Positions 1-64,000 of a stretch of DNA of 64,000 bases are shown here, piece by piece. The translations under genes were made by a program, and so were the position numbers. The notes beneath the pieces were generated by a model. It made no database searches. It worked only from the letters and a program-made list of their open reading frames with translations, and was not told where the DNA came from. The stretch lies in NCBI RefSeq assembly GCF_005862305.2, contig NZ_CP054021.1:3450501-3514500 (forward strand), given 5' to 3'. The DNA comes from Rhizobium indicum (lineage in GTDB: Bacteria; Pseudomonadota; Alphaproteobacteria; Rhizobiales; Rhizobiaceae). Position 1 is the stretch's first letter, and each line of letters begins with the position of its first letter.

Positions 1-255
1 GGTATTGACTATGGCTTTCTGCGCCGGCGGGCGTTTGCGCTGCTGGCGTCTCGGCTGCTGCACGTCAGGGGCCTGCGGGCCGTCGTCGAGATAGCGTCGG
101 CCAAGGAAGAAATCGAAGATCGACCGGCGCTGATACCGCTGCTCTTGGGCTTCGGCGACATGCACCGGCGCAAAAGCGCCAAGGCACAGCGAAGCCGCCG
201 CCAAGGCGAGCACGAGCCAACGGATTTTACAGGTCCGATCAATTTTCTTCGTCAT
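1..255 (-). CDS. Secreted protein, N-terminal 85 residues only (possible DUF459/SGNH hydrolase)
   Basis: The reading frame is open from an ATG at 255 down to the window edge, so the C-terminus is missing. The N-terminus has charged residues (MTKKIDR), a hydrophobic stretch at about residues 12-27 and a likely signal-peptidase site after VAEA, followed by a Gln/Arg-rich region. It is therefore probably periplasmic or exported. In rhizobia the gene beside a MltB-type transglycosylase is often a DUF459 (SGNH/GDSL-like) protein. That family name rests on context only, because the catalytic part is outside the window. It lies 185 bp downstream of the transglycosylase on the same strand. Confidence 0.55.
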   Translation of the reverse strand, partial: MTKKIDRTCKIRWLVLALAAASLCLGAFAPVHVAEAQEQRYQRRSIFDFFLGRRYLDDGPQAPDVQQPRRQQRKRPPAQKAIVNT

Positions 256-440
256 GGGCAGTTCCGCATCTGCCGGCATCTTGCACGCAGGGCAGGCCAG
301 CGTCCACTCCCACTGATATCTAGGTCACGGTTCTGCCGCTTCCAATGCGGGTTCGCCAAAACCGTGCGGCAGGAGACGGGGCGACCTGCATGAGACAAAG
401 ACTTGAAGCGCCCTGCATGATTCCCGAACCGATGCAAACT

Positions 441-1664
441 CTAGCGGCGCAGTGCGTTCAGAAGCGGCAACGAGGGCTCGCCGTCCGGCTGCATGCCGAT
501 GCGCGACTGCACGGCTGATATCGCCGCCTTCGAACCCGAGCCGAAATTGCCGTCCACCTCGCCATTGTAATAGCCGAGCGTCTTCAAACGGGTCTGCAGC
601 TCGAATTTCTCGGTAATGTCGAGTGCGCCGTTCGGGCGCGGCCAACGCTGCTGCATACCGCCGTAGCCGGCGATCTGGTCGGCCAGCAGGCCGACGGCAA
701 GCGCGTAGCTGTCCGAGGCATTGTAGTTCTTGATGGTGAAGAAGTTGGCGGTCATCAGGAAGCCTGGGCCGCCAGCTCCGGCCGGCATCTTCAGCACGGC
801 TTTGGTAGCGCTCTCGCGGAAGGCCTTGCCGTTCGGGCGTGTCAGGCCGAGTGCCGCCCATTGGGCCAATGTATGGGTCTTGCCGGCCTGCTTGGCGGCC
901 GCTGCGGGAACGACGACCTCATAGCCCCAGGTCTTGCCGGTATCCCAGCCGTTCTTCATCAGGAGATTGGCCGAGGTCGCCAGCGCGTCGGGGATCGAGT
1001 TCCAGATATCGCGATAGCCGTTGCCGTCGGCATCGATGGCATAAAGCAGGTAGCTTGTCGGAATGAACTGAGTGTGGCCCATCGCGCCGGCCCAGGAGCC
1101 GGTCATCTCGCGTGCCGGCACATCGCCGTTCTGCAGGATCTTCAGCGCGGCGACCAGCTGTTTCTTGGCGAATTTGGCGCGGCTCGGATCGGCATAGGCA
1201 AGCGTTGCCAGGGCGCGTGGCACGTAGTGCAGCCGGTCGTCCTTGTCGAGGACTGCGCCGTAATTCGATTCCATCGACCAGATGGCCAGCAGAATGGTCT
1301 TGTCGACCCCGAAGCGCTGCTCGATCGCAGCGAGCGTCCTTGCGTGCTTGGCGGCCATCTCGCGGCCGATCTTGACCGTATAGGGGTTGACGCGGGAATC
1401 GACATAGTCCCAGATCTTCGAGGTGAATTCCGGCTGGTAGGCCGCCTTTTCGAGCACGGTCGGATCGGGCTCGCTCACCCCGGAAAAGGCCTTTTGATAG
1501 GTTGCCTTACTGATGCCACTCTGAGCGGCAGTCTGGTAAAAATCCGCGATCCATTTCTGGAAGCGGGAATCAGCTTGCGCGTTGTCGGGGACCAGTGCCA
1601 CCTGGACGGCGACAACGAGGGCGAGAGCAAGACCACGAAGGGAGTTTTTGTGATTCTGGGTCAT
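441..1664 (-). CDS. Lytic murein transglycosylase, MltB/SLT_2 family, with C-terminal peptidoglycan-binding domain
   Basis: This 407-residue protein cleaves the MurNAc-GlcNAc bond of peptidoglycan to give anhydro-muropeptides, in the periplasm. Residues 1-31 form a signal peptide ending AQA. The SLT_2/MltB domain spans about 35-325 and holds the catalytic glutamate in ESNYG (E132) and the substrate-groove motif GAMGHTQFIPTSY at about 193. The last 60 residues (LQTRLKTLGYYNGEVDGNFG onward) are a PG_binding_1 domain. The protein lacks the lipobox of E. coli MltB and is predicted soluble. It diverges from galU across about 200 bp. Start and family are well supported; the in vivo substrate preference is not visible. 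Confidence 0.93.
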   Translation of the reverse strand: MTQNHKNSLRGLALALVVAVQVALVPDNAQADSRFQKWIADFYQTAAQSGISKATYQKAFSGVSEPDPTVLEKAAYQPEFTSKIWDYVDSRVNPYTVKIGREMAAKHARTLAAIEQRFGVDKTILLAIWSMESNYGAVLDKDDRLHYVPRALATLAYADPSRAKFAKKQLVAALKILQNGDVPAREMTGSWAGAMGHTQFIPTSYLLYAIDADGNGYRDIWNSIPDALATSANLLMKNGWDTGKTWGYEVVVPAAAAKQAGKTHTLAQWAALGLTRPNGKAFRESATKAVLKMPAGAGGPGFLMTANFFTIKNYNASDSYALAVGLLADQIAGYGGMQQRWPRPNGALDITEKFELQTRLKTLGYYNGEVDGNFGSGSKAAISAVQSRIGMQPDGEPSLPLLNALRR

Positions 1665-1868
1665 CGACAGTCGTATCCGTCATCTTTAGTTTCTGGTGCA
1701 GCGGGGCATCATTTCCGCCCAGACCCGAGACTACAGGAACGGAGTCAACAAATTCTTTACCATGGCGGCCCGCTGCAGTCACCATTTGCAAAACAGTAGC
1801 AATTCTATACTAGTTAAAGCTAAAAAGCTCTATTTCCAAAGCGATATGATCGAAGCAGGAGGCCGGGT

Positions 1869-2756
1869 GTGGCTCAACACAACAAAGTTCGTAAAGCAGT
1901 ATTTCCGGTTGCCGGGTTGGGAACGCGATTCCTGCCGGCGACAAAGGCTGTTCCGAAGGAAATGTTGACCGTCGTCGACAAGCCAATCATTCAATATGTC
2001 GTCGATGAGGCGATCGAAGCCGGGATCGAACATCTCGTCTTCGTCACCGGACGCAACAAGCACGTCATCGAAGATTATTTCGACATTCATTTCGAGCTGG
2101 AACAGACGCTGCGCGAACGCGCCAAGAAGGCGGAGATTACCCTTCTCGCCCAGCAATTGCCGAAGGCCGGCACGGTGAGCTTCACCCGCCAGCAGGAGCC
2201 GCTCGGCCTCGGCCACGCCGTGTGGTGCGCGCGTGAGATCGTCGGCGACGAGCCCTTCGCACTGTTGCTGCCCGATATGATCATGAAGGGTGACAAGGGC
2301 TGCATGAAGGGCATGATTGACCTCTATGCCCAGAGCGGCGGCAATATCATCGCCGTCGAGGAATGCGCACCGGATCAGGCGCATAAATACGGCATCGTCG
2401 GCGTCGGCGAGGCGATCGGCGACGGCTTCCGCATCACCGGCATGGTGGAAAAGCCTGCCAAGGGAACGGCGCCTTCCAACTTCTTCATCAACGGCCGCTA
2501 TATCCTGCAGCCTGAGATCTTCAAGATCCTCGAAACCCAGGAGCGCGGCGCCGGCAACGAGATCCAGCTCACCGACGGCATGCTGAAGCTGCTGAAGGAA
2601 CAGGATTTCGCCGGTTACCACTTCCGCGGCGCGACCTACGACTGCGGCGCCAAGGACGGCTTCATCCTGGCGAACGTCGCCTTCGCCCTCGAACGCGCCG
2701 ATATCCGCCCCTCCGTCGAAGGCGGCTTCAGGGAACTGCTGGCCGGCCTGAAATAA
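1869..2756 (+). CDS. galU: UTP--glucose-1-phosphate uridylyltransferase
   Basis: This 295-residue cytosolic enzyme makes UDP-glucose from UTP and glucose-1-phosphate, feeding exopolysaccharide, LPS and cyclic glucan synthesis (the S. meliloti homologue is called exoN). The nucleotide-binding motif [11 protein letters not shown] lies at residues 17-27, followed by [16 protein letters not shown]. Full family length is present. Translation starts at GTG 1869, behind an AGGAGG-like sequence at about 1857-1862. The gene is monocistronic, with a strong hairpin terminator 20 bp downstream. It sits divergent from the transglycosylase, so both are envelope-related. Confidence 0.96.
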
Positions 2757-2777
2757 GTTGCAGATTCAACGCGATAA

Positions 2778-2815
2778 AGCGCCGCGTGTCCTAACGGATG
2801 CGCGGCGCTCTATTT
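2778..2815. terminator. Intrinsic terminator between galU and the beta-barrel gene
   Basis: A 9-bp GC-rich stem (2778-2786 with 2801-2809) encloses a loop that can itself pair through tcc/gga, and is followed by a short T-rich run on the + strand. The genes converge here, so it probably serves galU and, read in reverse, also the beta-barrel gene that ends at 2826. Confidence 0.8.
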
Positions 2816-2825
2816 TCCGAGATTC

Positions 2826-4385
2826 TTAGCGTTTCAGCTTGAGACCGACGCCGGCTCGCCATTGCTGCGAATCGGTGCCTTCCTTGCGCGTCGTCAGCTC
2901 GTAGCCGAGCGTGCTGGTCAGATCGAGATAGCGGTTGATGTTCCAGGTCAGGCCGGTCGCGGCGGTATAGACGAGCTCGTCGTTGATGGTGCTGTCCGTG
3001 GGATAATCGCGCCATATGACCCCGCCGATCATCGTCCCGACCAGGTTGTCGCGCAGCTGGTGGGTGACCGTCGTCGTCAGCGCGTGCGAGACGTAGCCGC
3101 TTTCGCCTGCCGTGGTCGAGGGTTGGATGCTCGTCTGCAGGTCGAGATTGACATCGGTGCCGCGGATCGGCGACCAGAGCAGGCTCGCATCGAGCGTGGC
3201 TGTATCGATCGAGGACAGCCGGCTGTCTTCGAAATCCGCCATCTCGTAGCCGAGGCCGACTTCACCCTTCAGCTTTTCGCCGAGATCGACCTCGACGCCT
3301 GCCTTGGCGCCATAGCTATGGCCGGAGCGCTCGTAACCGGCAGAGTCGCGGGTTTCGTCATAGACCGAACGGCCGATCGTCGCCTCGATGAAGGGAATGA
3401 GCGCGGGAGACAGCTCGTAGCCGACGCGGCCGCGCAGCGTACCCGTCGTCTGGTTGCGATCGCTGAGGGCGACGGTGGTGCCGTTCGCAAGCTTGGCATC
3501 CGAATAGATCGAGCGGGTCAGTGCCAGTGCCGTCGTGCCGCGCAGGATGCCGAAATCGCGTTGGACGGAGGCGCCGGCCGAAATTTCCTGCACGTCCGAC
3601 TGCTGTGCGGCGTCGGCGATGGCGTCGGGATCATCCGTATCCTCACGGTAGAAATTATAGCCAGCGGTGAGGTGCGCGGTCGTATCGTCGGGAAGATCCA
3701 GCCTGAGATCGCCGTTGACTTTAAAGGAAGGCTGCTCCTCGCCCTCGCCGCTGATATTCCTCTGCCAGGCACCTTCCGAGGTGACGGTCAGCTGGTGCCG
3801 ACCCCAGTCGGAAGTCAGTGTCGCTGCGGCATCCGTTTCGAGAAAGGCGCGCCGCTGCCTGGTATTGCCGTCCTTGGTGGTCTCGGTGTTGATGCTCTGG
3901 GTGACGCTCGGGCGGAGCACGAAAGTGCCAATCGGGATTCCCGGCGTTTCCTCTGTCGAGGCGCTATCGGCAGCCCTGCGGCGCGGCAGCGTCTCGTCGC
4001 TCGGCGCCTCGCGGGTGTTCAGCCGGCGTATGTCTTCGTCGAGGATGGAGCCGGTAATGTCGTCGCCGGCTTGCGCATCCGGTATGGCGGGCCGCTGCTG
4101 GGCATCGTCCGCGTTCGCGGTCGCGCCGTTTGCCGTAGGCGCAATGGTATCGCCGGTCTCGTCATCGAAACCGGCGGCGGATGCGGCATTGTTGGTGGCG
4201 CGGTTATCCTGGGAGGCGGCGGAGCGGCTGTTTGCCGGCTGTGTCGAGGCGGACTGCGCGAAGGCTGCCGTCTGGCTGAGAAGCAGACCACCGACCACTG
4301 CAAAAGAGACGGCACGGCTCATGGCGCGGAGCGGCGTCACACTGCTCGTCTGTTTTGGCTGGCCCATGCAATTCGCGCCTGACAT
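2826..4385 (-). CDS. Putative outer-membrane beta-barrel protein (BBP2-like)
   Basis: This 519-residue protein has an Ala/Leu-rich signal sequence (about residues 23-43, ending AFAQ), a low-complexity Asn/Ala/Asp-rich linker to about residue 160, and then alternating polar/hydrophobic beta-strands to the C-terminus (GVGLKLKR). This matches the rhizobial putative beta-barrel porin type 2 group. ATG codons at 4367 (MGQPKQ) and 4322 (MSRAVSF) are also possible starts; the latter places the signal peptide directly at the N-terminus. Function and cargo are unknown. The C-terminal residue is Arg rather than the usual Phe/Trp, which is odd for a BAM substrate. Confidence 0.75.
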   Translation of the reverse strand: MSGANCMGQPKQTSSVTPLRAMSRAVSFAVVGGLLLSQTAAFAQSASTQPANSRSAASQDNRATNNAASAAGFDDETGDTIAPTANGATANADDAQQRPAIPDAQAGDDITGSILDEDIRRLNTREAPSDETLPRRRAADSASTEETPGIPIGTFVLRPSVTQSINTETTKDGNTRQRRAFLETDAAATLTSDWGRHQLTVTSEGAWQRNISGEGEEQPSFKVNGDLRLDLPDDTTAHLTAGYNFYREDTDDPDAIADAAQQSDVQEISAGASVQRDFGILRGTTALALTRSIYSDAKLANGTTVALSDRNQTTGTLRGRVGYELSPALIPFIEATIGRSVYDETRDSAGYERSGHSYGAKAGVEVDLGEKLKGEVGLGYEMADFEDSRLSSIDTATLDASLLWSPIRGTDVNLDLQTSIQPSTTAGESGYVSHALTTTVTHQLRDNLVGTMIGGVIWRDYPTDSTINDELVYTAATGLTWNINRYLDLTSTLGYELTTRKEGTDSQQWRAGVGLKLKR

Positions 4386-4510
4386 GCTTTCGGTTCTTAC
4401 CCAAAGGTAAAGCCTCGTGGTTAATCATTCGTTGCTGTCGGCGGGCGCTGTTCACAATTCGGAAAGAGTGCGGGGTGGACTTGGAAAGTGAAAAGGTCTA
4501 ACGCAACTTC

Positions 4511-5506
4511 ATGAACAGAAGAGCGATCAACCTCGTTGAAAACAGCGTGCTCGAGTCGGCAAAACGCACGATAGAGACCGAAAGACGCGGTCTTGAAGCG
4601 CTCGAACAAGCTTTTGACAATGGATTGGCCGGCCCTTTCACACGGGCCGTCGAAGTCATCGGCGACATCTCCGGACGTGTGATTGTCACCGGCGTCGGCA
4701 AGAGTGGGCATATCGGCGCCAAGCTCGCGGCGACATTCGCTTCGACCGGAACACCCGCCTTTTTCGTGCATGCGGCGGAAGCCAATCACGGCGATCTCGG
4801 CATGATCGAGCGTGATGACGTTGTGCTGGCGATTTCGAAAGGCGGCGAGAGCGCCGAACTCAAGAGCATCATTTCCTTCACGCGGCGCTTCTCCATTCCG
4901 CTGATCGCGATCACCTGCAGCGAAGGCTCCTCGCTCGCCGCCGCCGCCGATATCGTCCTTCTGATGCCGAACGAACAGGAAGCCTGCCCCAATGGGCTGG
5001 CGCCGACGACCTCGACGCTGATGCAGCTTGCAATCGGCGACGCGCTGGCGGTGGCGCTGTTGGAGGCGCGCGGCTTTACCGCCACGGATTTCCACGTCTT
5101 CCATCCGGGCGGCAAGCTGGGCGCGAGCCTGATGCATGTCGCCGATATCATGCACACCGGCGAGCGGCTGCCGCTCGTTGCCAAGGGCACACCGATGCCG
5201 GAGGCCATCACGGTCCTGTCGCGCAAGCATTTCGGCTGCGTCGGCGTGCTTGATGAGGATGGGCGGCTCTGTGGTATCGTCACCGAAGGCGACATGGCGC
5301 GCAACCTGACGCGCAATCTTGCCGAGCTTGCCGTCGACGACATCATGACGCGGACGCCGAAGACGGTGAAGCAGACGGTGCTGGCGACCGCAGCCCTGGC
5401 GCTGCTCAACCAGCATCACATCGGCGCGCTGATCGTCATCGACGACGACAGCCGGCCGGTCGGGCTGGTGCATTTCCACGACCTGCTGCGGATCGGCGTC
5501 GCCTGA
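4511..5506 (+). CDS. kdsD: KpsF/GutQ-type arabinose-5-phosphate isomerase (SIS + two CBS domains)
   Basis: This 331-residue enzyme is predicted to interconvert ribulose-5-phosphate and arabinose-5-phosphate, the first step toward Kdo for lipid A/LPS core. The SIS domain spans about 40-180, with GVGKSGHIG at 61-69 and the family motifs HAAEANHGDLG and ISKGGES. Two CBS domains occupy about 205-325 (DIMHTGERLPLV, then DIMTRTPKTV). Length matches the family (about 320-330). It stands alone between two minus-strand genes. The paralogues kdsD and gutQ cannot be separated by sequence alone, so the symbol is functional rather than strict orthology. Confidence 0.92.
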   Translation: MNRRAINLVENSVLESAKRTIETERRGLEALEQAFDNGLAGPFTRAVEVIGDISGRVIVTGVGKSGHIGAKLAATFASTGTPAFFVHAAEANHGDLGMIERDDVVLAISKGGESAELKSIISFTRRFSIPLIAITCSEGSSLAAAADIVLLMPNEQEACPNGLAPTTSTLMQLAIGDALAVALLEARGFTATDFHVFHPGGKLGASLMHVADIMHTGERLPLVAKGTPMPEAITVLSRKHFGCVGVLDEDGRLCGIVTEGDMARNLTRNLAELAVDDIMTRTPKTVKQTVLATAALALLNQHHIGALIVIDDDSRPVGLVHFHDLLRIGVA

Positions 5507-5534
5507 TCAGGTTCGTTTGATCAGCGTTATTTGA

Positions 5535-5990
5535 TCAGACGGGCTCGACCGTCAGGTCGCGGCCATTGCTCGAAACCACCTTCACCTGCGTTCCGACGGG
5601 CAGGTCAGGCCCCATCACCTGCCATAGCGTATCGTCGAGGCGGATGCGGCCGCGGCCCTCGCGGATCGGTTCGTGCAGGGTCGCCGTGCGGCCGACGAGG
5701 CTGGCGCCGCGCTGATTGAGAAAGGGCTCGTCGGTGGTCGCATTGCGCAGGGTCAGCCGGCGGCCGGCGAAGGTCGTGGCAACGGCGAGAAGCGCAAAAA
5801 GGATCGCCTGCAACTCCCAGACCCAGAAGGCGCTGTCCCAAAAGAGCAGCGACAGCGCGCCGACGATCAGGGCGGCAAGGCCGATCCAGACCAGGAAGAA
5901 GCCGGGAACGATCATTTCCGCGGCGAGCAGCACGAGGCCCGCGACCCACCAGCTCCACGGACCGAGTTCGGCGACGATCTTCGCCAGCAT
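5535..5990 (-). CDS. NfeD family membrane protein
   Basis: This 151-residue short-form NfeD has two or three hydrophobic helices in the first 75 residues (WWVAGLVLLAAEMIVPGFF, ALIVGALSLLFWD, LQAILFALLAVATTFA) and a C-terminal OB-fold domain (about 90-151: GRTATLHEPIREGRGRIRL). NfeD proteins accompany SPFH/stomatin-like proteins and are thought to act with them in membrane organisation or quality control. Its start lies 4 bp from the stop of the upstream SPFH gene, so the two form one operon, the usual arrangement for this pair. Confidence 0.9.
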   Translation of the reverse strand: MLAKIVAELGPWSWWVAGLVLLAAEMIVPGFFLVWIGLAALIVGALSLLFWDSAFWVWELQAILFALLAVATTFAGRRLTLRNATTDEPFLNQRGASLVGRTATLHEPIREGRGRIRLDDTLWQVMGPDLPVGTQVKVVSSNGRDLTVEPV

Positions 5991-5993
5991 GGC

Positions 5994-7034
5994 TTAACGC
6001 TCCTGCTCGGGATTGAAAGGATTGGGGGTCGACGGATTGATCGGTGGCGTCGAGCGCGCCGGTGCGGGGCGCGGACGCGGCGGTACCGGCAGCGGTGTTG
6101 ACGGGCTGTTGCCGGCATCGCCGAAGACCTCGCGGGCAATGGCGCCGATACCACCGAGCGAACTCAGGATGGAAGAGGCTTCCATCGGCATCATCACGAT
6201 CTTGGAATTGGGCGCCGAACCGATCGAGGTGAGCGCCTCGGTATATTTCTGGGCAACGAAATAGTTGATCGCCTGAATGTCGCCAGCGGCGATGGCTTCA
6301 GAGACCATCTTCGTCGCCTTGGCCTCGGCCTCGGCCAGGCGTTCGCGGGCTTCGGCGTTGCGGAAGGCGGCTTCGCGCTGGCCTTCGGCCTGCAGGATGG
6401 CGGATTGCTTGGCGCCTTCGGCCCTCAGAATCTGTGCGTTGCGCGAGCCTTCGGCCTCCAGCACCTGGGCGCGTTTCTCGCGCTCGGCCTTCATCTGGCG
6501 GGCCATCGCATCGACGAGGTCGCGCGGCGGCTGAATGTCCTTGATCTCGACGCGGGTGACCTTGATACCCCAGGGATGCACGGCCTCGTCGACGACGCGC
6601 AGCAGCCGGTCGTTGATCGCATCGCGGTTGGAGAGCAGTTCATCAAGATCCATCGAACCCATGACCGAGCGGATGTTGGTCATGGTGAGATTGAGGATGG
6701 CGTTTTCGAGGTTGGAGACCTGATAGGCAGCCTGGGCGGCGTTCAGCACCTGATAGAAAGAGACGGCATCGGCCGAAACCGAGGCATTGTCCTTGGTGAT
6801 CACCTCCTGGGTCGGCACGTTCAGCACCTGCTCCATGACGTTCAACTTGGCGCCGACGCGCTCGATGAAGGGGGTGATGAGGTTGAGGCCTGGCTCCAGC
6901 GTGCGGGTATAACGCCCGAAGCGCTCGATCGTATAGCGGTAGCCCTGCGGCACGGTCTTGATCCCGGCAAAGAGTACCAGGATGACGAAGATGACCAGTA
7001 CGATCACGACGATGTCGAAGCCGCCGAACAGCAT
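5994..7034 (-). CDS. SPFH/Band 7 (stomatin-like, QmcA-type) membrane protein
   Basis: This 346-residue protein has one N-terminal transmembrane segment ([18 protein letters not shown], about residues 8-26) and a Band-7/SPFH domain from about residue 27 ([23 protein letters not shown]) to about 190. A long Ala/Glu/Arg coiled coil follows ([20 protein letters not shown]), then a Pro-rich tail (about 310-340). Family members oligomerise at the membrane and often regulate FtsH-type proteolysis. It is co-transcribed with nfeD. A good ribosome-binding site (AGGAGG) lies immediately upstream of the ATG. Confidence 0.93.
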
Positions 7035-7212
7035 GAAAAATTCCTCCTATCGGCGCATTCGCGCCCACCTACACCACTGATGTGGTGAGTTAGCATGTTC
7101 TTTGCGAGGAGGAAATGACGCACGGCTGCCGCACCTTCCAAGCGAAAGGACGGTAAGGTCCGTCGGGTCGTCGCCGACTATCCGTGCGGTGTAAATTTCT
7201 GAAGATGGTTTC

Positions 7213-8247
7213 TTAGATCCAGCCCTGCAATTCGCGGCGGACGACCTTTTCCAGCACCTTCATGCCGTCCTCGCCATCGTTGAGGCAGGGGATATGCGCG
7301 AACTTCTCGCCGCCGTTTTCGTGGAAGGAGTGGGCGGCCTGTTCGGCGATCTCCTCCAGCGTCTCCAGACAGTCGGAGACGAATCCGGGATTGATGACGG
7401 CGATGCGTTTGACGCCGTCCTTGGCGAGTTTCTCAACGGTCTTGTCGGTATAGGGCTGCAGCCATTCCTCCGGCCCGAAGCGGGACTGGAAGGTCACCAT
7501 GAAGTTTTCTTTGGTGAGCCCGAGCCTCTCGCGCAGCAGCCGGCCGGTCTTCTGGCATTGACAGTAATAGGGATCGCCTTGCTTGAAATAGGACATCGGT
7601 ATGCCGTGGAAGGAGGCGAGCAGCATCTCGGGCTTCCAGTCGAGGGTCGAAAGATGCCTTTCGACGGATGCGGCGAGCGCTTCGATATAGGTCTCGTCGT
7701 CATGATAGGCGGGAACGGTGCGCAGCGCCGGCTGCCAGCGCATTGAGAGCAGCTTCTGGAAGGCCTTGTCGTTGACGGTGGCGGTCGTCGCCGCCGCATA
7801 TTGCGGATAGAGCGGGAAGAGCACGATCCGGTCGCAGCCTTCTTCTTTCAGCGCGTCGATGCGCGAGGCGATCGACGGCGTGCCGTAGCGCATCGCCCAG
7901 TCGACCTTGACGCTATCAAGATCCTTCAGGCGCTCGGCCATCAGTTCCGACTGGTTGCGGGTGTAGGTGCGCAGATAACTTTCGTTCCTCTCCTTGTTCC
8001 AGATCAACTCATAGGCCTTACCGACCTTTTGCGGGCGGGTGTTGAGGACGATGCCGAACAGGATCGGATACCACTTCCAGGGCGACCATTCGATGACGCG
8101 GCGATCGGTCAGGAATTCCCTGAGGTAACGGCGCATCGAGGTATAATCGGTGCCATCAGGCGTGCCGAGATTGACCAGCAGAACACCGACCTTGCCAAAT
8201 TTGACGGCCGGATGGTCGGCCGGGCGGAGTGAAATATCTGCTGTCAT
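7213..8247 (-). CDS. hemH: Ferrochelatase
   Basis: This is the terminal haem-synthesis enzyme, which inserts Fe2+ into protoporphyrin IX. The 344-residue product has GKVGVLLVNLGTPDGTDY at the N-terminus, the metal/porphyrin motif SFHGIPMSYFKQGDPYYCQC containing the catalytic His, and NPGFVSDCLETLEEI containing the conserved acidic residues. The start was placed at the ATG at 8247 (MTADIS) because it gives the usual family N-terminus; an in-frame ATG at 8283 would add 12 residues. It is monocistronic. A 178-bp gap separates it from the SPFH gene downstream. Confidence 0.95.
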   Translation of the reverse strand: MTADISLRPADHPAVKFGKVGVLLVNLGTPDGTDYTSMRRYLREFLTDRRVIEWSPWKWYPILFGIVLNTRPQKVGKAYELIWNKERNESYLRTYTRNQSELMAERLKDLDSVKVDWAMRYGTPSIASRIDALKEEGCDRIVLFPLYPQYAAATTATVNDKAFQKLLSMRWQPALRTVPAYHDDETYIEALAASVERHLSTLDWKPEMLLASFHGIPMSYFKQGDPYYCQCQKTGRLLRERLGLTKENFMVTFQSRFGPEEWLQPYTDKTVEKLAKDGVKRIAVINPGFVSDCLETLEEIAEQAAHSFHENGGEKFAHIPCLNDGEDGMKVLEKVVRRELQGWI

Positions 8248-8311
8248 TCTGACCCCAAAGCTCTTTCTGTCTCTTCGGCTCATACGCAGCCTGGAGATCG
8301 TGGTTCACCCT

Positions 8312-8350
8312 ATAGAAAGAAAAGCCGGCCCGGGAAACCCCGGACCGGCC
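8312..8350 (-). terminator. Intrinsic terminator downstream of the 5'-nucleotidase gene
   Basis: An 11-bp stem with one mismatch (8324-8334 with 8339-8349) and a 4-nt loop is followed on the minus strand by TTTTCTTTC. It lies 23 bp beyond the nucleotidase stop codon. Confidence 0.8.
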
Positions 8351-8372
8351 ATTGGCATCGGGACAAATCGTC

Positions 8373-10367
8373 TTACTTGGCAGGGACCTCGATCTCCTTG
8401 CCGACCGTCAGGTGACGCGGGTTCGGCTTGCCATTGGCATCCGAAAGCTTCCGCCACAGCGTGCCGTCGCCATAGAAGGTCACTGCGAGATCCCAGAAGG
8501 TGTCGCCCGCGGCGATGACGTGGGTGGAAGGCGTCGTCGCGGCAGGTGTGGAGGCTGCCGGTGCGGGTGCCGGTTCCGCAGCGGGTGCGGGTGTTGCTGG
8601 CGCCGGTGCCGCGGGTGCAGGAGTCGGTTCTGCAGGTGCCGCCGGCGCGGGAGCCGGTGCTGCTGGGGCCGGGGCAGCGGGTGCGGGAGCCGGCTCGGTG
8701 GATGGGGCGGGAGCAGCCGGTGCAGGGCTGGGTTCGGCAGAGGGAGCCGGAGCAGGCGCTGCCTGCGCCAGTTCCGTGACGCGGCCGTCCGTGTAGGGCT
8801 TGTAAGGCGAATGCGCGGCGACATATTCGGCGGTCACGTCGGCAAGATCCGGACCATAGTCATAGGCGTTCTGGCCGTCCTTGAAGATCGAATAGCCATC
8901 GCCGCCGGCCCGCATGAAGTTGTTGGTGGCGACTTTGTAGGTCTTGGCGGGATCGATCGAAGCGAAATTGTCGCCGTCCTTCACCTGAACATCGCTGACG
9001 CGGCTGCCGACGGGTTTCGACTGGTCGAAGGAGAACTTCAGGCCGGCGACCTGCGGAAAGCGCCCGGCGCCCTGGTCGATCTGGCTGACGCCGTTTTCGA
9101 GCGCCTTGACGATGTCTGCGCCGCTCAGCTCAAACGTCGCGAGCGTGTTCTGGAAAGGCAGGACGGTGATGACCTCGCCCTGGGTGATCTCGCCTCCGTC
9201 GATCGAAGCACGCAGGCCGCCGCCGTTCTGAACAGCGATGGTGACGCCCTGGTTTTTGGTGCGATCGAGCATGGCGTCGGCCACAAGGTTGCCCATCGAG
9301 CACTCCTTGACGCGGCAGACCTTGCGGTCGCCTTCGATCGGGCTTTCCGAGGAGCCGATCACCTTTTTGCGCAGGTCCTCGATCGGTTTTGCCAGTTCGG
9401 CGATACGGGCGATGACGGCCGGATCGGGCGTGAAGGTGGAATCGATCAGGATCGGATCGCCCTTGGCATCCTTGACGACGCCGCTATCGTCGAAATTGAC
9501 GACGAGATCGCCGAGATACTTGCTGTAGGAGGCGGCCTGGACGACCGGTACCTTGTAGCCACCGGGATTGTCGACCATCGTCGGGTAGGGGCCTTCAGCC
9601 TTCGGGTCGGTGTTGGAGAGCAGGCTGTGGGAATGGCCGCCGACGACGATATCGACATCCGGGATCTTGGCGATCAGGGCGAGATCGCGGGGATAACCGA
9701 CATGGGTCAGCGCGATGATCTTGTTGACGCCCTGGCCCTTCAGATCCTGAATGGCCGCTGTGATGGTCTCAACGTCATCGGCGATCGTGACGTTCGGGCC
9801 GGGGGAGGAAAGCTCTGCCGTATCATTGGTGACGGCGCCGACGATGCCGATCTTCTGGCCGCCGACATCGAGCACCAGCGACGGCTTGATGCGGTCACCG
9901 AGCTTGGAGGCGGCCGTCGCCTTGACGTTCGCGGTCACGACAGGGAACTGGACCTTGTCGAGGAAGGTCGCGAGCCCGTCCTCGCTGTCGTCGAATTCAT
10001 GGTTGCCGACGGTCATGGCGTCGAACTTCATCAGGTTGAGGAATTCGGCTTCGGCTGCCCCCTTGTAGGTCGTGTAGAAGAGCGAGCCCTGGAAATTGTC
10101 GCCGGCATTGAGGAGGACGACGTTCTTGCCGGATAGCGCCTGACGGCGCTGGTCGATCGCGGTCTTCAGGCGGGCAGCACCACCGAAGCATTCCTTCTTG
10201 CCTTCCTCCTCGGCCGAGCAGGTGGAGTCGAACTTGTTGATCGATTCGATGCGCGAATGGAAATCGTTGATATGAAGAATATTGAGTTCGTAATCCGCAA
10301 AGGCGGCGCCCGCGCTGAGCGCCAGCATGGACGCGGTCAAAAGACCGAAGCTGAAAGACTTCGTCAT
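8373..10367 (-). CDS. Periplasmic 5'-nucleotidase / metallophosphoesterase with C-terminal LysM domain
   Basis: This 664-residue protein was started at ATG 10367 (MTKSFSFG), behind an AGGAGAAC ribosome-binding site; the open frame extends 36 codons further upstream but without a signal peptide. The signal peptide covers residues 1-23. The calcineurin-like metallophosphatase domain (LNILHINDFHSR, LLNAGDNFQGS, VGNHEFDDS, VGGHSHSLL) spans about 25-270, and the 5'-nucleotidase C-terminal domain (VAVQNGGGLRASIDGGEI, FMRAGGDGYSIF) about 340-520. A roughly 90-residue Ala/Pro repeat linker leads to a LysM domain (VIAAGDTFWDLAVTFYGDG) at the C-terminus, which probably anchors the enzyme to peptidoglycan. 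It likely salvages nucleotides in the periplasm (UshA/YfkN-like). Confidence 0.93.
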   Translation of the reverse strand: MTKSFSFGLLTASMLALSAGAAFADYELNILHINDFHSRIESINKFDSTCSAEEEGKKECFGGAARLKTAIDQRRQALSGKNVVLLNAGDNFQGSLFYTTYKGAAEAEFLNLMKFDAMTVGNHEFDDSEDGLATFLDKVQFPVVTANVKATAASKLGDRIKPSLVLDVGGQKIGIVGAVTNDTAELSSPGPNVTIADDVETITAAIQDLKGQGVNKIIALTHVGYPRDLALIAKIPDVDIVVGGHSHSLLSNTDPKAEGPYPTMVDNPGGYKVPVVQAASYSKYLGDLVVNFDDSGVVKDAKGDPILIDSTFTPDPAVIARIAELAKPIEDLRKKVIGSSESPIEGDRKVCRVKECSMGNLVADAMLDRTKNQGVTIAVQNGGGLRASIDGGEITQGEVITVLPFQNTLATFELSGADIVKALENGVSQIDQGAGRFPQVAGLKFSFDQSKPVGSRVSDVQVKDGDNFASIDPAKTYKVATNNFMRAGGDGYSIFKDGQNAYDYGPDLADVTAEYVAAHSPYKPYTDGRVTELAQAAPAPAPSAEPSPAPAAPAPSTEPAPAPAAPAPAAPAPAPAAPAEPTPAPAAPAPATPAPAAEPAPAPAASTPAATTPSTHVIAAGDTFWDLAVTFYGDGTLWRKLSDANGKPNPRHLTVGKEIEVPAK
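8528..8775 (-). repeat. Ala/Pro low-complexity repeat inside the nucleotidase gene
   Basis: This stretch encodes a run of (A/P)-rich units (APAPAA, EPAPAP, EPTPAP and variants) linking the nucleotidase and LysM domains. The DNA is an imperfect tandem array of GCGGGTGCGGG-like units and could vary in length between strains by slippage. Confidence 0.8.
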
Positions 10368-10541
10368 CCTTGTTCTCCTGATTGAGGCGAAAGATCCCCC
10401 TGATCCCTCGCCGATCCCTTTCATTATGCGCCGGGGCGGTTTCCCGGCCTGCGGATGTTCCATCAGACGATGCACGACCGCAAGAGAAAGCTGGGCCAGG
10501 CGGGACGCTTTCCAAGGGGGCCGGGTAAAAAAGCCGGGTTC

Positions 10542-10862
10542 CTATCCCCGGCATTCGCCGTCGGCGGTGTTTCGATAGAGTTCGTGCACGGCCTCCGCAA
10601 TATTCGGGACTATGGCGAGCGCGACGATCAAGCAGAGAAGGGAAACGAGGCGATGAAAGCGCCGGCCGGCCCGATAGGCAAGGAGCGCGCCTGCACCATA
10701 GATCAGGACTGCCGGCACGGCGAAGATCAGCACCTGCAGCGGCCCGTCGCAATCGGGAGCGGCGATGCCCTGGGCACGATATTCGTTGGCCGGTGAAACG
10801 ACCGCAAGCGCCGCAAGCGGCAATGCAAGCAGCAGGATGAGATAAGAGGCGAAGGCCCGCAT
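10542..10862 (-). CDS. Hypothetical small membrane protein
   Basis: This 106-residue protein has an N-terminal hydrophobic helix (ASYLILLLALPLAALAVV, possibly an uncleaved signal), a Cys-containing periplasmic-type loop (APDCDGPLQ), then two helices (LIFAVPAVLIYGAGALLAY and LVSLLCLIVALAIVPNI) and a short tail with a second Cys. No family is recognised. It lies between the Omp10-like lipoprotein gene (27 bp upstream) and the nucleotidase gene on the same strand, and may be co-transcribed with the lipoprotein. Confidence 0.65.
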   Translation of the reverse strand: MRAFASYLILLLALPLAALAVVSPANEYRAQGIAAPDCDGPLQVLIFAVPAVLIYGAGALLAYRAGRRFHRLVSLLCLIVALAIVPNIAEAVHELYRNTADGECRG

Positions 10863-10889
10863 GGTGTGCCTAGCCTATCGCCTCATCTT

Positions 10890-11258
10890 TCAGCCGCGGC
10901 GGGAAAGCGTGAACTGCGCGCCGGAATCGGAGGTGCAATTGAGCTGGCTCGGGTTGACGAGGGCGCAATTGACCTTTGACTGGGTCTTGCGCACCAGCGA
11001 GGTCATGTTGATCTCCACCAGGGTCGGTGAGGTGTTGATATAGGTGCCCGAGGCAAGAAGCTGGTTGCTGTCGGTCGTGCGGGTGGTGAAACTACCGCCC
11101 TGGAAGGTGGAAACGATGCCGTTCGGATCGCTCCAGTTGCCTTCGACGCCGGTGGCGGCGGGCGCGGTTGCAACCGGCAAGCGACGCGGCTCTGATGAAA
11201 CGCAGGCGGCAAGAGCGGCCGCTGCACCGACAAGAACAAGACCAGTTCTGATTTTCAT
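10890..11258 (-). CDS. Outer-membrane lipoprotein, Brucella Omp10-like
   Basis: This 122-residue protein starts at ATG 11258 (MKIRTGL), 35 codons inside the longest frame, because this gives a proper lipoprotein signal with lipobox LAAC (Cys near residue 18). The mature part (GNWSDPNGIVSTFQGG, TYINTSPTLVEINM, SKVNCALVNPSQLNCTSDSG) closely resembles remembered Brucella Omp10 and includes two conserved cysteines. It is predicted to be outer-membrane anchored. Its role is structural or unknown. Confidence 0.85.
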   Translation of the reverse strand: MKIRTGLVLVGAAAALAACVSSEPRRLPVATAPAATGVEGNWSDPNGIVSTFQGGSFTTRTTDSNQLLASGTYINTSPTLVEINMTSLVRKTQSKVNCALVNPSQLNCTSDSGAQFTLSRRG

Positions 11259-11380
11259 AAGGCTTCTCCCGGCGAATCGGCGCGGCGGACAGCCGCCAAG
11301 TTCGGGCAAAACATGGCGCGCGCCCGGCACGAAGGCAAGCCTTGGAGGGGTGGCGGGCGGCAATTATACAGCCGGCGTTA

Positions 11381-11408
11381 CAAAAATGCCCGCCTTGCGG
11401 CGGGCATT
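11381..11408 (-). terminator. Intrinsic terminator downstream of hss
   Basis: A perfect 9-10 bp stem (aatgcccgcc with ggcgggcatt) and a short loop are followed on the minus strand by TTTTTG. It lies 22 bp beyond the hss stop codon. Confidence 0.85.
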
Positions 11409-11429
11409 GTCAAAGCCGTGCAGGCGTCC

Positions 11430-12881
11430 TCAGCGAACGAGAATGTTCCTGAACTGCCACGGATCCTTGGTGTCGATATCCTCCGGGAAGAGGCCCGGAC
11501 GACCGTCGAGCGGGGTCCAGTCGGTGTAGTGGCCTTCGACCGGGCCGAGATAGGGCATCTGCACTTCGAGGCAGCGCTTGTAATCGATCTCGTCGGCTTC
11601 GACGATGCCGGCATTCGGGTTTTCCAGCGCCCAGACCATGCCGGCGAGGACGGCGGAGGTCACCTGCAGGCCGGTGGCGTTCTGGTAGGGCGCGATGCGG
11701 CGGGTTTCTTCCAGTGACAGGCGCGAGCCATACCAGTAGGCATTCTTCTCATGGCCGTAGAGCAGGACGCCGAGTTCGTCGATGCCGTCCTCCAGCTCGT
11801 CCTCGTCGAGAACGTGATGGACCGGCTGCGGCGTGCCGCCATTGCCGAACATCTCATGCAGCGAGAGAACGGCGTCGTTGGCCGGATGGTAGGCATAGTG
11901 GCAGGTCGGGCGGAAGGTCACTTCGCCGTCCTTGTCGCGGACCGTGAAAAAGTCGGCGATCGAGATCGACTCGTTGTGGGTGACGAGGAAGCCATATTGC
12001 GGGCCGGGCGTCGGGCACCAGGTGCGCACGCGGCTGTTGGCGCCCGGCTGCTCCAGGTAGATCGCCGCCTTGTTGCCCTTCTTGTGCTTCTTGGCGTTTT
12101 TCGGCATCCACTCTTCATGCGTGCCCCAGCCGAGTTCAGCCGGCTGCAGGCCTTCAGAGATGAAGCCTTCGACGGACCATGTGTTCCAGAAGACGTTGAG
12201 CGGCTTCGGATGCTTGGTGCGCTGGGTGTCGCGCTCGGCGATGTGAATGCCCTTGACGCCGACCTTCTTCATCAGCTTTGCCCAGCCTTCGCGATCGTGC
12301 TGGTCCGGCTCCTCGAACTTGAGGCCGATGTCGTTGGCGAGGTTGACGAGCGCCTGCTTGACGAACCAGGAGACCATGCCCGGATTGGCGCCGCAGGTGG
12401 AGACGGCGGTGGCGCCGCCCGGGTTCTTCGCCTTTTCCTTGCGCATGGTTTCGCGCAGCGCATAGTTGGTGCGGTCGGCATTGCTCATGCCCTTGTCGAA
12501 ATAGAAGCCGAGCCAGGGCTCGACGACGGTGTCGATATAGGGAACGTCGAGTTTGCGGCAGAGCTTGATGATGTCGAGCGAGGAGGTGTCGACCGAGAGG
12601 TTGACGCAGAAGCCCTGACCTTCGCCCTCCGTCAGCAGCGGCTTCAGCAGTTCCTTGTAATTGTCCTTGGTGACATGTTCCTTGATATGGCGAACGCCGT
12701 GCTTCTTCAGGATCTCCATGTCGGAGGGCTCTTCACGAGGGTCGATGACGACCATCCGGCTCTTGTCGAATTTGAAATGGCGCTCGATCAGGGGCAGGGT
12801 GCCGCGGCCGATGGAGCCAAAGCCGATCATTACGATCGGACCGGTAATTTCGGCATATACCGGATAATTCTGTTCCGTCAT
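11430..12881 (-). CDS. hss: Homospermidine synthase
   Basis: This 483-residue NAD+-dependent enzyme condenses two putrescines into sym-homospermidine, the characteristic rhizobial polyamine. The N-terminal Rossmann motif is VMIGFGSIGRGTLP (about 17-30), followed by the saccharopine-dehydrogenase-like fold. VSTCGANPGMVSWFVKQAL and VEPWLGFYFD are conserved blocks. Length fits alphaproteobacterial Hss (about 475-485). It is monocistronic, with a strong terminator downstream. The roughly 200-bp gap on its upstream side holds no gene and no motif I can name. Confidence 0.95.
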   Translation of the reverse strand: MTEQNYPVYAEITGPIVMIGFGSIGRGTLPLIERHFKFDKSRMVVIDPREEPSDMEILKKHGVRHIKEHVTKDNYKELLKPLLTEGEGQGFCVNLSVDTSSLDIIKLCRKLDVPYIDTVVEPWLGFYFDKGMSNADRTNYALRETMRKEKAKNPGGATAVSTCGANPGMVSWFVKQALVNLANDIGLKFEEPDQHDREGWAKLMKKVGVKGIHIAERDTQRTKHPKPLNVFWNTWSVEGFISEGLQPAELGWGTHEEWMPKNAKKHKKGNKAAIYLEQPGANSRVRTWCPTPGPQYGFLVTHNESISIADFFTVRDKDGEVTFRPTCHYAYHPANDAVLSLHEMFGNGGTPQPVHHVLDEDELEDGIDELGVLLYGHEKNAYWYGSRLSLEETRRIAPYQNATGLQVTSAVLAGMVWALENPNAGIVEADEIDYKRCLEVQMPYLGPVEGHYTDWTPLDGRPGLFPEDIDTKDPWQFRNILVR

Positions 12882-13078
12882 TCTTTTCTCCTGTGGAAGG
12901 CGACGAAGGCGTTCAGCCCGAAGAATTGTTTTGAAATTGCCGCAGAGAGTGCGAGGTGACCGGCTCTAACCATAAAACGACGTCACAATAAAGAGCGTTG
13001 ACGGGGAAAGACCAAATATCGAGTGGCGATAGGGGCCGGCGAAACCGTCCTGGGGATCGGCAGACAGCATGGATTGGC

Positions 13079-13459
13079 TTAACCGATGACGGTGCCCTGA
13101 TGGAAGAGCATGCGCCAGTGCCCCTCCTCTTCCAGCCGCCAGATGGAACTGCGCAGCGTCCGCCTTTCGCTTCCGTCGGTGTCTGTGTAAATGGCGCGGT
13201 AGGTGACGAGCGCGATGTGCTCCGCAAGTCTTTGGGTTTCGAAATGCTCGCCGTGGGACGTTCCCGTTCGTTGCTCGGCCAACAGACTGGGCACAATGAC
13301 GTCGAAGGTATAGAGCCGTCCGGAACCGCCGATTTCACGGAAATCGCGCGAGAGCAGCGTAGTCAGCATCTCCCGCGAGGCGCGAACGGACGGGTCGAAG
13401 AGTTTTTCTTCGAGCTCCTTCAGATGGGCTGCGAGATCATCCATGATCGGCTCCTGCAA
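13079..13459 (-). CDS. DUF4440 / NTF2-like protein
   Basis: This 126-residue single-domain protein resembles the SnoaL/NTF2-like DUF4440 group (LEEKLFDPSVRASREMLTTLLSRDFREIGGSGRLY, then SSIWRLEEEGHWRMLFHQGTVI). These small alpha+beta cone proteins bind small ligands or act as minor enzymes; the substrate is unknown. An alternative start is MDDLAAH at 13444. It is the last gene of a tight operon after pabB, pabC and the YciI-like gene (2-bp gap), so it may serve folate or chorismate metabolism, but only by association. Confidence 0.75.
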   Translation of the reverse strand: MQEPIMDDLAAHLKELEEKLFDPSVRASREMLTTLLSRDFREIGGSGRLYTFDVIVPSLLAEQRTGTSHGEHFETQRLAEHIALVTYRAIYTDTDGSERRTLRSSIWRLEEEGHWRMLFHQGTVIG

Positions 13460-13461
13460 AT

Positions 13462-13746
13462 TCAGCCCTTCAGGATTTCCAGTCCTTCGACCGCCGTCGT
13501 TACGGCAAACTCGGTGATGTCATATTCGGCAACGCCATGGATGGTGAAGGGATCGGCGGCGACATAGGCCTCGATTGCGATGCGATCGCCGATTGCGAGG
13601 ATGACGCCGCCGGTGCGCGGTACCTTGCGGCCTGAGGCGAGGAACCAGCCCTTGGCATAACCCTCCTTCACCCAGGCCATGTGCGGCTCCATGTGCCTGT
13701 CGGCTTCATCGTTGGGTTTCACATAGGTGAGCGAGAGAATGAACAT
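13462..13746 (-). CDS. YciI-like (YCII family) protein
   Basis: This 94-residue protein was started at ATG 13746 (MFILSLTYVKP), because the longer frame overlaps pabC and lacks family similarity. It has the YCII ferredoxin-like fold features: VDxH-like DRHMEPHMAWVKEGYAKGWFLASGR, then GGVILAIGDRIAIEAYVAADPF with the conserved Asp-Pro-Phe. The catalytic role is unknown in most members. It starts right behind the pabC stop and 2 bp before DUF4440. Confidence 0.82.
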   Translation of the reverse strand: MFILSLTYVKPNDEADRHMEPHMAWVKEGYAKGWFLASGRKVPRTGGVILAIGDRIAIEAYVAADPFTIHGVAEYDITEFAVTTAVEGLEILKG

Positions 13747-13748
13747 GG

Positions 13749-14378
13749 TCAGCTCCTGACGAGGTTTGCGCGGATCAGGCCGCGCAGCGAATTGCCGATA
13801 TAAAACGTGCCGGCATCGAGATCGGCAAGCGAGATACGGTCGACGCGGGCCTGCCGCCGGCAGATGAGCTCGGTGCGCAGCACGCCGGCGAGCAGGCCGC
13901 AGGAGATCGGCGGGGTGCGCAGGATGCCGGTTCCATCGTCCAGGAAGATCGAGGTGATGGTGCCCTCGCAGACTTCGCCGCACTCGTTCAAAAGCATGAC
14001 CTCATCGGCCTCATCAGGCCGATATTCGGCGCGCGCGGCCTCGTAGACGGCACGGCGCGTGGTCTTGACGCGCAGCAGCCTGTCGGCGGAATTCAGGCGG
14101 GTCTCGGCGAGGCGGACGGTCCAGATGGTATCGGGCGCCAGGGGCACGAAAGCGGCGCGCGTCACCTCGATGTGGCCTTGCGCGTCGAAGGTCAGGCGGA
14201 TGCGCAGTGGACCGGCAGCACCCGCAACGGCTTCGTCAAGCCTTGCTGTCGCTTCGATCGGTTGCGGGAAGCCAAGGCGACGGGCGGAGCGGGAAAGCCG
14301 GGCGAGATGCAGCCGCAGCCGGATGAAGCCCTCGCCGGGCTGCCAGCGCAGCGTCTCGATCAACGAAAAATCGATCAT
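13749..14378 (-). CDS. pabC: Aminotransferase class IV, probable 4-amino-4-deoxychorismate lyase
   Basis: This 209-residue PLP enzyme is predicted to release pyruvate from aminodeoxychorismate to give 4-aminobenzoate for folate. Started at ATG 14378 (MIDFSLIETLRW), it overlaps the pabB stop as ATGA, which implies translational coupling. The family motifs are KTTRRAVYEAAR with the PLP lysine, NECGEVCEGTITSIF, and TPPISCGLLAGVLR. The protein is shorter than E. coli PabC (269 aa) but typical of alphaproteobacterial class IV proteins beside pabB. Confidence 0.88.
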   Translation of the reverse strand: MIDFSLIETLRWQPGEGFIRLRLHLARLSRSARRLGFPQPIEATARLDEAVAGAAGPLRIRLTFDAQGHIEVTRAAFVPLAPDTIWTVRLAETRLNSADRLLRVKTTRRAVYEAARAEYRPDEADEVMLLNECGEVCEGTITSIFLDDGTGILRTPPISCGLLAGVLRTELICRRQARVDRISLADLDAGTFYIGNSLRGLIRANLVRS

Positions 14379-15529
14379 CGCGCAATCCATTGGTCGCCGA
14401 CAGCGAAGCGGGCCTTGAGCAGGCATTCCTCATATTCGGCCTCGGCGGTCGAATCGAAGACGATGCCGCCGCCGACATTGAAGACGGCCCTGCCGCCGTT
14501 AAAAAGCGTGATCGTGCGGATGGCGACGGAAAAACGCATGGCGCCGGTGGGCGAGATCATGCCGATCGCCCCGCAATAGGCGTCGCGCGGGGCATCCTCC
14601 AGCGCGTGGAGGATTTCCATTGCCCGCATCTTCGGCGCGCCGGTGATCGAACCGCAGGGGAAGAGCGCGGAGAAGATGTCGCGGATCGAAAGATCGGGGC
14701 GGAGCCTTGCCTGGACATGGCTCACCATCTGGTGGACGGTCGGATAGGTCTCGATGTCGAAGAGCTTAGGGACGTCGAGCGTGCCGACCTCGGTGATGCG
14801 GGAGATATCGTTGCGCAGGAGATCGACGATCATGCGGTTTTCCGCTTGCGTCTTGATATCGCGGCGCATGGCCTCGATGATTTCGGCATCCTCGGCGGCA
14901 GTCGTGCCGCGTTTTGCCGTGCCCTTCATCGGATGGGTCTCGATCCAGCCCTCTTCATCGGTGCGGAAGAAAAGCTCGGGCGAACGCGAAAGGATGATCG
15001 GGCCGCCGAGATCGACCAGCGCGCCGTATTTTACAGGCTGGCGTTCGATCAGCCACCAGAAGGCGGCACGAGGATCGCCGTTCCAGCGAGCCTCGACCGG
15101 CATGGTGAGGTTTGCCTGATAGGCGTCGCCGAGCCGCAGGTGCTGGTGGAGGCGGTCGAAGCGCTCTTTATATATAGGGAAATCCCACGCGGCTTTCGGA
15201 GCGGTGAGGAATTCCTCGTTTTCGAGGCGCTGTCTTGGCTGGGCAAACGGATGCGTATCGGGCTGCGGGGCGTCGAAAACGCCGAAACAGATGAGCGGGG
15301 TTTCGCGATGTTCCCCGGCGAAGGGGGCAAGTTTTTCTTCGAAGAGGTATCCGGCCTCATAGGCCATGTAACCGGCAAGCCATTTGCCTGCGGCCTTGGC
15401 CTGCTCCATCCGAACAAGGCCTGCAAAGAACTCGGCGCGCGTCCTGGCAAGGATGATCTCTGCCGGCTCGGCGAAAAGCATCACCTGTCCTGATGTGTCG
15501 TCGCGGAAGAGAATGTAGGGGTCAGACAT
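14375..15529 (-). CDS. pabB: Aminodeoxychorismate synthase component I
   Basis: This 384-residue protein converts chorismate plus ammonia to 4-amino-4-deoxychorismate. The chorismate-binding domain occupies the C-terminal two thirds, with SRSPELFFRTDEEGWIETHPMKGT, NRMIVDLLRNDISRITEVGT and ALFPCGSITGAPKMRAMEI. A KAGKWLAGYMAYEAGY block lies at the N-terminus. It is first in the pabB-pabC-YciI-DUF4440 operon. The glutamine amidotransferase partner (pabA) is not in the window, so it is supplied from elsewhere. Confidence 0.93.
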   Translation of the reverse strand: MSDPYILFRDDTSGQVMLFAEPAEIILARTRAEFFAGLVRMEQAKAAGKWLAGYMAYEAGYLFEEKLAPFAGEHRETPLICFGVFDAPQPDTHPFAQPRQRLENEEFLTAPKAAWDFPIYKERFDRLHQHLRLGDAYQANLTMPVEARWNGDPRAAFWWLIERQPVKYGALVDLGGPIILSRSPELFFRTDEEGWIETHPMKGTAKRGTTAAEDAEIIEAMRRDIKTQAENRMIVDLLRNDISRITEVGTLDVPKLFDIETYPTVHQMVSHVQARLRPDLSIRDIFSALFPCGSITGAPKMRAMEILHALEDAPRDAYCGAIGMISPTGAMRFSVAIRTITLFNGGRAVFNVGGGIVFDSTAEAEYEECLLKARFAVGDQWIAR

Positions 15530-15634
15530 TGTTCACGGCATATTGCTTGGTTATCCGACGGTCGCGTCTGCGATGCGGGGCGATGCGAAACTCGTGGTTT
15601 TGCTGCGGTAGGCCGAGACCGCAGTAGCACCCAC

Positions 15635-15777
15635 CTCCCTCATTCCTGTGCTTGTCACAGGAATCCAGCCACGGCGCGTCTGCGCCGTGAATGACTCATG
15701 TCCGACAGATAAAGAGTCTCCGGCGCCCAAGGACTTGGGCGCGCTGGATTCCTGTGACGAGCACAGGAATGAGGGAG
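15635..15777. repeat. 143-bp palindromic intergenic repeat element
   Basis: Two 35-bp arms (15635-15669 and 15743-15777) are inverted repeats with one mismatch. Each arm is itself a hairpin (attcctgtg with cacaggaat). Inside lie two further perfect 8-bp hairpins with 4-nt loops, at 15670-15689 and 15723-15742. The whole 358-bp gap 15530-15887 has no convincing gene; short frames through the element are spurious. The nested palindromes resemble rhizobial intergenic mosaic elements (RIME-like). The family name is an inference. Confidence 0.8.
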
Positions 15778-15887
15778 AGTGGGCTGCCGTCATGGGTCCT
15801 CGTGGACATTGCAGAATGCGGTCAATGTATCAAGCGTAACAACGGTCCCATCATAGCGTTCGTTCTTTCAAGTCATGGTCGGGGCTC

Positions 15888-17741
15888 TCAGCCCTTATCC
15901 AACGCTTCCAACTCGTCGATCAGCCCTTCGATCATCGACAGGCCCTGGCTCCAGAACGACGGATCGGTGGCATCGAGGCCGAAAGGCTTCAACAGTTCCG
16001 AGTGATGCTTGGTGCCGCCGGCCCTCAGCAGTTCGAAATACTTCTCCTGAAAGCCCTTCTCGGACTTCTGGTAGACGGCATAGAGCGAATTCACCAGGCA
16101 ATCGCCGAAGGCATAGGCGTAGACATAGAAGGGCGAGTGGATGAAGTGGGGGATATAGGCCCAGTAAGTCTCGTATCCCTCGGAAATGCTGATCGCCGGC
16201 CCAAGGCTCTCCGACTGGACGGAGAGCCAGAGTTCACCGATATCGTCGGCAGTGAGTTCTCCAGCCTTGCGGGCGGTGTGCAGCTTGCGCTCGAATTCGT
16301 AGAAGGCGATCTGGCGCACGACCGTGTTGATCATGTCCTCGACCTTCTGGGCGAGCATCGCCTTGCGTTCGCGCGTATCGGTGGTCTTTTGCAGAAGGGC
16401 GCGGAAGGTCAGCATCTCGCCGAAGACGGAAGCGGTTTCGGCAAGCGTCAGCGGCGTCTGGCACATCAGCGCCCCTTGCGCACCGGCGAGAACCTGATGC
16501 ACGCCGTGCCCGAGTTCATGGGCAAGGGTCATCACATCGCGCGGCTTGCCCATATAATTGACGAGCACATAGGGATGGGCGGAGGGAACCGTCGGATGGG
16601 CGAAGGCGCCGGGCGCCTTGCCGGCACGAACCGGAGCATCGATCCACTGTTCGTCGAAGAACCGCCTGGCGATATCAGCCATCTCGGGGGCAAAATTGCC
16701 ATAAGCCGAAAGCACCGTGTCCTTCGCCTCCGGCCAGGAGATGATGGCACTGGAGGTTTCCGGAAGAGGCGCGTTGCGGTCCCAGAAATTCATCTGCTCC
16801 ATGCCGAGCCATTTCGCCTTCATCTTGTAATAGCGATGCGAAAGGCGGGGATAGGCTTCGCGGACGGCTGCGGCCAGCGCATCGACGACCTCGCGCTCGA
16901 CGCGATTTGCCAGGTGTCGGCTGTCTGCGATGTCCTCGAAGCCGCGCCAGCGGTCGGCGATCTCCTTGTCCTTGGCAAGCGTGTTAGTAATCAGCGTAAA
17001 GGTGCGGATATTCGCCTTGAAGGTTTCGGCGAGCGCCATAGCTGCCTTGCGGCGTACTTCCGGATCCTTTTCCTGCAGCTTGTTCAACGCCACTTCGAGC
17101 GGCACTTTCTCGCCATCGATGTCGTAGCGAAGTTCCGCCATGGTTTCGTCGAAGAGGCGGTTAAAGGCGGCGGCCGAGGTCATCGACTTCTCGAGGAAGA
17201 GCTGTTCCAGCCTGTCGTCGAGCTGATAGGGCTTGTCCTTCCTGAGGTCGAGCAGCCAAGGGCGATAATGTCCGGCGGCGGGATCATTCGCCATGCAGGC
17301 GTCGATCACCGCGTCGTCGATGCGGTTCAGTTCCAGCGCGAAGAACAGGAGATGGCCGGAAAATTCGGTGATCTTGGCCTGTACGTCGCCGTAGAGCTTG
17401 CCGTTTATCGGATTGGTGGTGTCGGAGAAATAGGTGAGGCCGGCAAAGGAGCCGAGACGGCCGATGATGTCGTCCAGTGCCTCATATTCCTTCAGTGCCG
17501 CGCCGATGCCCTCAGCGCCGGTCTTCGCCGCCGCCGCAGTGAGTGTGCCCTTCCACTTTTCTTCAAAGGCGATCGCGGCCTTGCCGGCCTTTTCCATGTC
17601 GGCGACGAAGGCGGTGGAGGTGGCGGAGGGATAAAGATCCTGCAGCTTCCAGACCGGCAGATCGCCGAGCGCCGCATCGGCGGCCCCAGCTGGCGCTGCC
17701 GCCGATAGAAGAAGGCCGGCGTGCGGGAGCTTGTTTTTCAT
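15888..17741 (-). CDS. pepF: M3-family oligoendopeptidase (PepF type)
   Basis: This 617-residue zinc metallopeptidase degrades oligopeptides. The catalytic motif HELGH lies at residues 408-412 (LAHELGHGVHQVL), with the third ligand in the downstream FGEML segment. The alpha-helical PepF N-domain (about 30-200) and the conserved GAF-PYVLVNYMGKPRDV blocks are present. Length is typical of the M3B group. The first 22 residues (LLLSAAAPAGAADA) are Ala-rich and look weakly signal-like, whereas family members are cytosolic. The family is clear, the location is not. Confidence 0.92.
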   Translation of the reverse strand: MKNKLPHAGLLLSAAAPAGAADAALGDLPVWKLQDLYPSATSTAFVADMEKAGKAAIAFEEKWKGTLTAAAAKTGAEGIGAALKEYEALDDIIGRLGSFAGLTYFSDTTNPINGKLYGDVQAKITEFSGHLLFFALELNRIDDAVIDACMANDPAAGHYRPWLLDLRKDKPYQLDDRLEQLFLEKSMTSAAAFNRLFDETMAELRYDIDGEKVPLEVALNKLQEKDPEVRRKAAMALAETFKANIRTFTLITNTLAKDKEIADRWRGFEDIADSRHLANRVEREVVDALAAAVREAYPRLSHRYYKMKAKWLGMEQMNFWDRNAPLPETSSAIISWPEAKDTVLSAYGNFAPEMADIARRFFDEQWIDAPVRAGKAPGAFAHPTVPSAHPYVLVNYMGKPRDVMTLAHELGHGVHQVLAGAQGALMCQTPLTLAETASVFGEMLTFRALLQKTTDTRERKAMLAQKVEDMINTVVRQIAFYEFERKLHTARKAGELTADDIGELWLSVQSESLGPAISISEGYETYWAYIPHFIHSPFYVYAYAFGDCLVNSLYAVYQKSEKGFQEKYFELLRAGGTKHHSELLKPFGLDATDPSFWSQGLSMIEGLIDELEALDKG

Positions 17742-17800
17742 GAGCGCAATTCCTCTCCACTTTTATAACAGGTCTGCCGTAACAGGTCAGCTTGTCTACC

Positions 17801-17902
17801 GCATCGGCCCGAAAATCGGAATCGATTTTCGGAAAGCACGATGCGTCGATTGAAAGTGTTACAGCGTCCTTTGCGCGTCTGAAAAGACGCGCGGCGCTGT
17901 AA
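17801..17902. repeat. Pair of palindromic repeats in a 325-bp intergenic region
   Basis: The first hairpin is ccgaaaatcg/cgattttcgg (17809-17832), with outer gcatcg/cgatgc arms (17801-17844). The second has outer arms ttacagcg/cgctgtaa (17859-17902) and an inner 8-bp stem gcgcgtct/agacgcgc around a GAAA loop. They resemble short rhizobial repeats scattered between genes. The rest of the 17742-18066 gap contains no gene; it must hold the divergent promoters of pepF and the NtrC-type regulator. Confidence 0.7.
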
Positions 17903-18066
17903 GCGTGCTAACGCCCGGCATCAAGGGGTTTTCGGCGTATGAAAGGCCTCGCTTCGGCACGAAAACCGCTCGTCGCAATCGTTAAAATGCAATTGTTTCT
18001 CAAAACTGGATGTTCAAGCCTTGCTGTCAGAGTGCGCTTTATGGTTTCGCATGAAGTGAGGCGACA

Positions 18067-19611
<1,545 letters not shown>

Positions 19612-19789
19612 GCGCTTTTCCTTAAGATTAAGGCAACCACGTTTTGTTACTAGTCATAAACCACTTGTTAGTGGCGCGTTCACTATGTAAAGAAAAGGTT
19701 GATCATGTGTGGCATTTTTGCCATCGTGTGACCGCATTTGACAGTCATCTGAGACAGTACGGGACATTGTCTGTCTGACGGGGATCGAG

Positions 19790-21640
19790 TTGCCGAATCT
19801 GAATGGGAATTCCAAGCCTTCGCGCTTGAGCTGGCGTTTGTTGTGCGCCGACATTTGCGGAAAGGCAATAAGGACGGTAGCGGCCGCCCTTCTTGCGCTC
19901 GCGGTTTCCTCACCGGTATTCGTTGGTACGCCTTCGCAGGCAGCGGGCGACACCCGCAGCCTCAAGCTCTATTTCATTCATACCGGCGAAAAAGCCGTCA
20001 TCACCTACAAGCGTAACGGCAAGTTCGACCCCAAGGGTCTGGAGCAGCTGAACCGCTTCCTGCGCGATTGGCGCAAGAACCAGCCGACGAAGATGGACCC
20101 GCGCCTGTTCGACCTGATCTGGGAAGTCTATCGCCAGAGCGGTTCGAGGGATTACATCAACGTCGTCTGCGGCTTCCGCTCGCCGGGGACCAACGAGATG
20201 CTGCGCGGCCGCTCGCGCAAATCCGGCGTCGCCGAAAAGAGCCAGCATATGCTCGGCAAGGCGATGGACTTCTTCATTCCCGACGTCAAACTCGCGACGT
20301 TGCGCGGCATCGGCATGAAGATGCAGGTCGGCGGCGTCGGCTTCTATCCGAAATCGGGCTCGCCCTTCGTGCATATGGATGTCGGCGGCGTTCGCGCCTG
20401 GCCGCGCATGAGCCGCGACGAACTCGTCAGGCTTTTCCCCAACGGCAACACCATCCATATTCCGGCCGACGGCAAGCCGCTGCCGGGCTACCAGCAGGCG
20501 ATGGCCGACTACAAGCGCCGCGCCAGCGGCACGCAGATTCAGATCGCCAGCGCTTCCGAATCGGCAGCGCCGAAGCACAAGACGCTGTTTGCCGCGCTCT
20601 TTGGCGGCGGAGCGGACGAGCAGGAAGACGAGTCGGATGATTCCACGCCTGTCGCCGTCGCCAAGGCGACGCCGCCTAAGGCCGAGCCTGCTCCTGCTGA
20701 GCCGCAGCAGACCGAAGTCGCCGATTTGAACGCGCCGGTGCCGCAGGTTCGCCCCGCATTCAGCAACCAGCCGGCGGCCAGCGAAGTGGCGAATGCACTC
20801 GTCGCGCCGCCTTCGGGTAATGCCGCACAGCAGGCTCTTGCGGCGGCCATTCCGGCCGATCAGGCCCAGCCGCAGCAGTTCGCCGATCTCAGCGCCTACA
20901 GCATTCCGGTTCCCTCGCTTCTCGGTCAGCGCCGCGCGCCTGGCGACGCCGAGGTTGCGTCGACCGATCCCGTGCTGACGGGCGCGAATGCGCTGCCGGT
21001 TCCGACGCCGATCGAACGCCCTTCCGTTGCCGAGAACCTTCTTGCAGCGGCCGATGCCGATCCGGAGGCAGACGCCGACGAAGCCGACCAGGACGCGCTC
21101 TCTCCTGCGGTCGCCGATGCGCTCGACCAGCAGCGGAACGAGGATGCGGAAAGGCAGATCGCGTCCAGGGCGGCGCCGCAGACGGTCGAGCAGGCCATCA
21201 ACGCCGCGATGACGCAAAAGGCGGCTGCCGCAAAGCCACCGCTCGAACTCGCGGCGTTGGCGCCGATGACCAAAACGGCTAGCTTTGGCGACGGCTTCGA
21301 CGAACCGGCTGTCGAAAGCGCCGTGGCGCAGGGGCTTCCCGCCAAGGGTGGTCGCCCGACACATAAGGAAGCCGCTGCAGCGGATGCCAGCCGCACGACG
21401 GTGCGCACTGAGCCGAAGCTGACGGAAAAGATGATCTCGCAGTGGGCGCTCACCAATGCCCGCCTGGAAATGGCCTCCAAGCAGGTCAAGGCGCCGCGGT
21501 TCGTCAGCCAGACGATGCGCGCCCAGCCGACCGCCGTCTATGCCGAGGGCTTCAACGTCAAGACCGCTTCGGTCGACCCGGCCCGCTTCAGCGGCACGGC
21601 TGTGAATTTCATGGAAGTGCGCAAGTTCAACACGAACTGA
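19790..21640 (+). CDS. DUF882 (YcbK-like, M15 peptidase fold) exported protein with long disordered tail
   Basis: This 616-residue protein starts at TTG 19790, behind a weak GGGGA; no in-frame ATG precedes the signal sequence. A hydrophobic signal (about residues 26-51, ending SQAAG) leads to the DUF882 domain (about 55-235), with NVVCGFRSPGTNEML, SQHMLGKAMDFFIP and the zinc-type HMD motif (FVHMDVGGVRAW). That domain is related to M15 D,D- or L,D-carboxypeptidases acting on peptidoglycan. The remaining 380 residues are Ala/Pro/Glu-rich and probably disordered. A strong terminator follows. Confidence 0.85.
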   Translation: MPNLNGNSKPSRLSWRLLCADICGKAIRTVAAALLALAVSSPVFVGTPSQAAGDTRSLKLYFIHTGEKAVITYKRNGKFDPKGLEQLNRFLRDWRKNQPTKMDPRLFDLIWEVYRQSGSRDYINVVCGFRSPGTNEMLRGRSRKSGVAEKSQHMLGKAMDFFIPDVKLATLRGIGMKMQVGGVGFYPKSGSPFVHMDVGGVRAWPRMSRDELVRLFPNGNTIHIPADGKPLPGYQQAMADYKRRASGTQIQIASASESAAPKHKTLFAALFGGGADEQEDESDDSTPVAVAKATPPKAEPAPAEPQQTEVADLNAPVPQVRPAFSNQPAASEVANALVAPPSGNAAQQALAAAIPADQAQPQQFADLSAYSIPVPSLLGQRRAPGDAEVASTDPVLTGANALPVPTPIERPSVAENLLAAADADPEADADEADQDALSPAVADALDQQRNEDAERQIASRAAPQTVEQAINAAMTQKAAAAKPPLELAALAPMTKTASFGDGFDEPAVESAVAQGLPAKGGRPTHKEAAAADASRTTVRTEPKLTEKMISQWALTNARLEMASKQVKAPRFVSQTMRAQPTAVYAEGFNVKTASVDPARFSGTAVNFMEVRKFNTN

Positions 21641-21662
21641 GCCTGCCGATTACGGAATGTCG

Positions 21663-21697
21663 AAACCGCCGGAGCGATCCGGCGGTTTTTCTTTTTG
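21663..21697 (+). terminator. Intrinsic terminator after the DUF882 gene
   Basis: A perfect 11-bp stem (21663-21673 with 21678-21688) with a GCGA loop is followed by TTTTTCTTTTTG, 22 bp after the stop codon. Confidence 0.92.
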
Positions 21698-21740
21698 CTG
21701 TTTCGATGGAGCGAGATGGCCGTTCCGCCTTGCGCGCAAA

Positions 21741-21769
21741 AGAAAAGCCGCCGAAAGGCCCGGCGGCTT
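21741..21769 (-). terminator. Intrinsic terminator after gapR
   Basis: A 9-bp stem (21745-21753 with 21761-21769) is followed on the minus strand by TTTTCTTTT, 24 bp beyond the gapR stop. It lies back to back with the DUF882 terminator. Confidence 0.85.
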
Positions 21770-21793
21770 GTCGATATCGGCGATGTGGGCGGA

Positions 21794-22057
21794 TCAGGCC
21801 TCCGGCGGCGACTCGATCATGCCGAGCGCGAGCAGGTAGGTGTCGAGGATTGCTTCCTCTTCCATGCGTTCCTGCTCGTCCTTCTTGCGCAGCGCCACGA
21901 CCTTCTTCAGGATCTTGGTATCGAAGCCCATTCCCTTGGCTTCGCCATAGACGTCCTTGATGTCGTCGGCGATGGTCTTCTTTTCTTCTTCCAGCCGTTC
22001 AATGCGCTCGATGAAAGCGCGAAGCTGATCGCGGGCGACGCCATGAGCATCAGACAT
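21794..22057 (-). CDS. gapR: GapR-type nucleoid-associated protein (DUF2312)
   Basis: This 87-residue DUF2312 protein is helical and highly charged ([51 protein letters not shown] segment by segment). The Caulobacter homologue GapR binds AT-rich, overtwisted DNA ahead of replication and transcription and stimulates type II topoisomerases. Length and the GMGFDTKIL motif match the family closely. It is monocistronic, with its own terminator. The symbol follows Caulobacter usage; function in this organism is by homology. Confidence 0.9.
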
Positions 22058-22148
22058 CGTGTTCTCCTGGTTTTTCGGTGATCAATTTTGGATGCCAGTG
22101 ACTGCCGCGAAGCGACGTCACGGTCAAGCCTGTTCGCGGCCAGCCACG

Positions 22149-22454
22149 CTATTTGTGTGGATTGTTCAGTTCAAAAGCAGCCTTTTGCACAGGCGACGCC
22201 TCGTTCTGGTGAAGATTCTTCCAGTCCTCATAGGACATGCCATAGACCATTTCGCGCGATTCGTCCCTGGTAACCGGGACACCTTCGGCCTCGGCGGCTT
22301 CGCGATACCAGTTCGACAGGCAGTTGCGGCAGAAGCCGGCCAGATTCATCAGATCGATGTTCTGAACGTCGCTGCGCTCACGAAGATGTGCGACGAGGCG
22401 GCGGAAGGCGGCAGCTTCGAATTCGGTCTGTTGTTCCTTGCTGAGCGCGGTCAT
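22149..22454 (-). CDS. DUF1244 domain protein
   Basis: This 101-residue protein belongs to the conserved proteobacterial DUF1244 family: FEAAAFRRLVAHLRERSDVQNIDLMNLAGFCRNCLSNWY segment by segment, with the two conserved Cys of FCRNCL, followed by MVYGMSYEDWKNLHQ. The paired cysteines suggest metal or redox chemistry, but no function is established. The gene follows the N-formylglutamate amidohydrolase gene by 15 bp on the same strand, so the two are likely co-transcribed. Confidence 0.87.
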   Translation of the reverse strand: MTALSKEQQTEFEAAAFRRLVAHLRERSDVQNIDLMNLAGFCRNCLSNWYREAAEAEGVPVTRDESREMVYGMSYEDWKNLHQNEASPVQKAAFELNNPHK

Positions 22455-22469
22455 CTTGCTTCCTTTCTT

Positions 22470-23279
22470 TCAATAGGGGCCGGTGCGTGACAGGTGGACG
22501 TCGTATCCGTGCAAGGCGGGATCGGCATTCATCGCCACAAAGATCGGTGCCAGGCGTTCGGCCCATGCTGATATGCCGGTCTCGTCTCCGATCAGGTCCT
22601 GCCGCACCTCGAGCAGCGCATGCGGAATGCCTGTGATCATGCAATGGCGGTACATGGTATCGCCCTTCAGTGCGCCGTCATAGGGTTCGTTGTCGCCAAC
22701 GGCGAGATCGGGGTCGGCGCGCAGCATGTCGAGCAGCGGGCCGACGGCGCGATGGTCGCTATCCCAGAGCACGGCGGCGTGCCACGGACGGGGAATGCCT
22801 TTCCAGGCCGGCGTGAAGGAGTGCAGCGACAGCACCAGGGGCGCCCTGCCGGTGGCATTCGCCACGCTGTCGATCGTTGCGGCGACAGCGTCGTGATAGG
22901 GGCGGTGGAAGGTTTCGATGCGGTAGTCCCACTCCTGCGGTGTGATCGGATGATTGCCTGATATGACGGCGCCGTCGGAGATCTTCATGATCAGCGTCGG
23001 ATCGTCTTCGCCGCGATTCGGATCGATCAGCAGACGCGAAAAGCCGCCGAGCACGGCAGGAACGCCGAGCTTCGCCGAAAGCTGCCGAGTCAGTCCCTCG
23101 ATGCCGATGTCATAGGCGATGTGGCGGGCGAAGGCCGCCTCGGGCAGTCCGAGCCGGCCATATCGCGCGGGAAGGCGGTTCATCGCGTGATCTGCGAGGA
23201 TCACCATGCCTTTGTCATGTTTGCCGGATAGGATTTCGAAGGATTGGAAGTCGTCCATCAGGGAATTGCCGTTTGTCAT
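22470..23279 (-). CDS. N-formylglutamate amidohydrolase
   Basis: This 269-residue protein of the FGase family (HutG-type) hydrolyses N-formyl-L-glutamate or related N-formyl amino acids. Motifs include MVILADHAMNRLP, the conserved GGFSRLLIDPNRGEDDPTLI and LVLSLHSFTPAW. The start was set at ATG 23279 (MTNGNS); ATG 23258 (MDDFQSF) is equally plausible, and the longest frame would need a TTG at 23324. No other histidine-degradation gene is nearby, so the physiological substrate may differ. It is divergent from DUF1036-pyk. Confidence 0.85.
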   Translation of the reverse strand: MTNGNSLMDDFQSFEILSGKHDKGMVILADHAMNRLPARYGRLGLPEAAFARHIAYDIGIEGLTRQLSAKLGVPAVLGGFSRLLIDPNRGEDDPTLIMKISDGAVISGNHPITPQEWDYRIETFHRPYHDAVAATIDSVANATGRAPLVLSLHSFTPAWKGIPRPWHAAVLWDSDHRAVGPLLDMLRADPDLAVGDNEPYDGALKGDTMYRHCMITGIPHALLEVRQDLIGDETGISAWAERLAPIFVAMNADPALHGYDVHLSRTGPY

Positions 23280-23459
23280 TGCGCCGTCGGGCGCAGTGAT
23301 CGCATGCACCTGCGGCAGGTTCAAGCGCGGCAGGGTGGGGAGAGGTTGAGTCGGACCCTCGACGGTGGTTATGAAAGGAAATATAATCGATTAGCATTGC
23401 GTTGACTTTCGCTTGACGGCGGCGCAAGAAGACACGGATACGAATAACCGTGGAGCTAT

Positions 23460-23945
23460 TTGGGAGCCGTGTTGATCCAAGCCGCGCCAAGTTTCCTCAC
23501 GCGGTCCGGACCGCTGGTCCGTCTCGCTCTGTTCGCTCTTGCAGCCGCCATGCCGTTTTTCATCGCAGATGCCGCACGCGCCGATTTTCGCGTCTGCAAC
23601 GGAACACAGAATCTCGTCGGCGTTGCGATCGGATACCGGGCCAAGGATGGCTGGGTGACGGAGGGCTGGTGGCAGGTGCCGGCAACGACCTGCGCCACGC
23701 TGATCGAGGGAGAATTGCAGTCGCGTTATTATTACCTCTACGCAGAGGACGCCGCCCGGGGAGGACGATGGACGGGTGACGTGCAGATGTGCGTGGCGGA
23801 AAATGAATTCAAGATCTCGGGTGTGCAGGATTGTTATGCCCGCGGTTACCAGAAGATGGGATTCAAGGAATATGATACGGGCCGCCAGGGTAGCTGGATG
23901 GTTCAACTCTCCGACACCCCAGGGACGCAAGAAAGCCAGAATTGA
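23460..23945 (+). CDS. DUF1036 exported protein
   Basis: The frame of up to 161 residues begins at TTG 23460; a GTG at 23469 is an alternative, and no ATG is available. A signal sequence (LVRLALFALAAAMPFFIADAARA) precedes the DUF1036 domain (DFRVCNGTQNLVGVAIGYRAKDGWV, GWWQVPATTCATLIEGEL, RYYYLYAEDA). Paired Cys residues suggest disulphides in the periplasm. Function is unknown. Its stop overlaps the pyk start as TGATG, an arrangement that suggests co-transcription and coupling with pyruvate kinase. Confidence 0.8.
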   Translation: MGAVLIQAAPSFLTRSGPLVRLALFALAAAMPFFIADAARADFRVCNGTQNLVGVAIGYRAKDGWVTEGWWQVPATTCATLIEGELQSRYYYLYAEDAARGGRWTGDVQMCVAENEFKISGVQDCYARGYQKMGFKEYDTGRQGSWMVQLSDTPGTQESQN

Positions 23946-25384
23946 TGAAGCGTAATCGCAAAGTTAAAATCCTCGCCACCCTCGGGCCAGCCTCCTCCGA
24001 GGAATCGATGATCGAGAAGCTGCACCAGGCTGGTGCCGATGTCTTCCGCATCAATATGAGCCATGCGAGCCACGACATGATGCGTATGCTCATCCAGCGC
24101 ATCCGCTCGGTCGAGGCGCGCTCCGGCCGGCCGATCGGCATTCTCGCCGACCTGCAGGGACCGAAACTGCGTGTCGGCAAGTTCGTCGACGGCAAGGTGG
24201 ATCTGAAGCCCGGCCAGACCTTCACGCTCGACAACAACGAAGCCCTCGGCGACCAGAACCGCGTCTATCTGCCGCACCCCGAGATCCTGGAGTCGGTACA
24301 GCCCGGCCACCGTCTGCTGATCGATGACGGCAAGCTCGCCCTGCGCGCAGAAAAATGCGACGGCAAGAGCATCGTCACGACTGTTATTTCGGGCACGCGC
24401 ATCTCCGACCGCAAGGGCGTCAGCCTTCCCGACACGCTGCTCGGCGTCGGCGCGCTGACGGACAAGGATCGCGCCGATCTCGACGCAGTGCTTGCCACCG
24501 ACGATGTCGACTGGGTGGCGCTTTCCTTCGTCCAGCGTCCCGACGACCTTGCCGAAGTGCGCAAGATCGCCCGTGGCCGCGTCGGCCTGATGTCGAAGAT
24601 CGAAAAGCCGCAGGCTCTCGAGCGCATCGAGGAAATTATCGAACTTTCCGATGCATTGATGGTCGCGCGCGGCGATCTCGGCGTCGAAATGCCGCTCGAA
24701 TCGGTTCCCGGTATCCAGAAGCAGCTGATCCGCGCCTGCCGTCGTTCGGGCAAGCCGGTGGTCGTTGCCACGCAGATGTTGGAATCGATGATCTCCGCGC
24801 CGGTGCCGACACGCGCCGAAGTTTCCGACGTCGCGACCGCCGTCTTCGAAGGTGCGGATGCCGTCATGCTCTCGGCCGAATCGGCCTCGGGCGACTATCC
24901 CGTCGAAGCTGTCACGACGATGGCGTCGATTGCCACCGCCATCGAGCGCGAGCCGCATTATCCCGGCATCATCTATGCCCAGCGTGCCCAGCCGGAAGCG
25001 ACCGGTGCCGATGCGATCTCGCTGGCCGCCCGTCAGATCGCCGAAACGCTGAAGCTGTCGGCGATCGTCTGTTACACCTCGTCGGGCACCACAGGCCTTC
25101 GTGCCTCGCGCGAGCGTCCGCAGGTGCCGATCCTGGCGCTGTCGCCGATCATCAAGACGGCGCGCCGTCTTGCCGTCGTCTGGGGCCTGCATTGCGTCGT
25201 CACCCATGACGCGACCGATCTCGACGACATGGTCAACCGCGCCTGCCGGATCGTCGCCGACGAAGGCTTCGGCAAGCCGGGCGACCGCATCATCATCTCG
25301 GCCGGTGTGCCGCTCGGCACGCCCGGCGCCACCAACATGATCCGCATCGCCTATATCGGCTCCGACGGCCAGAGCGGCGTCTGA
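23945..25384 (+). CDS. pyk: Pyruvate kinase
   Basis: This 479-residue glycolytic enzyme converts phosphoenolpyruvate plus ADP to pyruvate plus ATP. The motifs are complete: KILATLGPAS at the N-terminus, INMSHASHD, ILADLQGPKLRVG, the catalytic lysine region MSKIEKPQALE, and MVARGDLGVEMP, followed by MLSAESASGDYP and a C-terminal allosteric domain. The start is ATG 23945, overlapping the DUF1036 stop by one base; a preceding TTG (23942) is less likely. A strong terminator follows 22 bp downstream. Confidence 0.97.
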   Translation: MKRNRKVKILATLGPASSEESMIEKLHQAGADVFRINMSHASHDMMRMLIQRIRSVEARSGRPIGILADLQGPKLRVGKFVDGKVDLKPGQTFTLDNNEALGDQNRVYLPHPEILESVQPGHRLLIDDGKLALRAEKCDGKSIVTTVISGTRISDRKGVSLPDTLLGVGALTDKDRADLDAVLATDDVDWVALSFVQRPDDLAEVRKIARGRVGLMSKIEKPQALERIEEIIELSDALMVARGDLGVEMPLESVPGIQKQLIRACRRSGKPVVVATQMLESMISAPVPTRAEVSDVATAVFEGADAVMLSAESASGDYPVEAVTTMASIATAIEREPHYPGIIYAQRAQPEATGADAISLAARQIAETLKLSAIVCYTSSGTTGLRASRERPQVPILALSPIIKTARRLAVVWGLHCVVTHDATDLDDMVNRACRIVADEGFGKPGDRIIISAGVPLGTPGATNMIRIAYIGSDGQSGV

Positions 25385-25405
25385 TCCGATCGCATCTCGT
25401 CGAAC

Positions 25406-25436
25406 GCCCGCTGCCTGAAGAGGCGGCGGGCTTTTT
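25406..25436 (+). terminator. Intrinsic terminator after pyk
   Basis: An 11-bp stem (25406-25416 with 25421-25431) containing one G-T type pair, with loop GAAG, is followed by TTTTT. Confidence 0.9.
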
Positions 25437-25507
25437 CGTTGATGGGGCGGTATTGCCAAGGGCTGCGGTGCGTGCAAGTTTCGCTTCCCTGGGTTCGGAG
25501 GAGCATC

Positions 25508-26143
25508 ATGGATATCGTCACGCTTCTGGCTTTTGCGGCCGTTTCCTTCGTTGGTATCGCGACTCCGGGGCCGACAGTGCTGTTGGCGCTGACCAACGGC
25601 TCTCGGCACGGTCTGCGCCGCGCAGTTGCCGGCATGATCGGCGCGGTGCTGTCCGATTTCGTGCTGATCGGCGCCGTCGCGATCGGGCTCGGTGCGCTGC
25701 TCGCTGCATCGGAATTCTGGTTCTCGATGCTGAAATGGGCGGGTGCCGCCTATCTCGCTTTTCTCGGCATCATGCTGCTGCGTTCGAAGGGCACGATCGA
25801 TGCGGCGTTGAAGTCCGGAGCGCCTGCGAGTGCGACATCGCCCTTCTCGATCGGACTGAAGAGTTTCATGGTCGCGGCGACCAATCCGAAGGGCTACCTG
25901 TTCTTCTCGGCCTTCCTGCCCCAATTCATCGATCCGACCATGCCGCAGGCGACGCAATATATGCTGCTCGCCCTTGTCTTTGCCGCGCTCGATTTCCTCA
26001 TCATGTTCGGCTACGCCTTCTTCGGTTCGCAGGCGGTGCGTTTCCTGAAAACCTCAGGCGCCATGTGGTTGGAGCGGGCCTGCGGTGGCGCGCTGCTGGC
26101 GCTCGCCGGCTCGCTGGCCTTCTATCGCCGGGCAACCGTTTGA
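25508..26143 (+). CDS. LysE/RhtB-family amino acid exporter
   Basis: This 211-residue inner-membrane protein has about six helices. The start was placed at ATG 25508 behind GGAGGA. The N-terminus carries the LysE/RhtB signature (FVGIATPGPTVLLALTNGS), and NPKGYLFFSAFLPQFI is the second conserved block. Substrates in the family are homoserine, threonine, lysine or related metabolites, but the specificity is not visible. It converges with the DUF4865 gene at a 2-bp gap. Confidence 0.9.
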   Translation: MDIVTLLAFAAVSFVGIATPGPTVLLALTNGSRHGLRRAVAGMIGAVLSDFVLIGAVAIGLGALLAASEFWFSMLKWAGAAYLAFLGIMLLRSKGTIDAALKSGAPASATSPFSIGLKSFMVAATNPKGYLFFSAFLPQFIDPTMPQATQYMLLALVFAALDFLIMFGYAFFGSQAVRFLKTSGAMWLERACGGALLALAGSLAFYRRATV

Positions 26144-26145
26144 GG

Positions 26146-26703
26146 TTAGGGTCGAGCCAGGGATAGATGGCCGACGCGATAGGCCTGCGTCTGCTCGCCG
26201 ATCTCGGGAATTTCTCGCCACAGTCTGAAGCGTACCCGCGTCCAGGTCGTCGGTTCGAAGCCGGAGACGGAGGCGAGTGCGCCGCCTGTCGCCAGGTCGG
26301 CTTCGGCCGCCACGCTTTCGACGCGGCGAATGTCGGCGAGCGGTGCGTAGGGCTCGGTTTGCAGGATATCGCGTGTGGCGAACCTGGCTGCGGCGATGTC
26401 GGATGAGACTTCCGACCGCCAGACGATCCAAGTCCTCACCCGCGGCCAGCCGAAGGCACCGGTCAGTGTCTCGAAGCCCGGACCACAAAGGAAGTCGCTC
26501 GCTCCTTCCGGCTGCTGCCAGAGATAGAAGGGCGCATAGAGATTGTCGCGACTGCCGAACTCGCCCTTGCGGGCGCTGAGATAGGCTTTGAAGCCGAGAT
26601 TGGGAAAGCCGTCGAGCATCGGCCCCTTGTCGCGGATGCGGCGGTCGATGATCGACATGTCGTAATCGGTGGGCAGGGTGAAGCTGTACTGCATGGCGAT
26701 CAT
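26146..26703 (-). CDS. DUF4865 family protein
   Basis: This 185-residue protein was started at ATG 26703 (MIAMQYSFTLP), overlapping the cupin stop as ATGA; ATG 26694 is an alternative. Sequence features match DUF4865 (DYDMSIIDRRIRDKGPMLDGFPNLGFKAYL, LYAPFYLWQQPEGASDFL), a ferredoxin-like-fold group related to antibiotic monooxygenase-type domains. No activity is known. It is the last gene of the tautomerase-cupin-DUF4865 operon, opposite a LysR regulator. Confidence 0.82.
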   Translation of the reverse strand: MIAMQYSFTLPTDYDMSIIDRRIRDKGPMLDGFPNLGFKAYLSARKGEFGSRDNLYAPFYLWQQPEGASDFLCGPGFETLTGAFGWPRVRTWIVWRSEVSSDIAAARFATRDILQTEPYAPLADIRRVESVAAEADLATGGALASVSGFEPTTWTRVRFRLWREIPEIGEQTQAYRVGHLSLARP

Positions 26704-27104
26704 GACCGTCTCTCCACCGGCTGCAGCCATTCGACGACGCTGCCGTTTTCCGTCGGCTGGACGCTGATATAGCTGAAGGGGCTGTCATCGGCCGCGCCAT
26801 GCCAGTGGCGCTCGCCGGGCGCAAACCAGACGGCATCGCCGGTACGCAATGTTTCGATCGGGCCGCCATCGTTCTGCGCCAACCCAAGCCCCGAAAGCAC
26901 ATAGAGCAACTGACCCCTGGGATGCGTGTGCCAACGGGTGATGGTGCCGGGATCGAGCGTCGCCCGCATCGCGGTGTTCTCGCCATCGGCGCTGCCTTCG
27001 AGCAGCATCTCGACCCAGAAGGGCGCAGTCGCGACGCCCTCCGGCGAGCGGATTGCCTTGCCGGGGCGTTTAACAGTCATGGTCTTCGGCTTCGACGCGC
27101 TCAT
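26700..27104 (-). CDS. Cupin-domain protein
   Basis: This 134-residue single-cupin protein has the metal-site motifs TRWHTHPRGQLLYVLSG (motif 1: His, His, with Gln/Glu-like positions) and PGERHWHGA (motif 2). It resembles small carboxymuconolactone-associated or quercetinase-like cupins, probably with a divalent metal. It overlaps its neighbours by ATGA on both sides, so translation is coupled to the tautomerase and DUF4865. Confidence 0.88.
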   Translation of the reverse strand: MSASKPKTMTVKRPGKAIRSPEGVATAPFWVEMLLEGSADGENTAMRATLDPGTITRWHTHPRGQLLYVLSGLGLAQNDGGPIETLRTGDAVWFAPGERHWHGAADDSPFSYISVQPTENGSVVEWLQPVERRS

Positions 27105-27520
27105 TGCCGGCCTCCAGCCACACGAAGCCGCCAGTCTGGGTCGGTCATCTGGGCAATGCCATTGCCGAAGGACCAGTCTTCCGGTGCGCTGGTGCTGATG
27201 ACGATCATCACATCCTCAGGCCGGAGGCCCGGCGATTGCGCCAGGAGATCGGCGAGCCGCCGATAGAGCGCCGCCTTCATCTCGCCGGTGCGAGGCCTGC
27301 CGATCGTGATCGAGATATAGACGAAGTCGTCCGAGCGCAGGCCGGCGAGATAGCTGCGGTCGAAGATCAATTCGTTCCCGTCATGCTGATGGATGGCCTG
27401 GAAACGATCGTTTTCGGGCACGTCGAAAGTCTCGACCAGGGCGCGCTGGATGTTGTCGGCCAGTGCCATGAGGTAGTCCGGCGACTTGCCTTTGCGAAGG
27501 GAAATGCGAACGAAGGGCAT
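27101..27520 (-). CDS. Tautomerase-superfamily protein
   Basis: This 139-residue protein was started at ATG 27520, so that processing exposes Pro at position 2 (MPFVRISLRKG), the catalytic base of the 4-oxalocrotonate tautomerase/MIF superfamily. The longer frame from 27532 would bury this proline. The body (LADNIQRALVETFDVPENDRFQ, FVYISITIGRPRTGEMKAALYRRLADLL) fits a fused-dimer-size member. It is first in the operon with the cupin and DUF4865 genes and divergent from LysR. The substrate is unknown. Confidence 0.87.
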   Translation of the reverse strand: MPFVRISLRKGKSPDYLMALADNIQRALVETFDVPENDRFQAIHQHDGNELIFDRSYLAGLRSDDFVYISITIGRPRTGEMKAALYRRLADLLAQSPGLRPEDVMIVISTSAPEDWSFGNGIAQMTDPDWRLRVAGGRQ

Positions 27521-27586
27521 CGGAATCTCCATGGTTCAGGCCGTCGATCGGCCTTGACAGCAGAACCATCGCACGGCACGATGATG

Positions 27587-27625
27587 CTGAAAATCAGAAT
27601 TTTATGGATCAATGATCCTGAAAAT
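27587..27625. promoter_or_regulatory. Candidate LysR-type operator in the tautomerase/lysR intergenic region
   Basis: Two direct copies of CTGAAAAT (27587-27594 and 27618-27625) lie 31 bp apart, three helical turns. They enclose the inverted repeats AAAATcagaATTTT (27590-27603) and GGATCaatGATCC (27606-27618). The site lies 13 bp before the lysR start and 67 bp before the tautomerase start, as expected for LysR autoregulation and divergent control. Confidence 0.55.
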
Positions 27626-27637
27626 TGGGACTATATT

Positions 27638-28534
27638 ATGCGACGGACGATTTTCGATCTCGATGTGCTTCGAACCTTTTCGACCGGCATGGAACTCGGC
27701 AACTTCGCCAAGGCGGCCGAGCGGCTTGGGCGTTCGACCTCGGCAGTGAGTGCACAGCTGAAGAAGTTGGAGGAGCAGGCGGGTACGCCGATCTTCCGTA
27801 AGGCGGGGCGCGGACTGGCGCTGACCGATGCCGGCGAGACGATGCTTGGTTATGCCAGGCGGCTGCTGGAACTCAACGACGAGGCGGCTGCCGCCGTCAA
27901 CAGCGTCGAGCTGGAAGGCTGGGTGCGGCTCGGCCTGCAGGAGGATTTCGGCGAGAGCCTGCTGCCGGATGTGCTCGGTCGCTTTGCGCGCGCTCATCCG
28001 AAGGTCCGGATCGAAGCGCGGGTGGTGCGCAATGCCGAACTGCTCGAGCGCGTCACATCGGGCAAGCTCGATCTGGCGCTTGCCTGGAGTGACGGCACGC
28101 TGACGGCGCATTGCGAGCGGATCGGCGAAGTGCCGATGCGCTGGATCGGACCTTCCGAGGGGCAGCCGGCCTGGCAAGCCGCAAGCGGTGAGCCGATGCC
28201 GCTCGCTTCGCTGGAGGCGCCGTGTCTGTTACGCAGCGCCGCGACCAAGGCGCTGGATGAGGCGGGCATCTCCTGGCGGCTCGCCTTCGTCAGTCCCAGT
28301 CTCGGCGGTCTCTGGGCCGCGACGGCGGCAGGCCTCGGTCTCACCATCCGCACGCCGATCGGCCTGCCGGCGAAGGTCCGGCCGCTCGCGCCGGAGACCA
28401 TCGGCTTGCCGGATTTGCCCAAGCTCGGTCTGGTCCTGCATCGGGCGGAAGCCGAACCGCAACCGGCTGCGGCCCGGCTTGCCGAGCTCGTGCTTCAGTC
28501 CGTGCAGGGTGCGCTGCGCGAGGTGTCGGCTTGA
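27638..28534 (+). CDS. LysR-family transcriptional regulator
   Basis: This 298-residue protein was started at ATG 27638 (MRRTIFDLDVL), which gives the standard LysR N-terminus; the frame is open far upstream only as a shadow of the opposite gene. The winged HTH is LGNFAKAAERLGRSTSAVSAQLKKLEEQAG (about 18-47, segment by segment). The ligand-binding domain spans about 85-290, with AGLGLTIRTPIGLP near its end. It probably regulates the divergent tautomerase-cupin-DUF4865 operon. Its effector is unknown. Confidence 0.92.
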   Translation: MRRTIFDLDVLRTFSTGMELGNFAKAAERLGRSTSAVSAQLKKLEEQAGTPIFRKAGRGLALTDAGETMLGYARRLLELNDEAAAAVNSVELEGWVRLGLQEDFGESLLPDVLGRFARAHPKVRIEARVVRNAELLERVTSGKLDLALAWSDGTLTAHCERIGEVPMRWIGPSEGQPAWQAASGEPMPLASLEAPCLLRSAATKALDEAGISWRLAFVSPSLGGLWAATAAGLGLTIRTPIGLPAKVRPLAPETIGLPDLPKLGLVLHRAEAEPQPAAARLAELVLQSVQGALREVSA

Positions 28535-28544
28535 CATCTCCGCA

Positions 28545-28573
28545 TTGACCCTTCGGGCGCAAGCCTGTAGCCT
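28545..28573 (+). promoter_or_regulatory. Candidate sigma-70-type promoter for the dioxygenase transcript
   Basis: TTGACC (28545-28550) and TAGCCT (28568-28573) are separated by 17 bp. The predicted start of transcription (about 28580) falls 3 nt before the ATG of the small leader frame, so the leader would be nearly leaderless. Confidence 0.5.
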
Positions 28574-28582
28574 CGAACCGCT

Positions 28583-28633
28583 ATGAAGACGTTCACCCTC
28601 AATATCGCTTCGGTCTTCTTCTTGAGCCTCTAA
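28583..28633 (+). CDS. Short leader peptide (16 residues)
   Basis: The frame encodes MKTFTLNIASVFFLSL and stops at TAA 28631-28633, in the loop of a hairpin (gagcct/aggctc). It has no ribosome-binding site, but the predicted transcript begins at its ATG. Its size, position and the following chain of hairpins suggest an attenuator-type leader peptide for the dioxygenase gene. Tandem Phe codons (F12, F13) could be the sensed codons. This is inference. Confidence 0.4.
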   Translation: MKTFTLNIASVFFLSL

Positions 28634-28764
28634 GGCTCTGCCTTCGGGCATCAGAAGATGCGGCCGCTGACCAGCCTTTGCGGCTGGCGCGTCGCCGTGG
28701 ACTGTAACCACCCTGCGTCTGGCCAAGGAAAGAGCCGGCAGGATTGGCGATAGAGAGATATGTC
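28624..28764 (+). ncRNA. Structured 5' leader (candidate attenuator or riboswitch)
   Basis: Successive hairpins can be drawn: gagcct/aggctc over the leader stop codon; tgcc-TTCG-ggca, a stable UUCG tetraloop; gcatc/gatgc, which competes with the preceding stem for ggcatc; ccagcc/ggctgg; and gtgg/ccac. The ribosome-binding region (agagagat) and ATG 28765 follow. No known riboswitch consensus is recognised. Overlapping alternative stems are the hallmark of conditional leaders, but nothing here proves function. Confidence 0.4.
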
Positions 28765-29571
28765 ATGACATCAGATGTTTATCCGGCGGCACTGAGTGCT
28801 GCGCAGATCGAGCAATTCATCGAGGACGGTTTCGTCAGGATCGACGACGCTTTTCCCCGCGCATTGGCCAAGGAAGCTCGTGCCATCATGTGGCGCGACA
28901 TTCCCTTCGATGCGGATGATCCAAGGACGTGGACGCAGCCTGTCGTGCGGCTTGCCGGCTATGGCGGCGGACCATTCGAGAAAGCCGTCAATACGCCGGT
29001 GTTGCATTCGGCCTTAGACCAGCTCGTCGGCAAGGGTCGCTGGGAGCCACGCAGTGGGCTTGGCAGCTTCCCGGTCCGCTTTCCCCATCCCGATGATCCC
29101 GGCGATGCCGGTTGGCATGTCGATCTGAGCTTTCCCGGCGAGGATTCCAATCCGGGTGAGCAGCGGGACTTTTCCGCCTGGCGGGTGAACATCACCTCGC
29201 ACGGGCGGGCGCTGCTGATGCTCTTCCTGTTTTCGGATGTGGGGCAAGAGGATGCGCCGACCCGTATCCGCGTCGGTTCGCACAAGGATATCGCACGCCT
29301 TCTCGAGCCGGCCGGCGAGAGAGGAATGGCCCATCTCTGGCTGGAGCATGTCGGGGAAGAGCGGCCGCTGGCGTGGGCGACGGGACGGGCGGGCACGGTC
29401 TATCTGTGCCATCCGTTCCTCATCCATGCGGCGCAGATGCATCACGGCAAGCAGCCGCGCTTCATGGCGCAGCCCGGCCTTGCACCTTTCGAACCTCTTC
29501 GGCTCGAACGGGAGGACGGTGCCTATTCACCGGTCGAAATCGCAATCCGCCGGGCGCTTCAAGAGCGGTAA
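28765..29571 (+). CDS. Phytanoyl-CoA dioxygenase-like Fe(II)/2-oxoglutarate oxygenase
   Basis: This 268-residue protein was started at ATG 28765 (MTSDVYPAAL) after AGAGAGAT; a TTG at 28744 is in frame. The PhyH-like double-stranded beta-helix shows the iron ligands in GWHVDLSF (HxD) and a distal His in CHPFLIHAAQ, with an Arg candidate for 2-oxoglutarate downstream (KQPRFMAQPG). The substrate is unknown. It sits behind a structured leader and is probably monocistronic. Confidence 0.82.
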   Translation: MTSDVYPAALSAAQIEQFIEDGFVRIDDAFPRALAKEARAIMWRDIPFDADDPRTWTQPVVRLAGYGGGPFEKAVNTPVLHSALDQLVGKGRWEPRSGLGSFPVRFPHPDDPGDAGWHVDLSFPGEDSNPGEQRDFSAWRVNITSHGRALLMLFLFSDVGQEDAPTRIRVGSHKDIARLLEPAGERGMAHLWLEHVGEERPLAWATGRAGTVYLCHPFLIHAAQMHHGKQPRFMAQPGLAPFEPLRLEREDGAYSPVEIAIRRALQER

Positions 29572-29609
29572 CGAGGACAGAATGCATCCGGTTCAAAAGG
29601 CCGGGTGCA

Positions 29610-30560
29610 TCACATCTGCAGTTCCTGCAGGGCGGCGCGTCGAATTGCCTGCGGCGGCTGACCGAAAGCGCGAAGGAAGGCGCGGCGCATGCGCTCGCGA
29701 TCGGCAAAGCCGGTTTCGCGAGCAACGACATCGATCGGGTGGCGGCCCTGCTCCATCATCAGCCGGGCCGCTTCCAGCCTCAGGTTCTCGACGGCCTTCG
29801 CCGGCGATTGTCCGGTTTCCGCGCGGAAGGCGCGGCTGAACTGGCGGGGGCTGAGATGGGCGGCTTCCGCCAGCTCCTCGACCGAAAGCGTCGATTTCAG
29901 ATTGCTGCGGGCGTGGGCGAGCGCCTTCTGAATCCGGTCTGATTTGGGCTCCAGCTCCAGCAGGGCGGAAAACTGCGATTGGCCGCCGGAGCGGCGATGA
30001 TAGACGACGAGCTTGCGGGAAACGGCGCGCGCCACCTCGAAACCATGATCCTTCTCGACCATCGCCAAAGCCAGGTCGAGACCGGCCGTCATGCCAGCCG
30101 AGGTCCAGATGGAACCGTCGATGATGAAGATCCGGTCCTCTTCCATCTTTATCTTGGGATAGCGGCTTTGCAGCTCGCGAGAGACATACCAGTGCGTCGT
30201 GGCGCGGCGGCCGTCAAGGATGCCGGCTTCGGCAAGAAAGAAGGCGCCGGTGCAGATCGACGCCAGGCGACGTGTGACGGGCAGGGCGGCGCGGATGAAG
30301 TCGGTTTCTGCGGCATTCGGCAGCCTGATATCGGGCGCGCCCGCCACGATCAGGGTGTCGAGAGCCGGGGCGCCGAAGGCCTCCGTCTCCATCATCATGC
30401 CAAGCGAGTTGGCAATCGGCCCACCATTTTCGGAGAGGTAGCGGATCTCGTAAACCTTTTCCTCGAGTTCGAGATTGGCGAACTCGAAGGCGGAGACGGC
30501 CGCCAGGCTCATGATCTGAAAGCCGGGATAAAGCAGAAAGCCGATTTGCTGCATGATCAT
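29610..30560 (-). CDS. GlxA-type transcriptional regulator (DJ-1/PfpI + AraC HTH)
   Basis: This 316-residue protein was started at ATG 30560 (MIMQQIGFLL) behind AGGA. An N-terminal DJ-1/PfpI-like domain (about 1-180) has the pseudo-nucleophile region RLASICTGAFFLAEAG with Cys, and TTHW. The C-terminal AraC HTH (about 215-310) has STLSVEELAEAAHLSPRQFSRAFRAETG segment by segment, and FADRERMRRAFLRAFG. It is divergent from the SDR gene at 30682, which is the most likely target. Confidence 0.9.
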   Translation of the reverse strand: MIMQQIGFLLYPGFQIMSLAAVSAFEFANLELEEKVYEIRYLSENGGPIANSLGMMMETEAFGAPALDTLIVAGAPDIRLPNAAETDFIRAALPVTRRLASICTGAFFLAEAGILDGRRATTHWYVSRELQSRYPKIKMEEDRIFIIDGSIWTSAGMTAGLDLALAMVEKDHGFEVARAVSRKLVVYHRRSGGQSQFSALLELEPKSDRIQKALAHARSNLKSTLSVEELAEAAHLSPRQFSRAFRAETGQSPAKAVENLRLEAARLMMEQGRHPIDVVARETGFADRERMRRAFLRAFGQPPQAIRRAALQELQM

Positions 30561-30681
30561 CGCGTCCTGAGAAAAGTATGTCCTGAAAGGTGGTATAAAT
30601 GACATTCAGGACATTTACAATCAGGCGTAAGACTCTCCTCAAGCGCAAGGCATCGTGCTGGCGTATTCAAGGAGACGGATC

Positions 30682-31479
30682 ATGACACAGGACCATAAGG
30701 GTACGGCGCTGGTGACCGGCGCATCCTCGGGCATCGGCGCAATTTATGCCCACAGGCTGGCAAAGCAGGGTTACAATCTCATCCTCGTTGCCCGCAACGG
30801 CGAGCGGCTGAAGGCGCTGGCAAGCCGGCTGACCGATGAGACCGGCCGGACGGTCGAGACTGTCGTTGCCGATCTCGGCAACCGGGCCGATCTCGGCCGC
30901 ATCGAAGGGGTATTGAAGGATGACCGGAGCATCACGCTTCTGGTCAACAATGCCGGTGTCGGTGGAACGGCGCCGCTGCTTTCCGCCGATGTCGAAAAGA
31001 TGCAGGAGATGATCGAGCTCAACGTCACGGCGCTGACGCGACTGACCTATGCCGCCGTGCCGGGGTTCGTCGCACGCGGCGGCGGCACGATCATCAATAT
31101 TGCGTCCATCGTCGCGATCGCGCCGGAGCTGCTGAACGGCGTTTACGGCGGTACGAAAGCCTTCGTGCTCGCCTTCAGCCAGTCGCTGAAGCACGAGCTG
31201 GCGGAGGAGAACATCCGCGTGCAGGCGGTGCTGCCTGGCGCCACCGCCACGGAATTCTGGGACATCGCCGGCACGCCGGTGGAACATCTGCCGAATGAGA
31301 TCGTGATGTCGGCAGAGAATATGGTCGATTCGTCGCTCGCAGGTCTTGAGCAGGGCGAATTTGCAACGATCCCCTCGCTTGAGGATGCAGGCCTGCTTGC
31401 CGCTTACGAGCAGGCGCGTCAGGCATTGATGCCGAACCTCTCACGCACCGCGCCGGCGAAACGCTACAAGGTCGCGTAA
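30682..31479 (+). CDS. Short-chain dehydrogenase/reductase (SDR)
   Basis: This 265-residue NAD(P)-dependent oxidoreductase was started at ATG 30682 behind AGGAGA; an upstream in-frame start lacks such a site. The cofactor motif TGASSGIG lies at about 13-20, NNAG follows at about 90, and the catalytic Tyr/Lys are in YGGTKAF (YxxxK). Classical SDR length. The substrate is unknown. It is paired divergently with the GlxA-type regulator. Confidence 0.9.
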   Translation: MTQDHKGTALVTGASSGIGAIYAHRLAKQGYNLILVARNGERLKALASRLTDETGRTVETVVADLGNRADLGRIEGVLKDDRSITLLVNNAGVGGTAPLLSADVEKMQEMIELNVTALTRLTYAAVPGFVARGGGTIINIASIVAIAPELLNGVYGGTKAFVLAFSQSLKHELAEENIRVQAVLPGATATEFWDIAGTPVEHLPNEIVMSAENMVDSSLAGLEQGEFATIPSLEDAGLLAAYEQARQALMPNLSRTAPAKRYKVA

Positions 31480-31494
31480 TTATAAAAGATAGAA

Positions 31495-31522
31495 ACCATC
31501 CGCGGCTGCTGCTGCGGATGGT
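31495..31522 (-). terminator. Candidate terminator between the SDR and dehydratase genes
   Basis: A perfect 9-bp stem (accatccgc, 31495-31503, with gcggatggt, 31514-31522) and a 10-nt loop are followed on the minus strand by TTTCTATCTTTT. It lies 24 bp beyond the dehydratase stop. The converging SDR transcript would also cross it. Confidence 0.55.
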
Positions 31523-31546
31523 CGACGGCGTTCACTTACACGATGT

Positions 31547-32521
31547 TCAGCCGAAACGTTCCAAAGCCATGGCGAAGATATCGGAATCGACATTGCCGCC
31601 GGAGGTGACCACTATGACCGTGTCGCTTTCCAGGGCATCGCCATGGAAGAGGGCGGCGGCGAGCGCCACGGCGCCGCCGGGCTCGACGACGATCTTCAGC
31701 CGTGTGAAGGCGAGCGCCATGGCGCGCAACGCCTCCTCGTCGGTGACGACGATGCCGGCGCCGGCGAGGCGCTTGAGGATCGGGAAAGTGATATTGCCAG
31801 GTTGCGGCGTGACGATCGCATCGCAGATCGAGCCTGACACCGCCGCGTTGCGTTCGATCTTGCCGGAGGCGAGCGAACGGGTGGTGTCATCGAAATCCTT
31901 GGGCTCGCAGGGGCGGACGCGAAAGCCGGGGGCGCTGGCTTCGAGGGCGAGCGCAATGCCAGAGGTCAATCCGCCGCCGCCGCAGGGAACGAGGACCTCG
32001 GCTGACGTCACGCCTTCCTCTTCCGCCTGCTCGGAGATTTCGAGACCGGTCGTGCCCTGACCGGCGATGACAAGCGGTTCGTCGAAGGGCTTGATCAGCG
32101 TCAGGCCGCGCTCGGCCGAAAGCCTCGCGCCGATCTCGTCGCGATCCTCGTTGACGCGGTCGTAGAGCACCACCTCGGCACCGAAGGCACGGGTGTTGGC
32201 AATCTTCAGCTTCGGCGCATCGCTCGGCATGATGATGACGGAGGGGATATTGTGCAGCTTGGCCGCAAGCGCAACGCCCTGGGCGTGGTTGCCGGAGGAG
32301 AAGGCGATGACGCCCTTCGAGCGCACCGCCGGATCGAGGCCGGAGACGGCCGACCATCCGCCGCGAAACTTGAACGAGCCGGAATGCTGCAGGCATTCCG
32401 CCTTCACGAACAGGCGCCGGCCGGCGATCTCATCGAGGAAAGGGGAGGAGAGAAGCGGCGTGCGCCTTGCATGACCGCGCAGACGGGCGCGGGCTGCGAC
32501 AATCATTTCAATGCTGGCCAT
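31547..32521 (-). CDS. Threonine/serine dehydratase-like PLP enzyme (fold type II)
   Basis: This 324-residue protein was started at ATG 32521 (MASIEMIVAAR), the usual N-terminus for the group; an ATG at 32557 is possible. The PLP lysine lies in SGSFKFRGG, the substrate loop is SSGNHAQG, and the phosphate-binding Gly loop is PCGGGGLTSG; VTSGGNVD is near the end. It lacks the C-terminal ACT regulatory domain of biosynthetic IlvA, so it is a catabolic threonine/serine dehydratase or serine racemase-type enzyme. Confidence 0.88.
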   Translation of the reverse strand: MASIEMIVAARARLRGHARRTPLLSSPFLDEIAGRRLFVKAECLQHSGSFKFRGGWSAVSGLDPAVRSKGVIAFSSGNHAQGVALAAKLHNIPSVIIMPSDAPKLKIANTRAFGAEVVLYDRVNEDRDEIGARLSAERGLTLIKPFDEPLVIAGQGTTGLEISEQAEEEGVTSAEVLVPCGGGGLTSGIALALEASAPGFRVRPCEPKDFDDTTRSLASGKIERNAAVSGSICDAIVTPQPGNITFPILKRLAGAGIVVTDEEALRAMALAFTRLKIVVEPGGAVALAAALFHGDALESDTVIVVTSGGNVDSDIFAMALERFG

Positions 32522-32677
32522 TCGGGAATCTTTCTGCTTGCGGGTTCGCCCATGCATAGGGCGCGGCAAGTCAATTGTGAACGGCGACTTTGTCACGGTG
32601 ACATGAATGGTGCCACCGCTGCTTCTCGAGCCGCGTTGCGCTTCCGCCGACTGTTTGATCAGGCGATCCCCGAAACG

Positions 32678-34414
32678 TCAGTAGCCGCTTGCCGACCCTT
32701 CTGCCGCGCGGCTGTCCATGGCGCCGTTGTAGCGGGCACCGCCACCCTTTTCGATGGCAGCAAGGCTTTTACCGCCGACGAGGATGCCGGCGGCCTGGCC
32801 CCATTGCGGCGCGTCATTGCCGCCATCGAAGCTGTAGCCCATGGCGGCGAGTGTCTTTTCCGTATCCGGCGAGAGCGCATAGGGTTCGAGAAAGACCTTG
32901 TCGGGCTGCCATTGGTGGTGGAGACGCGGGGCGTTGACCGCCTGGCTGATATCCATGCCGAAATCGACGACATTGAGGATCGCTTCCAGCGTGATGGTAA
33001 TGATGCGCGAGCCGCCGGGGCTGCCGATCACCATAAAGGGTTTGCCGTCCCGGGTGACGATCGTCGGGCTCATCGAGGAGAGCGGCGTCTTCTTCGGGGC
33101 GATGGCATTGGCCTCGCCCTGCACCAGTCCGTAGAGGTTCGGCACGCCGGGCTTGGAGGTGAAATCGTCCATTTCGTTGTTCAGCAGCACACCGGTGCCG
33201 GGCGCTACAACGGCGGCACCGAAGGAGCCATTCAGCGTATAGGTGACGGCGACCGCATTGCCCTCGTCGTCGATGATCGAATAATGCGTGGTCTCGGTGC
33301 TTTCCTTGCCGCCGAGCGGTTTCAGGTTCGCCGAGGTGCCGGCCTTGTAAGGGTCGATCTTGGCGGCGATCTCCAAAGCATACTTCTTGTCGAGCAGCGT
33401 TGTGACCGGGTTCTCGACGAAATCGGGATCGCCGAGCGCAGCATTGCGGTCGACATAGGCATAGCGCATCGCCTCGACCATGATGTGCACGGTTTCGGCC
33501 GAGTTATAGCCCAGATAGGAGAGCGGGTAGCCTTCCAGAACGTTGAGGATCTCGCAGATGATGACGCCGCCGGAAGACGGCGGCGGCGAGGAGATGATGT
33601 CGTAGCCGCGATAGTTGCACTCGATCGGCTTCAGCTCGCGCACGGCATATTGCTCGAAATCCTCCTTGGCGAGGATGCCGCCATTGGCCTGGCTCGCCTT
33701 GACGATCGCCTCGGCGGGCGCGGCCTTGTAGAAGGCGTCGGGGCCTTTTTCGGAAATGCCTGCCAGGACGGCGGCAAGGTCCGGTTGCTGGAGTTTTTCG
33801 CCGGATGCATAGGGTTTACCATCAGGTTTCAGGAAGATCTTTGCCGTGGCTTCATCCTTGGCGAGGCGCTTGGCGTTGCCGGCGAAACTTGCGGCGTCGC
33901 CCTGTTCCAGCGTGAAACCTTCCTTGGCGAAGCGGAGCGCCGGTGCGATCAATTCTTCGCGCGGTTTGGTGCCGTATTTCTCGCGCGCGGTCTCGAAGCC
34001 CATGACGGAGCCCGGCACGCCGACGGCAAGATAACCGTCGAGGCTGGCGCGCGGCACGATATCGCCCTTGGCATCCAGATACATGGTCTTCATTGCGGCA
34101 AGCGGTGCGCGTTCGCGAAAATCGAGGAAAGTCTTCGTGCCGTCCTTCAGGCGGATGGTCATGAAGCCGCCGCCGCCGAGATTGCCGGCCGCGGGATAGA
34201 CGACTGCCAGCGCATAACCGACGGCGACCGCCGCATCGACGGCGTTGCCTCCGCTTTTCAGCACCTCGACGCCGACATCAGTCGCCAGATGCTGGGCGGT
34301 GACGACCATGCCGTGCTCGGCTTCGACGGGCGCAGGCGAGGCGGCAAAAGCCGAGGTCAGGCTCAGCGACAATGCTGATATGACGGAGATCGTCCCGATA
34401 TGCAGGCGGCCCAT
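32678..34414 (-). CDS. ggt: Gamma-glutamyltransferase
   Basis: This 578-residue periplasmic enzyme hydrolyses or transfers the gamma-glutamyl group of glutathione. It was started at ATG 34414 (MGRLHIG) behind AGGAGGGG, giving a clean signal peptide to about residue 25. The autoprocessing nucleophile is the first Thr of the TTHYSIID block. LSSMSPTIV and GSPGGSRI are the conserved oxyanion and substrate segments, and the C-terminus ends SGY. Large and small subunits should form by self-cleavage. Length matches E. coli Ggt (580). Confidence 0.95.
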   Translation of the reverse strand: MGRLHIGTISVISALSLSLTSAFAASPAPVEAEHGMVVTAQHLATDVGVEVLKSGGNAVDAAVAVGYALAVVYPAAGNLGGGGFMTIRLKDGTKTFLDFRERAPLAAMKTMYLDAKGDIVPRASLDGYLAVGVPGSVMGFETAREKYGTKPREELIAPALRFAKEGFTLEQGDAASFAGNAKRLAKDEATAKIFLKPDGKPYASGEKLQQPDLAAVLAGISEKGPDAFYKAAPAEAIVKASQANGGILAKEDFEQYAVRELKPIECNYRGYDIISSPPPSSGGVIICEILNVLEGYPLSYLGYNSAETVHIMVEAMRYAYVDRNAALGDPDFVENPVTTLLDKKYALEIAAKIDPYKAGTSANLKPLGGKESTETTHYSIIDDEGNAVAVTYTLNGSFGAAVVAPGTGVLLNNEMDDFTSKPGVPNLYGLVQGEANAIAPKKTPLSSMSPTIVTRDGKPFMVIGSPGGSRIITITLEAILNVVDFGMDISQAVNAPRLHHQWQPDKVFLEPYALSPDTEKTLAAMGYSFDGGNDAPQWGQAAGILVGGKSLAAIEKGGGARYNGAMDSRAAEGSASGY

Positions 34415-34551
34415 GATTTCCCCTCCTATGGACAATGATGGAAAAACATATGGGGCTGCGACAGCCCGAGGCAATGCAAGGGGTTGGCTTTAAAACATGT
34501 CGCGCAAAGTATGTCGCGAGTTTGCGGCGACGACTTACGTAAAAACAAAAT

Positions 34552-35397
34552 CTAGAGCGTCAGCAGTTCGGCGAGTTTCCGGTTGGTGTCGTCGTCATCG
34601 AGGGGCGTATAGACGATGAGCTTCATCTCCGGCCGACTGGTCAGTGTCAGGCCGGTATGTTCGAATGACATGCGGCCCTTGACGGGATGGTTGATGCGCT
34701 TGATGCCGGATAGCGGGTTGACGACCTCATGGCGCTGCCACCAATCACGAAATTCAGGGCTTGCTTGCTTCAGCAGCGCGATCAGCCGATCGAAATCCGG
34801 ATCGCAGGCATAACGCGCGCTGTCGGCGCGGAACATCGCCAGCGAGACGCGGGCAACCGATTCCCAATCGACGAGCAGCCGGCGATGCGCCGGGTCGGCG
34901 AAGAGACGATGCATGATGTTGCGTTCGTCGCGGTCGAGCGTGTCATAGCCGCCGAATAGCATGTCGGCGGCGCGGTTCCAGGCGAGCACATCCCATCGGC
35001 GGCCGAGCACATAGGCCGGCTGGTGGGTCAGGTTGGCGAGCATGCGTTGCAGCGGCTCGTCGACGCATTCCGGTGCCGCCGACACTGTCTCCGGCACCTG
35101 GCGATTGTTGAGAGTGAAGAGATGCCGGCGCTCTGCCTCGTCGAGGCGCAGCGCATCGGCAAGGGCGTTGAGCACCTGCGCGGAGGGCCTGATGTCGCGG
35201 CCCTGTTCCAGCCATGTGTACCAGGTGGTGCCGACGCCGGCGAGCATGGCAAGCTCCTCGCGCCTCAGACCCGGCGTGCGCCGACGAAAACCCTCGGGCA
35301 GGCCGACATCGGAGGGTGCCAGCCGCTCGCGGCGAGAGCGCAGGAAGGCCGCAAATTCGCGGCGGCGTGCTTCGAATGTGTCGGATCTCTGGTCCAT
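34552..35397 (-). CDS. XRE-type HTH regulator with MmyB-like ligand-binding domain
   Basis: This 281-residue protein (start ATG 35397; ATG 35409 is also possible) has an N-terminal HTH (RTPGLRREELAMLAGVGTTWYTWLEQGRDIRPS, about 45-78 segment by segment) and a C-terminal MmyB-like/PAS-type domain (about 110-275, LAWNRAADMLFGGY, RINHPVKGRMSFEHTGL). It is divergent from the SDR at 35526 across 128 bp, the common arrangement in which this regulator type controls the adjacent SDR. Confidence 0.9.
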   Translation of the reverse strand: MDQRSDTFEARRREFAAFLRSRRERLAPSDVGLPEGFRRRTPGLRREELAMLAGVGTTWYTWLEQGRDIRPSAQVLNALADALRLDEAERRHLFTLNNRQVPETVSAAPECVDEPLQRMLANLTHQPAYVLGRRWDVLAWNRAADMLFGGYDTLDRDERNIMHRLFADPAHRRLLVDWESVARVSLAMFRADSARYACDPDFDRLIALLKQASPEFRDWWQRHEVVNPLSGIKRINHPVKGRMSFEHTGLTLTSRPEMKLIVYTPLDDDDTNRKLAELLTL

Positions 35398-35525
35398 GGC
35401 GCCGATCATATCAGTATCGATACCAGGATAAAACTGGAACTGTTTGCCGTTTTCAGGCCGCGCATGATTGAGGTGTCGCAGGTGGTCGAAGCGCCTGCGG
35501 ATCGTTCAATTCAAGGAGCAGCATC

Positions 35526-36242
35526 ATGTCTTTGCAGCATGTGGTCGTCATCGGCGGTTCTTCCGGCATCGGCCTTGCCACGGCGAAATTACTTTTGAAA
35601 CAGGGATATACGGTCACTATTGCAGGCCGCGACGGCGAAAAGCTCGCGGCGGCGAAGGCTTCGCTCGATGGTGATCCGCGCAGCCTGGTGCTCGATGCGG
35701 CGGAGCTTTCAAGCCTCGGAGAGGCCTTCGCCGGGATCGGCGCGTTCGGCCATCTCGTGCTGGCGATGGGCAGCGGTCATGGCGCCGGACCCTTCGCGAC
35801 GCTCGACATGGCGGATCTGCTTGCCGGGTTCCAGACCAAGCTCATTCCTCATGCCGCAGCGGCGCAGGCGGCGTTGCCGCTGCTGCAGCCAGGCGGCAGC
35901 ATCACCTTCGTCTCGGCGGTCAGCGCGCAGGCTGCGATGCCCGGAACGGCTGGGCTTGCGGCCGTCAATGCCGGCATCGAGGCGATGGTGCCGGTGCTTG
36001 CCGCCGAGCTGAAGCCGCTGCGCGTCAACGGCGTTTCTCCCGGGGTCGTCGATACGCCGTGGTGGAATTTCCTGCCGCCCGAGCAGCGCGGCGGCGTCTT
36101 TGCGGATTTCGCCGGCCGCACGCCGGTCGGCCGTGTCGGCAGGCCGGAGGATATTGCGGAGGCGATCGCCTTCCTGATCGGAAACGGTTTCATGAGCGGC
36201 CACGTCATCACCTGTGACGGGGGTGTGCGTCTCAGCGCGTGA
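35526..36242 (+). CDS. Short-chain dehydrogenase/reductase (SDR), atypical active site
   Basis: This 238-residue SDR has cofactor motif GGSSGIG at about 10-16 and the C-terminal block of the family (NGFMSGHVITCDGG). The expected catalytic YxxxK is not evident: the corresponding region reads AQAAMPGTAGLAAVNAGIE, with no Tyr and no Lys. It may therefore be a divergent SDR of the kind found beside MmyB-like regulators. It is divergent from that regulator. Confidence 0.85.
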   Translation: MSLQHVVVIGGSSGIGLATAKLLLKQGYTVTIAGRDGEKLAAAKASLDGDPRSLVLDAAELSSLGEAFAGIGAFGHLVLAMGSGHGAGPFATLDMADLLAGFQTKLIPHAAAAQAALPLLQPGGSITFVSAVSAQAAMPGTAGLAAVNAGIEAMVPVLAAELKPLRVNGVSPGVVDTPWWNFLPPEQRGGVFADFAGRTPVGRVGRPEDIAEAIAFLIGNGFMSGHVITCDGGVRLSA

Positions 36243-36287
36243 GGTAGGCTTCAGGCTGTCGCCGACCGGAAATCCAAGCCGGAGAGG

Positions 36288-37343
36288 TCATACGCCGGGC
36301 AGGGCGCCTGGCCTCAACGACGGCACGGTTGCGACCGTCCGATCGCGTGAGGTGGCGGCAAGCCTTTCTTCGGCCTTGCGGGCGATTGCCTGCAGGTCGC
36401 GCGGCTTGCCTGATATCTTCTCCATGGCGGCGATGGCGACATCGGTTGCGAGGTAATCCGGCTTGTGGCCGACGCCGCTGACGGTAATGAGCTCGGAGCC
36501 TGATATATCGCGGGCAAGGCCGCGTGAATGCAGGTGTTCCCAGACGATCTCGTCGCGGTCGCCCGTTATGATGATGGTCGGCGCGGTGATCTGCGAATAG
36601 AGCAGCGACTGCTCCTTCACATAGGCGAGCAGTCTTTTGAAATCGGCGGCATTGTTGTGGAAGGCGCTGGGGCGTAGCACCAGCGACGGACCGGTTTTTT
36701 CGATGTAATCGGCCGGGCGAGGATTGGGGCGGAAGACATTCAGCGTGCCGCGCTCCAGCCGGCTGAGCCCGAGCGGCACGACGATCGCGTGGTTGAAGAG
36801 CCAGCCGACGATCGGTACGGTTGCCACGTGATAGTACCAGTCGATGCCGCCCGGCCATGGATGGGTGGCGGGCGCGAGGAAGAGCAGGCCGGCGGTCTTG
36901 TCAGGATGGCGCAGGCCGAAGGCGGCGGTGATAGCGCCGCCGAAGGAATGGCCGACGATGATCGCCTTCCCGATGCCACGCTTCTCCATCAGCCTGGCGA
37001 TTGCATCTGCCTGGCCGGAGGGGACGGCGTTCTCAAGGCCGCCGCGTTCGGAATAGCCATGACCGGGGCGATCGACGAACAGCATTTCCGCCCGGCCTTC
37101 GAGTGCAGCGCGGAAGGCAACGACCTGGTCGAGCAGATTGCCGCTGGCGCCGTGAATGAAGACCAGCGCCGGCAGATCCGCATTTTCGGGACGCTCGACG
37201 TGGACGGCATTCATGCGGTAGCCGCCGACATCCGTCAGTTCGCCGATATTCGGATAGGCGTGTTCGAATTGCCGCGCCTTATAAGTGGAGTAACCGATGG
37301 CGGCGGCGAGCGGGGCGAGAAGAGCGGAAACTTCTGCAAGCAT
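36288..37343 (-). CDS. Alpha/beta hydrolase
   Basis: This 351-residue protein has an N-terminal hydrophobic segment (VSALLAPLAAAIGYSTY) that may anchor it. The oxyanion region is VFIHGASGN, the nucleophile elbow GHSFGG, the acid candidate in ITGDRDEIV, and the His in GVGHKPDY. It resembles haloalkane dehalogenase/epoxide hydrolase-like esterases, but the substrate is unknown. Its 3' end faces the SDR at 36242. Confidence 0.88.
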   Translation of the reverse strand: MLAEVSALLAPLAAAIGYSTYKARQFEHAYPNIGELTDVGGYRMNAVHVERPENADLPALVFIHGASGNLLDQVVAFRAALEGRAEMLFVDRPGHGYSERGGLENAVPSGQADAIARLMEKRGIGKAIIVGHSFGGAITAAFGLRHPDKTAGLLFLAPATHPWPGGIDWYYHVATVPIVGWLFNHAIVVPLGLSRLERGTLNVFRPNPRPADYIEKTGPSLVLRPSAFHNNAADFKRLLAYVKEQSLLYSQITAPTIIITGDRDEIVWEHLHSRGLARDISGSELITVSGVGHKPDYLATDVAIAAMEKISGKPRDLQAIARKAEERLAATSRDRTVATVPSLRPGALPGV

Positions 37344-37456
37344 GATCTCAACGAGCGATAATTGCGGGACGTCCTGCGGGGGACAACCGCCACATCGTTC
37401 CCTCTCTATTCTAAAATTGTGCAGCGTGATCCGACGTCAAGGTCGCCGCCCGGAAA

Positions 37457-38092
37457 TCAGGTGCGGTTGCCGGCAAGTTTTTCCGCAAGCGTGTTGGCCT
37501 GTTCCTGCGCGGTGCGTTCGGCGGGATAGATATCGAGAAAACGCTCCCACGCCTTCAAGGTCAGTTGGTCGTTGCCGGAATTGCTGAGGATTGCCGCCAT
37601 GCCGGAGAGCGCGCCGAAATGGCGCGGCTCGAGATCGAGCACACGTTCGATATCGGACATCGACTTGCGATAGTTTCCCATGACGAAATTCAGCGTGGCG
37701 CGGCGGTTCCAGCTTTCGGCATAATCGGGCTTCAGCGCGATCGCCTCATCGAGGAAATCGAGAGCCGCGGGATTGCGCTTCTCCTCGATCGCCTTGTCGG
37801 CCCACTGCATCAGCAGATTGACGGTGGCACTGCCGGAATCGTTCCATTCCATGCGGATTTCATTGGCGATGCCGCTGGCCTTTTCGGGATCGCGTTCACG
37901 CTTCAGCTGGCTGAAGAGCTGGTCGAGGTGCTGCTTCGGCGCATTGTGGGCATCCGCCTGCTCGACGATGACGTCCTTTTTCGCGGCGGCCGCCGGCTGT
38001 TCCGCGGCGGCGGCCGGAAAGGAGGAGGTGAGGAAAATGAGGGCGAGCGGCAGCGCCGCTGATGTCAAAGCAAAAAAGCGCATGGCGGGCAT
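37457..38092 (-). CDS. TPR-repeat exported protein
   Basis: This 211-residue protein (start ATG 38092, MPAMRFF; ATG 38083 is equally possible) has a signal peptide ending AAAA, then helical TPR-like repeats (DKAIEEKRNPAALDFLDEAIALKPDYAESWNRRA segment by segment, MGNYRKSMSDIERVLDLEPRHFGAL, LKAWERFLDIYPAE). It is probably a periplasmic scaffold. It lies 112 bp from rpmJ on the same strand. No partner is obvious. Confidence 0.85.
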   Translation of the reverse strand: MPAMRFFALTSAALPLALIFLTSSFPAAAAEQPAAAAKKDVIVEQADAHNAPKQHLDQLFSQLKRERDPEKASGIANEIRMEWNDSGSATVNLLMQWADKAIEEKRNPAALDFLDEAIALKPDYAESWNRRATLNFVMGNYRKSMSDIERVLDLEPRHFGALSGMAAILSNSGNDQLTLKAWERFLDIYPAERTAQEQANTLAEKLAGNRT

Positions 38093-38204
38093 ATTAGCCC
38101 GCCAGCGCCGAAGATCAAACAAATTTGACGTGATCACCGCAGCGACCCACCGGATATATCTGCCGGCGCAAGCTCACGCGGCAGGGCGATCCGGACGCGC
38201 GAAA

Positions 38205-38330
38205 TCAGCCCTGACGAGCCTTGAAGCGCGGGTTCAGCTTGTTGATGATGTACATGCGGCCCTTGCGGCGAACCAGACGGTTGTCACGGTGACGAGCCTT
38301 GAGCGACTTGAGCGAATTCTTGATCTTCAT
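38205..38330 (-). CDS. rpmJ: 50S ribosomal protein L36, cysteine-free form
   Basis: This 41-residue protein starts at ATG 38330 with [14 protein letters not shown] and ends NPRFKARQG. It is the short basic L36 of the large subunit. It has none of the zinc-binding Cys/His residues of the canonical protein (C-minus type), as is usual in Alphaproteobacteria. It is a single gene, not in a ribosomal protein operon. A possible promoter lies at 38426-38454, with a hairpin between promoter and gene. Confidence 0.95.
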
Positions 38331-38390
38331 TTTTCTGATCCGCGATCTCTATGGGGGAATTCACATTCGCCCGTATCTTTAACAATCAAA

Positions 38391-38410
38391 AGCGCGCCAT
38401 CGGGCGCGCT
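38391..38410 (-). terminator. Hairpin between purK and rpmJ
   Basis: A perfect 8-bp GC stem agcgcgcc/ggcgcgct with a 4-nt loop is followed on the minus strand by TTTTGATTGTT. It probably ends the purE-purK transcript. It also lies within the leader of rpmJ. Confidence 0.7.
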
Positions 38411-38425
38411 GTTTAGGTGGGGGAG

Positions 38426-38454
38426 CAGATACCCCGTCACCTTTTCCGTGTCAA
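38426..38454 (-). promoter_or_regulatory. Candidate sigma-70 promoter upstream of rpmJ
   Basis: On the minus strand, TTGACA (38454-38449) and TATCTG (38431-38426) are separated by exactly 17 bp. The transcript would start near 38418 and run into the hairpin at 38410-38391 before reaching rpmJ. Confidence 0.55.
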
Positions 38455-38494
38455 CCACACGAAGGTGTTTTTCCCAAGGCACAGGGGTGTTTTC

Positions 38495-39571
38495 TCAGGC
38501 CAAAACCGGCGATTTCGGCGTCAAGGTGGTGACATGGCCCATCTTGCGGCCGGGGCGCCACTCGGTCTTGCCATAGAGATGAACCAGCGTATCGGGGCGC
38601 CGCAGCCAGTCGGGAACGGCAAGGATATCGTCGCCGATCAGGTTCTGCATGACGCAGTCGGAATGGCGCTCGGCATTGCCGAGCGGCAGGCCGGCAACGG
38701 CGCGGATATGCTGCTCGAACTGGCTGACGACGCAGGCGGCTTCCGTCCAGTGACCGGAGTTGTGGACACGTGGTGCCATCTCGTTGGCGACCAGGCCGCC
38801 ATCGGCAAGCACGAAGAATTCGATGCCGATGACGCCGACATAGTTCAACGCGGCAAGGATTTTCTCGGCCGATTGGCGCGCAGCGTCCGCCGCCGGCGCA
38901 GAGATCGCAGCGGGAACCGTCGAGGTGTGGAGGATGCCGTTGCGGTGGACATTCTCGGCGGGATCGAAGCAGACGACCGTACCGTCGGTGGCGCGGGCGG
39001 CGATGATCGAGACCTCGCGCTCGAAGGCAACGAAGCTTTCGAGGATGAGCGGCACGCCGCCAAGTGCTGCATAGGCGCCATCCGGGCTGTCTGCGGCCGA
39101 GCGGAAAACCTTCTGGCCCTTGCCGTCATAACCGAGACGGCGGGTCTTCAGCACGCCCTGGCCGCCGAAATCCTTCAGTGCCGCCTCGAGATCGGCCTGG
39201 CTGTCGATCGCATGGAAGCGGGCAGTTGATATGCCGCAGCCATTGAGAAAGCGTTTTTCGACGAGGCGGTCCTGGGCGGCTTCCAGCGCCTTCGGCGGCG
39301 GATAGACAGACACGCTCGCCGACAGCGTTTCGGCGGCTGCGACGGGCACGTTCTCGAATTCGTAGGTGACGACGTCGCAGATATCGGCGAGTTCGGCCAG
39401 TGCCGAGGGATCGTCATAGGCGGCGGTAATCTGCCGGTTGGCGAGCTGGGCGGCCGGGCAGTCCGCCTGCGGCTCGAGGATGACCGTGCGAAAATTCAAC
39501 CTGGCGGCGGCAATGGCCAGCATGCGGCCGAGCTGGCCGCCGCCGATAATGCCGATCGTTCGTGCCGTCAT
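38495..39571 (-). CDS. purK: 5-(carboxyamino)imidazole ribonucleotide synthase
   Basis: This 358-residue ATP-grasp enzyme of purine synthesis carboxylates AIR with bicarbonate to N5-CAIR. The start ATG 39571 overlaps the purE stop as ATGA. The N-terminus [17 protein letters not shown] is diagnostic, and [14 protein letters not shown] and [25 protein letters not shown] form the ATP-grasp site. It follows purE and is the last gene of the YdcH-purE-purK operon. Confidence 0.96.
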
Positions 39572-40062
39572 AGATCGTCCATCGGGTATTCGGCGACGGC
39601 AGCACTCTGGCGCTCGCGCCATTCGTCGAGCCGGTCGGCGATTTCTTCGTCGGAAAGGGCTAGCACGGCGGCGGCGAGAAGGGCAGCGTTGACTGCGCCG
39701 GCCTTGCCGATGGCGAGCGTACCGACAGGGATACCGGCCGGCATCTGCACGATGGAAAGGAGGCTGTCCTGGCCGGACAGGGCTTTCGACTGGACCGGCA
39801 CGCCGAAGACCGGCAGCGGCGTCATCGCGGCGGTCATTCCCGGCAGGTGGGCGGCGCCGCCGGCGCCGGCGATGATGACCTTGAAGCCCTCCGCGCGTGC
39901 GCCCTTGGCGAAATTGACCAGCCGGTCGACTGTGCGGTGGGCCGAAATGATGCGCGCGTCATAGGGAATTTCCAGCGCCTCCAGCGTGTCGGCGGCGTTT
40001 TTCATGGTCTCCCAGTCGGACTGGCTGCCCATGATGATGGCGACGGGTGGTCTGTCTGTCAT
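39568..40062 (-). CDS. purE: N5-carboxyaminoimidazole ribonucleotide mutase
   Basis: This 164-residue class I PurE converts N5-CAIR to CAIR. Motifs are [16 protein letters not shown] at the N-terminus, ISAHRTVDR and [26 protein letters not shown]. It is translationally coupled to purK. The upstream YdcH-like gene ends 18 bp before it. Confidence 0.97.
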
Positions 40063-40080
40063 CGTTGCTGTTATTCCCTC

Positions 40081-40290
40081 TCAGGCGATGATGTCAGGGA
40101 TGATCTGATCTTCCAGCTTGGAGAGCCTGTCCTTGATAACGAGCTTCTTCTTTTTCATGCGCTGGATCCGCAGAGCGTCGCATCCGGTCTGGATCATGGC
40201 GTTGATCGCGGCGTCGAAATCTTCGTGCTCCTGGCGCAGGCGCGCCACTATGAGCCTGATTTCCGCCTGTTCCTGATCGGCCATATGCAT
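40081..40290 (-). CDS. YdcH-family (DUF465) small protein
   Basis: This 69-residue helical protein (start ATG 40290; MADQEQ at 40284 also possible) matches DUF465/YdcH (IVARLRQEHEDFDAAINAMI, IQRMKKKKLVIKDRLSKLEDQIIP). Function is unknown. It is probably the first gene of the operon with purE and purK. It is divergent from a second YdcH-like gene at 40513. Confidence 0.85.
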   Translation of the reverse strand: MHMADQEQAEIRLIVARLRQEHEDFDAAINAMIQTGCDALRIQRMKKKKLVIKDRLSKLEDQIIPDIIA

Positions 40291-40512
40291 TCCCCGTTAT
40301 CGTCCTTGGACCTTGTCCGATCTGGCGATGATTTCCGCAAGCTCCTATCATCAAATACAGGTAACGGCTAGTTAGTCTTGATCATGAAATTGCCATCCAG
40401 TCTTCATCTTTTGGCCTTCGACAAGCCTTCAAAAATATGTCACAGTCCCGCCCGTTGACACCTTGATCCCCGACGATGTTGGCCGGGGAGGGTAAGAGGA
40501 AGGAAGGGTCAT

Positions 40513-40686
40513 ATGACTGTTCAAGCTCATCTTGAGTCACTCCAGAAAAAGCATGTCGCTCTCGAGGAGGAGTTGCACGCGCTCAGAACGTCTCCCTCAA
40601 TTTCGGATACGGAGCTTGCCGAATGCAAGCGCCGCAAGTTGCGCATCAAGGACGAGATTCAGCGTCTTAAGTCATCCGTCCACTAA
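40513..40686 (+). CDS. YdcH-family (DUF465) small protein, second copy
   Basis: This 57-residue protein starts at ATG 40513 behind AGGAAGG. It runs MTVQAHLESLQKKHVALEEE and ends ELAECKRRKLRIKDEIQRLK, giving the two-helix YdcH pattern with the KxxLRIKDEI motif. The two YdcH-like genes diverge from a shared 222-bp region (40291-40512), which contains a GC hairpin near 40470-40490. Function is unknown. Confidence 0.88.
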   Translation: MTVQAHLESLQKKHVALEEELHALRTSPSISDTELAECKRRKLRIKDEIQRLKSSVH

Positions 40687-40892
40687 TCTTCCCAAGGGTC
40701 GCCGGGCGATCATCTTGCGCAACAAGGTAAATCCATCCATTCCGCCAAAAATTTGCAAGAACCGGTGATTTGACACCATATTTGCGCCAGTCCGATGCAT
40801 CCGGCATCGTGGCTGGCGCTTTTGGGTCTGTCACGTCCCACATCGCGTTCTTATGATTCGCATCGTATCCCCAGATCTTATGGGAACTTGCA

Positions 40893-41153
40893 TCAGGCCC
40901 AGAACTGATCCAGCCACAAATTGAGCTTGTCGAAGCCGCGGTTATTGACCGTGTAGATGCGTTTGGTGCCTTCCGAGGTCACGGAAACGAGATTGCTGTC
41001 GAGAAGCGCCTTCAGGTGCTGTGAAACAGCTGGACGGCTGATCGGCAGGCCTTCGGCGAGCTCATTGACCGTCCGTGGCGCGCGACGCAATTCCTCCAGC
41101 AGAAACCGCCGGTTCGGATCGGCAATCGCAGAGAAAGGGTCGGTGTTCGACAT
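40893..41153 (-). CDS. ArsR-family winged-helix regulator
   Basis: This 86-residue compact ArsR/SmtB-like repressor has AIADPNRRFLLEELRRAPRTVNELAEGLPISRPAVSQHLKAL (segment by segment) as its HTH, then the wing VTSEGTKRIYTV. It has no Cys or His metal-site motif, so it probably senses something other than arsenic or zinc. The target is unknown; the nearest candidate is the TauE/SafE gene, which starts about 860 bp upstream on the same strand. Confidence 0.9.
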   Translation of the reverse strand: MSNTDPFSAIADPNRRFLLEELRRAPRTVNELAEGLPISRPAVSQHLKALLDSNLVSVTSEGTKRIYTVNNRGFDKLNLWLDQFWA

Positions 41154-41248
41154 GGCGGCAACGCTACGTCAAACCGGCCGCGCCAGCAAGGAAATTGTGC
41201 ATTGCAGCGAATTGCAGCAATGCGAAGTGCAGCGGCGCTGTAGGCCTC

Positions 41249-42013
41249 TTACCAGCCAAGGCCCTCGCGCACGATCAGGAAGGCGGCGATCAGCGCCATT
41301 GTATAGATGAAGGGATAGAAGATCTGTGGCCTCATGCGGCGCACGCACCAGGCGCCGGCAATGGTGGCGAGCGGAGCAAAGGGCAGAAGCGTTGCGGAGG
41401 TCGCAAGGTTCTGGGTGCCGAGCTGGCCGAGCGCGAAATAGGGGATCAGCTTGACAGCGTTGAGGATCGCGAAGAAGCGCACGCTGGTGCCGGTATATTC
41501 GCGTGGCTGCAATTTGAGCGGCAGGGCATAGATCTGGAAGGGCGCACCGCCGGCATGGGCGACGAAGCTGCCATAACCGGAAAATGTTCCCCAGAGGCTG
41601 GCGGCTACCGGCCGCTGGCTGCGCGGCGGGATCACCTTGCCGGCGCCCGGGCCGAAATTGCTCCAGAAATAGCGCAGGCAGAAGAGGATGGTCACCGCGC
41701 CGATGACGATGCGCAGCAAGTTGCCCGGAACCAGAGCCGAGGTCGCCCAGCCCAGCGCAATGCCGGTGAAGGCGCCGGGCAGCATGATCTTCAGCGTCGT
41801 CCAGTCGCCATGCTTGCGCCAGATGACGAGCGAGATCATGTCCATGAAAACCAGGATCGGTAGCAGGATGGCCGCCGCCTCGACCGGCGAGACGACAAGG
41901 GCGAGGAAGGGCAAGCCGATCAGCGACAAAGCGTCGCCCATGCCGCCCTTTGCGAGGCCCACCAGCAGAACGGCGGGCACGGCGGCGTAGTAGAATAACA
42001 AATCCTGCGGCAT
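41249..42013 (-). CDS. TauE/SafE-family sulfite/organosulfonate exporter
   Basis: This 254-residue membrane protein has seven to eight helices. It was started at ATG 42013 (MPQDLLFYY) behind GAGGAGG; the longer frame adds a non-hydrophobic head. Family features include LVGLAKGGMGDALSLIGLPFLAL and the second-half repeat VAHAGGAPFQIYALP. The family exports sulfite, sulfonates or related anions, but its specificity cannot be read here. It is divergent from the ThiE-like gene. Confidence 0.88.
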   Translation of the reverse strand: MPQDLLFYYAAVPAVLLVGLAKGGMGDALSLIGLPFLALVVSPVEAAAILLPILVFMDMISLVIWRKHGDWTTLKIMLPGAFTGIALGWATSALVPGNLLRIVIGAVTILFCLRYFWSNFGPGAGKVIPPRSQRPVAASLWGTFSGYGSFVAHAGGAPFQIYALPLKLQPREYTGTSVRFFAILNAVKLIPYFALGQLGTQNLATSATLLPFAPLATIAGAWCVRRMRPQIFYPFIYTMALIAAFLIVREGLGW

Positions 42014-42120
42014 GCTTTCGACGTCCTCCTCTTGCAAGCCTCGTCTAACGGAACTACTCACACAAAACGAGTGCGGATCCCTCATTTCGAAGGGGAATTC
42101 GCAGGAAACGGAAAGACCCC

Positions 42121-42774
42121 ATGACCGAACCGGAAAACCGCTGCCGCCTTGTGCTCATCGTAGCCGATATCGCCGATGCCGATGAACAGGCAAAGATCGT
42201 CGCCGACGCGCTCAAGGGCGGCGATGTCGCTTCGGTGATCGTGCCGCAATACGGGCTCGACGACGGCACCTTCCAGAAACATGCCGAAAAGCTGGTGCCG
42301 TTGATCCAGGGCGCTGGCGCCGCCGCGCTGATTGCAGGCGACAGCCGTGTCGCAGGTCGGGCGAAGGCCGACGGCCTGCACCTTTCCGGCAATGCGGAGG
42401 CCCTTTCGGAGGCGATCGACAAACATGCGCCGAAGCTGATCGTCGGCGGCGGCAACGCGGCCGACCGGCACCATGCGCTGGAGATCGGCGAAGTCAGGCC
42501 GGACTATATCTTCTTCGGCAAGCTCGACGGCGACATCAAGCCGGAGGCGCATCCGAAGAACCTGGCGCTCGGCGAATGGTGGGCCTCGATGATCGAGATC
42601 CCCTGCATCGTCATGGGCGGCACCGATCCGGCCTCGGCGCTCGCCGTCGCCGAGACCGGAGCGGAGTTCGTGGCGATGCGGCTGGCGGTTTTCGGCGAGC
42701 CCGCCCGGGCGCCGTCCGTCGTTGCCGAGATCAATGCGTTGCTTGACGAAAAAGCGCCACGGTTTGAGGATTGA
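42121..42774 (+). CDS. Thiamine-phosphate-synthase-like protein (ThiE fold, degenerate)
   Basis: This 217-residue TIM-barrel protein resembles ThiE (AALIAGDSRVAGRAKADGLHLSG, PDYIFFGKLDGDIKPEAHP, VMGGTDPASALAVAETGAEFVAM). The pyrophosphate-binding Thr-x-Thr-Lys segment of true ThiE is replaced by LDGDIKPEAHPKN, so thiamine phosphate synthesis is doubtful. It is probably co-transcribed with the Sel1 gene (10-bp gap). Confidence 0.8.
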   Translation: MTEPENRCRLVLIVADIADADEQAKIVADALKGGDVASVIVPQYGLDDGTFQKHAEKLVPLIQGAGAAALIAGDSRVAGRAKADGLHLSGNAEALSEAIDKHAPKLIVGGGNAADRHHALEIGEVRPDYIFFGKLDGDIKPEAHPKNLALGEWWASMIEIPCIVMGGTDPASALAVAETGAEFVAMRLAVFGEPARAPSVVAEINALLDEKAPRFED

Positions 42775-42784
42775 AATCGCGCTC

Positions 42785-43867
42785 ATGCCGATCCCGCCCG
42801 CCCGTCATTTGAAATATCTCCTCGCCGGCATGGCCGCCTTCCTTGCGGCCGGGCCGAATATTGCCTTGGCGCAGGCGCCTGACAGCGTCATCAGTCAGCC
42901 GGGCACGGGGCCGGCTTCGACCTTTCGCACCGATCGGCCTTCCAGCCCGGGCGTGCAACCCTCCGACGGCGTCGGCGTATTCGACCGCATGGGCGCGAAG
43001 CTGCCGGACCTGCCGCCGGAGAAGGATTACAAGGGGCCGATCGACGAGGCTTACGGCGCCTTCCAGCGCGGTTATTACCTGACGGCAATGGACAAGGCGC
43101 TGCCGCGCGCCCAGCTCGGCGATCCGGCGGCGCAGACGCTGATCGGCGAAATCCTCTCGCAGGGCCTCGGCGTCAAGAAGGACGTGAAGAACGCTGCCTT
43201 CTGGTACGGCAAGGCGGCCGAAGGCGGCGATGCGGCGGCAATGTTCAAATATGCGCTGATCCTGATGGAAGGCGAGGGCGTGCCGCGTGACAAGGTCAAG
43301 GCCGACGACTACATGCACAAGGCGGCCGAGGCCGGCAATCCTTCGGCGGAATTCAACTGGGCACAGCTTCTCATCGCCGACAATCCCGGCGAGAAGGGAC
43401 TGAGGCTGGCGCTGCCATTCTACGAGAAATCGGCCGAGCAGGGCATTGCCGATTCGCAATATGCCGTGGCGCAGATCTATGCGACGCTGAAGGACCTGCC
43501 GGAAGAAAAGAAGAAGCTTGCCCGCGAATGGATGGTGCGCGCGGCGCGCGCCGGCTTCGATACGGCCCAGCTCGATCTCGGTATCTGGCTCGTCAACGGC
43601 GTCGGCGGGCCGAAGGATTACGTCAAGGGCTTCGAATGGCTGAAACTTGCCGCCAATGGCGGCAATGTCGCCGCGCAGAACAAGCTCGCCCATCTCTATA
43701 TCAACGCGATCGGCACGGCGCCCAATCCGATCGAGGCGGCGAAGTGGTACGTGCTGTCGCGCCGGGCCGGGCTCGCCGATCCGGCGCTCGAGGATTTCTA
43801 TCTCGGCATCGAGGACACCCAGCAGAAGGCGGCGATCGACGCCGCCAACAAGTTCCGGCGGCGATAG
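42785..43867 (+). CDS. Sel1-repeat exported protein
   Basis: This 360-residue protein was started at ATG 42785 (MPIPPARHLKY), giving a signal peptide to about residue 30 (ALAQA). From about residue 90 it has at least five Sel1/TPR-like repeats (LGDPAAQTLIGEILSQGLGVKKDVKNAAFWYGKAAEGGDAAA and successors, segment by segment). Sel1 proteins are protein-binding scaffolds, often in envelope or signalling contexts. It converges with the 580-residue chemosensory protein. Confidence 0.88.
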   Translation: MPIPPARHLKYLLAGMAAFLAAGPNIALAQAPDSVISQPGTGPASTFRTDRPSSPGVQPSDGVGVFDRMGAKLPDLPPEKDYKGPIDEAYGAFQRGYYLTAMDKALPRAQLGDPAAQTLIGEILSQGLGVKKDVKNAAFWYGKAAEGGDAAAMFKYALILMEGEGVPRDKVKADDYMHKAAEAGNPSAEFNWAQLLIADNPGEKGLRLALPFYEKSAEQGIADSQYAVAQIYATLKDLPEEKKKLAREWMVRAARAGFDTAQLDLGIWLVNGVGGPKDYVKGFEWLKLAANGGNVAAQNKLAHLYINAIGTAPNPIEAAKWYVLSRRAGLADPALEDFYLGIEDTQQKAAIDAANKFRRR

Positions 43868-43882
43868 CGGCCGTATCCCAAC

Positions 43883-45625
43883 TTAGAAAAGCGCGTCGGC
43901 GAAAAGATCCTCGTCGTTTTCGGCTTTGGCGGTTTCGGCGGGAGCGGAGGTGCTGTCCTCGCTCGCCGGAATGATGCCGCGATGAATGCTGCGCTCCTGG
44001 ACCATCGTATAGTGCTTGAAGATCTTGCGGTCGAGCGGCGCGATCGTCTCAGCGAGATCGGAGATATCGGCGACATCGGTGCCGGCGACGCCTTCGAGCA
44101 TATCGGCGCAGCCGGCAAGGACTTCGCCCAGATTATGTTGGAAATCGAGCTTGCCGATCAGCAGGCTGATCTTGGTGGCGACCTCGCGACCGTTCTCGGC
44201 GAGCACCTTCAGCTCGTTTTCCATCACGTTGGCTGCAGAGCGGATGTTGCCGACGGCCGAGGTCAGGCTTTCTCCGAGATTGCCGGCTCCGGCATCGGTG
44301 GCGGGGGCGACGCGCCCGGCCGCAGCTTCGAGCGCCGGCAGGCCGTTGACGATGGCGTCGGCGGAATCGTCGAGCTTGCCGGCGAAGATGCGCAGTTCGG
44401 CGGTGACGACGTTGATCGACCTGCCTTCCTCGCCGAGCCGGCTACAGCGCAGGTTGGTATTCAACGCCATATAGTGAATGTCGGTCTTGACGGCGCGGAT
44501 GTTGCCGATCGCTTCGGAGAGCTTGGCCGCCGTACCGATCGTCGACTGGCTCACCTGGTCGGCCTGGCGGCTTGCCGTATCGACCTGCTTGACGATTTCA
44601 TGAGCGGCCGAAACGCTGGATTCCAGCGCGCGCATGAAGTTGCCGCCGGCCTCGCCACTCTCACCGCTCATCTGATCGCGCAGCTTGAGAATCTCCCGCA
44701 TGTCGTGGTCGAAACTCGCGATCGTCTTGACGACGTTCTCGGAATCCCGCTGGAAATTTGCGCACATGTCGCTCATCTGCGCCGCTGTCAGATGGTGAAT
44801 GACGTTCTGGAGGCGCTGGCGCGCGTCGGCGTCGAGTCTGGCGCCATCCTCGCCGGCAAAGAAATTTTCAAGCAGCGAAAAGGTGGCCTGCACATGCTCG
44901 ATGCGCTGGCGGGTGATATCGCCGATCTGCAGGGCGGACAGCGTCGAGGCGACCTTGCCCTGGACGGCGCGGGCAATTGCGCCGACCTCGCGGGCGATGA
45001 CGCCGAGATCCTTGCGGTGTCCGGCGATCTTGGAGGCATCATCGCGCAGGGCTCCGGCGACGGCCGGAACAGTATCGGCATAGCCCTTGGAAACGCCGGC
45101 GCCAAAGGAGGCGGCAAGCTTGACCTCCTTGTCGAGACTGTCGAGGTGCGTGGCGAAACGATTGACCTCATCGGTGCCGGAATAGATGCGCTCCAGGATC
45201 TCCTGGGCGAAGCCGGCGAATTCGGCAAGGCCGGCACCGGTAATCTTCACGGTCACCGCGAAGGTTCTGAGATAACGCATCGTCTCCTGCATGTCGGCGA
45301 CGTGCTTGCGCAGCTCTCTGCCGGTATGCGCCAGCGAGACGAGCGCCTGCTGCCGGTTTTCCTCGGTGACGGGCAGCGCCATCAGGCTCTCCACCGTGGC
45401 GCGGAGATCGGCGCTGGTGTCGCTCGCCTCCTTGTTGTCGAGCGTCGTGGTGACACTCTCGAGCGAGTTCAACAGACGGTTGAGGACATCCATCACCGAG
45501 AGCAGCACGGTACCGCCTTCGAGGAAACGTTCCTCGACCTGGCTACGAGCAGATTCCAGGGTCTGGCTGATGTCCCGCCCCGACGTGTAGGCTACAGCGT
45601 TCGACGATACCAGAGCGTGTGCCAC
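43883..45625 (-). CDS. Soluble MCP-like / putative CheZ-like chemosensory protein
   Basis: This 580-residue protein has no transmembrane segment. It is almost entirely helical, with coiled-coil and acidic C-terminus (ENDEDLFADALF). Residues 384-415 (IHYMALNTNLRCSRLGEEGR, then SINVVTAELRIFAG) align with the receptor tip of the neighbouring receptors ([20 protein letters not shown], then [11 protein letters not shown]). The CheA/CheW-contact Glu is Arg and the AARAGE core is altered. At 231-246, ALQIGDITRQRIEHV carries D236-x-T-x-Q240, the spacing of the CheZ catalytic D-L-T-x-Q. It diverges from the che operon across 341 bp. It may be a cytoplasmic adaptor or a CheY phosphatase. Both roles are inference. 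Confidence 0.75.
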   Translation of the reverse strand: MAHALVSSNAVAYTSGRDISQTLESARSQVEERFLEGGTVLLSVMDVLNRLLNSLESVTTTLDNKEASDTSADLRATVESLMALPVTEENRQQALVSLAHTGRELRKHVADMQETMRYLRTFAVTVKITGAGLAEFAGFAQEILERIYSGTDEVNRFATHLDSLDKEVKLAASFGAGVSKGYADTVPAVAGALRDDASKIAGHRKDLGVIAREVGAIARAVQGKVASTLSALQIGDITRQRIEHVQATFSLLENFFAGEDGARLDADARQRLQNVIHHLTAAQMSDMCANFQRDSENVVKTIASFDHDMREILKLRDQMSGESGEAGGNFMRALESSVSAAHEIVKQVDTASRQADQVSQSTIGTAAKLSEAIGNIRAVKTDIHYMALNTNLRCSRLGEEGRSINVVTAELRIFAGKLDDSADAIVNGLPALEAAAGRVAPATDAGAGNLGESLTSAVGNIRSAANVMENELKVLAENGREVATKISLLIGKLDFQHNLGEVLAGCADMLEGVAGTDVADISDLAETIAPLDRKIFKHYTMVQERSIHRGIIPASEDSTSAPAETAKAENDEDLFADALF

Positions 45626-45966
45626 TTTTATACCTTTTCTTAAAATACAGGCAATTCGACTCTATTTTTACGGGCAGGATGGAAACGTCCGGTAAACGCG
45701 GCGGGACTCGCCAGCGTTGTGATTAACGAAAGATGTCGATGGGTCCCGGGGAAAGTGTCACTGTCGCGTGGCGTAATTCAACATACTGTTTTTACTTTAT
45801 TTATTTCTAAATTTTGAGAAAAAAATACAACTTATCCCGGATGAGAATTGGGAGTCGCGGAACGCGCTATACGGCAGTTTCCTACAACCGCTGTTTACTC
45901 TGCATTAACGCTGTCGTGAGAGTCCTTTTAGGGTCATCAAGTATTTTTCTGGCCCAGGAGGCTGTA
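45626..45966. promoter_or_regulatory. AT-rich divergent promoter region of the che cluster
   Basis: This 341-bp gap between the 580-residue gene and the STAS gene contains no supported gene. Positions about 45780-45835 are strikingly AT-rich (tttttactttatttatttct), unlike the surrounding high-GC DNA. A frame from 45814 joins the STAS frame but has no ribosome-binding site. The true start is TTG 45967, after AGGAG (45956-45960). Confidence 0.6.
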
Positions 45967-46296
45967 TTGGATACTCAGAAGCAATATTACGAATCTATAA
46001 ATTTACCGGACGTGCTCAGTATTCGTAACGTGTCCGAACTATATTCAAAGTTTACTGATGAATTTCATAGCAATGATACAATCATCATCAGCATTCCCGA
46101 AGGCGCGGAAGCGGATCTGAGTTTCGTTCAACTCATCGAATCCTCGCGCCGCCAAGCAAAAGCCAAGGGAAAGACGTTCAAGCTTTCTTCGCCGGCCAGC
46201 GGCTCGGTCCTGAAGGTACTTGAGCGCGCAGGTTTCATCGAATCCTTCGATCATGAAGACGCAAAGTTCTGGTTGCATAAAGAGGTGACATTATGA
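45967..46296 (+). CDS. STAS-domain protein heading the che operon
   Basis: This 109-residue protein was started at TTG 45967, because AGGAG lies 6 bp upstream and the frame before it is not protein-like. The STAS/MlaB-like fold (IISIPEGAEADLSFVQLIESSRRQAKAKGKTFKLSSP, segment by segment, then SGSVLKVLERAGF) lacks the phosphorylatable D-S-S-G of SpoIIAA; the site reads IESSRR. It overlaps cheY by ATGA. STAS proteins occupy this place in several alphaproteobacterial che clusters, with unknown output. Confidence 0.8.
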   Translation: MDTQKQYYESINLPDVLSIRNVSELYSKFTDEFHSNDTIIISIPEGAEADLSFVQLIESSRRQAKAKGKTFKLSSPASGSVLKVLERAGFIESFDHEDAKFWLHKEVTL

Positions 46297-46661
46297 CTGC
46301 AAATATCCTGACTGTCGACGATTCCGCCAGTATTCGTCTGACCACCAAGGTCACGCTGACCAATGCCGGTTATAGTGTCACCGAGGCGGTCAATGGGGCA
46401 GAGGGCCTCGCGACGGCCAAGGGCAGCAGCTTCGATCTGATCGTGACCGATCTTAACATGCCTGTCATGGACGGGCTGACGATGATCGAGGAACTGCGCA
46501 AGCTGCCGGCGCAGGCCGGCGTCCCGATCATCTTCCTGACGACGGAATCGGACGCCGACCTCAAGGCGCGTGCCAAGGCCGCCGGCGCAACCGGCTGGCT
46601 GACCAAGCCGTTCGACCCGGAAAGCCTGGTGAAGATCGTGAAGAAGGTTCTGGGACGATGA
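46293..46661 (+). CDS. cheY: Chemotaxis response regulator CheY
   Basis: This 122-residue single receiver domain has the acidic pair D9-D10, phospho-acceptor D53 (IVTDLNMPVMDG), T83/T84 (FLTTES) and K105 (LTKPF). It has no output domain, so it acts by binding a target: a flagellar motor switch or another effector. It is coupled by ATGA to the STAS gene before it and the cheA gene after it. Confidence 0.95.
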   Translation: MTANILTVDDSASIRLTTKVTLTNAGYSVTEAVNGAEGLATAKGSSFDLIVTDLNMPVMDGLTMIEELRKLPAQAGVPIIFLTTESDADLKARAKAAGATGWLTKPFDPESLVKIVKKVLGR

Positions 46662-48715
46662 GTACGCTCGATCCCGTCGCCGTATTCCGCACGGAAGCCG
46701 CCGAATGCCTTGAAGCGATCGAGGCCGGTCTTCTCGACCTGACCCACCAGCTCGACAACAAGGATCTCGTCGACGCCGTGTTCCGCGGCCTCCACACGCT
46801 GAAGGGCTCCGGCGCAATGTTCGGTTTCGAGGCGCTCGCCGCCTTCACCCATCATTGCGAAACAGCCTTCGACCGCGTCCGAAAGGGCGAGGTCGCGGCG
46901 ACCAGCGAACTCGTCGCCGCCGTTCTCGCCGCGCAGGACCATATGCGGGCCCTAGTCGACCAGCCGGACGCCGATCATGGCGATACCGGGCATAAGCTTC
47001 TGGCGCAGCTGCAAGCCGCCGTCGGCGGCAAGGAAGCGGCGCCAGCAGCAGCGCCGGCCGCTGTTTCCGTACCCGCAGCCGTGCGTGACGCAGCGGCGAA
47101 GAAGAAGAACAGCTGGCGCATCCGCTTCAGCCTGCCCGCCAATTCGATGGCCAACGGCACCAACCCGCTCGGCCTGCTGGACGAGCTGCGCGATCTCGGC
47201 GAATGCACCGTGCGCGCCAACACCTCGGCCATTCTGCCCCTCGACGCGCTGGCTCCGACGGAACTCCACATTTCCTGGGACGTGACGCTGACCAGCGAGC
47301 AGGACCGCTCGGCGATCGACGACGTCTTCATCTTCGTGCTCGATGATATGGAACTCAGCGTCGAGGAGATCGACACGTCGGCAGCGGCAACCGCCGCTCC
47401 GGTCGAGGAAAAGGTTGCACCTGCCCCTGTCGTCGCGGCATCGGCGGCCGCCGTTTCACCAACCACCGTCCCGGAGTTCCGTCCTGTCGAGGCGGTTCCG
47501 GCCAAGCGCGAGGCGCCTGCCGCCGTCAGCCAGGCGAAGGCGGCCGAGAATGTCCGCGTTCCGGCCGAACGTCTCGACGAACTGATGGACCGCGTCGGAG
47601 AGCTCGTCATCGCGCAATCGCGCCTCAGCCAGCTCGCCAGCGCCAGCACCGATATTGCACTGCGCTCCGTCTCGGAAGAAATCGAACGTCTCTCCGGCGA
47701 ATTGCGCGACACGATGATGGTGCTGCGCATGGTGCCGGTCGCCACCCTGTTCTCCCGCTTCCGTCGCCTCGTTCACGATCTCGCTCGCGAGACCGGCAAG
47801 GTGATCGAGCTGGTGACGGAGGGCGAGAGCACCGAAGTCGACAAAACGGTCATCGAGCGTCTGGCCGATCCGCTTGTGCATCTGGTGCGCAATTCGATCG
47901 ATCACGGCCTCGAAACGCCCGCCGACCGCCTTGCCTCCGGCAAGACGGAAGCCGGCACGGTGACGCTTTTGGCCCGCCAGGCCGGCGGCGAGGTGATCAT
48001 CTCGATCAGGGACGACGGCCGCGGCATCAATCGTGAACGGGTGCGCGCCAAGGCGGAGTCCTCCGGCCTTATCCAGCCCGGCCAGCCGCTTTCCGACTCC
48101 GAGCTGCTGCAGCTGATCTTCGCCCCCGGCTTCTCGACGGCAGCCGCGATCACCAATCTGTCCGGCCGCGGGGTCGGCATGGACGTGGTGAAGAAGACGG
48201 TCGAGGCGCTCCGCGGCGCGATCGACATCGTCAGCGTGCCGGGACAGGGTTCGGAAGTGTCGCTGCGCATCCCGCTGACGCTCGCCATCATCGACGGCCT
48301 GCTGGTGCGCGTCGGTTCCGGCCGCTACGTCATCCCGCTCTCGGCGGTCGAGGAATGCCTCGAACTGTCGCTCGAGGAAGATCTTCGTTCGCGCGGCCGC
48401 AGCTTCATCTCGCTGCGCGACAGCCTGGTGCCGTTCCTGCGCCTGCGCGACCTCTTCCGCACCGGCACAAAACCCGATGTGCATCAGAAGGTCGTCGTTA
48501 TCTCCACAGGCACGGAGCGCGTCGGCCTCGTCGTCGACCAGATCATCGGCGACCACCAGACGGTCATCAAGTCGATGTCGAAACTGCACAATAACGTCGC
48601 GACCTTCTCGGGCGCCACCATTCTCGGCGACGGCAGCGTCGCTCTCATTCTCGACGTCGGGCACCTGGTTGCCGCGGGTCAGCAACAGGAGGCGCAATTG
48701 CGTGTAGCAGGATGA
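46658..48715 (+). CDS. cheA: Chemotaxis histidine kinase CheA
   Basis: This 685-residue protein has the P1/HPt domain at 1-105 with H46 (GLHTLKGSG), a short P2-like region at about 150-240, an Ala/Pro linker to about 295, and the P3 dimerisation helices at about 298-355 (VPAERLDELMDRVGELV). The P4 ATPase lies at about 356-540, with the N-box at N412 (HLVRNSIDHGLE), DDGRGI at 452-457 and GRGVGMDVV at 503-511. The P5/CheW-like domain spans about 545-680. All catalytic elements are intact. It overlaps cheY and cheW by ATGA. Confidence 0.96.
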   Translation: MSTLDPVAVFRTEAAECLEAIEAGLLDLTHQLDNKDLVDAVFRGLHTLKGSGAMFGFEALAAFTHHCETAFDRVRKGEVAATSELVAAVLAAQDHMRALVDQPDADHGDTGHKLLAQLQAAVGGKEAAPAAAPAAVSVPAAVRDAAAKKKNSWRIRFSLPANSMANGTNPLGLLDELRDLGECTVRANTSAILPLDALAPTELHISWDVTLTSEQDRSAIDDVFIFVLDDMELSVEEIDTSAAATAAPVEEKVAPAPVVAASAAAVSPTTVPEFRPVEAVPAKREAPAAVSQAKAAENVRVPAERLDELMDRVGELVIAQSRLSQLASASTDIALRSVSEEIERLSGELRDTMMVLRMVPVATLFSRFRRLVHDLARETGKVIELVTEGESTEVDKTVIERLADPLVHLVRNSIDHGLETPADRLASGKTEAGTVTLLARQAGGEVIISIRDDGRGINRERVRAKAESSGLIQPGQPLSDSELLQLIFAPGFSTAAAITNLSGRGVGMDVVKKTVEALRGAIDIVSVPGQGSEVSLRIPLTLAIIDGLLVRVGSGRYVIPLSAVEECLELSLEEDLRSRGRSFISLRDSLVPFLRLRDLFRTGTKPDVHQKVVVISTGTERVGLVVDQIIGDHQTVIKSMSKLHNNVATFSGATILGDGSVALILDVGHLVAAGQQQEAQLRVAG

Positions 48716-49221
48716 GTGCAACAGCAGCAGCCGAACGATTTGACAATCACTGGAACTATGCCGAGGAAGTCGAAGTCCTGACCTTCGATCTCAACGGCGA
48801 AACCTTCGCGCTGGAAGCGGTCATCGTCCAGGAAATCCTGGACCTGCTTCCCGAGACCGCGGTGCCGGGCAGCCAGCCCTTCGTCGCCAGCGTCATCAAC
48901 TTTCGCGGCAAGGTCATTCCGCTCGCCGATCTGCGTCTCGCCTTCGGGATGGAAGCGGCGGAGGCGACAATCGACAGCCGCATCATCGTCATCGAGATCG
49001 ATCTGCAGGGCGAGCAGACGCTCGTCGGCCTCAGGACCGACAAGGTGAACGAGGTGACGACGCTTGCAAAGTCCGCGAGCGAGGCCCCGCCGAGTGTCGG
49101 CATGCGCTGGCGCGCCGATTACATCAACTGCCTGGTGAAAAGGGGCGGAGAGTTCATCATTCTCCCCAATCTGCAGGCGATTTTTTCATCGAGGCGAGAT
49201 GCGGCGGGAGCCGCTAATTGA
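48712..49221 (+). CDS. cheW: Coupling protein CheW (first copy)
   Basis: This 169-residue CheW-like domain bridges CheA and receptors (EVLTFDLNGETFALEAVIVQEILDLL, VASVINFRGKVIPLADLRLAFG, MRWRADYINCLVKRGGEFIILPN). It overlaps cheA by ATGA and precedes the first receptor by 33 bp. A second CheW-like gene follows the receptors, so receptor-specific arrays are possible. Confidence 0.95.
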   Translation: MSATAAAERFDNHWNYAEEVEVLTFDLNGETFALEAVIVQEILDLLPETAVPGSQPFVASVINFRGKVIPLADLRLAFGMEAAEATIDSRIIVIEIDLQGEQTLVGLRTDKVNEVTTLAKSASEAPPSVGMRWRADYINCLVKRGGEFIILPNLQAIFSSRRDAAGAAN

Positions 49222-49254
49222 CGCTGAATGAATTCAACGAGGGGTTTGGGGACT

Positions 49255-50964
49255 ATGCGACTGACAATCAAGACGAAACTGGTGACCGCGTTCACCTTCA
49301 TCATTCTGATGCTCGTAGGCACCGCCGCTTACGGTATCTTCAGCCTTGGATCGCTGAATGACACGATCGATAAGCTTCTCGCCGGCCCGGCAGCCCGGCT
49401 CGATCTGGCGCAGCAGATCAACATTGCCCAGCTCGAGGAGATCCGCCAGCAGAAGAACCTGCTCACTGCCCGCAGCGCAGACGAGACGGCTGGCGCAATC
49501 GCGAAGGGCAATCAGGCCCGCAAGGACTTCACCGACGCCTTCAACCAGGTGTTGGAGCTGGCCACGGAAGAAGGCAAGGCGCGCTGGGCGCGCATCGCCG
49601 AACTTTCCAAGAGCTTCACGGCAGCCGACGATCAGATCCGGGAATATATGAAGGCCGGCAATGCCGAAGGCGCAAATGCCGTTTCCGTCACGACGGCGCG
49701 GGTCGCTGCCAACGACATCGACTCGACGCTCAGCGAAATCCTGGCACTTGAAAAGCAGCGTATGAAGGCTGCCGACGACGGCGCCGAGGCGCAGTACACG
49801 ACGACGCGCACAATGATGGTTGCGGTCGCCGCCGTTGCCCTGCTGATTGCTGCCTTTACCGCGTTCTGGATCGCCAGCACGATCAGCAAGGGCCTCGGCC
49901 GTGCCAACAGCGTGGTGCGCGAAGTGTCGGAAGGCGATCTGACCAAGATGGCCGATATCACCAGCCATGACGAAATCGGCGAACTTCTGGGCAACGTCAA
50001 TACGATGATCGAACGCCTGCGCGGCGTCGTCGCCGACGCACTGTCGGCCGCCGACAACGTCTCTTCCGGCAGCCAGCAGCTTTCGGCAAGCTCGGAACAG
50101 GTATCGCAGGGCGCTACCGAACAGGCGGCTTCCGCCGAAGAGGCTTCTGCCTCGATGGAGCAGATGGCCGCCAACATCAAGCAGAACGCCGATAACGCCG
50201 CCCAGACCGAAAAGATCGCCCGCCAGTCGGCCAAGGACGCGGAGATGAGCGGTGAAGCGGTGACGCGTGCTGTCGACGCCATGCGCACGATTGCCCAGAA
50301 GATCGGCATCGTCCAGGAGATCGCCCGCCAGACCGATCTGCTGGCTCTGAACGCTGCCGTCGAAGCCGCTCGTGCGGGGGAACACGGCAAGGGTTTTGCG
50401 GTCGTCGCCTCGGAGGTGCGCAAGCTTGCTGAACGCAGCCAGTCGGCCGCTGCCGAAATCAGCTCGATGTCGAGCGACACAGTCAAGGCTGCCGCCGATG
50501 CCGGCGACATGCTTGGCCGGCTGGTGCCCGACATCCGCAAGACGGCGGAACTGGTTTCCGAGATCAGTGCGGCCTGCCGCGAACAGGATATCGGCGCCTC
50601 GCAGATCAACGAAGCGATCCAGCAGCTCGACAAAGTGACGCAGCAGAATGCCGGCGCTTCCGAGCAGATGTCGGCAACCTCCGAGGAGCTCGCCTCCCAG
50701 GCCGAGGAGCTGCAGACCTCGATCGCCTTCTTCAAGGTCGATACGGCAGGCAGCGCACGGACCGGCGCCTACAAGGCCCAGCCAAAAGCTTCGACCAAGG
50801 TGATCAAGACCCCGGCTGCTGTCCGCAAACCCGCCCCGCAGGCCAACGGCCAGGGCCGTGGCCAGACGGTTTCGGCGCAGCAGCAGCGTCTCAAGGGCTT
50901 TGCTCTCGATATGTCGATGGGCGGTCCAGACGCCGGCGACGACGACTTTAGGGAGAGCGCATAG
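49255..50964 (+). CDS. Methyl-accepting chemotaxis protein, one HAMP unit
   Basis: This 569-residue receptor was started at ATG 49255 (MRLTIKTK). TM1 is at about 8-30. A four-helix-bundle (4HB_MCP-like) periplasmic sensor spans about 31-186, TM2 about 187-210 and a single HAMP about 210-262 ([20 protein letters not shown]). The signalling hairpin has the tip [20 protein letters not shown] followed by [20 protein letters not shown]. It ends in the shared tail [13 protein letters not shown], then ESA. The ligand is unknown. No NWETF-type CheR tether is present. Confidence 0.95.
50163..50318 (+). repeat. 156-bp segment identical to 54351-54506
   Basis: By direct base-by-base reading, these 156 bases of the first receptor gene are identical to the matching part of the third receptor gene (offset 4,188), including synonymous sites. 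The middle receptor differs at many wobble positions over the same codons. Confidence 0.9.
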
Positions 50965-51208
50965 GCGCTCCCCTGGCAAAAGCGCCTGAACGCTTTCGCC
51001 ATGTGATCCCTCGGGCTGCTCCGGTGGCCCGAGGCGGGATATCCCCCAACGCATGTAGGCGTTGGCGCTGCGATCGATAGATGTCCGGCTGCCGGGAAGT
51101 GAATGTAGTCGCTTTCCCCCTTTTCAGACACATCACTTTCACGCTCGACGCCCCACCGATGGGACGTGTCTCTATCCATTCGTTTTGACCGCAAACAGGG
51201 GGTCTCAC

Positions 51209-53131
51209 ATGCGTTTCACCATCAAGCTCAAATTGGGTCTTGCCTTCGGCATCATGACGCTGCTGCTGATCGGCATCGCGGTTTATGGAAGCCTGAGCCT
51301 CGGCACCTTGAACGATGCAAGCGGCAATATGATCGACGGCCCGATGCGCCGCCTGGAACTGGCGCTGAACGCCAATGTTGCCGAAGTCAACGCCATCCGC
51401 GCTCAGAAGAACGCGCTGCTTTCCACCGAACCCGACGCCGCTGCCGGTTTCTACAAGGAGGCCGACCAGAACTTGCAGGCGATGTTCGATGCCGTCGATG
51501 CCGGCCACGCCATCGCTTCGCCCGAAGGCAAGCCCTATTGGGAAAAGCTGCAGACGATCGGTGCGAAATTCCGCGACAGATCCGCCGAACTGCAGCAGCT
51601 TGACGCCAGGGGCGATCAAGCCGGTGCACTGGCGCTGTCGCTCGGCGACCTGCGCACGATGACCAACGACATGGGTGACGCGATTGCCGCACTCATCGAG
51701 ATCCAGCGCAAGGGCATGAAGGCGACCGATCAGTCGAACACCGATCTTTACAATTCGACCAAGCTGATCCTCGGCACCGCTTCCGGTATCGCCGTGCTCA
51801 TCGCTCTCGGCGCTGCACTGTGGATCACGCTCGGCATCAACAACGGTCTGCGGAAGATTACGACCGTCGTAAACGCCGTCGCAATCGGCGACCTCAACCA
51901 GAAGGTCGACGTCAAGACCAATGACGAGATCAAGGATCTCATCAACACGGTCAACACCATGACTGCCAACCTGCGCGCCACGGCAGCACTCGCCGATCAG
52001 ATCGCTATGGGCGACCTCAGTACCGATGCCAAGCCGCTTTCGGACAAGGATACGCTCGGCATCGCGATGCAGAGCATGATCTCCAACCTGCGGACCACCG
52101 CCGGCATCGCCGATCAGATCGCAAACGGCGACCTGACGGTGTCTCCGAAGCCGCTCTCCGACAAGGATGCGCTGGGCCTCGCCCTGGAGCAGATGGTCGA
52201 ACGTCTGCGCGGCGTCGTCGCCGACGCGATCTCCGCCGCCGAGAACGTCTCTTCCGGCAGCCAGGAACTCTCGGCAAGCTCCGAGCAGGTCTCGCAGGGC
52301 GCCACCGAACAGGCGGCTTCGGCCGAAGAGGCTTCCGCCTCGATGGAAGAGATGGCTTCCAATATCAAGCAGAACGCTGACAACGCGGCGCAAACGGAAA
52401 AGATCGCCCGTCAGTCGGCCAAGGATGCTGAAGCCAGCGGCGAGGCCGTCTCCCGTGCCGTCGATGCCATGCGCACGATCGCCCAGAAGATCGGCATTGT
52501 CCAGGAGATCGCCCGCCAGACCGATCTGCTGGCTCTGAATGCCGCTGTGGAAGCAGCACGCGCCGGCGAACACGGCAAAGGTTTTGCGGTCGTCGCCTCG
52601 GAGGTGCGCAAGCTTGCCGAACGCAGCCAGTCGGCTGCCGCCGAAATCAGCGCCATGTCGAGCGATACCGTGACGGCCGCCCAGGAAGCCGGCGATATGC
52701 TCGGCCGTCTGGTGCCCGACATCCGCAAGACGGCGGAACTGGTCTCCGAGATCAGTGCTGCCTGCCGCGAACAGGATATCGGGGCTGCCCAGATCAACGA
52801 GGCAATCCAGCAGCTCGACAAGGTGACGCAGCAGAATGCCGGTGCCTCCGAGCAGATGTCGGCGACCTCCGAGGAGCTCGCTTCCCAGGCCGAGGAACTG
52901 CAGACCTCGATCGCCTTCTTCAGGGTTGACATGGCGGGCGGGCGCCGCGATCGCACGCCGGCTGCAAAACTCACCGTCCGCAGCCGGGCTCCGGCCACAC
53001 CGCGCAAGCCGGCCAGCAAGGCGCCGGCCAATACGGTCGCCGGCCAGCAGGCCCGCGCCAAGGGGTTTGCCCTCGATATGTCGATGGGCGGTCCCGACAC
53101 GGCCGATGACGAGTTTAGGGAGAGCGCATAG
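51209..53131 (+). CDS. Methyl-accepting chemotaxis protein, three HAMP-like units
   Basis: This 640-residue receptor was started at ATG 51209 (MRFTIKLK) behind AGGGGG. TM1 is about 8-30, the 4HB sensor about 31-186 and TM2 about 187-210. Three consecutive HAMP-type units follow: about 210-258 ([19 protein letters not shown]), 258-297 ([18 protein letters not shown]) and 298-338 ([18 protein letters not shown]). The signalling hairpin is intact, with the tip as in its neighbours, and the tail is [14 protein letters not shown] 244-bp gap upstream, with no gene, may hold a separate promoter. Confidence 0.94.
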
Positions 53132-53325
53132 CGCTCCCCCGTTCGCAACTGTCGTGGGCCAGCCAGCCTGGCCCACGACGCGCACTCCGGCGCTCGCGTG
53201 CCGGCACGGAAGTCCGCCAATTTCCTTCCGTGGCATGTCTTTGCCTACTCGAATTTCTTTGCTGCATGATGCCGCGCGCCCCTGGACCCCATTTTATTGC
53301 TTCGCTCTCGGAGAGGTATATTGAG

Positions 53326-55134
53326 ATGCGTATTACGATCAAACTTAAGCTCGCAGCCGCATTCGGCTTTGTCATACTGTTGCTGGTAGGCAGCGCGGTC
53401 TATGGAATCATCAGCCTCAGTTCCCTGAACGATGCTGTCGGCAACCTTGTTTCAGGTCCTGCAAAAAGGCTGGAACTGGCTCTGGAGGCAAAGACTGCCG
53501 AGCTTAATGCCGTTCGCTGGCAGAAGAATGCCCTTCTGGAAATGGATCCCGAAGTGGCCAGGAAGGACTACCAGAACTCGGCGAAGAGCCTGGATGAAAT
53601 GGTGGCCTTCGCCACGGGCGGCCAACAGCTCGCAACCACCGAGGGCAAACCCACTTGGGACAGGCTGGTTGAGCTTGCCAAACGCTTCAATGAGAGCTCC
53701 AACAAGGTCGCCTCCATCCAGGAAAGCGGCGACAGGGCAGGGGCCGCGGCGCTTTCGTCGGGAGAGGTCCGCGTCCTCGTCGTGGAATTGGAAGAGGTTT
53801 TCGAGACGCTCGTCGCACTTCAGCAGAAGTCGATGACGCAAGCCGATGACGACACCGACATTCTTTATAGTTCGACGAAGAACATGCTCATCGGTATTGC
53901 TGTCGGCGCTTCCGTCATCGCGTTCGCTGCTGCGCTATGGATCGCGCTCGGCGTCAACAGCGGCCTGCGCAAGATCATGAACGTTGCCAGCGCCGTCGCC
54001 ATCGGTGACCTGAACCAGAAGGTCGAGATCAGGAGCAACGACGAGATCAAGGATCTCGTGAACACGATCAACGTTATGACGGAAAATCTTCGCAACACCG
54101 CGGAGATCGCCAATCAGATCGCAAACGGCGACCTGACGGTGTCTCCGAAGCCGCTCTCCGACAAGGATGCGTTGGGCATTGCGCTCGAGCAGATGGTCGA
54201 GCGCCTGCGCGGGGTTGTCTCCGACGCGGCCGCTGCCGCAGAAAATGTCTCGGCCGGCAGCCAGGAACTCTCCTCGAGCTCCGAGCAGGTGTCGCAGGGC
54301 GCAACTGAACAGGCCGCGTCGGCCGAAGAGGCTTCTGCCTCGATGGAAGAGATGGCCGCCAACATCAAGCAGAACGCCGATAACGCCGCCCAGACCGAAA
54401 AGATCGCCCGCCAGTCGGCCAAGGACGCGGAGATGAGCGGTGAAGCGGTGACGCGTGCTGTCGACGCCATGCGCACGATTGCCCAGAAGATCGGCATCGT
54501 CCAGGAAATCGCCCGCCAGACCGATCTGCTGGCTTTGAACGCTGCCGTCGAAGCCGCGCGTGCGGGGGAACACGGCAAGGGTTTTGCGGTCGTCGCCTCG
54601 GAAGTGCGCAAGCTTGCCGAACGCAGCCAGTCGGCCGCCGCCGAAATCAGCTCTATGTCGGGCGATACGGTCAAGGCCGCTCAGGAAGCCGGCGACATGC
54701 TCGGCCGGCTGGTGCCCGATATCCGCAAGACGGCGGAACTGGTTTCCGAGATCAGTGCCGCCTGCCGCGAGCAGGATATCGGCGCCTCGCAGATCAATGA
54801 AGCGATCCAGCAGCTCGACAAGGTGACGCAGCAGAATGCCGGTGCTTCCGAGCAGATGTCTGCGACATCGGAAGAGCTCGCGACCCAAGCGGAAGAACTG
54901 CAGACGTCGATCGCCTTCTTTAAAGTCGATACGGCAAGCAATCGCCAGCATCGCGTGCCGGCCGCCAAGGTCACGGTCCGCAGCCTGGCTTCCGCCGCCG
55001 GCCGCAAGCCCATGTCCAAGAAGCCGGCTGCCAACAGCGTTGCCGGCCAGCAGGCTCGGGCGAAAGGCTTCGCTCTCGATCTCTCGATGGGTGGTCCCGA
55101 TAGTGGGGACGCCGAGTTCAAGGAAAGCGCATGA
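53326..55134 (+). CDS. Methyl-accepting chemotaxis protein, two HAMP-like units
   Basis: This 602-residue receptor was started at ATG 53326 (MRITIKLK) behind GGAGAGG. TM1 is about 8-30, the 4HB sensor about 31-186, TM2 about 187-210. Two HAMP units lie at about 210-258 ([19 protein letters not shown]) and 259-299 ([18 protein letters not shown]); the second is almost the third unit of the preceding receptor. The signalling domain and tail ([13 protein letters not shown]) are shared. Its stop overlaps the second cheW by ATGA. Confidence 0.94.
54351..54506 (+). repeat. 156-bp segment identical to 50163-50318
   Basis: This is the partner of the identical stretch in the first receptor gene. It covers the methylation-helix region up to just before the signalling tip. 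Confidence 0.9.
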
Positions 55135-55613
55135 TCATGGCCACGACATCTCTGGAAGCGCAATTTGTGACCTTCAGCCTCGGCGAGGAGATTTTCGCCG
55201 TGCCGGTTGAGGTCGTACGGGAAATCCTCGACTATGCGGAAGCTTTCAAGATTCCGAATGGTCCTGACTATCTGCTCGGCCTGCGCGATGTGCGCGGGCA
55301 GGGCGTGCCGACGATCGACCTTCGATTGAAGCTCGGCATGACGAAGACCGTGCCGACACCGCACACGCGGGTGCTCGTCCTCGACGTTCCGATGGAAAGC
55401 CGGCTGCTGACGCTCGGCCTCGTCGCCGACCGCGTCTTCGAGGTCACGCCGTTCCGGCGCGAGCAGATCGAGGCAGCGCCCGATATCGGCGTGCGGTGGC
55501 GCTCGGACTATATCGCCGGCGTCGTTCGCCGTGAAAACGGCTTCGTCGTCATCATCGATCTTGCACGCTTGCTGTCGCGCGAGGACGCCTCGGCACTGCA
55601 ATCGGCGGCCTGA
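55131..55613 (+). CDS. cheW: Coupling protein CheW (second copy)
   Basis: This 160-residue CheW-like domain ([72 protein letters not shown]) differs clearly from the first copy. The start ATG 55131 overlaps the receptor stop; ATG 55137 (MATTSLEA) is also possible. It is coupled to the third receptor and lies 30 bp before cheR. Confidence 0.95.
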
Positions 55614-55643
55614 CCCGCGCATCAACTCGGAGTACTGCATTCT

Positions 55644-56501
55644 ATGAGTATGGCAGCAGCGGTGGAAACCCAATTGCCGGGTGACCGGATCAGCAAGCGC
55701 AATTTCGACAAGCTTGCCCGGTTCATCTACGACTATAGCGGCATCAAGATGCCGCCGACCAAGCTGACGATGCTCGAAGGGCGGCTGAGGCGCCGCCTTC
55801 GCGCAACCAACCACGCGACCTTCGACGATTATTGCGACTTCCTGTTCAATGAGGATGGCCTCGCCCAGGAAACCGTCTACCTGATCGACGTGGTGACGAC
55901 GAATAAGACCGACTTCTTCCGCGAAGCCAAGCATTTCGACTATCTGCAGAGCGTGGCGTTGCCGGCGATCGCCAATAGCGGCGTGCGGACCATCCGCACC
56001 TGGAGTTCGGCCTGCTCGACGGGGGCGGAACCCTACACGATGGCGATGGTGCTGGCGGAGTTCGCCGAAGGCCGCAATGACGTCTCCTGCAGCGTGCTGG
56101 CGACCGACCTTTCCACCGACGTGCTGCAGACGGCGCGCCGGGGCATCTACCCGGAAGATTTGATCGCGCCTGTGCCGCGCGATCTGCAGCGCAAATACGT
56201 GCTGACAGCCAAGCAGCCAGGTCGGCGGGAGGTGCGCATCACGCCGAAACTGCGCAGCAAGATCGGTTTTGCCCGTATGAACCTGATGGACGAGAAATAC
56301 GCGATCGGCGAACCGATGCACGTCATCTTCTGCCGCAACGTGCTAATCTACTTCGACAAACAGACTCAGGCCGGCGTGCTCAACCGCCTCTGCGCCTGCC
56401 TGGCGAAGGGCGGCTATATGTTCATCGGTCACTCCGAATCGATCACCGGCTTCGATCTGCCGTTGAAGCAGGTCTCGAATACGGTGTTTCAGCGTATCTA
56501 A
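55644..56501 (+). CDS. cheR: Chemoreceptor glutamate methyltransferase CheR
   Basis: This 285-residue protein transfers methyl groups from S-adenosylmethionine to receptor glutamates. It has an N-terminal helical domain (about 15-90, [32 protein letters not shown] segment by segment), SAM-binding [18 protein letters not shown] (about 115-130), and C-terminal [13 protein letters not shown] and MFIGHSESI. It is full length. The only receptor sites visible nearby are the three tandem receptors. Confidence 0.95.
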
Positions 56502-56502
56502 A

Positions 56503-56556
56503 GCGCATCGCGTCATCCCAAAACCGCTGCGCACTTCTGGACGGCATGCATTAGGG
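56503..56556. repeat. Possible short rhizobial intergenic repeat between cheR and cheB
   Basis: The segment gcgcatcgcgtc, then cccaaaaccgctgcgcactt, resembles a short repeat I recall scattered between genes of Rhizobium chromosomes. Inverted pieces (gcgca/tgcgc) are present. Identification is from memory, and copy number cannot be tested in this window. Confidence 0.35.
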
Positions 56557-56562
56557 GCATTC

Positions 56563-57660
56563 ATGGCTAAGAAAATCCGCGTTCTCATCATCGACGATTC
56601 CGCCAGCATCCGCCAGACGCTGACCCATGTGCTGGAGCAGGATCCCGATATCGAGATCATGGCGGTCGCATCCGACCCTTTCATGGCGGCGCGGAAGCTC
56701 CAGGAGGAGATCCCCGATGTCATCACGCTCGACGTCGAGATGCCGCGCATGGATGGCATCACCTTCCTGCGCAAGCTGATGTCGCAACGGCCGATCCCCG
56801 TCGTGATGTGCTCGTCGCTGACGGAAGCGGGTTCGGAAACGCTGCTCCAGGCGCTGGAGGCCGGCGCCGTCGACGTCATTTTGAAATCGAAGATCGGAGC
56901 GGCCGACAGCCTTGCCGACGATGCGATGCGTATTCGCGAAGTCGTCAAGAGCGCCTCGCATGCACGGCTTTCCAACGTGCGCCGCGCCGCCGGAACCATT
57001 CGCCCGGCTTCGGCGGAGGGGCCGGCCAAGAAGCTGACCGCGGATGTGATGCTGCCGCCACCGACGGGGCGGGCCATGGCTAAGACGACGGAGATGGTCG
57101 TCTGCGTCGGCGCCTCCACCGGCGGCACCGAAGCGCTGCGCGAGTTCCTGGAGGAACTGCCGGCCAATGCACCTGGCATGGTGATCGTCCAGCATATGCC
57201 GGAAAAATTTACTGCCGCCTTCGCCAAGCGGCTGAACGGGCTCTGCGAGGTCGAGGTCAAGGAAGCCGTCGATGGCGATCCGGTGCTGCGCGGCCATGTG
57301 CTGATCGCGCCAGGCGACAAACACATGCTGCTCGAACGCCAGGGTGCGCGCTACTATGTGAGCGTCAAGACCGGGCCGCTGGTGTCGCGACACCGGCCTT
57401 CCGTCGACGTGCTCTTCCGCTCGGCGGCGCGCTCGGCCGGCTCGAACGCCATGGGGATCATCATGACCGGCATGGGCGACGACGGCGCGCGCGGCATGCT
57501 GGAAATGCATCAGGCCGGCGCCTACACAGTGGCGCAGGACGAGGCGAGTTCCGTTGTTTTCGGCATGCCGAAGGAGGCGATCGCCAAAGGCGGCGTCGAC
57601 CGTATTCTGCCGCTCGATCAGATCGCTCGCGAAGTGCTGATGACACAACAGAAGTTTTAA
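56563..57660 (+). CDS. cheB: Chemoreceptor methylesterase/deamidase CheB
   Basis: This 365-residue protein has a receiver domain at about 5-125 with D11/D12, D57 ([12 protein letters not shown]) and K109 (ILKSK). A linker leads to the esterase domain at about 175-360, with the catalytic triad Ser185 (GASTGG), His211 (VQHMPEKF) and an Asp in [10 protein letters not shown] (306/307). It removes methyl groups or deamidates receptor glutamines. It is the last gene of the cluster, before a strong terminator. Confidence 0.96.
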
Positions 57661-57683
57661 GTCGGTTTCAAGGGAACCGGCTG

Positions 57684-57717
57684 AAGCCGGCGGTATCGCA
57701 CGATGCCGCCGGCTTTT
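57684..57717 (+). terminator. Intrinsic terminator of the che operon
   Basis: A 10-bp stem aagccggcgg/ccgccggctt (57684-57693 with 57706-57715) with an inner pairable loop is followed by TTTTGAT. It also faces the SDR gene that ends at 57742. Confidence 0.85.
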
Positions 57718-57741
57718 GATCATAGCCGTCAAGTTCTGTAT

Positions 57742-58482
57742 TCAGGCGAGATAACCGCCGTCGATCGTCAGGCTGGTGCCGGTGACGAAGGCGGCCTCGG
57801 CACTGACGAGATAGGCGGCGAGACCGGCGATCTCGCGGTCCTCACCCAGGCGGCCAAGCGCCATCAGCGGCTTGAGGCGCTCATGATCGTCCTCATTGGG
57901 GTTCATGTCGGTCGCCGTCGGGCCGGGCTGGATGTTGTTGACGGTGATGCCGCGTGGGCCGAGATCGCGGGCGAGGCCGCGGGTCATCGAGGCGATCGCG
58001 CCCTTCGTCATGCTGTAGACTGCGGAGGTCGGAAAGCCGCTGCGATCGGCGGTGACGCTGCCGATGGTGATGATGCGGCCGCCTTCCTTCATATGTCTTG
58101 CCGCTGCCTGGATGCCGACGAAGGCAGCGCGGACATTAATGGCGAACATCCGGTCGAAATCTTCGAGCGAATAGTCGTCGAGCGGGTTGAGGATGAGAAT
58201 CCCGGCATTGCTGACGAGAATGTCGAGACCGCCAAAGGTCTCGGCTGTCAGCGCGACAGCATCCTGCACGGCTTTCGCGTCGGCACTGTCGGCCCGGATC
58301 GCTAGCGCCCTGCCGCCGGCAGCCTCCAATTCGGCGACGATCGCCTTCGCCTTGTGCTCCGAGCTGGAATAGGTGAAGGCGACGGCGGCGCCGTCGGCGG
58401 CGAGCCTTCGGACGATGGCGGCACCGATGCCGCGTGAGCCGCCGGTAACGAGGGCGATCTTGGTGGAAAGGGGTTGAGACAT
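57742..58482 (-). CDS. Short-chain dehydrogenase/reductase, probable TetR target
   Basis: This 246-residue classical SDR was started at ATG 58482 (MSQPLST) after AGGAAA. The cofactor motif TGGSRGIG lies near residue 14, then NAGI, and the catalytic YSMTKGA (YxxxK); it ends TIDGGYLA. The substrate is unknown. The TetR-family gene just upstream on the same strand and a shared operator motif suggest repression by it. Confidence 0.9.
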   Translation of the reverse strand: MSQPLSTKIALVTGGSRGIGAAIVRRLAADGAAVAFTYSSSEHKAKAIVAELEAAGGRALAIRADSADAKAVQDAVALTAETFGGLDILVSNAGILILNPLDDYSLEDFDRMFAINVRAAFVGIQAAARHMKEGGRIITIGSVTADRSGFPTSAVYSMTKGAIASMTRGLARDLGPRGITVNNIQPGPTATDMNPNEDDHERLKPLMALGRLGEDREIAGLAAYLVSAEAAFVTGTSLTIDGGYLA

Positions 58483-58500
58483 GCAGGTTTCCTTTGTTTT

Positions 58501-58516
58501 TGGATAGATCAGTCTA
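58501..58516. promoter_or_regulatory. Candidate TetR operator upstream of the SDR gene
   Basis: TGGATAGATCAGTCTA is an imperfect palindrome whose reverse complement matches 14 of 16 bases of the perfect palindrome upstream of the TetR gene (59156-59171). It lies 18 bp before the SDR start. Confidence 0.65.
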
Positions 58517-58556
58517 GAATTGTGCATGGAAAGGCCGGTTCGGAGTTGTCCCTTCG

Positions 58557-59135
58557 TCAGCGGAGGCTTCTGATTGCCATGCGTGCGATACCGCGTAGCG
58601 TCGCGGGTGGGGCGCCGTTTCGGGCGCTGACTTTCATGCCCGACAGGGCAGCGCCGAGAAACGGAATGGCGTCGGCGATATCGATATCTGTTGCGAGATC
58701 TCCGGTCCTGCGAGCCTCCGCGAGAAGGCTCTCGATCGCCGCGTGAAGCGCGTGGCCGGCGCTGTCGGTAAGAGCTGCGACCTCGGCATCGGTGCGGCCG
58801 AATTCACAGATGGCGCTGACACCGAGGCAGCCGCGCCGCGCTTCGGCAGCGGGACGCGAGGCGAAGGCGACAAGAGCGCCTTCCAGCGCCTCGATCGGCC
58901 GGCCTTCGCGGCGAAGATCGGCGATGATGTTGTCGATGCTCTCCACATTGTAGCGCTTCAGCGCTTCCAGATAGAGGCCGCGCTTGTCGCCGAAGGTGTC
59001 GTACATGCTTTGCCGGCTGATCTTCATCGCCGTCAGCAATTCCTCGGTCGAGGTGCCTTCATAGCCGTGCTCGGAAAATACGCCGATGGCGGCATGAAGG
59101 GCGGTGTCGCGATCGAATTCCTTGTGTCGTGCCAT
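58557..59135 (-). CDS. TetR-family transcriptional repressor
   Basis: This 192-residue regulator was started at ATG 59135 (MARHKEFDRDTAL), giving the standard N-terminal HTH (about 10-50, FSEHGYEGTSTEELLTAMKISRQSMYDTFGDK segment by segment). The C-terminal ligand domain (about 60-190) has RRGCLGVSAICEFG with two Cys, resembling the TetR_C group of AcrR/ComR-like repressors. It probably represses itself and the downstream SDR. Confidence 0.9.
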   Translation of the reverse strand: MARHKEFDRDTALHAAIGVFSEHGYEGTSTEELLTAMKISRQSMYDTFGDKRGLYLEALKRYNVESIDNIIADLRREGRPIEALEGALVAFASRPAAEARRGCLGVSAICEFGRTDAEVAALTDSAGHALHAAIESLLAEARRTGDLATDIDIADAIPFLGAALSGMKVSARNGAPPATLRGIARMAIRSLR

Positions 59136-59155
59136 GACGAGGCTTCTACTCTTAT

Positions 59156-59171
59156 TGGACTGATCTGTCCA
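59156..59171. promoter_or_regulatory. Candidate TetR operator upstream of the tetR-type gene
   Basis: TGGACTGATCTGTCCA has perfect TGGAC/GTCCA arms separated by 6 bp. It lies 20 bp before the regulator start, at nearly the same distance as the SDR copy. Confidence 0.7.
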
Positions 59172-59353
59172 GAATAAAATTAATGGTTTCTGGCACCGCA
59201 GGGCAGCCATGCGCGCCTCCCCTTGAAATTTCCCTGATTTTGTGGTCTTGAGGCCGCCAATCTTCGCAGCGCTGCCTGTCATGCATGTTCAGGGACACTT
59301 CCCGCCCCTGGCAGCGCGCGCGCCCCGTATCAGTCCCAAGGAAAAATGCGCCG

Positions 59354-60154
59354 ATGGCCCGTTCAGCTCTTCTCAATGTCATGGTTCAGGCTGCCCTCAA
59401 GGCAGGAAAGTCGCTGGGACGTGATTTCGGCGAAGTGCAGAACCTGCAGGTTTCCGTGAAGGGACCGGGCGATTTCGTTTCCACCGCCGACCGCAAGGCC
59501 GAAAAGATCGTCAGGGAAGAGCTGCTCAAGGCGCGTCCGACCTATGGCTTCCTCGGCGAGGAAAGCGAGGAAATCAGGGGCACCGACGGCGCGCATCGCT
59601 GGATCGTCGACCCGCTCGACGGCACGACGAACTTTTTGCACGGCATCCCAGCCTTCGCTGTCTCGATCGCGCTCGAACGCAATGGCGAGATCGTTGCCGC
59701 CGTCGTCTTCAATCCGGCGACCGACGAACTCTATACCGCCGAGCGTGGCGGCGGCGCCTTTCTCAACGACCGGCGCCTGCGCGTCGCTGCGCGCCGGGCA
59801 CTGTCGGATTGCGTCATCGGCTGTGGCGTGCCGGCGCTCGGCAAGCGCAATCACGGCAAGTTCCTGGTCGAGCTTCGCCACGTGATGGGCGAAGTGGCAG
59901 GCATCCGGCGCCTGGGCTCGCCGACGCTTGATCTTGCCTATGTCGCGGCCGGGCGTTTCGACGGTTTCTGGGAAGCGGAGCTTGCGCCCTGGGATATGGC
60001 GGCTGGCATCCTGCTCATCCGCGAAGCTGGCGGTTTCGCCACCGACTGGGACGGTGGCGCGACGATGCTGGAGAGCGGCACGATCGTCGCCGGCAACGAG
60101 ATTATCCACAAGGCGCTGATCGAAGTCGTCAAGCGGCCGGTTCCCGCCAAGTGA
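59354..60154 (+). CDS. Inositol monophosphatase-family phosphatase (SuhB-like)
   Basis: This 266-residue Mg2+-dependent phosphatase was started at ATG 59354 (MARSALLNVM). Metal-site motifs are GEESEE, the signature WIVDPLDGTTNFLHGIP, and near the C-terminus WDMAAGILLIREAGG. Likely substrates are inositol-1-phosphate or related sugar phosphates; SuhB also has RNA-related roles in E. coli. Length matches the family. It is divergent from the TetR gene. Confidence 0.93.
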   Translation: MARSALLNVMVQAALKAGKSLGRDFGEVQNLQVSVKGPGDFVSTADRKAEKIVREELLKARPTYGFLGEESEEIRGTDGAHRWIVDPLDGTTNFLHGIPAFAVSIALERNGEIVAAVVFNPATDELYTAERGGGAFLNDRRLRVAARRALSDCVIGCGVPALGKRNHGKFLVELRHVMGEVAGIRRLGSPTLDLAYVAAGRFDGFWEAELAPWDMAAGILLIREAGGFATDWDGGATMLESGTIVAGNEIIHKALIEVVKRPVPAK

Positions 60155-60266
60155 CCGAACGAAAATCTGGCTGTTGTAAAGTCACGGTTTTCTCCCCGGC
60201 ATACTTCAATTCGGCACAATGTTGTTCTAGTCTCCGCCAGCAGGGAATCCGGAGGCTGCGTAACCT

Positions 60267-61373
60267 ATGGAAAATGTGAATGTGGCGGAGATCGGCTCCA
60301 CCGAAAAGACGGCGGGCATTTATGCCAACAGGCTTTCGAGCCCCATGCCCTTCCTCTGGACGATGCTGCTTTTCCTCGTCATCGTCGGTTTTATCGCCGC
60401 CATCCTCTTCCGCCAGACGCAGACCGCCTTCATGCACAATCCGGGCCTCAACGGCCTGATCGTCGGCGTTCTCGCGGTCGGAATCATCCTTGTTTTCAAC
60501 CATGTACTGGCGCTTCGCCCCGAGGTGCGCTGGTTCAATTCGTTCCGCGCCGCCGGCAGCGTCGACAAGGTCAACCGCAATCCGCGGCTGCTTGCGCCAA
60601 TGCGGGCGCTGCTCGGCAGCCGCAAGTCCGCAGTGTCGCTGTCGACGACGGCGCTACGCTCGATCCTCGATTCGATTGCCAGCCGCCTCGACGAATCGCG
60701 CGACGTTTCGCGCTACCTGATCGGCCTCTTGGTCTTCCTCGGCCTGCTCGGCACATTCTGGGGCCTCATCGGCACGATCGGTTCGATCAGCATTGTCATC
60801 CAGTCGCTCGATGCCGGCTCGAACGGCACCGGGGACGTGCTCTCGGCGCTGAAGGAAGGGCTTTCCACGCCGCTTTCGGGCATGGGCCAGGCCTTCTCCT
60901 CCTCGCTGCTCGGCCTTTCCGGTTCGCTCATTCTCGGCTTCCTCGACCTGCAGGCCGGCCGCGCGCAAAACCGCTTCTATATGGAGCTGGAAAACTGGCT
61001 CTCCTCGGTCACGGATGTCGGCTCCGATCATCTTGCCCCAGCTCTCGACGCCGTTTCCGGCGCTTCGTCGGACGACATGCGCGCGCTCTCCGATTATCTG
61101 CGCAAGGTCTCGGAAGAGGGCGGCGCCGGCAGCCAGCGCTCCGTCGCTGCCATGGCGAGCCTTGCCGAAGGCATTCAGGGTCTCGTCAAGAACATGCGCA
61201 ACGAGCAGCAGATGCTGCGCGACTGGATCGAGGCACAGCAGGACGAGGCCAAGGCAATGCGACGCACGCTCGACCGGCTTGCCGAACGCATCGGCGTGCA
61301 GGAGCGCGCAGGTGAGAGGGGCGAGCGTTTGCGCGACCGTGCCAGCCAGGCAGAAAAGAGCGAGGGCAAGTAA
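60267..61373 (+). CDS. MotA/TolQ/ExbB-type proton-channel protein
   Basis: This 368-residue protein has N-terminal helices (FLWTMLLFLVIVGFIAAILF, GLIVGVLAVGIILVFNHVLAL), then the MotA/TolQ core (LIGLLVFLGLLGTFWGLIGTIGSIS, LSTPLSGMGQAFSSSLLGLSGSLILGFLDL, segment by segment). A cytoplasmic coiled-coil tail (about 250-368) follows. It is followed by an OmpA/MotB-like gene 3 bp later. Outside any flagellar or tol cluster, this pair probably forms a proton-driven motor or energiser of unknown task. Confidence 0.88.
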   Translation: MENVNVAEIGSTEKTAGIYANRLSSPMPFLWTMLLFLVIVGFIAAILFRQTQTAFMHNPGLNGLIVGVLAVGIILVFNHVLALRPEVRWFNSFRAAGSVDKVNRNPRLLAPMRALLGSRKSAVSLSTTALRSILDSIASRLDESRDVSRYLIGLLVFLGLLGTFWGLIGTIGSISIVIQSLDAGSNGTGDVLSALKEGLSTPLSGMGQAFSSSLLGLSGSLILGFLDLQAGRAQNRFYMELENWLSSVTDVGSDHLAPALDAVSGASSDDMRALSDYLRKVSEEGGAGSQRSVAAMASLAEGIQGLVKNMRNEQQMLRDWIEAQQDEAKAMRRTLDRLAERIGVQERAGERGERLRDRASQAEKSEGK

Positions 61374-61376
61374 GCC

Positions 61377-62408
61377 ATGGCTCTTGCCCGCAACCGGCGC
61401 CGCGAACGCACGGTGGATTACTGGCCGGGTTTCGTCGACGCGCTGTCGACGCTGCTCATTTCCATCATGTTCCTGCTGACGGTCTTCGTCGTCGGGCAGT
61501 TCATCCTCAGCCGCGAGATCACTGGACGCGATGAGGTGCTCAATCGTCTCAACAGCCAGATCAACGAATTGACGCAGCTTCTCGCGCTCGAAAAGGGCAG
61601 CAACCAGGATCTCCAGGATTCGGTCGCCAATCTGCAGGCCTCGCTTGCCAGCGCCGAAGGTGACCGGTCGCGGCTGCAGGCGCTGCTGAATGCCGGTTCG
61701 GGCGGTCAGGATGCGGCACAGAAGCGGATCGGCTCGATGACGCAGGAGCTCGACGAGCAGAAGCAGGTGAGCGAGCGGGCGCTCAGCCAGGTCGAATTGC
61801 TGAACCAGCAGATCGCAGCGCTTCGCAGCCAGATTGCCGCCGTCGAAGCAGCCCTTCAGGCGTCGGAGGAGAAAGACCGGGTCTCGCAGACCAAGATCGC
61901 CGACCTCGGCAGCCGCCTCAACGTGGCGCTCGCCGCACGCGTTCAGGAGCTGAACCGCTACCGTTCCGACTTCTTCGGCCGTCTGCGCGAGATCCTCTCG
62001 GACCGCGAGAATATCCGCATCGTCGGCGACCGGTTCGTCTTCCAATCGGAAGTGCTGTTTCCCTCGGGCGGCGCCGATCTCAACCCGGAGGGGCAGACCG
62101 AGATGGCGAAGCTTGCTAGCGCCCTTCTCGATCTCGCCAAAGAAATTCCGCCCGAGATCAACTGGGTGCTGCGCGTCGATGGCCATACCGACAATGTGCC
62201 GCTTGGCGGAACTGGCCGCTATCGCGACAATTGGGAACTCTCCTCGGCGCGCGCGATTTCGGTCGTCAAATTCCTGATTGCACAAGGCGTGCCGGCCGAC
62301 CGGCTGGTTGCCGCCGGCTTCGGCGAGTTCCAGCCGATCGCGCCTGGCGATACACCGGATGCGCGCTCTACCAACCGCCGCATCGAGCTGAAGCTGACCG
62401 AGAAGTGA
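61377..62408 (+). CDS. MotB/OmpA-like peptidoglycan-binding membrane protein
   Basis: This 343-residue protein has one TM segment near the N-terminus (FVDALSTLLISIMFLLTVFVVGQF) with the Asp of FVDAL at the position of the MotB proton-carrying Asp. A coiled coil follows at about 55-200, then an OmpA_C domain at about 205-340 with FPSGGADLNPEG and VDGHTDNVPLG. It is the partner of the preceding MotA-like protein. It binds the cell wall from the inner membrane. Confidence 0.9.
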   Translation: MALARNRRRERTVDYWPGFVDALSTLLISIMFLLTVFVVGQFILSREITGRDEVLNRLNSQINELTQLLALEKGSNQDLQDSVANLQASLASAEGDRSRLQALLNAGSGGQDAAQKRIGSMTQELDEQKQVSERALSQVELLNQQIAALRSQIAAVEAALQASEEKDRVSQTKIADLGSRLNVALAARVQELNRYRSDFFGRLREILSDRENIRIVGDRFVFQSEVLFPSGGADLNPEGQTEMAKLASALLDLAKEIPPEINWVLRVDGHTDNVPLGGTGRYRDNWELSSARAISVVKFLIAQGVPADRLVAAGFGEFQPIAPGDTPDARSTNRRIELKLTEK

Positions 62409-62414
62409 TTAACA

Positions 62415-63659
62415 TCATATCGCCTGCCGCGCGTCCTTTAGCCGGCCGGCGAGGAAATCGCGCACGGCGGGGCTGTCGCTGAGGCCGATTGCTGTCATAT
62501 AGGCATCGGCTGCCGCGGTATGATCGCCGACCTGGGTCAGGAGAAAGGCACGCACCGCCCAGTAGGGCTGGTAGCTTGCGATGTCGCGCGGATCGAGCTT
62601 GTCGAGCTGCTCCAGCCCGGCAGCGGCGCTCGAGGCCCTGCCGATCACCGCAGCCTGGCTGACGCGCGCACCCAGCGTCGGCTTCATCATCACCAGCGCT
62701 GCGTAGAGTGTCGTCAGCGCCTGCCAGTCGGTCGTTCCCGATAGCCGGCGCGCCGCATGCACGGACTGGATCGCCGCCTGGCACTGGAAGGGGCCGAAAC
62801 GGTCGAAGCTGCCGGCCTTGCGCAGCAGCGCATCCGCCTCGGCAATCATGATCGCGTTCCACGCAGTCGTATCCTGCTCATCCAACGGCACATATCGGCC
62901 ATCGCCGCCGCGCCGGGCGCTGCGGCGGGCTTCGCAGTGAAGCATCAGCGAGAGCAGGCCAACAGCTTCCGGTTCGTCCGGCAGCACCGCCAGAAGCGCA
63001 CGGCCGAGCCAGATCGCTTCGCCGGCGAGCGAATGGCGTTCGTTCTCTCCGTCAAGACCGTCCCAGCCGAGACCGTAAGCCGCGTAGATCGCCGAAAGCA
63101 CCGCCGCCAACCGCCCCGGCAACGCGGGGCGAGGCGGAACGGCGAAGGGAATGCCGGCATCGCGGATCTTCACCTTGGCCCGCACCAGCCGCTGGCTCAT
63201 CGCCTCCGGTGAGACGACGAACGATCGGGCGATGATCTTTGCTTCGATGCCAGGAACGGTCTGCAGCATCAGCGCCGTATGCACGGAGCTGTCGATGGCG
63301 GGATGGGTGCAGGCAAACAGCAGCTTCAGCCGCTCATCGGGAAAGACGGCGCTGCCGGCCGCATTCATGCGTTCCTCCGCCTCCTCGAAAGCGACCGATA
63401 TCGTCGTTTGCGCATTGGCCTCGACAGTGCGGTGGCGGGCAGCCTGCATGAGGTTGCGGCGGGCAGCCACCAGCAGCCAGGCTTCCGGATTGCCAGGAAT
63501 GCCGCGCTCCGGCCAGACGCGAAGCGCCGAAGCCAGCGCTTCCGACAATGCATCTTCTGCCGCCGGCACGTCGCGCGAGCGGGCGGCGAGAAAGGCGATC
63601 AGCTTGCCGTAGGACTGACGCGCCACCTTTTCGGCAGCGCGTCCGGCATCGGGCGGCAT
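62415..63659 (-). CDS. ECF42-type sigma factor with C-terminal DUF6596/TPR-like extension
   Basis: This 414-residue protein was started at ATG 63659 (MPPDAGRAAEKV); GTG 63665 is in frame. Sigma region 2 (FLAARSRDVPAAEDALSEALASALRVWP) and region 4 (ARSFVVSPEAMSQRLVRAKVKI) are followed by a roughly 230-residue DUF6596 extension (LSAIYAAYGLGWDG, EAVGLLSLMLHCEARRSARR). No anti-sigma gene is present. Group ECF42 is typically paired with a YCII/DGPF protein, as here, where that gene ends 7 bp before the ATG. Confidence 0.9.
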   Translation of the reverse strand: MPPDAGRAAEKVARQSYGKLIAFLAARSRDVPAAEDALSEALASALRVWPERGIPGNPEAWLLVAARRNLMQAARHRTVEANAQTTISVAFEEAEERMNAAGSAVFPDERLKLLFACTHPAIDSSVHTALMLQTVPGIEAKIIARSFVVSPEAMSQRLVRAKVKIRDAGIPFAVPPRPALPGRLAAVLSAIYAAYGLGWDGLDGENERHSLAGEAIWLGRALLAVLPDEPEAVGLLSLMLHCEARRSARRGGDGRYVPLDEQDTTAWNAIMIAEADALLRKAGSFDRFGPFQCQAAIQSVHAARRLSGTTDWQALTTLYAALVMMKPTLGARVSQAAVIGRASSAAAGLEQLDKLDPRDIASYQPYWAVRAFLLTQVGDHTAAADAYMTAIGLSDSPAVRDFLAGRLKDARQAI

Positions 63660-63666
63660 GACCACC

Positions 63667-64000
63667 TCACATCTGCAGGCGCGGGCGCACCTCGACCGAA
63701 CCCTTGTCGGAGATCGGAACGCGGATTGCCCATTCGAGTGCGGTGTCCATGTCAGGGACGTCGATCAGATAGAAGCCGCCGAGCTGTTCCTTGCCGTCCG
63801 GATAGGGGCCGTCCTGGACATCATGGTCCTCGCCTTTGCGGCGCACGATCGTGCCGGTTTCCGGGCCTGTCAGCCCGGCGCCGCCAGTCATGATCCCTGC
63901 CTGGGCGAGCGCCTGGCTGTAGGCGACCCAGCCGTCGCGATAGGCGGGATCGCTACGGCGGGCGAAATCCTCGGCGGCTTCGCGAATGATGAGAGCATAT
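63667..64000 (-). CDS. YCII/DGPF-family protein, partner of the ECF42 sigma factor (partial)
   Basis: The 111 visible codons run from the window edge (YALIIREAAEDFARRSDP) to the stop at 63667; the start codon is outside. The YCII/DGPF features are WVAYSQALAQAGIMTGGAGL, then DVQDGPYPDGKEQLGGFYLID, including DGPY for the DGPF motif, and a C-terminal VEVRPRLQM. The gene lies immediately upstream of the sigma factor gene and is very likely co-transcribed with it. Confidence 0.85.
   Translation of the reverse strand, partial: YALIIREAAEDFARRSDPAYRDGWVAYSQALAQAGIMTGGAGLTGPETGTIVRRKGEDHDVQDGPYPDGKEQLGGFYLIDVPDMDTALEWAIRVPISDKGSVEVRPRLQM

Follow-up and report, generated by a model that had tools for sequence, protein, structure and literature searches.

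Fast removal of CheY-P is a requirement for working chemotaxis. In CheZ (PF04344), an AXXFQ block precedes the active-site Asp and the conserved C-terminus binds CheY; the active site of the Azorhizobium caulinodans enzyme is D165/Q169, according to the accessible text of PMC7750401. R. leguminosarum is described as lacking CheZ, and a CheT is reported in its Che1 cluster (accessible text of PMC8429497). CheT of Sinorhizobium meliloti, likewise an alphaproteobacterial protein with a DXXXQ motif, is reported to speed the dephosphorylation of one CheY; it is encoded in the main cluster and has a CheZ-like predicted structure, and a receptor-like hairpin is not part of the accessible description (PMC12654446). 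The second chemotaxis cluster of R. leguminosarum 3841, Che2 (RL4036 to RL4028, class F8), influences bacteroid development in pea, and its gene list as given in the accessible text starts at cheY3 (PMC7617929).

We analysed a window of 64,000 nucleotides, to which all positions refer, from a host in the Rhizobium leguminosarum group. A gene on its minus strand (43883..45625; GTG start at 45625, stop codon ending at 43883), correctly placed by the original prediction, encodes a soluble receptor-like protein of 580 amino acids with a CheZ-like motif and tail. Its nearest named relatives in a protein search, from Rhizobium johnstonii (98%) and R. leguminosarum (95%), are both called 'chemotaxis protein'. 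The gene is divergent from an operon on the plus strand that starts with a STAS-domain gene (45814..46296; Pfam STAS_2 at 25.2 bits, below the cut-off of 29.2) and continues with cheY (46293..46661) and cheA (46658..48715), followed by cheW, three mcp, a further cheW, cheR and cheB (48712..57660). The CheY, in which the Asp of LIVTDLNMP is D53, would be the likely substrate of the 580-residue protein. The arrangement fits Che2 of strain 3841, and both the STAS gene and the gene studied here are missing from the Che2 list published in the accessible part of PMC7617929. The STAS-like gene stays beside cheY in many loci and is probably RL4037 of strain 3841, which the accessible part of a transposon study lists as growth-impaired (PMC5118466). 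Directly past cheB lies a frame of 200 amino acids (57703-58305, plus strand) with no Pfam or NCBIfam match.

Judging from its sequence, we consider it probable (about 0.72) that the 580-residue protein is the dedicated CheY-P phosphatase of this F8 che system, with CheZ chemistry placed on a chemoreceptor scaffold. In line with the original prediction, the protein has no membrane segment: its highest 19-residue Kyte-Doolittle mean is 1.27, against 2.26-2.51 in the three neighbouring receptors. A receptor-like hairpin is common to the MCPs (PF00015) and the family, and when the family profile is compared with PDB sequences, the solved receptor structure 2ch7 ranks first (E 1.6e-15). Unlike MCPs, the protein stays under the Pfam MCPsignal cut-off (PF00015; partial match at residues 336-426, 26.7 bits against 34.6), carries K/R in place of the tip Glu, lacks the membrane segment and has a CheZ-like helix and tail; one distant family member (L003) barely passes the same cut-off with 35.4 bits. 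Pfam CheZ gave no match on the 580-residue protein (E ≤ 0.01) or on a distant member, and neither a CheC (PF04509) nor a CheX (PF13690) domain is among the Pfam matches of the protein. We did not file it as a receptor, because it falls below the MCPsignal cut-off and the tip Glu is missing, nor as a CheZ, because the Pfam CheZ match and the F-Q before the Asp are missing.

The CheZ-like active-site helix, recognized by its conservation and its match to CheZ in register, comprises residues 232-245 (L-Q-I-G-D236-I-T-R-Q240-R-I-E-H-V; 44891..44932, minus strand); residues 231-245 read ALQIGDITRQRIEHV and include D236 and Q240. The original prediction had pointed to these two residues as being spaced like the catalytic Asp and Gln of CheZ, which is the case (D236-I-T-R-Q240), and had proposed that their conservation in orthologues be checked. 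We pooled 249 sequences, namely the 580-residue protein, 165 proteins (the best 120 of 1014 from one search and all 45 from another) and 83 frames taken from loci; a fragment frame (L051) had been left out before duplicates were removed. This gave 236 distinct homologues, which form 61 groups when sequences are kept below 60% identity. None of the 236 deviates at D236 or Q240, nor at Q233, R241 or H244; at residue 238, 222 homologues have T, and the other 14 have A, V, S or I. Among the 61 group representatives, 11 columns are invariant, five of them within the motif. Eighty of the loci had been drawn through a pattern for the receptor tip, of which the Asp and Gln formed no part, and the distinct database proteins alone give the same result (156/156 for each residue). 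Two relatives from remote members of the class, 24% and 22% identical, carry QIGDITRQRLEHV and QAGDLTRQRLEHI at the motif.

For comparison with CheZ, we took 30 loci with Pfam CheZ matches in class genomes, each with a motif-bearing frame, and aligned 21 of them; many of these rows start at the stop codon upstream of the gene, so that their N-termini are noise. The consensus of the 21 alphaproteobacterial sequences is A-x-x-F-Q-D-[IL]-[TS]-G-Q-R-[IVL]-x-K, and their C-termini resemble SQDDIDALLASFD. The family was cut blindly into 35 windows of 75 columns, each of which was compared as a profile with the CheZ catalytic region. Only four windows, over residues 215-254, match (63-76%, E 2e-5 to 7e-5), and in them D236 and Q240 align with the Asp and the Gln of CheZ; the remaining 31 score at most 9.7%, and 86 ordinary receptor sequences windowed in the same way peak at 13.7%. 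The entire family gives only 21.5% against the catalytic region, and comparison of the whole-length family and CheZ profiles did not recover the motif (17%, in a different region). With an HMM of the CheZ helix, the top three ranks are taken by unrelated frames, and family members make up 49 of the best 130 among 15,757.

A D-[IL]-T-x-Q-R-[IL] helix is common to CheZ and the 580-residue protein, and so is a C-terminus of acidic and hydrophobic residues that follows a disordered stretch. They differ in length (580 against about 200-240 residues), in the two receptor-like hairpins, in the absence of a Pfam CheZ match and in the block ahead of the Asp, where AXXFQ is replaced by ALQIG, with the A retained and I-G in the place of F-Q. 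The original prediction had also held that most Alphaproteobacteria lack CheZ. This holds only roughly for the class, as Pfam CheZ exceeds its cut-off in 41 of 115 sampled genomes, but it does apply to the genome of the window, in which family-model searches gave no CheZ, CheC or CheX match anywhere.

The second of the two receptor tips in the chain (residues 384-415, HYMALNTNLRCSRLGEEGRSINVVTAELRIFA; 44381..44476, minus strand) is identified by alignment and conservation, with L-N-x-x-L-R-C-x-R-L-G at its core. As predicted, it is collinear with receptor tips and has R393 at the position of the receptor Glu, a residue that takes part in tip packing. It had been described as broken; we find it instead to be conserved with an altered consensus, M-[GA]-L-N-x-x-[LF]-[KR]-C-x-R-[LI]-G, in which C394 and G398 are present in 236 of 236 distinct homologues and residue 393 is K or R in 235. 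Tip conservation is in part due to selection, since loci came in through the tip pattern; in the distinct database proteins, residue 393 is K/R in 155 of 156. A tip that is changed yet conserved (K/R at 393 in 61 of 61 representatives), on a protein with receptor-like hairpins, would also suit a non-catalytic array adaptor or decoy, in which the tip enters or caps arrays while the motif helix and tail merely bind and hold CheY. We regard this as unlikely, because both catalytic residues are invariant and in CheZ register, and mere binding does not need both an Asp and a Gln. If the protein is a phosphatase, the changed tip may instead keep the enzyme on the receptor array or close to it, or sense the state of the array.

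The chain ends in DEDLFADALF (residues 571-580; 43886..43915, minus strand), a conserved terminus comparable to CheZ tails and likely a CheY-docking peptide. Relatives end in DIDDLFF, ELEDMLF or DVDFF, which are likewise acidic and hydrophobic. F or L closes the chain in 233 of 236 homologues; of the other three, one has a broken frame and two run off the end of a contig. Among 59 complete representatives, 57 carry D/E at two or more of the last nine positions. Further upstream, a family-conserved block of the form Y-T-M-x-x-E-R-x-x-H occupies residues 539-548 (43982..44011, minus strand). In the mechanism that we envisage for the predicted phosphatase, the flexible tail would dock onto the phosphorylated CheY of the same cluster, whereupon D236 and Q240 would enter the D53 pocket and Q240 would position the attacking water, as in CheZ.

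At the score thresholds used, at least one che gene is found in 74 of 82 family loci and cheA in 61, and a comparison with CheZ at E ≤ 1e-5 gave no matching frame in these loci or in the window. The gene often follows cheB on the same strand in Rhodospirillales, lies opposite cheB in Caulobacter, and in Rhizobiaceae and Nitrospirillum usually points away from STAS; with arrangements that vary so much among lineages, the linkage to che has outlived rearrangement. The eight loci that show no che gene include some that are cut short, and three (L041, L043 and L057) have long flanks without che genes, so orphan copies do exist. Together with L042 and L044, whose flanks are shorter, these may form an orphan branch with no recognizable che genes in the flanks. 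Full-length members occur in three of 289 sampled class genomes (682.7, 578.2 and 539.2 bits; the next match is partial, at 81.1), and the same three have the closest relatives of the CheA of this cluster (the window's own, then 770 and 729 bits, 57%; the next scores 446). These searches scored at most four candidates per genome, and three genomes are a small number for such a co-occurrence. Two of the three (G043 and G051) have CheZ genes elsewhere, and the protein is therefore not a genome-wide stand-in for CheZ.

These data also bear on whether a CheZ-type phosphatase might serve another receiver, such as the CheB of the cluster, a Che1 CheY or an unlinked response regulator. The gene adjoins cheB in many loci and a few loci have no che gene at all; against this stand the exact co-occurrence with one CheA type and the CheZ-like tail, the counterpart of which in CheZ binds CheY (accessible text of PMC7750401). 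We hold a different receiver to be improbable, and retain the CheY of the cluster as the likely substrate.

A profile search of the class also gave shorter proteins, in which an intact receptor tip, for example NATIEAARAGEAG, is followed by Q[FY]QDxxxQ and an IELF end. A protein search with one such short hybrid listed 120 relatives, named ones including Methylobacterium, Zoogloea and Uliginosibacterium. QFQDxxxQ is present in 110 of the 120, of which 108 end in [VI][EQ]LF or nearly so, and the other 10 resemble ordinary receptors. An alignment of 21 short hybrids (A4) shows no variation at the Asp, the Gln or E-L-F, and the hybrids have xxxFQ ahead of the Asp. Their profile matches CheZ in register, at 89.5% over the whole set (E 1.9e-6) and 96.8% by window (E 2.6e-10). 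Pfam CheZ matches nine of ten short hybrids at 12.6-28.8 bits, none of them reaching the cut-off (30.7 bits), and for two of the nine the highest-scoring stretch precedes the motif; newer precomputed Pfam data place CheZ beside MCPsignal in four of the 120 listed relatives. The precomputed accession PF28017, found on short hybrids P0193, P0196, P0199 and others, may be a new model that covers this region.

Across a phylum search, 16 of the top 20 loci contain [QH]Dx3Q by regular expression and three more EDx3Q by eye; the remaining one, L155, is without the catalytic Gln. This locus (L155 / L195, genome G043) holds a short hybrid in a che cluster in which the Gln is lost (NFQDAIKDHL), and the same genome also encodes the long form and gives four matches to Pfam CheZ. 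In 20 hand-picked short-hybrid regions, cheA is in reach in 16, often directly after the hybrid gene and cheY, and no separate CheZ is labelled. The Che2 cluster of Pseudomonas aeruginosa may offer a similar case: it starts with a receptor-like gene (CttP/McpA) upstream of cheY-cheA, a placement comparable to that of the short hybrids.

The short hybrids share with the 580-residue protein the hairpin, the DxxxQ helix, a YxM..R block, an acidic-LF end and che neighbours, and differ in being a single unit of about 340-530 residues with an intact receptor tip, whereas in the 580-residue protein there are two units, each of which has lost parts. They support the phosphatase reading by closing the gap between CheZ (96.8% by window) and the 580-residue family (98.8%). 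That the motif is only a structural feature of a receptor-like coiled coil, resembling CheZ by chance or by convergence without function, is very improbable: the match does cover only about 40 residues, is missed by whole-length comparison and coexists with unrelated ORFs that outrank the family under the CheZ-helix HMM, but it is register-exact, came from blind windows, is missing in ordinary receptors, and is accompanied by Pfam CheZ scores on the short relatives, the CheZ-like tail and che linkage. The original prediction, which had left the choice between a CheY phosphatase on a receptor-like coiled coil and a decoy adaptor, is partly supported. Its first option withstands the conservation check that it had proposed and gains from further sequence evidence (CheZ register, tail, che linkage, CheA co-occurrence, the short relatives that approach the Pfam CheZ cut-off, and a genome free of CheZ, CheC and CheX matches); its account of the tip and of the rarity of CheZ in the class is not borne out.

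New here is that the 580-residue chain resembles a tandem doubling of a shorter receptor-CheZ hybrid. Family profile columns 20-266 match the short hybrids at 98.8% (E 8e-17) across the tip and the motif, with the motif in register, and define a unit 1 at about residues 20-259 (44849..45568, minus strand; boundaries approximate, from profile columns) that consists of a receptor-like hairpin with a degenerate tip, followed by the CheZ-like helix. This tip, residues 119-150 (45176..45271, minus strand), was located by alignment to the intact tip of the short hybrids; the 580-residue protein thus has no intact tip in its motif-bearing unit. The second half of the family matches the short hybrids at 98.8% and 98.5% in two profile comparisons and corresponds to unit 2, about residues 290-567 (43925..44758, minus strand), a second receptor-like hairpin with the changed tip. 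Here the alignment pairs LIGKLDFQHNLGEVL with LIGSIQFQDVTRQRL, and YTMVQER with the YVMxxQR block, which extends to YVMxxQRxxH in the short hybrids. A decayed second CheZ-like motif is found at residues 486-503 (44117..44170, minus strand), with H497 and E501 in the places of Asp and Gln. Both D and Q are present at 497 and 501 in two of 236 homologues (L046 and P0165), which perhaps retain both active sites or reflect an accident of alignment.

As both halves align to the short hybrids, unit 1 appears to have retained the motif and lost the tip consensus, while in unit 2 a tip and the tail remain and the motif has gone. The most likely origin that the sequences suggest is that a shorter hybrid was duplicated in tandem, with reciprocal loss; two separate fusions could also have produced the two units, and a direct profile comparison of unit 1 with unit 2 is indeed weak (36%). 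Given such a history, one chain could adopt a pseudo-dimeric fold that has a single active site. A predicted single-chain model of moderate confidence (pLDDT 72.8, pTM 0.46) has two hairpins with turns at 131-133 and 395-398, the motif within a long helix (134-257) and a disordered tail. By sequence, we group the protein with the short receptor-CheZ hybrids, of which it is a doubled and reduced variant.

Our survey of titles and abstract starts in the open-licence PMC literature, a scope outside which most subscription papers lie, found no description of a receptor with a CheZ-like site. More tentatively, and at slightly less than even odds, we propose that a broad and apparently unnamed superfamily of receptor-phosphatase hybrids is the CheY phosphatase of many che clusters that have no CheZ. 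Its short members would insert their intact receptor tip into the array and so tie dephosphorylation directly to its signalling state, and its Rhizobium/Azospirillum/Caulobacter branch would have arisen by tandem duplication and reciprocal loss, giving a pseudo-dimer within one chain that has a single active site and a single changed tip. If CheZ chemistry is indeed joined to receptor hairpins, receptor arrays may carry their own phosphatase. In the organism studied here, a phosphatase on a receptor scaffold would supply the removal of CheY-P for the Che2/F8 cluster, and may be an overlooked way of ending the chemotaxis signal in a root-nodule Rhizobium.
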